From positions 1 to 20,216 of the IMG/VR virus record IMGVR_UViG_3300042541_001499: DNA of 20,216 nt. One strand, written 5' to 3'. The stretch is from a virus. The notes under the pieces are model-generated. The model saw nothing but the letters and a program-made list of their open reading frames with translations. It made no database searches and was not told the origin of the DNA. Position 1 is the stretch's first letter; each line of letters opens with the position of its first letter. This document shows positions 1 through 20,216 of this stretch, one piece after another. Both the position numbers and the translations under genes were made by a program.

Positions 1-676
1 CGCCGGTCAGGCTTCGATTGTAGATCCGGTAACGGATCGGTCTGCCCGTCGAGTCGATGACGACGCCGGAAAAGTCTTGCTCGCCTCTCTTAAGCGGCTT
101 AAACGGTTTTGCATCTGTCCCGTTGCGATTAGGAATCGAGCCGATGCGGTCAGCCTCGATGGCTTGCAGCCGGATCGGACTGATTTTGAGCATCTCGTCG
201 AGCTGCGTCATCGGCACTTCGGACACGATGTAACCGATGTCACCGTCCCGCTTCATCGAGGTCACGCCCAAACCGGCCAGCACCCGAAAGTGGTGGCGCC
301 GGGTCAAGTCGCAGCTCGCCATCCACCGCTCAACATACGCTGTGATCGCCCTGTTGGCTTCCTCGGAGCTTGTGCGCGGCACGTACTGCAAGCGGCCCAC
401 CGAAAAGGTGCGGTACTTGCGCAGGATGCTTTTAACCACACTGCTATTCTCTTCCAGCCACCGAGCCTCCCGGATGAGCGTCACCCGGTCGGTATGGTTG
501 CGGCTGGAATCTGGCTGATCAAGTGATTGCCCGCTCGCCCGGCGATTGGTCGATGATTGCGCTCCGACGCGCCAGTAGCCCGTCCTTTCGCCCGCCTCAA
601 GCTGCGCCTTCGCGCGTTGGCGTTGCAAGGCGGTTGCCGGACTGAAAAACCTGATCGTTTGTTCGATAAAACTCAT
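1..676 (-). CDS. Phage portal protein, lambda gpB-like (partial, C-terminus outside window)
   Basis: The first 225 residues of a portal protein, the ring at the capsid vertex through which DNA is packaged and ejected and on which TerL docks. The gene starts at ATG 676 and runs off the left edge with no stop. The translation begins MSFIEQTIRFFSPATALQRQ. It then has the family's typical N-terminal order: a helical stretch near residues 66-85 (REARWLEENSSVVKSILRKY) matching the 'neighbours joined to remaining residues' helix, then TSMKRDGDIGYIV (about 140-152, the 'DGD' strand) and IRLQAIEADRIGSIPN (about 168-183, the 'iEaDri' motif). These are features of the Phage_portal_2 family. The start overlaps the stop of the upstream small gene as ATGA. 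There is no Shine-Dalgarno motif, so expression probably depends on translational coupling. Position right after TerL and a small protein is the lambda order. Confidence 0.88.
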   Translation of the reverse strand, partial: MSFIEQTIRFFSPATALQRQRAKAQLEAGERTGYWRVGAQSSTNRRASGQSLDQPDSSRNHTDRVTLIREARWLEENSSVVKSILRKYRTFSVGRLQYVPRTSSEEANRAITAYVERWMASCDLTRRHHFRVLAGLGVTSMKRDGDIGYIVSEVPMTQLDEMLKISPIRLQAIEADRIGSIPNRNGTDAKPFKPLKRGEQDFSGVVIDSTGRPIRYRIYNRSLTG

Positions 677-948
677 AGCGGAAAGGTTGAAAAGTCAGGT
701 TTGAGGCGGTTGGAGATACCCGGATACTTTACGGGGTCGAGCTGGTGCATTCTGCGCATCACAGCCCGCATCAAAGTCATGACGGGAATGCCGCCATCCG
801 ATCCAGATGCGCGGGTTTCGGACTCACCGCCGCCCGATGTGCTGATAACGATGGTGCCCTGCCCTTCGGTCAGCGCCGAAAGACACTGATCGTAAAGCGT
901 CTCGCAAAATTGCAGAGAAGCATACCGTAAAATCGAAGGTCCGCCCAT
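673..948 (-). CDS. Small protein between large terminase and portal (gpW/head-tail joining position)
   Basis: A 91-residue protein starting MGGPSILRYASLQFCETLYD. It lies 16 bases after the TerL stop and overlaps the portal start by 4 bases (ATGA). Lambda-type phages have the small head-completion protein gpW at exactly this spot, so a head-tail joining role is a positional inference. The sequence itself is not clearly gpW: it lacks that family's usual basic start, has a Ser/Gly-rich middle (TSGGGESETRASGSDGG, about 38-54) and ends in a basic tail (MRRMHQLDPVKYP...). The frame is open much further upstream, but that part lies inside TerL and reads as a Ser/Arg-rich shadow, so ATG 948 is preferred. 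Upstream SD-like bases (GAGTGA) are weak. Confidence 0.68.
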   Translation of the reverse strand: MGGPSILRYASLQFCETLYDQCLSALTEGQGTIVISTSGGGESETRASGSDGGIPVMTLMRAVMRRMHQLDPVKYPGISNRLKPDFSTFPL

Positions 949-964
949 AAAGTCACTCTGTCTG

Positions 965-2773
965 TCAAGCGTTGACAGACTCTGCCTCGTTTGTGATGAT
1001 TTCGGCCTGCCCGATGATCTTTTCGATGCAGGCGGCCAGCACCTGCATGGCTTCGGCGTCGAACGAGTGGTTCTCGCCCAGCTTTTTGAAAAACGTCTTG
1101 TTCTTGCCGGTCCGCTTGTCCTTCTCGGTGACAAAGACCTCATTCTGGATCTCTTTGAAATACCACTTTGGCGCATTGTGCGCGATTTGCCACGATGCAC
1201 CCTGGCCCGCGCGCAGCCGATGCAGAACCAGCTTGATGTAGTCGCTGCTCCAGACAATACGGTCGCACAAGTCAGCCTGTCGAGCGTTGCGGACTTTGGA
1301 TCGTGCAAGCCCCACACCGGAATCAACGTGCTGGATCTGCGAATATGGACGTTTGACTGACCGGCTGCGACCGGTCCGCTTGTCCAGCAGTGTCCAAGTG
1401 AAGAATTGTGCTTTGTCGCCTTTTAATGCGATCCAATTATTGGCCGCACACTGGCGGTAAACTTCCCCTTGATACCGCTCAAACCCGCAATCGACGAACA
1501 CGCGCCTGTCGGTAATCTCTAATCTCTTCTGCAAGTCAGCCAATTGCGCCCATGTGTGCAGCTCGCCCGCGTAAAAGAGCCTAGATTCGCCGTTTTGCGC
1601 CCAAAGTCGGACGATGACGCGGAAATAGTCACGCTGAACGTCTACGGTCATGTAACGCCTAAACTCTTGATCCCACGGCTCCTCCATCGCGAAACCACCC
1701 GACAAATTGACCTCTTCGCTCTGAAACTCCCGCATATCCCAGAACTCACCCAGTCGTTTGCGCACAAACTCCGCCAATGGCGAGTAATCACCCAATTTCC
1801 GCGCGTGTTCGGCCTTTAGGAACTCGCTGGCGATCGTGTCCCACGCTACCCATGGCACGGTCAGCGCGTTCCAGTGGTAACTCTTGACGCGCGGGTCTGG
1901 CGCCGAGTTCTGATTCTGATAGAACCCGCTGTTCGCGATCTGCCGGCGGACTTGCGGCTCGTCCTTGAGGTGGACTTTGCACGAGGGGCATTCGTATCTG
2001 ACCGTGTTCTTGATCCGCGCGAGGTCGTATTTGCCGTCAGCCAGCTTGGCGCCTTCACCGTCCCACTTGAGCTGACCCAGCACCATCGGCCACTTTTCCC
2101 CGCACGCAGGACAAGCCACATGCCACTCGCTGCATGATCCGGCGGTAAACGATTCGTAGAACTCGCCGCTGTTGTTCATCGGTGTTGAGACGTAGATCCG
2201 CTTCGAGTTGCGCGCATCGAACGAGGTTGTCCGCTTGCGTGACTCGTCGATGTGCCCGTGCGTCCAGTAGGCGGCCTCGTCCCCGATGACATAGCGCGCC
2301 GCCTTACTCTGCAAGTTGTGGATGTTGCTGGCGCCCATCACGTACTGGGTCATGTGAGCGAATGCCACCGTCCGCTTCTGGATGCTTTTGTCCCCTTTGT
2401 TGAGCATCGCCCGCACCGGCTTGCAGTCCAGAATCCGATGCTTAAACCGGGTGTCTAGGAACTCGTCGGCGTGCTCGTCTGTTTGCAGGTAGAGACACAT
2501 GTCCCCGCCTTCTTCCGCGATCAGGTACAACATGGCGCCTTCGGCCAGGGCGGTCTTGGCGCTCTGCACCGAGCACGCGCAGATGATTTCGCGCGTCTCG
2601 TGATTTCGCAGCTCTTCAAGCGGCGCTTTAATCCACGGGGAATTGCGCACATCGAACGACCCGAGGATCGGCCCGCGCTCGAACCGCACGTGCGTTCTCA
2701 GCCACTCGTCTACCGGCAGCTTAGGCGTTGGCCGCCAAACCTCCGCCATCAATGGGTAGATCGAGAATGCCAT
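965..2773 (-). CDS. terL: Terminase large subunit, GpA family
   Basis: A 602-residue packaging motor that pumps DNA into the prohead and cuts concatemers; close to the usual length of lambda gpA-type terminases. The ATPase part has a variant Walker A (CSVQSAKT, about 67-74), a Walker B ending in Asp-Glu (YVIGDEA, 161-167) and a coupling motif VSTP (195-198). A zinc-ribbon insertion follows, with CPAC at 221-224 and CPSC at 262-265. The C-terminal RNase H-like nuclease shows acidic residues in MTVDVQ (D378), VFVDCGF (D428) and HSFDAEA (about D572). Its start overlaps the TerS stop as TAATG, typical of a coupled terminase pair. All of this matches the Phage_GpA family (established), so confidence is high. 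Such enzymes usually cut at cos sites, but no cos site was identified here. Confidence 0.95.
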   Translation of the reverse strand: MAFSIYPLMAEVWRPTPKLPVDEWLRTHVRFERGPILGSFDVRNSPWIKAPLEELRNHETREIICACSVQSAKTALAEGAMLYLIAEEGGDMCLYLQTDEHADEFLDTRFKHRILDCKPVRAMLNKGDKSIQKRTVAFAHMTQYVMGASNIHNLQSKAARYVIGDEAAYWTHGHIDESRKRTTSFDARNSKRIYVSTPMNNSGEFYESFTAGSCSEWHVACPACGEKWPMVLGQLKWDGEGAKLADGKYDLARIKNTVRYECPSCKVHLKDEPQVRRQIANSGFYQNQNSAPDPRVKSYHWNALTVPWVAWDTIASEFLKAEHARKLGDYSPLAEFVRKRLGEFWDMREFQSEEVNLSGGFAMEEPWDQEFRRYMTVDVQRDYFRVIVRLWAQNGESRLFYAGELHTWAQLADLQKRLEITDRRVFVDCGFERYQGEVYRQCAANNWIALKGDKAQFFTWTLLDKRTGRSRSVKRPYSQIQHVDSGVGLARSKVRNARQADLCDRIVWSSDYIKLVLHRLRAGQGASWQIAHNAPKWYFKEIQNEVFVTEKDKRTGKNKTFFKKLGENHSFDAEAMQVLAACIEKIIGQAEIITNEAESVNA

Positions 2774-3477
2774 TAGCTCTTGCGCGGTCTCCCTCTCTTC
2801 ACTGGCTCGGTTGGCGCGATCTCGACTTCCATCATTTCGACATCCACCTTCTTCGCCTTTAGCTGCTCTTCGATTTTGACGTAATCCTCGTGCTCCATCT
2901 CCCGCAGGATCTTGTCGATGCAGACAAGCAGCCGCTCCTCGGCCTCCGCCGGCGACACACCGCTCACCTCGTAGGCCATCTCAGGCGGGATGCGCTTGAT
3001 CTTCTCTTTGATGGCATACATGACCGCCCGTACCTGCGCCAGCACCTCATCGACGGACACGTATTTTGCCTGTAGAATCTCGATCTGTGTGGCCAGCTTC
3101 TGGCACTCTAGATGGATCTTGCGCGCCTTGAGCGATGCCACGTCCTGCACTCCCTCGACGTTGATCGTGTCCCCGTCGTTCAACCGCGTGTACTTACCGC
3201 TGGCCAAAAACTGCTGGCGCGCGGCCTTGATCTTTTCGATGTCGTAGCCGTTTGGCCCTTTAATAAAAGCCTCAGGATACTTCTCTTCCCAGCGACGCAA
3301 AGCGCCCGGCGAGATCGAGAAAAAATCGGCCACATCTTTCTGAGTCTCGTAGCGCGGCTGGGTGTTGCGGCTCTTAAGGAACTCGCTTTCCGCATAGGAC
3401 AACGGATGGCCAGCAGCGACCCGCGCGAGCAGGTCTTGCAGCTTCTTCTGTGTGTCCTCGGCGGTCGTTGCATCCAT
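2773..3477 (-). CDS. terS: Terminase small subunit (Nu1-like DNA-recognition protein)
   Basis: A 234-residue protein directly upstream of TerL, sharing one base with it (TAATG). Around residues 43-66 it has a helix-turn-helix, YETQKDVADFFSISPGALRRW, of the MerR/Nu1 kind that binds packaging sites. A long charged helical region (about 105-200) fits oligomerisation, and the basic Arg/Lys-rich end (VKRGRPRKS) may touch DNA or TerL. It is longer than lambda Nu1. ATG 3477 is chosen because it lies 4 bases after the preceding stop. An in-frame GTG at 3504 would add nine residues (beginning RRCAINNS) overlapping that upstream gene, and has no better ribosome site. The role as TerS is an inference from position plus the HTH, but a strong one. 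Confidence 0.85.
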   Translation of the reverse strand: MDATTAEDTQKKLQDLLARVAAGHPLSYAESEFLKSRNTQPRYETQKDVADFFSISPGALRRWEEKYPEAFIKGPNGYDIEKIKAARQQFLASGKYTRLNDGDTINVEGVQDVASLKARKIHLECQKLATQIEILQAKYVSVDEVLAQVRAVMYAIKEKIKRIPPEMAYEVSGVSPAEAEERLLVCIDKILREMEHEDYVKIEEQLKAKKVDVEMMEVEIAPTEPVKRGRPRKS

Positions 3478-3481
3478 GCTG

Positions 3482-3676
3482 TTATTGATTGCGCATCTCC
3501 GCACGGCTGCGCTCGATCAAATCCGCAGCATGTGCGGCGCGTCCAGTGCTTTCGCACCACTCAATCCACTCACGCAGCAGCACACCAGTGTCACCGAGTC
3601 GTTCCTGCGAGTCGGCGACCGTCTCCCGTGAGATGTCCATGGTCTGCTGCATCCGCTGCGGCACCTCACCCAGCAT
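3482..3676 (-). CDS. Small hypothetical protein upstream of terS
   Basis: A 64-residue, mostly helical protein (MLGEVPQRMQQTMDISRETV...), with no family recognised. It sits between an unknown 188-residue protein and TerS in the same leftward series. ATG 3676 is preferred: it lies 7 bases after the previous stop and behind GATAGAGAGATC, one of the few purine-rich, SD-like sites in the window. An upstream in-frame ATG at 3739 would overlap the preceding gene by 56 bases. Its stop is 4 bases before the terS start. Small proteins next to terminases include packaging accessory factors, but nothing in the sequence shows that here. Confidence 0.6.
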   Translation of the reverse strand: MLGEVPQRMQQTMDISRETVADSQERLGDTGVLLREWIEWCESTGRAAHAADLIERSRAEMRNQ

Positions 3677-3683
3677 GATCTCT

Positions 3684-4250
3684 CTATCCACTTGAGGCGG
3701 TGTCGGTGGCTTCGGGAATCTGCTTTTGGAGTGTCTCATAGATTTCTTGTAGGAATTGCATCTCCTCTAGGATCTCGGCGATCATCTCCGCATCGAGCGT
3801 CTCAATGACGTGCCCTTCGCGCCACCATCGCTTGATGCAGCCAAGGGAAGCCATCAGGTTCTGGAACTTGAGAACGTCCGTCTTTCGCGGCGTCGTCTTT
3901 GGCGCGGATTCAAGCCCCATCGCGATCTGTAACTGTTTGTATTGGCTGCTCCCTGTCTTTTGCAGCGGTGGCTTGTCCGGTGACATGCGCGCGAGTCGCA
4001 TACAGCGATAAACCGCATAGTAGTCACCGGCGCCGACGTGCTGGGTCGCGTATGCTTCCCAGTCGTCTTCGTCTACTCCTTCTTTGAGTTTGACGCACGC
4101 CTTGCCGACTTTCCAAGCACGCTGGAATGCGGTCTGGCTGATCGTCGATGCGGCATGCGCTTCCTCCCGCATCATGGAAAGCTCAATTGCTGCAAAGTCC
4201 TCCAGCTCTTTTATGCTAAAGGTGTCAAAATTAGGTAGTGCTAGTTGCAT
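3684..4250 (-). CDS. Hypothetical protein resembling DUF3102-type phage proteins
   Basis: A 188-residue protein. The stretch at about 44-95 (AFQRAWKVGKACVKLKEGVD... then YYAVYRCMRLARM) looks like the core of DUF3102: an 'iGkaLieaK' helix, a tryptophan-containing linker and an 'RTaqrYMRLA'-like helix. That family is common in phages and plasmids and has no firm function; some members sit by terminases or ParB-like genes. The C-terminal third (LDAEMIAEILEEMQFLQEIYETLQ) is predicted coiled coil. The start is ATG 4250, 3 bases after the previous stop, without an SD site. A DNA-binding accessory role is possible but unproven. Confidence 0.62.
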   Translation of the reverse strand: MQLALPNFDTFSIKELEDFAAIELSMMREEAHAASTISQTAFQRAWKVGKACVKLKEGVDEDDWEAYATQHVGAGDYYAVYRCMRLARMSPDKPPLQKTGSSQYKQLQIAMGLESAPKTTPRKTDVLKFQNLMASLGCIKRWWREGHVIETLDAEMIAEILEEMQFLQEIYETLQKQIPEATDTASSG

Positions 4251-4253
4251 AGG

Positions 4254-4454
4254 TCAGGCGTCGCGGCGGAAACGGAATGGCATAGATGAGTCGTCGAGCG
4301 TGTAGATCTCGTGCACGTATTTCTTCATGCGGAAGCGCAGAGCTGCGGCTGCTTGACCTCGTGACTTTGCGTTAAGCTCACGCACTTCGCCGACCTGCAT
4401 GTTTTTGAAGCGCGCGACGTTCTTTCTGGTTTCGAGTTTGATTGGTGTGAACAT
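4254..4454 (-). CDS. Small basic hypothetical protein
   Basis: A 66-residue, strongly basic protein (MFTPIKLETRKNVARFKNMQ...), rich in Arg/Lys with a helical AAAALRFRMKKYVHEIYTL segment, suggesting nucleic-acid contact. No family is recognised. It lies between the RuvC-like resolvase (5 bases upstream) and the DUF3102-like gene (3 bases downstream), so it belongs to the same transcript. Its start at 4454 follows an A/C-rich tract (AACAACTCTAACTACC) like many other starts in this window and has no SD motif. Confidence 0.6.
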   Translation of the reverse strand: MFTPIKLETRKNVARFKNMQVGEVRELNAKSRGQAAAALRFRMKKYVHEIYTLDDSSMPFRFRRDA

Positions 4455-4459
4455 GGTAG

Positions 4460-4915
4460 TTAGAGTTGTTTTTCCTGTGCGTAGGCTAGGAGCAGAAGAG
4501 CATCCGCAGTTTTTAGGGTCACCTTAAGATGTGGGTACCGCCGCTGCGCCTCGGCCTTGAGCTTGTTTTTGTGCTCGGTAGTGGTGGAATCTCCTTTGCT
4601 ACCAAGTCGAAAGTGCTTCTGCCAGTCTTGCGGCCTGACTAGGATGACAGGCATTCGGAGCGATACCGCGACGCCTCGCACGAGCCCGCAGTTAAACGCG
4701 AGAGGGAAGATGGTCGATCCCGGCAGCGCTTTGCCGACAAACTTCGGCACGTCCTCGATGATGCACTTGATGCCGGGCCTCATGCTGTAGAGCAGGCCGA
4801 TCTCCTCCGCGATTTCGGTATCGCTGCCCGGCATCCCCATACAGGAGGCGAGCGCGGCGCTGTCCCACGCGATCCCGCCGTTCACTCCTGGGTCGATTGC
4901 AATGTAACTGGTCAT
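4460..4915 (-). CDS. RuvC-like Holliday junction resolvase
   Basis: A 151-residue RNase H-fold endonuclease predicted to resolve four-way or branched DNA before packaging. It begins with IAIDPGVNGGIAW, the RuvC signature with the first catalytic Asp (D8) and a Gly-rich turn. A second acidic residue lies in CIIEDVP (E54), and a C-terminal TADALLLLAYA carries the last one (D138), followed by the usual hydrophobic helix. The length matches cellular and phage RuvC-type proteins. VILVRPQDWQKHF (about 90-102) is also typical of phage members. The start overlaps the stop of the upstream HTH gene (ATGA). Phages commonly keep such resolvases close to their terminase, as here. Confidence in fold and class is high; substrate preference is inferred. 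Confidence 0.87.
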   Translation of the reverse strand: MTSYIAIDPGVNGGIAWDSAALASCMGMPGSDTEIAEEIGLLYSMRPGIKCIIEDVPKFVGKALPGSTIFPLAFNCGLVRGVAVSLRMPVILVRPQDWQKHFRLGSKGDSTTTEHKNKLKAEAQRRYPHLKVTLKTADALLLLAYAQEKQL

Positions 4916-5328
4916 GATTTAGGTGCGTCTTGTTCGATGTGCTCCCATTTCGCATGGTGCACGGATTCGTAAATCTTCCGCTGCGGTTGTGGCCGCATCC
5001 CGTGCTTGGGTTTGAGGTGGAAGCTCTCCAGCGTTTTCTCCACCTTCTTGGAAAATGCCTGCTTGGAAATGCGGTGGCGCTTGGCGATCTGGTCCATAGA
5101 CTCCTCGGCCCGACCGATCAGCCCGTAGCAATAAGCGACCGCATCCAGCTCGACCATCGGAGTGGCTGAGTCGGCGATGTAGGCCAGCACGGCGCTGATG
5201 CCTTTCGCGTAGCTATAGTGGTCGAGGTCGCGCGCCTCTCGTTCGATCTGGAAACGCACGTACTCGGCTTTTACGATGTCGATGGCCTGCGCCCGGCTCA
5301 GATCCGCATGTTGCTTCCACCGCCGCAC
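4912..5328 (-). CDS. HTH (sigma region 4-like) protein heading the packaging block; likely 5'-truncated call
   Basis: A 138-residue protein with a helix-turn-helix near 77-101 (SMDQIAKRHRISKQAFSKKVEKTL), resembling sigma region 4 or small phage transcription factors. As first gene of the leftward packaging block it could control late transcription, but this is inference. The nearest usable start in frame is GTG 5328, with no SD. The frame continues upstream without a stop for about 28 codons with good coding character (VAAPEYVEAPEDILAERI), yet contains no ATG, GTG or TTG. A one-base change in the A5 run at 5386-5390 would join it to ATG 5435 (MTGSRHPDASTPTTQFF...), adding about 36 residues. 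The true gene may therefore begin at 5435 with a sequencing error, mutation or programmed slip. Confidence 0.72.
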   Translation of the reverse strand: MRRWKQHADLSRAQAIDIVKAEYVRFQIEREARDLDHYSYAKGISAVLAYIADSATPMVELDAVAYCYGLIGRAEESMDQIAKRHRISKQAFSKKVEKTLESFHLKPKHGMRPQPQRKIYESVHHAKWEHIEQDAPKS

Positions 5329-5436
5329 GATGCGCTCGGCGAGGATGTCCTCCGGCGCCTCAACGTACTCGGGAGCGGCTACCTGAAAAACTGGGTGGTC
5401 GGTGTCGATGCGTCAGGATGCCGAGAACCGGTCATG

Positions 5437-5476
5437 ATGCAAATAAATTGCATAATACAAATGCAAAAAATTTGCA
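5437..5476. promoter_or_regulatory. Candidate operator: two ATGCAA/TTGCAT-type palindromes
   Basis: Two inverted repeats stand side by side just upstream of the packaging-block leader gene: ATGCAA-N5-TTGCAT (5437-5453) and TGCAAA-N3-TTTGCA (5462-5476), centres 24 bases apart. A degenerate third half-site TGCAAATAATG follows at 5481. A leftward -10-like hexamer TATTAT (minus strand, 5452-5457) lies between them, so a bound protein would block or position polymerase. A related site (TTGCA-N6-TGCAA) recurs at 6307-6322. The Cro-sized HTH protein encoded at 5748-5987 is the natural candidate binder (inference). Confidence 0.5.
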
Positions 5477-5534
5477 ACAGTGCAAATAATGCGCGCGAGG
5501 CGGAAACCTGCCTTTTATGACATGTTCAAGAGAT

Positions 5535-5633
5535 TACTTTTCCGGGGGGTACTTTTCCCGTACTCGACTTTTTTTGAACACTACTTTTCTTATACGAGGT
5601 TTTTGTGGCTATAACTATTATGGTACTTTTTTC
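5535..5633. repeat. Four TACTTTT(C) direct repeats in the AT-rich divergent region
   Basis: TACTTTTC occurs at 5535-5542, 5550-5557 and 5582-5589, with a longer TACTTTTTTC at 5624-5633, all in the same orientation (GAAAAGTA on the minus strand). The first two are 15 bases apart, the others 32 and 42 bases apart. The surrounding 5454-5747 stretch has no convincing gene, is much more AT-rich than its surroundings, and separates leftward from rightward transcription. Binding sites for a regulator are plausible; spacing is irregular, so chance cannot be excluded. Confidence 0.3.
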
Positions 5634-5710
5634 TCATATGTAAGAATCGTATCATATTTGATAATCAATCAATGTTTATCATTATTGAGAGACGCACCAT
5701 GGATTGACTC

Positions 5711-5738
5711 TTGACCGCATCCCCTATCAGCGTACAGT
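5711..5738 (+). promoter_or_regulatory. Promoter P1 (TTGACC-16-TACAGT)
   Basis: A -35 TTGACC (5711-5716) and a -10 TACAGT (5733-5738), separated by 16 bases that include ATCCCC. The same design recurs at 5971-5998 and 6330-6357, and with an unrelated spacer sequence at 19811-19838 on the minus strand. The ATG at 5748 is 10 bases from the end of the -10, so the message would have a leader of only a few bases. Confidence 0.7.
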
Positions 5739-5747
5739 CACCAGCTC

Positions 5748-5987
5748 ATGACCAAGACCACCACCACCACCACCGAGACGCTAGGACAAACGCTCATCTC
5801 AATCCGTCGCAAGTATGGACTCAGCCAATCGCAGTGCGCTCGACTCATCCCAGGCTTGCCGCTCAAGATGCTGCAAAAGTACGAGCAGCACGCGAGCGAG
5901 CCGCCTGTCTGGGTGCAGCTACTGCTCATTGATGCACTCATAAAAAAAGCGAAAAAGATTAAATCATCTGTTGACGCTATCCCCTGA
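5748..5987 (+). CDS. Cro-sized helix-turn-helix regulator
   Basis: A 79-residue protein: a Thr-rich start (MTKTTTTTTETLG), then an XRE/lambda-repressor-type HTH at about 13-50 (GQTLISIRRKYGLSQSQCARLIPGLPLKMLQKYEQ), and a basic C-terminal helix ending IKKAKKIKSSVDAIP. Size and position, first rightward gene across a divergent control region from the packaging block, fit a Cro/CII-like switch protein, likely acting on the nearby palindromes (inference). The Thr run comes from an ACC repeat after the start codon, part of the window's A/C-rich initiation style. P1 places the start almost at +1. The last codons (SVDAIP) double as the -35 and spacer of promoter P2. Confidence 0.72.
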   Translation: MTKTTTTTTETLGQTLISIRRKYGLSQSQCARLIPGLPLKMLQKYEQHASEPPVWVQLLLIDALIKKAKKIKSSVDAIP

Positions 5988-5998
5988 CAGAGTATGGT
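5971..5998 (+). promoter_or_regulatory. Promoter P2 (TTGACG-16-TATGGT)
   Basis: A -35 TTGACG (5971-5976), spacer CTATCCCCTGACAGAG and -10 TATGGT (5993-5998). It overlaps the 3' end of the HTH gene. The next ATG (6005) follows the -10 after only six bases (GACCAC), so transcription would begin at or next to the start codon and yield a leaderless message. The bases TGACCACATG at the start also occur at the minus-strand copy near 19803. Confidence 0.72.
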
Positions 5999-6004
5999 GA
6001 CCAC

Positions 6005-6268
6005 ATGCAAACAACACCACTCACCATCGGCCTCACAGTCCAGCACATCAAAACGCCCTCGCATTACGCTCCCCGCATCGGCCAGGTTATCGACATAAAA
6101 GACGGACGCGCTCAGGTCGATTGGGCAGGCTGGCCAAAAACATGGGTCAAGTTTGATTCGATCAAGGTGACTGACGACGGTTGGCGCGACACGCCCAACA
6201 TGCCGCACACAGCAGCCCGGACCGTTACGCTGCCAGACGGCACGGTCTACCGCGAGTACCGCAAATAA
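6005..6268 (+). CDS. Small KOW/SH3-like hypothetical protein
   Basis: An 87-residue protein. Residues about 9-52 (GLTVQHIKTPSHYAPRIGQVI...AQVDWAGWPKTWVKFDSIKV) read as a small beta barrel of the KOW/SH3/Tudor kind: a 'G..V' turn, a 'G.V..i..g.a.VdW' strand pair and an aromatic end. Such modules bind nucleic acid or protein, but no specific family is recognised. The start at ATG 6005 is set by promoter P2, which leaves essentially no 5' leader, and no SD is possible. It ends 61 bases before promoter P3. Confidence 0.62.
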   Translation: MQTTPLTIGLTVQHIKTPSHYAPRIGQVIDIKDGRAQVDWAGWPKTWVKFDSIKVTDDGWRDTPNMPHTAARTVTLPDGTVYREYRK

Positions 6269-6306
6269 GCGGACCCATCAAAGCCCTCCCGCTCCTTTTT
6301 ATTTAT

Positions 6307-6322
6307 TTGCAAAATAATGCAA
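6307..6322. promoter_or_regulatory. Candidate operator palindrome TTGCA-N6-TGCAA
   Basis: An inverted repeat in the AT-rich spacer, eight bases upstream of the P3 -35. It shares the TTGCA/TGCAA arms of the two palindromes at 5437-5476, which makes it a likely third site for the same regulator. Confidence 0.42.
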
Positions 6323-6329
6323 TTATCCG

Positions 6330-6357
6330 TTGACGCTATCCCCCGTTAGCGTATAGT
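6330..6357 (+). promoter_or_regulatory. Promoter P3 (TTGACG-16-TATAGT)
   Basis: A -35 TTGACG (6330-6335), spacer beginning CTATCCCC and -10 TATAGT (6352-6357). The first 14 bases are identical to P2. Unlike P1 and P2 the gene it serves starts at 6404, giving a leader of about 40 bases. An in-frame GTG at 6356 lies inside the -10 and cannot be the start of a message from this promoter. Confidence 0.7.
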
Positions 6358-6403
6358 GACGACACAGCCCGCCAATCACGGCAGGCGCAACCGACCGACC
6401 AAT

Positions 6404-6604
6404 ATGAATAACGAAATTACATCCGGCAACTACAAGGCAACAGTAAAGCAAATTCAAGACGGATACGGCGATACAGCCTTCCGCGTCATGGTGCTTTGCA
6501 TGACGGGGACGCACGAAGCAGGCGACGTGCTCTTCATGAAAAACTACGATACGGAACGCGCCGCAATGACCGCAGCACGTCGCGAACTGAAAAAGGCAGC
6601 ATAA
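6404..6604 (+). CDS. Small hypothetical protein
   Basis: A 66-residue protein, MNNEITSGNYKATVKQIQDG..., reading as a compact alpha/beta fold: strands at 10-17 and 25-33, then a helix DTERAAMTAARRELKKA at the end. No family is recognised. ATG 6404 is chosen because promoter P3 starts transcription near 6364. The leader (CCCGCCAATCACGGCAGGC...) has no SD. It is the third member of the short rightward block. Confidence 0.58.
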   Translation: MNNEITSGNYKATVKQIQDGYGDTAFRVMVLCMTGTHEAGDVLFMKNYDTERAAMTAARRELKKAA

Positions 6605-6670
6605 ACGCTTTTTGCTTTTTACCCCTTATGTGCCCCTCATGTGCACATCCACCCCCACCAACACCCCAAT

Positions 6671-6934
6671 ATGAAAAACATCATCCTCGTCACCCTCATG
6701 ATCACCCAGGCATCCAGCCTTACGTGGATCATCAGCCTCGAAGCCCGCCTGACCGACCGCCAGCCGACGGTCTTTCTGCACCCCTACGATACGCCGGCGT
6801 CCGACACGCCCATCTTCATCGCTCCACCTCCCGACCGGCCTGCGCGCCCAATCCAGCGCCAAGACACCGAGGATAGTCAGCTTCTCCCCCGGATCGCTCT
6901 TGACACCGAGCCCGACGGTGCTCTTTTCCCGTAG
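6671..6934 (+). CDS. Small predicted secreted or membrane-anchored protein
   Basis: An 87-residue protein with a hydrophobic N-terminus (MKNIILVTLMITQASSLTWI, about 1-23) that could be a signal peptide or one membrane anchor, followed by a Pro/Asp-rich, probably disordered tail. No family is recognised. ATG 6671 is preferred over the GTG at 6641 because the stretch between is C/A-rich (CATCCACCCCCACCAACACC) like other leaders in this window, and because it gives a normal charged signal start. As last gene before the terminator it could act on the host envelope, but that is a guess. Confidence 0.5.
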   Translation: MKNIILVTLMITQASSLTWIISLEARLTDRQPTVFLHPYDTPASDTPIFIAPPPDRPARPIQRQDTEDSQLLPRIALDTEPDGALFP

Positions 6935-6965
6935 TCTGGAAAATGGACGTTTAGGAAAAGAGGAG

Positions 6966-6999
6966 CCCCGTCAGCCTTTCAGGTTGGCGGGGTTTTTTT
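6966..6999 (+). terminator. Intrinsic terminator ending the rightward block
   Basis: An 11-bp stem, CCCCGTCAGCC paired with GGTTGGCGGGG (two G-T wobbles), a 5-base loop TTTCA, then seven Ts (6993-6999). It lies 31 bases after the last rightward gene. The stop codon of the opposing gene at 6979-7422 falls inside the hairpin. On the minus strand there is no T run right after the stem. Confidence 0.9.
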
Positions 7000-7422
7000 G
7001 TGTCTTGGCCGCATTTCCGCCGGAGCCAGCAAGATCGTCTCCACCCGGTCGATGACCCGGTAGTGATTGCTCTTGTTGCCATAGGTGTTCACCCATTCAA
7101 GCATTTGCTCAACTCCGCACACCATCGCGGCGTGTGTTACATCGGTCCAACTACGCCAGCTGTGTCTCCGCCCGCGAGTTTGCAACACCACTTTCCGAGT
7201 ACGGGAGCCGGCGCCCAAAAACTCCGCATAGTAGAGTGCGGCATCAGCACCAGCCGCACGCCCTCTCTTTTGCGCAGAAACGGCCTTTCTAGCGGGTTTT
7301 GCCACCTCTTCGCTATGTCCACAGCCAACCGCACCTTGCCGCCCGTCTATCGCCATCTGTGCGTGTTTTATCATTTCCGTTTTGCGTGCGGCTTGATCCG
7401 CATTGTGAGAACCGTTTTCCAT
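6979..7422 (-). CDS. Basic hypothetical protein
   Basis: A 147-residue protein that runs against the rightward block. The N-terminal 50 residues are charged and Ala-rich. The C-terminal half (YYAEFLGAGSRTRKVVLQTR...TDVTHAAMVCGVEQMLEWVNTYG) looks like a folded, basic domain, possibly nucleic-acid-binding; no family is recognised. The minus strand is preferred because the start (7422) follows CAAACAAC, the CA-rich leader type seen at other genes here, while the opposite-strand frame is a His/Pro/Ser-rich shadow. A TATACA hexamer 27 bases upstream may be its -10. It is separated from the replication genes by the repeat cluster at 7513-7694. Confidence 0.55.
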   Translation of the reverse strand: MENGSHNADQAARKTEMIKHAQMAIDGRQGAVGCGHSEEVAKPARKAVSAQKRGRAAGADAALYYAEFLGAGSRTRKVVLQTRGRRHSWRSWTDVTHAAMVCGVEQMLEWVNTYGNKSNHYRVIDRVETILLAPAEMRPRHKKTPPT

Positions 7423-7512
7423 GTTGTTTGATTACTGTATAAATAAACGTGTTCAAGTGACGTGTGGCGTTGCGTAAACTCTATCGCGACGAGTGTGGGT
7501 GCTTAGGCCCCA

Positions 7513-7694
7513 CTCTCTCGTAAGAGAGAGGTCATTTGAATTGGTCCGGACAATTTCAAAAACCTTGTGGAACCCTAGTGAAATCAAGCGAATTGGTCCG
7601 GACCATTTCGATGTCCGAACACTACGTCCACTGTTCGGACCAATTCGCTCCAGCGTAACTCGTTGATGTCCGGATTTTGTCCAGAGCGATGTCC
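7513..7694. other. Non-coding repeat and palindrome cluster; candidate replication origin
   Basis: It contains two 20-bp direct repeats GAATTGGTCCGGACMATTTC (7538-7557 and 7590-7609, one mismatch, 52 bases apart) and an inverted partial copy (7633-7648). The second repeat holds a perfect 12-bp palindrome TGGTCCGGACCA (7594-7605). There is a 9-bp-arm hairpin GTCCGAACA/TGTTCGGAC (7613-7621 and 7632-7640), three GATGTCC words (7610, 7665, 7688), and a hairpin CTCTCT-CGTA-AGAGAG (7513-7528). No convincing gene covers 7423-7734. It lies just downstream of the primase-helicase gene. Iteron-like sites beside a replication gene are a common origin layout (established); that this is the origin is inference. 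A regulatory or partition site is the alternative. Confidence 0.55.
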
Positions 7695-7734
7695 AGTGTT
7701 CCACAAGCACTTTTTAATACACCTTTTAGCTTTT

Positions 7735-9657
7735 TTACTGTTCAACCACACCGTATTCTGTGCCTTGCCACATTTTGGTTTCAGCATTGTAGACGACGAC
7801 TCCACGATTTAACTGCCTTAAAGTATCCCATGCGGAAACGGCGTGTTCGTACGGTATTCCGGCTTCATTCTTGAGCCATTCGATGGCTGCACCCTTCGAC
7901 ATTGGGGGCAAACTGTGCAGGATTTTACCCGTTCCATCCACCATTGATCCGTCGTAAGTGCCCCGTTTTTTGGCTGATTTAAGCGGGAATTGCACCTTGT
8001 AATTCATGCGCTCAAAATGCCCCACGTTCCACTTCACAGCGAACGGATCAGTCGGCGGATGTCCACGAGCCACGAGGTTTACGTCAAAATCGTAGGCCGA
8101 CGGCTGTTCTCCTTTCTTCGGCCTAGGCGGCGGAGTAAAAAACACCATGGCGTCCGGATCGCGAGCCCACACACCCGACCCAGACGCCCGGTCGATTGGC
8201 GACTTCTCCGAGCTGTCGCCCTTCGCAAAGTGGTGAGAGTACAAAATGCAGCACCCCACATTGCGTGCGACCTGCTCCAGCTCGTTCAGCAGCGAATTGA
8301 TTTCTCCTGCTGCGTTTTCGTCTCGATCGCCTAGCAGCTTGTAAATCGGATCAAGAATGATCGCCAGCGGTCGCTCCTTTAACAGCGTATCCATAAGTGC
8401 GTGCATTAGCTCTGTCACTTCCCGCATCTGTCCGCGCATCGGCCAGATCATTAGGTTGTCCGACCACACATCTTCCGCCAGCAATCGCGATTCGCTGACC
8501 GTCATGAGCCGGTCAAGAATCTGCTCTCTGTGCAACTCGCCGTCGATGAAGATGACCTTGCCTTGAGCGCATGGCAGCCCGAGCCACGGCGCGCCCGATG
8601 ATATTGAGATGGCTAGATCTAGCAGCGTCCACGATTTTCTGGCCTTACTTGGCCCCGCAATCATCATCTTGGAGCGGACGCTAAGCAGGCCGGTGATCAG
8701 ATCCGGCAGCCCGTCCCCGAATGCCACGCTCTGGCGCAGCGTTTTTACGTTCAGCAGCTTCGGCAGCGGATTAGGTTCCGGCCACTCACCCGGCCCGATC
8801 TGAGTGGCCAGCAGCGCCTGTAGTACTCGCACGCCATCCACTTCGCGCAGCACCCCTGGGCACCGACTCACCCGCGCCGGGTCGTTGTTCTTCGGGTCAC
8901 ACTTGAGCTGAGTAAATATCTGATCGCGCCGCTCGTCCCACTCCTGTTTGTTGGCGGCGTCCACCCTAATCCACCCATGGATTGATCGCTTACCGCTCGT
9001 GACGATCAAGCTGATCGGTAGCCCCGATGTTTCAAGCGTGCGGCGTTGCTCCTCAGGATCGCCGTCGTCAAACTCTGCAAGTACATGACGGTAAGCGTGT
9101 ATGTTGTCGTTTTTACGTCCGCCCTGTAAAGTCGATAGCGGATTGATGCCGATATAAGCGCCGCCGCCGGTCGAGCACACAAGGTCAATCGGTCTCTTTG
9201 CGTGATGCTTTTCCCACTGGGTGCGGCTCTTGATCATCGCAGCGTCTGGCACCCACCTGTCCTCTTGCCACCGCGCATCGCACACAGCAACCAGCTCGTC
9301 CGGCAGGAATGCGGCCTGTAAAGCTTGGATGAAGTCGTCCTTGTGAACGAGCGCCGGCGCCATCGAATGCGAGACTGTGCGCCGCGACTTAATCGGATCG
9401 GTGACGACCGTGCTCTTGTACCCGCTCATGATCGCAGTGATTGATTCAGCTTCCCGCAGTCCGTCCTTGAGCGCACGCGGAAGCAGTTGGCTTTGCGCCT
9501 CGGCCTGCGAGATGCCAGCAGCGAAGAATTGTTGCGACATCGAGTAGAGTGTCGCGTTCCTCTGCCCTTTGGCGGCACCGTGCTGCAAGTATGCGTGCAC
9601 GCTTTCCGGAAGTCTACTTTCTACGGTTTCTACGTGTAATCGTGGTGTGTATTTCAT
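7735..9657 (-). CDS. Bifunctional primase-helicase (AEP primase plus RecA-fold AAA_25 ATPase)
   Basis: A 640-residue replication protein. Residues 20-80 resemble a PriCT-like helical module (GQRNATLYSMSQQFFAAGIS...). Residues about 150-270 form an archaeo-eukaryotic-type primase/polymerase core: VLAEFDDGD (E195/D197), SGKRSIHGW (221-229) and DPARVSRCPG (259-268), the classic three-motif order. Residues about 318-520 are a RecA/RepA-like helicase ATPase with Walker A AGPSKARKS (334-342), Walker B LAIILDP (D436) and a SHHFAKGD motif (475-481). The C-terminus (about 590-635) looks like a winged helix. ATG 9657 overlaps the stop of the upstream helicase (ATGA); the open frame upstream lies within that gene. 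It probably primes and unwinds at the adjacent repeat cluster. Confidence 0.88.
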   Translation of the reverse strand: MKYTPRLHVETVESRLPESVHAYLQHGAAKGQRNATLYSMSQQFFAAGISQAEAQSQLLPRALKDGLREAESITAIMSGYKSTVVTDPIKSRRTVSHSMAPALVHKDDFIQALQAAFLPDELVAVCDARWQEDRWVPDAAMIKSRTQWEKHHAKRPIDLVCSTGGGAYIGINPLSTLQGGRKNDNIHAYRHVLAEFDDGDPEEQRRTLETSGLPISLIVTSGKRSIHGWIRVDAANKQEWDERRDQIFTQLKCDPKNNDPARVSRCPGVLREVDGVRVLQALLATQIGPGEWPEPNPLPKLLNVKTLRQSVAFGDGLPDLITGLLSVRSKMMIAGPSKARKSWTLLDLAISISSGAPWLGLPCAQGKVIFIDGELHREQILDRLMTVSESRLLAEDVWSDNLMIWPMRGQMREVTELMHALMDTLLKERPLAIILDPIYKLLGDRDENAAGEINSLLNELEQVARNVGCCILYSHHFAKGDSSEKSPIDRASGSGVWARDPDAMVFFTPPPRPKKGEQPSAYDFDVNLVARGHPPTDPFAVKWNVGHFERMNYKVQFPLKSAKKRGTYDGSMVDGTGKILHSLPPMSKGAAIEWLKNEAGIPYEHAVSAWDTLRQLNRGVVVYNAETKMWQGTEYGVVEQ

Positions 9658-11159
9658 CGTCCGAATTTCTGTGAGATAAAGGCGCCTGCTTGAGTGAATG
9701 TCGCTGTCTGTGGTGACGGGTGCCCTAAGCGTTTGAGCAACCGCACTTGTTTGGGTGTTGCGAGGTTGGCCGCCCGCCGGATGGCCAACTTGTCGAGGAT
9801 CTTGGATGCGTGACCTCGGCACGTCACCGACCCTGGGTCAAACCCGGCCCGGATTAGGATGTTTGTCTGCGCTTCGCTGACTTCCTTGTGATGCCACTCC
9901 ATCGTCGGTTCATACGTCAGCAGCTCTTCGTCATCCAGAGCGTAGGCCATTTCGACCGCATCGTATGTCTGGGCGGGTCGCTCTTTGACCGCATCCAGCG
10001 TTTTGAGTAGCTTTTTCAGTCGCTGCGTCTCGACATCCTCGGCCGATTGGAACACCTCGTCCCCGGCTTCGATAGCGGCATCGATGCCCACCACGTCATT
10101 CGGCGACTTGGCAATCAGCCGCGAAATGGTGATCAGCTTGTGCTGGTCGGTCTGCCAAAGGAAATCAAGAAGCAGAAGATCCTCTTTGCCCGGGTGGATG
10201 CGGGTGCCACGCCCCACCATTTGCGCGAAGAGTGCCCTCACCTGCGTCGGTCGGAGGATTGCGATACAATCCACGTCTGGCTGGTCAAAGCCCTCTGTGA
10301 GAAGCATGGCGTTACAAAGCGCCGATCCCTTTGGCGCATTTGCAAACCATGCCAGCGCGCCGTGACGGTCGTCTGTGCTGTCCACTCCGGCCACGGCCTG
10401 CGATGTGACGCCGCACTTGTTCAGCATTACGGAAAAGTCGCGCGCCATCTCCACGAGCGGCAAGAACACGATGGTTTTACGGTCGGTGGTCTCGGATGCG
10501 ATGGCCTTGGCCACATCCCACAAGCGCGGACTCAGCGCCTCGCCTAGATCCGCCACTTTGTAATCACCGGCCAGCTTGGCGACTGTGCGCAGATCGACCG
10601 TGACCGGCAGTTTCTTGACCTTGATGCGTGAGAGGTACCCGTCCCGCACAAGTCGAGCCAGCCCAACCTCGTATGCGATCTCTTCAAAATAGGCGCCTAG
10701 GTTGCGCTTGTCTCCTCGATCCGGCGTAGCAGTGACGCCCAGAATCTTGGCATGGTTGTGAAAGTGCGACACCACCGACTGGTAAGAGTCGCTGAGCACG
10801 TGATGCGCCTCGTCCACCACCACCAGCCCAAAGTGATCTTTAGGCCAGCGGTCTTTACGTCCCATCATGGTTTGAACGCTCGCCACCACCACCTGCGCAT
10901 TCATTGATGCGTAGTGGCTTGCCTTCTCCATCTCAGCCACCAACCCGGTGGCTCGATGGATCTTGTCGATCGCCTGCGTTAGTAGCTCTTCGCGATGAGC
11001 CAGAACAAGCGTCCTGTGCGGTGTATGACTTGCCGCAATGTGCGCGAAGAGAATTGTCTTTCCGGCTCCAGTAGGAAGCACTGCCAAGAGCCGTTGTCGA
11101 GATTTGAATCCCTCGTGGATTGCAGTGAGTGCTTCCTGCTGGTAGTCGCGGAGCTTCAC
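9654..11159 (-). CDS. SF2 DEAH-box helicase
   Basis: A 501-residue superfamily 2 helicase of the phage/type III restriction-like group. It has the Q-like RDYQQEAL (4-11), motif I LPTGAGKT (28-35), Ia VLAHREEL, motif II VVVDEAHH (113-120), motif III GVTATP (141-146), a motif V region LLTEGFDQPDVD (286-297) and motif VI QMVGRGTRIHPGK (313-325). The C-terminal 170 residues (WHHKEVSEAQTNILIRAGFD...) are an accessory helical region. The start is GTG 11159, directly after the TAA of the SSB-like gene. The open frame upstream of it reads as Ser/Thr-rich shadow. Likely roles are replication restart or branch migration with the neighbouring recombination genes. Confidence 0.88.
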   Translation of the reverse strand: MKLRDYQQEALTAIHEGFKSRQRLLAVLPTGAGKTILFAHIAASHTPHRTLVLAHREELLTQAIDKIHRATGLVAEMEKASHYASMNAQVVVASVQTMMGRKDRWPKDHFGLVVVDEAHHVLSDSYQSVVSHFHNHAKILGVTATPDRGDKRNLGAYFEEIAYEVGLARLVRDGYLSRIKVKKLPVTVDLRTVAKLAGDYKVADLGEALSPRLWDVAKAIASETTDRKTIVFLPLVEMARDFSVMLNKCGVTSQAVAGVDSTDDRHGALAWFANAPKGSALCNAMLLTEGFDQPDVDCIAILRPTQVRALFAQMVGRGTRIHPGKEDLLLLDFLWQTDQHKLITISRLIAKSPNDVVGIDAAIEAGDEVFQSAEDVETQRLKKLLKTLDAVKERPAQTYDAVEMAYALDDEELLTYEPTMEWHHKEVSEAQTNILIRAGFDPGSVTCRGHASKILDKLAIRRAANLATPKQVRLLKRLGHPSPQTATFTQAGAFISQKFGR

Positions 11160-11160
11160 T

Positions 11161-11589
11161 TTAGAATGGGATTGTGTCGTCTTCTGCCTGTGCCTCAATC
11201 GGGTTCTGCTTGGCGTCCTTGTCGAACAAGTACCCTTGGACCTTGTTTGACTTGTTGCCGTTGTAGAGTTCCACCTTGATCTTTGCGCGGCCCTTCTCGC
11301 CGACAAAATCCATGGGGTCAATGTCCATTTCGACGCCCACCCCTGGGTGACGTTGGATCGAGTGCAGAAAGGTATCCAGCTTCCATTCGCTCTTGCCGTC
11401 AAACACGAGGTAGTCAAACACGCCTTTCTCGTTTGGATGCGTGCCGACCATAAGCTTTAGCTCGATCATCGGGTTGCCTGACTTGCTCTTCTTCTCGACC
11501 GCATCGTTCACGATAAAATCGTAATCGCCCGGTTCAAGGATCTTGTACTCTGGTTCTTTAGGTGCACCTGCTGTGTATTTTAAGCTCAT
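11161..11589 (-). CDS. DUF669-like ssDNA-binding protein with an SSB-type acidic tip
   Basis: A 142-residue protein, MSLKYTAGAPKEPEYKILEP..., with a beta-rich body (YKILEPGDYDFIVNDAVEKK, then IELKLMVG, RAKIKVELYNG) that resembles the phage DUF669 family often found beside recombination ATPases. Its last residues EAQAEDDTIPF mimic the C-terminal tip of bacterial SSB (DDDIPF), which recruits partner enzymes to ssDNA (established for SSB). The stop is next to the helicase GTG and the start overlaps the nuclease stop (ATGA). Together these support an ssDNA-binding role, though the fold is inferred. The longer open frame to 11922 is a shadow of the nuclease gene. Confidence 0.72.
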   Translation of the reverse strand: MSLKYTAGAPKEPEYKILEPGDYDFIVNDAVEKKSKSGNPMIELKLMVGTHPNEKGVFDYLVFDGKSEWKLDTFLHSIQRHPGVGVEMDIDPMDFVGEKGRAKIKVELYNGNKSNKVQGYLFDKDAKQNPIEAQAEDDTIPF

Positions 11590-12623
11590 GACTTGGATGG
11601 TTTGGTTTTTGGTTTTGGTTGGCTGGCTACGAATTGTGAGCCCGGCCCAGATTTGATCTCGTCCGTTGGGAAGGGAACGCCGCCTAATGCGGTTTCCCAT
11701 AGCCCCTTGAACTTCTCGGCGGATAGACTGCCGTATGCCGCTAGGATGTTGGAAATGCCGAGTTGTTCCGCGTGGATGGCGACGGTCTCCGGCTCGACGT
11801 ATTCGCGCCCTCGCCGATTGCGCAGCACGAAGCCAGGCACGTCCTCTCCCGTGTTGAGCTTGTCGCGTGCAAGTCCGCGTGCGTAGTCCTCTAGTCCGTC
11901 CTTGCTGGTGATGAGCGAGCACATACTGATGAACTGCGCCAGCTTCACCGGGTCGTTCATTTCGGCCTGCCAGTCGATGGTTGCCGGATCTTTGCCCGCC
12001 CAGAATGCGACGGTCTCAAGTCGCTCCGCGCACGTGTACTTTTTCGCGCACCAATTGCAGTAGTCGCATGGTGTGGCGACCGTTACGGGGTCATTCACCC
12101 TCGCCATCAGGTTGCGTATAATGCTCTCCGCCCAGGGAAGGGTAAACTCCAGCGCCACCATCTTCCGCAGATCCGAGTACAACAACACCACCGTCCACGT
12201 CTCAACTTTATAGCGTGCCATGAAGCCAAGAGCATAAAGTGCCTGCTGCTCCATGTAGTTGCGTTCTTGTCCGGTCTTGAGGTCGATAGATGTGCGAGCG
12301 TGCGGCAATGCGCAATCAGCGGTTCCGCGCATTCCGCAGGCCTCGACGCGCAGGTCGTCCTCATTCCAGAGAATGCTTTCGGTCGTGAAGATCTCCGGCC
12401 CGACATCATCCGCTTGTTTGTTGGCCAGGATGCGGGTCATATCGACCGCCCAGGAGATGCCTCGGTGTTCTTCGTCGTTTGGATCGAGCGCAGCCACTCC
12501 GCCTAGCACCTCACGATAGAGCTTGTCCAGCGTATTGCCTCGCTCCGCAGCCGGCCCCGCGCCAGCCATACCTTCAAAGCGGACACACTCGGCCAGCTTT
12601 GGCAAACTTGATGGCCTGATCAT
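11586..12623 (-). CDS. DUF2800-type RecB-family (PD-(D/E)XK) nuclease with Cys cluster
   Basis: A 345-residue protein starting MIRPSSLPKLAECVRFEGMA, the typical 'S.l.r...CP' beginning of DUF2800/Cas4-like nucleases. The catalytic core is GTADCAL (D103) followed by SIDLKTGQ (D114, K116) and a QALYALGF helix. A C-terminal cysteine group, C186, C189, C192 and C198 (TPCDYCNWCAKKYTC), together with N-terminal C13, matches the arrangement of AddB/Cas4 4Fe-4S nucleases. It probably resects DNA ends to feed the SSB-like and Sak4-like proteins on either side. The start overlaps the upstream gene by ATGA and has a rare good SD (GGAGGT, 8 bases upstream). Confidence 0.85.
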   Translation of the reverse strand: MIRPSSLPKLAECVRFEGMAGAGPAAERGNTLDKLYREVLGGVAALDPNDEEHRGISWAVDMTRILANKQADDVGPEIFTTESILWNEDDLRVEACGMRGTADCALPHARTSIDLKTGQERNYMEQQALYALGFMARYKVETWTVVLLYSDLRKMVALEFTLPWAESIIRNLMARVNDPVTVATPCDYCNWCAKKYTCAERLETVAFWAGKDPATIDWQAEMNDPVKLAQFISMCSLITSKDGLEDYARGLARDKLNTGEDVPGFVLRNRRGREYVEPETVAIHAEQLGISNILAAYGSLSAEKFKGLWETALGGVPFPTDEIKSGPGSQFVASQPKPKTKPSKS

Positions 12624-13546
12624 GACGCCACCTCCAGCCCGGCGGCCTGTTTGAATGCTTCCACGTTGCTCATGACGCGCGCTTTGTATTCGACGGACAC
12701 ATCATCGAGCCCTTGGCCTTCTTTCAGTTCTTTCCGAACAATCAGAAAAGCAATGACCTTTTCGGCGTACGGAGTGAACGTCTCCACGAACGAGAGACGC
12801 GGCGCCGCCGGTTGTGTTGTTTCTGCTGGTTCAGCGGGAACGGCTGATTTCAGAATCTTGCGGATCGTGGTGATGTCCCACGGCTCCACGTCTTGCAGCC
12901 CGTGCCGGTTCTTGGCGTCGGCGGTGGCTGAGTGTGCACATCGCAGCGTGCGTTCCCGAGCAGCCACGCCTTTCGCCCGTCCATCGGATTCGCGGATTGC
13001 CAGCTTGAATGATCCAAACAGAATGGCATCGGCCCACTCTTTAACGACTGGAGCGATCTGCTTTGCCAGCTTGAGTTGGTAGCGATCGAACGGCGGATGA
13101 TCTGGCAGCTCCTGCCTTTTGACTTCGCTGTGCGCCAGCAGAATGACGTTGGACTTAATGGCCAGCTTGTCGAGCAGCGTCAGGAATTTTACCATCTCTT
13201 CCGCTGCAACTATGTAGCCCTTGCCGTAGCCAAAGTCCTCCACGCTGGCTTTGTTGTTGGCCTTGCACACGTGCTCCAGCATCTTTTCTTCGAGCCAGTC
13301 GATCGTGTCGATGATGACAGTAGAGAAGTCGCTGCCCTGTGCCAGCTCCTTCACAATGTCGCATGTTTGCGCGTAGCTCGTCGGCTCGACTCTAGCGCAG
13401 TCCAGATGGTGGCTGCCTTGCTCTAGGTCGATGATGAGCGGATCGGGGCACGCTGCGGCCAAGGTGGTCTTGCCTATGCCTTCGGGTGCGTAGATGACGA
13501 TCTTCTGTGGTCGCGCGATCTTGCCGCGCGTGATGTTGAGTTTCAT
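12620..13546 (-). CDS. Sak4-like RecA-fold ATPase (phage recombination mediator, AAA_24)
   Basis: A 308-residue ATPase with Walker A APEGIGKTT (20-28), Walker B STVIIDTID (75-83) and a sensor-like strand NVILLAHSEVK (about 133-143). This is the AAA_24 'phage nucleotide-binding protein' pattern; Sak4 members assist single-strand annealing with the phage SSB (established for the family). The C-terminal 100 residues are a less conserved helical tail. Adjacent SSB-like and nuclease genes complete a typical recombination cassette. The gene has no ATGA coupling to its upstream neighbour; instead a 30-base CA-rich leader precedes its ATG, with no SD. Confidence 0.85.
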   Translation of the reverse strand: MKLNITRGKIARPQKIVIYAPEGIGKTTLAAACPDPLIIDLEQGSHHLDCARVEPTSYAQTCDIVKELAQGSDFSTVIIDTIDWLEEKMLEHVCKANNKASVEDFGYGKGYIVAAEEMVKFLTLLDKLAIKSNVILLAHSEVKRQELPDHPPFDRYQLKLAKQIAPVVKEWADAILFGSFKLAIRESDGRAKGVAARERTLRCAHSATADAKNRHGLQDVEPWDITTIRKILKSAVPAEPAETTQPAAPRLSFVETFTPYAEKVIAFLIVRKELKEGQGLDDVSVEYKARVMSNVEAFKQAAGLEVAS

Positions 13547-13576
13547 GGTTTTTGGTGTTGTGTTGTTGTGTTGTCG
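13547..13576 (-). promoter_or_regulatory. CA-rich translation leader of the Sak4-like gene
   Basis: On the minus strand this 30-base stretch is made almost only of A and C with CAACA units (CGACAACACAACAACACAAC... followed by ACCAAAAACC) directly before the ATG. It has no SD. Similar leaders precede the genes starting at 14268, 15417, 15743, 17155, 18638, 19285 and 7422. Confidence 0.55.
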
Positions 13577-13593
13577 TTTCCGGGAGGGAAAGT

Positions 13594-14268
13594 CTATTGC
13601 TTAAGCTGAGCCTGAACGTCTTGCAGCTTCTGCAAGTAAATTGCAGCATCCAGCATCTCTTCTTTTGCGTGCTGTAGCCAGTCGCTTACGGTCAAGTCGT
13701 CGCGCCTCATGGTAGTGCCGTACTTCAAAGCGCCGGCTGCCTGCCGCGCCCGGATCTGCTCGATAATTTTGTCCTCCACGCTTTGGCCGCGCCAGTATCG
13801 CACGAGTCGCAAAGTCTCGTGCTGCTCCGAAACACCATAAGTAAACTGGTCCTCCCACTCCGGCATAAACACGTCCGAGTCGTGACGCATATCAAAACTC
13901 TGCGGGATGTGCGTGACGACAATGGATTCGCACAGCGGCAAGAATTGCTTGTAGATCTCGGCGCCACCAATGACCCAGACGTTGCCGCCCCTGCGCGCGC
14001 AAACAGTCTGTGCGCTCTCTATCCCGGGCACAAAGGTCACGTCTTGGCTGTTGGGCCTTTGGTCTCTGCTCAGCACCACGTGGTGCCGGAACTGCAAAAT
14101 ACGAGGCAGTGAATCGAAGGTCTTGCGGCCCATTAGAACCGTCGCGTATCTGGTGCGGCTGGCGAAGTGCTGCATGTCCGCCGGACTACTCCAGGGAAGT
14201 TTGCCGTGCCTGCCGATGCGACCTTGTTTGTCGATCGCGACGATTGCGTTGTAGGTGGTGGTGGTCAT
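13594..14268 (-). CDS. Dihydrofolate reductase fused to a MazG-like C-terminal domain
   Basis: A 224-residue protein. Residues 5-160 are DHFR (7,8-dihydrofolate to tetrahydrofolate with NADPH, for thymidylate synthesis): IVAIDKQGRIGRHGKLPW (9-26), the acidic substrate residue in PADMQHF (D31), VLMGRKTFDSL (44-54), HVVLSRD (63-69) and VWVIGGAEIYKQF (97-109). Residues about 162-224 are a second domain, SVEDKIIEQIRARQAAGALK, then YGTT, RRDDLTVSDWLQHAKEEMLD and AAIYLQKL. Its KYGTT...EW-H--EE--DA pattern is that of small phage MazG-like (all-alpha NTP pyrophosphatase) proteins usually encoded alone. The fusion would link dTTP supply to dNTP clean-up. ATG 14268 overlaps the upstream stop (ATGA). 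The longer open frame upstream is shadow. Confidence 0.88.
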   Translation of the reverse strand: MTTTTYNAIVAIDKQGRIGRHGKLPWSSPADMQHFASRTRYATVLMGRKTFDSLPRILQFRHHVVLSRDQRPNSQDVTFVPGIESAQTVCARRGGNVWVIGGAEIYKQFLPLCESIVVTHIPQSFDMRHDSDVFMPEWEDQFTYGVSEQHETLRLVRYWRGQSVEDKIIEQIRARQAAGALKYGTTMRRDDLTVSDWLQHAKEEMLDAAIYLQKLQDVQAQLKQ

Positions 14269-14447
14269 GGTTGTGGTTGTGTTGATTCGTCGGTGCGGAA
14301 AAAGATGTCGCACGGCTTGCGGCAGTCGGTGCACACATACCAGCAGGTAGAGCCCGGACTTTTGTGCCCTGCTGTGGTAGTCGGAGCTTGGCAGCACTTG
14401 CTATAAGCGTATCCCTGCGCGTGCTTTTCTTCAGGTGTTTTGGTCAT
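14265..14447 (-). CDS. Small cysteine-rich (zinc-ribbon-like) protein
   Basis: A 60-residue protein with two cysteine pairs: CC at 18-19 and CWYVCTDC (35-42) plus C46, suggesting a metal-binding knuckle. A similar 'k-CC.ap...........W.C..C...C' pattern is common in small phage proteins of unknown role. It ends in ESTQPQP, written by the CA-rich tract (ACACAACCACAACC) that also leads into the DHFR start, and both its ends overlap neighbours as ATGA. Confidence 0.62.
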   Translation of the reverse strand: MTKTPEEKHAQGYAYSKCCQAPTTTAGHKSPGSTCWYVCTDCRKPCDIFFRTDESTQPQP

Positions 14448-14809
14448 GGTTGTAGCTTCTTGGTTAGCCGCTCGACTTCGGCGGCTAGAATGCGGGCGGC
14501 GGCTGCCAGTTGCGCGTGTCCGCGCAGCCTTTCTTCGTCTGTTACTTCGCGTTCCATTTTGTCGGAGGCCCAGCAGTACTCCGACAGGTTGGACTCCTTG
14601 TATTTTGCGAAATAGAGTGCCGCTCGCACGGCTTCTGTGATTGGTATTGAGGTCATGACCTTGCTTGTAATCACAAGCTTGTGACTCTCACAGCTCTCGT
14701 AAGAGTCTGCGAGGATTTGATGGTGGTGGCACCAGCCAGAGATTTTATGTTCGTCGTCTGGCGACCAAAACTGGCAGGTCACGCACGGTGGCATATTTTC
14801 TATACTCAT
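14444..14809 (-). CDS. Cysteine-containing small protein with helical C-terminus
   Basis: A 121-residue protein. The N-terminal 45 residues hold C9, C12, C27 and C40 with nearby His residues (PPCVTCQFW...GWCHHHQI), in a CxxC-x14-C register like that of the two paralogs at 16560-16940, so it is probably a distant member of that group. The C-terminal half is a long charged helix (EERLRGHAQLAAAARILAAE...) ending KKLQP. It may be a fusion of a zinc-knuckle module and a helical domain. Both ends are ATGA-coupled. No function is known. Confidence 0.62.
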   Translation of the reverse strand: MSIENMPPCVTCQFWSPDDEHKISGWCHHHQILADSYESCESHKLVITSKVMTSIPITEAVRAALYFAKYKESNLSEYCWASDKMEREVTDEERLRGHAQLAAAARILAAEVERLTKKLQP

Positions 14810-15417
14810 GATTTCAAAGAGCTTTTTGGCACTCCGTCGTTGTCCAGGGTCATCTTAAATCCGACGTTCCCGGCGGTATGGAACACCACGATGCCTTCGG
14901 GATGCATGAATCCGGGCGCGGCTACGCTGCCTCGCTGGGTTAGCTCATACAATGCGGATTCGGCTAAAGTTGATATGTTGATGCCGCGACGTAGGATTGG
15001 TACCAAATGGCAGCAGGCCGGGAGAACGTCCTGCATTTTAACGATGCGCGGGTCTGCGGTCGGGATCTGCTTCGGTGTCTCACCATGCAGGCACCAGCGG
15101 GCCACGTTGAACAGGCTAAACCGTCGCTCGTCAAGGCCGTAGTTTCGCTGTATGCCGCGTCCCCACCACTCACCAAAATGGCTTCCCGGCCCGAGCTGCA
15201 TCAGCTCGTTTTTGTTGTCGGCGGCCCAGCGCGCAAAGTCATAGTGGTCGTCATCAGGCGTGATCCAGCGATTGCGGCTGCCGGTCAGCATCCTGCCGTC
15301 GTCCGTGATGTGGATCTGCGCATTTGTTCCATCAATTTTTTCACTAATTATAACTTCGCGTTGCAGGCGAGCCAGTTTCGGAAACGGCGTGAATGGGTGT
15401 TCTGTGGTTGTGGTCAT
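14806..15417 (-). CDS. RNA ligase, Rnl2/T4-like nucleotidyltransferase
   Basis: A 203-residue ATP-dependent ligase with ordered motifs: motif I ISEKIDGTN (24-32; K27 is the adenylated lysine), a Ia-like GSRNRW (46-51), motif III-like HFGEWWGRGIQR (80-91), motif IV EGIVVF (174-179) and motif V GFKMTL (186-191). It corresponds to the catalytic domain alone, shorter than T4 Rnl2 which adds a C-terminal domain. Phage RNA ligases mend tRNAs or other RNAs cut by host defences (established for T4); no kinase/phosphatase partner is visible nearby. The start is ATG 15417 after CACAACCACAACC, ATGA-coupled to the gene above. A long N-terminal open frame is shadow. Confidence 0.85.
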   Translation of the reverse strand: MTTTTEHPFTPFPKLARLQREVIISEKIDGTNAQIHITDDGRMLTGSRNRWITPDDDHYDFARWAADNKNELMQLGPGSHFGEWWGRGIQRNYGLDERRFSLFNVARWCLHGETPKQIPTADPRIVKMQDVLPACCHLVPILRRGINISTLAESALYELTQRGSVAAPGFMHPEGIVVFHTAGNVGFKMTLDNDGVPKSSLKS

Positions 15418-15743
15418 GGTTGTGGTTGTGTCTCGGTTGGTATGGGTGCTTCGACTTCTCCGCCGTGCGCTTGTACAAATTCTTCGACTACGGAAACAGG
15501 TATGTAGCCCCAAACTGGGTTGTCCCCATCTTGGTACTGCCTCCAAATGTCCGGCGGAGCGAACGGCTGCGAGTCTTTATCCCAAATGTAGCCGACCTCG
15601 ACGGAGTTATAAGTAGTCCAATGTCGGTCATATCGTTGTCTCGGGTGGCAGTAAGCATACTCGCTGGCTTGGATACTGAGCGACACGCCGTCTGCGCAAT
15701 GCACTCGTGGTCGGACACATGTCTTTTCGTGGTAGTAGTTCAT
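15414..15743 (-). CDS. Hypothetical protein upstream of RNA ligase
   Basis: A 109-residue protein, MNYYHEKTCVRPRVHCADGV..., rich in Tyr and Trp (EVGYIWDKDSQPFAPPDIWR) with a C-terminal VWGYIPVSVVEEFVQAHGGE segment. No family is recognised. It ends PTETQPQP, a tail produced by the CA-rich tract that precedes the RNA ligase start. ATGA overlaps on both sides make it part of the coupled series. Confidence 0.6.
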   Translation of the reverse strand: MNYYHEKTCVRPRVHCADGVSLSIQASEYAYCHPRQRYDRHWTTYNSVEVGYIWDKDSQPFAPPDIWRQYQDGDNPVWGYIPVSVVEEFVQAHGGEVEAPIPTETQPQP

Positions 15744-15955
15744 TTTGATTGTGGTTGTATATTTCCAAATAGTTTGATGTCGCTCAATTCATTTTCCGCT
15801 TTATAAGCTCTCTTTTTCCAATAGTCTCGTTCTTCGCGGCTTAACTTATCCACGTCCTCATTGATGCGCCGCATCTCACGATCGTAAAACCGCAGGAGGT
15901 TGATGGTCTCCTGCTGCTTAAGCAGTAGGTCAAAGAGTGCTTGTTTAGTCGTCAT
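15740..15955 (-). CDS. Small coiled-coil hypothetical protein
   Basis: A 71-residue, almost wholly helical protein (residues 4-58: LLKQQETINLLRFYDREMRR... then LSREERDYWKKRAYKAENEL), likely a coiled coil. It ends NIQPQSK, again from a CA-rich junction. The stop is ATGA-coupled to the next gene; the start overlaps the previous gene by 11 bases. There is no SD and no recognised family. Confidence 0.55.
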   Translation of the reverse strand: MTTKQALFDLLLKQQETINLLRFYDREMRRINEDVDKLSREERDYWKKRAYKAENELSDIKLFGNIQPQSK

Positions 15956-16142
15956 GTGGGATTCTGGACAGAGCTTCTTTTAGTAATGCTCGAAGAGAAA
16001 TGTTTTCATGTTCAAGTTGTTCCATGACGCACCAGATTTTAAGGCCGTCGTAGGTTCCGTCAGCCTTACTAAACTTGCGGTCTGTAGCTACAAATTCTTC
16101 GTAAACAGCCAAGGTGCGTGGGGTTAATGCGTATTTTTTCAT
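15945..16142 (-). CDS. Small helical hypothetical protein
   Basis: A 65-residue protein, MKKYALTPRTLAVYEEFVAT..., with a C-terminal helix (MEQLEHENISLRALLKEALS) of coiled-coil type. Interestingly the upstream protein ends TTQKYALN, echoing this start (KKYALTP), although the DNA frames differ. It starts 2 bases after the preceding stop. No function is known. Confidence 0.55.
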   Translation of the reverse strand: MKKYALTPRTLAVYEEFVATDRKFSKADGTYDGLKIWCVMEQLEHENISLRALLKEALSRIPHDD

Positions 16143-16144
16143 GT

Positions 16145-16339
16145 CTAGTTAAGCGCGTATTTCTGAGTCGTCGCCGGGCCGCTCTTGCTTTGCAGCACCA
16201 GCAGCCGAAAGCGCAGAAAGCTGATCTCCTCCTCCATCTTGGTCATCTCGACGTAGATCGGCTCAATGTTGGTGATGCAGCCTTCGATGTCGGTGTTTGC
16301 CTTCCAGACGGCATCAGTGCGTGGTGTTTGTGTGGTCAT
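16145..16339 (-). CDS. Small coiled-coil hypothetical protein
   Basis: A 64-residue protein, MTTQTPRTDAVWKANTDIEG..., with a helix at 34-56 (YVEMTKMEEEISFLRFRLLV). The opening 'TPRTDA' followed by a coiled coil is a pattern often seen in small phage proteins of unknown role. ATG 16339 is ATGA-coupled to the upstream gene and the start is A/C-rich (ATGACCACACAAACACC). The open frame further upstream is shadow. Confidence 0.58.
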   Translation of the reverse strand: MTTQTPRTDAVWKANTDIEGCITNIEPIYVEMTKMEEEISFLRFRLLVLQSKSGPATTQKYALN

Positions 16340-16569
16340 CCGTTGATCTGGGTTTTGCGTTTTTCCTCTGGCGTCAGCTTGTCCCATTCGTCGTAGACCT
16401 TAAAGAACTTGCGGCCCATGCGAGAAGCCGGGTTACAGTCGCTCTTGAGCTTGATCGGCCCGAGATACGGGTGTGCTTCAAACATAAAAAGCTTGTACTG
16501 GTAAACATTTGGAACATTCATGATTCCGTATAGTGATCCGTCGGGATTGGTTAGGTGTATTATGGCCAT
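16336..16569 (-). CDS. Small hypothetical protein
   Basis: A 77-residue protein, MAIIHLTNPDGSLYGIMNVP..., with a beta-rich N-terminal half and a basic C-terminal helix (KLTPEEKRKTQ). No family is recognised. ATG 16569 overlaps the upstream stop by 10 bases; the alternative start at 16599 would overlap more and adds a Ser-rich piece. There is no SD. Confidence 0.55.
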   Translation of the reverse strand: MAIIHLTNPDGSLYGIMNVPNVYQYKLFMFEAHPYLGPIKLKSDCNPASRMGRKFFKVYDEWDKLTPEEKRKTQING

Positions 16570-16751
16570 GGCTTTGCTGGTGGAAGAAAGCAGTCGCATT
16601 CGTCGGCTTTATATTCAGGCAAGTAGATTGTTGTGTCGCGGTTTTCAACGTACCAAGGGAGATAAGCTCCGCATTTCCCAGACGCACGATCGGTGAACGG
16701 GTCAAAAAGCATGCACTCGCTACAGCATCGCGGAGTATAGTTTTGGCTCAT
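16560..16751 (-). CDS. Cysteine-register protein, copy B of a tandem pair
   Basis: A 63-residue protein with Cys at 10, 13, 27, 52 and 54 (RCCSEC...GKC...ECDCF). The neighbouring upstream gene (16761-16940) has cysteines at exactly the same five positions and the same CxCF ending, so the two are tandem paralogs, probably zinc-binding. The function is unknown; small 'C-x2-C...C...CxCF' proteins are frequent in phages. Its start lies within the third copy of a 13-bp tandem repeat, 9 bases after the upstream stop. Confidence 0.65.
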   Translation of the reverse strand: MSQNYTPRCCSECMLFDPFTDRASGKCGAYLPWYVENRDTTIYLPEYKADECDCFLPPAKPWP

Positions 16752-16776
16752 AGTTTTGGCTCATAGTTTTGGCTCA
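16738..16776. repeat. Three perfect tandem copies of a 13-bp unit at a stop/start junction
   Basis: TAGTTTTGGCTCA is repeated at 16738-16750, 16751-16763 and 16764-16776 (minus strand TGAGCCAAAACTA). Each join recreates ATGAGCC, the ATGA stop/start. With two copies the upstream stop and the downstream ATG would overlap as ATGA, as at neighbouring genes. The third copy separates them by 9 bases. Confidence 0.95.
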
Positions 16777-16940
16777 AAGCATTCGCAGAACTCTTCCTCG
16801 TCGCCTTTTCGGGTCAGCGGCTCCAGCGCGTGATCGGCCCACCAAGGCAGCGGGACAGTGCATCGACCGAGCGGAGAAAAGTCACTTTTCCAAAAGTTCA
16901 CGCAGTCGCTGCACCTTAGGGGTTGGGGTTGGTCACTCAT
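16761..16940 (-). CDS. Cysteine-register protein, copy A of a tandem pair
   Basis: A 59-residue protein, MSDQPQPLRCSDCVNFWKSD and onwards, ending GDEEEFCECFEPKL, with Cys at 10, 13, 27, 52 and 54. These match the downstream paralog position for position although the rest of the sequence has diverged. Likely a small metal-binding protein. ATG 16940 overlaps the upstream stop (ATGA). The last codons and stop lie in the 13-bp tandem repeat. Confidence 0.68.
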   Translation of the reverse strand: MSDQPQPLRCSDCVNFWKSDFSPLGRCTVPLPWWADHALEPLTRKGDEEEFCECFEPKL

Positions 16941-17155
16941 AACTGCGCATCTCGCACCTCCGTCTCGATCTTCAGAGCAACCCGCGCCACCTCAACCCAG
17001 CAAAACACGCTCACCTTGTTGAGCGGGTCGCACACGAAGTCCGCCCAGGTAGGTGTGGTCATGTTGTGGTGGCTGCGTGCTTCCTTCATATAGGCCGAGT
17101 AAAGGAGCCCGGCGTAGTTCATCAGTGCGTTGGAGTGTAGTGATTCGCTGTCCAT
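16937..17155 (-). CDS. Small hypothetical protein downstream of pentamer element 1
   Basis: A 72-residue protein, MDSESLHSNALMNYAGLLYS..., mostly helical, with TPTWADFVCDPLNKVSVFCW in the middle and an amphipathic C-terminal helix (VARVALKIETEVRDAQL). No family is recognised. ATG 17155 is chosen because it follows a pure CA-rich leader (CAACAACAACAAC). The frame stays open for 107 more codons upstream only because the pentamer element lacks stops; that Gly/Arg/Ala-rich part is not considered protein. Confidence 0.58.
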   Translation of the reverse strand: MDSESLHSNALMNYAGLLYSAYMKEARSHHNMTTPTWADFVCDPLNKVSVFCWVEVARVALKIETEVRDAQL

Positions 17156-17180
17156 GTTGTTGTTGTTGGTTTGTTGTTCT
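17156..17180 (-). promoter_or_regulatory. CA-rich translation leader after pentamer element 1
   Basis: On the minus strand: AGAACAACAAACCAACAACA followed by ACAAC, directly before the ATG at 17155. It has no SD and almost no G or T, so it should be unstructured. It occupies the same position relative to its element as the leader at 18639-18661. Confidence 0.55.
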
Positions 17181-17189
17181 TGCGGATGT

Positions 17190-17490
17190 GCCCGCCCATG
17201 TTCCTTGCCGTGCTCTTGCCACGCCGCGCCACGCCGGGCCCAGCCGCGCACTGCCTTGCCATATTCCATGCCGCGCCCTGCCTTGCCGAGCCACGCCTTG
17301 CCGAACCAGATTCCATGCCTTGCCGGGCCGAGCCGGGCCTCGCCTAGCCCCGCCATATTCCTTGCCGTGCTCATGCCGCGCCGGGCCCTGCCTTGCCATG
17401 CCGTGCCCCGCCGGTCCCTGCCAAAATCCATGCCGCGCCCGGCTATGCCCTGCCGAGCCTTGCCGTGCCCCGCCAAAATCCACGCGCCCC
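17190..17490. repeat. Pentamer element 1 (degenerate NNGCC array, about 300 bp)
   Basis: The plus strand is a near-continuous run of 5-base units ending GCC (TTGCC, ATGCC, GCGCC, CTGCC, GAGCC...). It is broken every eight to eleven units by A/T-rich 7-mers (ATATTCC at 17262, AGATTCC at 17308, ATATTCC at 17354, AAAATCC at 17423 and 17474). The left end is GCCCGCCCATGTTCCTTGCC; the right end is CGCCAAAATCCACGCGCCCC. Both ends match element 2 closely. It sits between the stop at 17530 and the CA leader at 17156. No frame looks like real protein. On the transcribed strand it reads GGC-rich (GGCAAGGCAGGGC). Confidence 0.85.
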
Positions 17491-17529
17491 AAAGGCACCA
17501 CTCCGAATAATGCCTCCGGGGTTGTCATT

Positions 17530-17958
17530 TTAGTCGATCTCCTTTGGTGCGGTCAATGCGGCCAGCTTCATGCGGATCGGCAGCGTTGCCAGATGCTGTT
17601 GCAGCTTGCGGTTCTCTCCGGTCAGGCGGTTGGTGTCTGTTGTCATTGCCAGACTGCTCGCCCGGAAAATCATGCGCTTGCCGTAAGTGACCTTATTGGC
17701 GGCCACTGTAATCCGCCGGTCCGGATCGGCTAGGCGGTATCCTTCGCGTGGCTCGCACACGAGGTAGATGTTGCGCTCTCGCATCAGCCGGTTGCGGAAT
17801 GCGCCCATGACGGACTGGAAGCGTTTGCTGGTGCGATCGACGCCAATGCTCTCGGCAATCGAGTCGTAAGAGAAAAGGTCTCCTTCCTGAAGTGGCTTGA
17901 TCGCATCCATCAGCTTGTTTACGTCGATCTTGGTGGGAATGCCTGTGACTAGGGTCAT
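17530..17958 (-). CDS. Predicted DNA-binding (winged-helix-like) hypothetical protein
   Basis: A 142-residue protein. Residues 29-80 (FSYDSIAESIGVDRTSKRFQ...RNIYLVCEPREGYRLADPD) read as a helix-turn-helix followed by a beta wing ending 'GYRL', as in winged-helix DNA binders. The C-terminal half is helical with an RxxGENRKLQQHLA stretch. No specific family is recognised. ATG 17958 follows CTTAACCATTACCCAC (A/C-rich) with no SD, 11 bases after the upstream gene. Downstream, ATG 17528 opens a frame (MTTPEALFGVVPLGR) that runs straight into pentamer element 1. Confidence 0.6.
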   Translation of the reverse strand: MTLVTGIPTKIDVNKLMDAIKPLQEGDLFSYDSIAESIGVDRTSKRFQSVMGAFRNRLMRERNIYLVCEPREGYRLADPDRRITVAANKVTYGKRMIFRASSLAMTTDTNRLTGENRKLQQHLATLPIRMKLAALTAPKEID

Positions 17959-17969
17959 GTGGGTAATGG

Positions 17970-18638
17970 TTAAGGAAGTTTCGTGATGGTTGCTGTGAAG
18001 CGCCCAAACTGGCCGGGTGTCGGTGACGATGGCCGCCAATCGCCCACTCCGCAAAAGCAGCCGGCGAAGGTCAGGATGTGCTGAAGCATCTCCTGCGTGA
18101 TGCTTGGATCGACTACGGTGAGCGTTCCGCTGGCTGACCAGTTGGAGAAGCGCGGACGCACCCGGACGTGTTTGGATGTGCCGACCCGAGCGCGCTTCAC
18201 GAAGAGAACAAACCCTGCCTCCTGTGCCGCCTTCTCGTGCTCCTCGAACTCGCTCTCTTTAACCATGGCAAGAAGCGCGTTGCTGTCGATGTTGCGGCCA
18301 TCGGCCAGGGTGATCGGCCAGCCGATCTCATTGCAGATGATGCCGGACTGCGTTTGGGCCTTCATCGATCCCCGGCCTGTCGGCGCCGAGCACTTCTTTC
18401 CGCCGTCCCGCAGCATCGACATGATGTTGTCGCTGTCGATGACGACCTGCCCGCCGGACGTGTACAAGCACGAAAGCCAGCTCCATGCGGGTGAGCGGTC
18501 GTCTCCGGCCACTGACATTTTTTTGTTAGCAGGATCTTTTTGCCATGCGCGTGTCTTGGCACCGAAATCAATGTTGTCTCTGTGCATCAGGAGGTCTGTG
18601 GCTCCTGTTAGTGTGACTGCGTAGTTTTTCTGGTACAT
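17970..18638 (-). CDS. Conserved-looking phage protein with a GxGDWRP...GRF C-terminus
   Basis: A 222-residue protein, MYQKNYAVTLTGATDLLMHR..., ending with GCFCGVGDWRPSSPTPGQFG and RFTATITKLP. That Gly-rich 'G-G-WRP--P--G-FGRF' ending recurs, as far as I recall, in phage proteins of unknown role. The overall order (beta start 'itG..plLmh', central basic strands, Gly-rich end) is reminiscent of RAMP/Cas7-type folds, but that is speculation. It begins after a CA-rich leader downstream of pentamer element 2, and is followed by the winged-helix-like gene. Confidence 0.62.
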   Translation of the reverse strand: MYQKNYAVTLTGATDLLMHRDNIDFGAKTRAWQKDPANKKMSVAGDDRSPAWSWLSCLYTSGGQVVIDSDNIMSMLRDGGKKCSAPTGRGSMKAQTQSGIICNEIGWPITLADGRNIDSNALLAMVKESEFEEHEKAAQEAGFVLFVKRARVGTSKHVRVRPRFSNWSASGTLTVVDPSITQEMLQHILTFAGCFCGVGDWRPSSPTPGQFGRFTATITKLP

Positions 18639-18661
18639 GTTTTTAGTGTTGTTGTGTTGTT
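18639..18661 (-). promoter_or_regulatory. CA-rich translation leader after pentamer element 2
   Basis: On the minus strand: AACAACACAACAACACTAAA followed by AAC, then the ATG at 18638. It has no SD and no G. The CA-rich character continues further upstream (AACCAGCAAACACACAAACA) up to the end of element 2. Confidence 0.55.
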
Positions 18662-18699
18662 ACCGTGTTCCGTGTGTTTGTGTGTTTGCTGGTTGTGAC

Positions 18700-18836
18700 G
18701 CCAGCCCAAGTTCCTTGCCCGGCCAGGCCCGGCCCAGCCAAGCCGTGCCACGCCTCGCCTAAATCCTTGCCGCGCTCAGGCCTTGCACGCGCCGCGCCTC
18801 GCCGCGCCACGCCTCGCCAAATTCCAAGCGTTCCCA
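18700..18836. repeat. Pentamer element 2 (degenerate NNGCC array, about 137 bp)
   Basis: The same construction as element 1 but shorter: NNGCC units on the plus strand broken by TAAATCC (18759) and AAATTCC (18819). The left end GCCAGCCCAAGTTCCTTGCC matches element 1 at 18 of 20 bases; the right end (CGCCAAATTCCAAGCGTTCC) corresponds to that of element 1 with small changes. It lies between the stop at 18926 and the CA-rich leader of the gene at 18638. The remainder of that gap (18837-18925) shows no gene. Confidence 0.82.
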
Positions 18837-18925
18837 AAATTATTCCCGGTCGGCGGATAGCCAGAGCGCCGGGTCGCTCGCAATATAGGAGGCCCGCCCC
18901 CTCGGCCTTGTGGCACTCTCGCCGT

Positions 18926-19285
18926 TTATACCAAAGTTTTCTTGGCGCTGCGCTTCAGGTATTCGCTCTCGCATACCTCATCAATGCGGATAATGCTCTC
19001 GCACTTGGGATGGCTTACCATCTTGTTCCGGACGGTGTTCTGGTTAGCACTCGTCGAATACAGCTCCACCTTGCTGCCGTGCATGTCTTTGCACTGGATG
19101 ACCCAGAACCGCCTGTTCGTCTTAGTGATGTCTGCTGGCTGCTCGACCTGCTCAACCTTGATCAGCTCTTGAAAGTCGAGCTTGCGGTGTGCGGCTGCGA
19201 CCGCCGACCGCTCTGACAGTGCTTTGTACACCAGTCGGATCTCTGCGCCGCTGGTCATTTTCATCGTGATTGCGTAGTGCTTCAT
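18926..19285 (-). CDS. Hypothetical protein with repeated alpha/beta strands
   Basis: A 119-residue protein, MKHYAITMKMTSGAEIRLVY..., with an 'r..Y.ai...' strand, a helix SERSAVAAAHRKLDFQEL, then KTNRRFWVIQCKDM and a basic end (EYLKRSAKKTLV). The N-terminal third resembles the small neighbour at 19282-19461 (strand, strand, 'A..A.a.a' helix), so the two may be distant relatives. No family is named. The start follows CAACGCACAACACC, with no SD, and overlaps the upstream stop (ATGA). Confidence 0.6.
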   Translation of the reverse strand: MKHYAITMKMTSGAEIRLVYKALSERSAVAAAHRKLDFQELIKVEQVEQPADITKTNRRFWVIQCKDMHGSKVELYSTSANQNTVRNKMVSHPKCESIIRIDEVCESEYLKRSAKKTLV

Positions 19286-19461
19286 GGTGTTGTGCGTTGA
19301 TCTAAAACTGTGACCTGCAAGATGCGGTCAATATCCATTGCCATGTCGGCTTTCTTGCGTGCTTCGGCGTAGGACTTGGCTTGGTATTCTTTGGTCAGGA
19401 TCTTGCCGTCGATGGTCAAGACGACGATGCGGTAGCGGATGCTGATTGTGGGCTTTCTCAT
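19282..19461 (-). CDS. Small alpha/beta hypothetical protein
   Basis: A 59-residue protein, MRKPTISIRYRIVVLTIDGK..., of the layout strand-strand-helix-strand (YRIVVLTIDGKILTKEY, then SYAEARKKADMAMDI, then RILQVTVL). It is similar in plan to many small phage proteins of unknown role. ATG 19461 is ATGA-coupled to the upstream gene and the longer open frame is shadow. The stop is ATGA-coupled to the next start. Confidence 0.6.
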   Translation of the reverse strand: MRKPTISIRYRIVVLTIDGKILTKEYQAKSYAEARKKADMAMDIDRILQVTVLDQRTTP

Positions 19462-19664
19462 ATCCAGCAAAAGAACAGCGACGCATAGACGATGATCGCC
19501 ACAACCGAGATAAACAGGATGCAAAGACACCCGCCCGGCCCGTCGTCCGGGTTGTTGCGGTACCAGTGCGCCGCCTCGCTCTTGGCATCGCGCAGCATGC
19601 GGCGCCGACGTGACGCGGCGGCTGCGTAGACCTGCGCCATGTTCTTGATGGGTTGTGGTTTCAT
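19458..19664 (-). CDS. Small single-pass membrane protein
   Basis: A 68-residue protein with a basic N-terminal half (AAASRRRRMLRDAKSEAA, about 15-32) and one C-terminal membrane segment (CLCILFISVVAIIVYASLFF, about 46-65). The arrangement predicts a cytoplasmic N-terminus. It could be an envelope-acting or superinfection-exclusion protein, but nothing specific is visible. The start codon at 19664 follows AAAACAACCCTAAT, with no SD, one base after the upstream stop. Confidence 0.6.
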   Translation of the reverse strand: MKPQPIKNMAQVYAAAASRRRRMLRDAKSEAAHWYRNNPDDGPGGCLCILFISVVAIIVYASLFFCWI

Positions 19665-19665
19665 A

Positions 19666-19803
19666 TTAGGGTTGTTTTACGATGCGGCTAAGCACAATCC
19701 GCAGAAAGACCGAGAGCGGCATGTTGACCTCGGCGGCTGCGGCCCTGAGCTTGTCCCGCAGCTCTTGCGTGATGCGGAGGGTTAGGAATGCGTCGTTCTG
19801 CAT
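19666..19803 (-). CDS. Ribbon-helix-helix (Arc/CopG-like) regulator
   Basis: A 45-residue protein starting MQNDAFLTLRITQELRDKLR: a strand (FLTLRIT), helix (QELRDKLRAAAAEV), turn (NMPLS) and helix (VFLRIVLSRIVKQP), the complete RHH fold, which dimerises to read DNA. ATG 19803 lies seven bases from the -10 of the promoter at 19811-19838, so the message would be leaderless. An alternative upstream ATG (19872) is inside the terminator stem and would be removed from this transcript. As first gene of the long leftward series it may regulate its own promoter. Confidence 0.72.
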   Translation of the reverse strand: MQNDAFLTLRITQELRDKLRAAAAEVNMPLSVFLRIVLSRIVKQP

Positions 19804-19810
19804 GTGGTCA

Positions 19811-19838
19811 GTTGTAGAGGCTTTGACCACGCCGTCAA
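19811..19838 (-). promoter_or_regulatory. Leftward promoter P4 (TTGACG-16-TACAAC)
   Basis: Minus strand: -35 TTGACG (19838-19833), 16-base spacer, -10 TACAAC (19816-19811), then TGACCAC and the ATG at 19803. Hexamers, spacing and the bases before the ATG match P2 (TGACCACATG in both). It lies just past a terminator, so it can drive the long leftward series independently. Confidence 0.65.
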
Positions 19839-19859
19839 CAGCAAAAAGCAAAACCACAC

Positions 19860-19895
19860 AAAAAACCCGCATCCCCTTTTTACAGGAATGCGGGT
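19860..19895 (-). terminator. Intrinsic leftward terminator
   Basis: Minus strand: a perfect 8-bp stem ACCCGCAT/ATGCGGGT (19895-19888 with 19872-19865), extendable by four inner pairs around a GTAAAAA loop, followed by five more Ts (TTTTTG). It ends the transcript of the rightmost gene (19946-20143) and isolates the promoter at 19811-19838. Confidence 0.87.
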
Positions 19896-19945
19896 CACTT
19901 CACCCGGAAACGGCCCCGGTCGCGGCTCCGAGCGGAAGAGATTTC

Positions 19946-20143
19946 TTAGCTCAACACCTCAGCATCAACTAACGGCGCTGGTTCCTCCTTGCGGAAGATC
20001 TCGCACGCATCAAAGAGCTTTTGATGCAGGTGAGCGGCTGGTGCGGCGGACTGGATGCCAGCGGATTTGACCGCGATGTCGATAAGGTTGCTGAGAGCGA
20101 CCGCTTCCTTTTCGGTCAGCGTGAGAGTGGCTTGTGGTTCCAT
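19946..20143 (-). CDS. Small helical hypothetical protein
   Basis: A 65-residue protein, MEPQATLTLTEKEAVALSNL..., with 'LTLTEKEA..LsnLIDIAVKSAG' and a second helix (HLHQKLFDACEIFRKEE). It may be a small HTH-like or two-helix protein; no family is recognised. ATG 20143 follows CCTAGGCGCTCT, with only a faint SD (AGG). A dedicated terminator lies 50 bases downstream, so it forms a separate unit from the long leftward series. Confidence 0.6.
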   Translation of the reverse strand: MEPQATLTLTEKEAVALSNLIDIAVKSAGIQSAAPAAHLHQKLFDACEIFRKEEPAPLVDAEVLS

Positions 20144-20181
20144 AGAGCGCCTAGGATGAAGCGGCAAGGAGGGGAATCAAG

Positions 20182-20209
20182 ACCATATTGCTGGCGTCAG
20201 CAAAATGGT
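20182..20209. repeat. Near-perfect 12-bp-arm inverted repeat upstream of the rightmost gene
   Basis: ACCATATTGCTG (20182-20193) and CAGCAAAATGGT (20198-20209) pair at 11 of 12 positions around GCGT. No T run follows on either strand, so it is more likely an operator than a terminator. It lies 39 bases upstream of the ATG at 20143. Confidence 0.6.
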
Positions 20210-20216
20210 CACTCCG

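Follow-up and report, generated by a model that had tools for sequence, protein, structure and literature searches.

Three promoters of one design stand close together in a viral genome, and their spacers are conserved beyond what sigma-70 requires. What reads the additional letters, and what do these promoters control? The window, by which we mean the whole stretch of DNA analyzed, is a linear IMG/VR viral contig of 20,216 bp with genes for a GpA-type terminase, a RuvC-like resolvase, a Sak4-like protein and a primase-helicase. Nearly all of its genes point leftward; the block at 5.7-6.9 kb that holds the promoters points rightward, and a terminator-like stem (CCCCGTCAGCC/GGTTGGCGGGG) followed by a T-run, recognized by eye at 6966-6999 and absent from the scan list, ends this block. 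By terminase, the nearest named relative is Verrucomicrobia phage P8625, and because the identity is just 24%, a host among the Verrucomicrobiota is a guess. Genome contigs were scanned with the terminase and with the helix-turn-helix (HTH) profile, and neither scan yielded relatives, which leaves P8625 as the only hint of a host. Neither the control region nor the HTH protein matched anything in the GenBank phage collection. Among related contigs, at least nine have GGTTTCCG, the reverse complement of window 5501-5508, as their exact beginning; this hints at a fixed genome end, perhaps cos, some 200 bp away from P1. Elsewhere, imperfect repeats at 16937-18840 (about 17.1-17.5 kb and 18.6-18.8 kb) contain low-complexity frames of the GKARQGIAGRG / RRGMARQGPARHE kind.

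The earlier note had described three rightward promoters with TTGAC, a 16-bp spacer containing ATCCCC and TAYRGT-like -10s, and we find these at 5711, 5971 and 6330, with TACAGT, TATGGT and TATAGT as the -10 hexamers (Table 1). The exact motif TTGACNNNATCCCC (TTGAC-N3-ATCCCC, a 14-mer) occurs three times in the window, always on the same rightward strand and within 633 bp. The reversed control pattern gives no occurrence, and arithmetic on the 11 fixed bases sets the chance expectation at about 0.01 for both strands. P1 to P3 are confirmed as real and far from chance. With 9, 9 and 10 of 12 positions matching the consensus (TTGACA and TATAAT), respectively, and spacers of 16 bp, inside the usual 15-19 bp, all three have the hexamers and spacing of sigma-70-type promoters, from which transcription would begin 6-9 nt after the -10. 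The spacer core common to them is ATCCCC, while CTATCCCC is limited to P2 and P3, as had been noted. P2 had also been placed within the last codons of the HTH gene; this is accurate for the -35 and most of the spacer, but the -10 falls after the stop (5987). The overlap with coding sequence is incidental, since the HTH frame closes ahead of P2 in three relatives (G004, G006 and G007).

Table 1. Features of the rightward control region, with positions in the window.
Feature	Position	Strand	Remarks
P1, promoter of the HTH gene	5711-5738	+	-35 TTGACC 5711-5716; 16-bp spacer; -10 TACAGT 5733-5738
Predicted operator in P1	5719-5735		Centre 5727, 6 bp upstream of -10; weak dyad; placed from geometry
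Single-domain HTH protein, 79 aa	5748-5987	+	Putative autorepressor, Aca10/HigA-2-like (profile matches, four-helix model); predicted near-leaderless start
P2, overlaps 3' end of the HTH gene	5971-5998	+	-35 TTGACG 5971-5976; 16-bp spacer; -10 TATGGT 5993-5998
Predicted operator in P2	5979-5995		Centre 5987; placed from dyad geometry
Small gene directly at P2, 87 aa	6005-6268	+	No confident family; 6 nt from -10; homologue in G003/G005 second in P2 operon
P3	6330-6357	+	-35 TTGACG 6330-6335; 16-bp spacer; -10 TATAGT 6352-6357
Predicted operator in P3	6338-6354		Centre 6346; placed from dyad geometry
Leader hairpin of P3 message	6367-6386	+	Loop AATCAC; conserved downstream of P3-type promoters; z -1.84, weak alone
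Small gene of P3 message, 66 aa	6404-6604	+	No known family; also in G002 and G022
Putative membrane protein, 87 aa	6671-6934	+	Last and conserved gene of the block; no PHROG match

When 2.9 million viral contigs were scanned for the extended motif, 10 stretches contained it, eight of them from relatives of the window phage. The other two (L004 and L005) were set aside as chance matches, since the motif neighbourhood of the family is missing there and the hits apparently lie within coding sequence. Copies in the relatives were counted from the contig scan, a scan with a weight matrix and a search through 34 records of the family. One copy is present in G001, two in each of G004, G006 and G007, and three in each of G002, G003 and G005; in these seven relatives the motif is confined to this locus, even where the contig extends to 36.9-40.3 kb; the eighth (L008) is a short contig with P1 at its end. 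Conservation around P1 begins at the -35. In five relatives (G001, G002, G004, G006, G007) the 37-bp P1 motif is 84-89% identical to that of the window, and the 40 bp upstream of it are 15-30% identical, which is the chance level. G001 keeps P1 and gave no match to the HTH protein, so this phage appears to have lost the gene and retained its promoter. G017 likewise showed no HTH match in its contig, and no such promoter was seen in the 2.2-kb right end that was examined.

The stretch from the HTH gene to the conserved putative membrane protein contains a varying set of small genes, from none to several depending on the phage, and none of those tested matched a PHROG. The same promoter together with ATGCAAACAACA precedes two unrelated genes, one beginning MQTTPLT (G000/G002) and the other MQTTSHT (G003/G005). 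In the window, the second gene has its MQTT start directly behind P2; in G003 and G005 the homologue of this gene comes second in the operon and has a start of its own, and the promoter with MQTT precedes another gene. Thus, promoter and first codons move together. This mobility, and the identity in letters of P2 and P3 of G003 from -35 to -10, would suit an explanation in which the promoters are recent duplicates or recombination cassettes whose spacers agree by common descent and gene conversion, with no additional factor involved. We consider this unlikely, as conservation stops at the -35 with unrelated DNA flanking it, and as a dyad recurs at an unchanged centre in the diverged promoters described below although their letters differ, which descent alone would not give.

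One promoter per gene and leaderless or near-leaderless messages had also been proposed. The geometry of P1-type (7-9 nt) and P2 (6 nt) promoters agrees with this, and the start codons are where the earlier note put them, 9 nt (ATG 5748) and 6 nt (ATG 6005) after the -10. P3 departs from it, with 46 nt and a hairpin before its ATG at 6404. The P1-type gap is 9 nt apart from 8 in G012 and 7 in G014, and three pyrimidines precede the ATG in all 14 phages; this spacing would fit a transcript starting at or just before the A of the ATG. In six cases, involving three different proteins, the distance between a P2-type promoter and the ATG is exactly 6 nt. At other P2/P3-type sites a hairpin, GCCYGCC-AATCAC-GGCAGGC or a variant of it, is followed by CAATATG about 45 nt further on. 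Shine-Dalgarno-like stretches precede only a few of the 34 frames examined in the window by a mechanical list. Such sequences are thus rare across the phage, which makes the short leaders less special, weak leaders being general here.

The nature of the additional spacer conservation emerged from more diverged phages. Seven further members of the family encode HTH homologues (37-48% identical) and lack the ATCCCC motif. In each of them one promoter-like sequence lies 7-9 nt ahead of the ATG of the HTH gene and another follows that gene, with spacers of 16-17 bp but other letters; P1 of G025, which has a poor -35, is the sole exception. Dyads are found in these promoters, for example GTACGCC-AAT-GGCGTAC in G010 and ATACCC-ATTTA-GGGTAT in P1 of G014. 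When the dyad score was calculated over all centres, just one peak recurred in every set; it lies 6 bp upstream of the -10 (-6.0), with values of 0.68 for close-family P2/P3, 0.65 for divergent P2 and 0.48 for divergent P1, most other centres scoring about 0.22. At this centre the divergent P2 sites show 35 of 49 pairs versus 12.1 +/- 3.0 after shuffling, and none of 20,000 shuffles reached 35. This significance is overstated, because inspection by eye had also pointed to the centre in some divergent sites and because the phages, being related, are not independent. Omitting pairs that overlap the -10 leaves 20 of 28, against 7.3 in shuffled sequences. The excess conservation is a dyad at a fixed place within the spacer. 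It is stronger in P2 and P3 and weak in P1, where close-family sites have 3-5 of 10 pairs. A shorter inverted repeat, CTATC-N4-GATAG centred at -9.5, scored 0.65 in the close family and only 0.25 in the divergent phages, and was dropped.

The letters of the spacer also travel with the phage's version of the HTH gene. P1 and P2 of the same phage agree at 72 of 112 spacer positions, versus 58.3 when partners are permuted (a fraction of 4e-4 of all permutations; 0.0016 without G022), a matching driven mainly by G000, G021 and G025. Copying between promoters could contribute in part, and this matching is what a shared, phage-specific binding protein would predict. From phage to phage, the dyad covaries only modestly (fraction 0.0125 for P2 and 0.22 for P1). 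The earlier note had suggested a further bound factor as one reason for the conserved spacers; with the dyad at its fixed place and the letters varying with the local gene, that factor is very probably the HTH protein. Four distant HTH relatives (L128-L131) were left out of the significance tests. L130 (also L131) and L129 carry TTGACTTTTATCCCCCAATGGGGTATAAT and TTGACAAACTACACCCACAGGTGTATAAT, respectively, downstream of the HTH gene, with dyads in the spacer of a promoter; the centre in L129 fits -6.5 better than -6, which is why these relatives were excluded.

The HTH family comprises proteins of 65-85 aa with invariant Q27, E46, P52, P53 and W55. A profile search of the HTH protein returned HigA-2 as best match (2.1e-5), followed by Aca10 (PDB 7XI5; 1.3e-4), a repressor of an anti-CRISPR operon, Aca3 (0.055) and Aca2 (0.15). 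The structure model is a four-helix HTH with a mean pLDDT of 77. Foldseek gave no match to this model at E <= 0.001, and its top ranks were C.BclI, P2 C and MqsA, which have XRE-type folds. Q22 of Aca10 aligns with the invariant Q27, whereas the critical R44 of Aca10 is without a conserved counterpart. In its apparent mode of action the protein resembles the Aca proteins, families of anti-CRISPR operon repressors (PMC9410906), and its identity as an Aca is itself putative.

We think it likely that P1, P2 and P3 are sigma-70-type early promoters, that a small autorepressor encoded by the phage itself recognizes operators within them, and that each promoter drives a small, exchangeable gene. Host RNA polymerase alone would fire the three promoters early in infection, producing the HTH protein and the small accessory proteins. 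A dimer of the HTH protein made from P1 would then bind the imperfect dyad that lies in each spacer and overlaps the -10; as the protein accumulates, it would occlude the promoters and silence the gene that encodes it, at the weaker dyad of P1, together with the accessory genes, at the stronger dyads of P2 and P3. Promoter and operator, sometimes with the first codons, would move between phages as a cassette, bringing different small genes under the same repressor. Counting against this reading are the weak P1 dyads of the close family, the modest covariation, the possible copying between promoters, the relatedness of the phages, the non-conserved residue opposite R44 of Aca10, and G001, where P1 persists although no HTH match was found.

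The same dyad might instead bind an activator, or the HTH protein might activate P2 and P3. MerR-type activators bind in the promoter spacer, and the -10s TACAGT and TATGGT and the sixth base of the -35 depart from consensus, as would befit activated promoters. MerR promoters have spacers of 19-20 bp, whereas those seen here, at 16-17 bp, are optimal without distortion of the DNA; sites overlapping the -10 usually occlude polymerase, and the relatives that have been solved (Aca10, Aca2 and HigA) act as repressors. Activation is thus improbable in our judgement, and a dyad over spacer and -10 in a promoter of normal spacer length points to repression rather than to MerR-like activation. We give still less credence to a reader encoded by the phage, in the form of a sigma-like or late regulator. 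The candidate would be a 138-aa leftward protein at 4912-5328(-), which adjoins the control region and P1; by eye it has a stretch resembling the HTH of sigma region 4, and it has no confident family match. Such a reader is very improbable, as the hexamers are near the sigma-70 consensus and the variation between phages tracks the local HTH gene. Autorepression by the HTH protein remains our preferred reading.

The dyad, the Aca/HigA-like character of the HTH protein, the cassette swapping and the phage-wide rarity of Shine-Dalgarno sequences were absent from the earlier note. As a speculation drawn from the analogy with Aca operons, the small genes perhaps serve anti-defence. A tentative and rather doubtful extension sees the locus as an anti-defence island in uncultured phages whose hosts are probably Verrucomicrobiota. 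An Aca-like repressor would here preside over several separately promoted, freely exchanged small genes directed against host defences, and the portable unit would be the operator-promoter with its leaderless start codon. If so, any gene landing behind this unit would come under pulse control. If our preferred reading is right, the Aca-type logic of early firing and self-silencing would reach beyond single operons, to a small regulon of separately promoted, exchangeable genes. The family would then also offer a natural series of repressor-operator pairs in fixed geometry, from which recognition rules could be worked out, and its sequence could serve as a tag when candidate anti-defence genes are sought in uncultured phages.

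Several known systems resemble this one. The start-associated sequences of cluster K mycobacteriophages are likewise a repeated phage motif just upstream of the starts of different genes, about half having an inverted repeat and the consensus differing between phage groups; as described, they occur in many copies along the genome and no linked HTH gene is identified (PMC3203893). Cro/CI-type and P2 C immunity repressors share the XRE-type fold (P2 C at Foldseek rank 2, non-significant) and control several phage promoters. Unlike them, the present protein has no peptidase domain and no genetic switch was seen. A PF00589 search of 12 family contigs, which covered tyrosine integrases, gave no such integrase that would mark the immunity region of a temperate phage. 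Antitoxins autorepress through palindromic operators, and HigA-2 is the best profile match for the HTH domain. In contrast to HigBA and MqsRA, the protein here consists of the HTH domain only, the genes that follow have separate promoters, and no RelE/HigB-like toxin adjoins it, the neighbours having no match to a toxin family. Shared with the Aca repressors are a four-helix HTH protein of 65-79 aa, a strong sigma-70-like promoter, small variable neighbour genes, and an inverted repeat placed between the -35 and the -10 of the core promoter and extending into the latter. The Aca10 operator ATACGCTCATTGAGCGTAT lies inside a TTGCAA-N16-TATTCT promoter and overlaps its -10 (PMC9410881). By our count its centre is 7 bp upstream of the -10, so that the operators here are centred 1 bp nearer the -10, with arms 2 bp closer together. 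The Aca10 half-site AGCGTAT recurs in P3, where it overlaps the -10, and as AGCGTAC in P1. The phage system differs from the Aca operons in having no known acr gene and no conserved equivalent of R44, in its predicted near-leaderless starts, and in its layout: the HTH gene comes first rather than last, and there are two or three separate promoters where the Aca operons have one.
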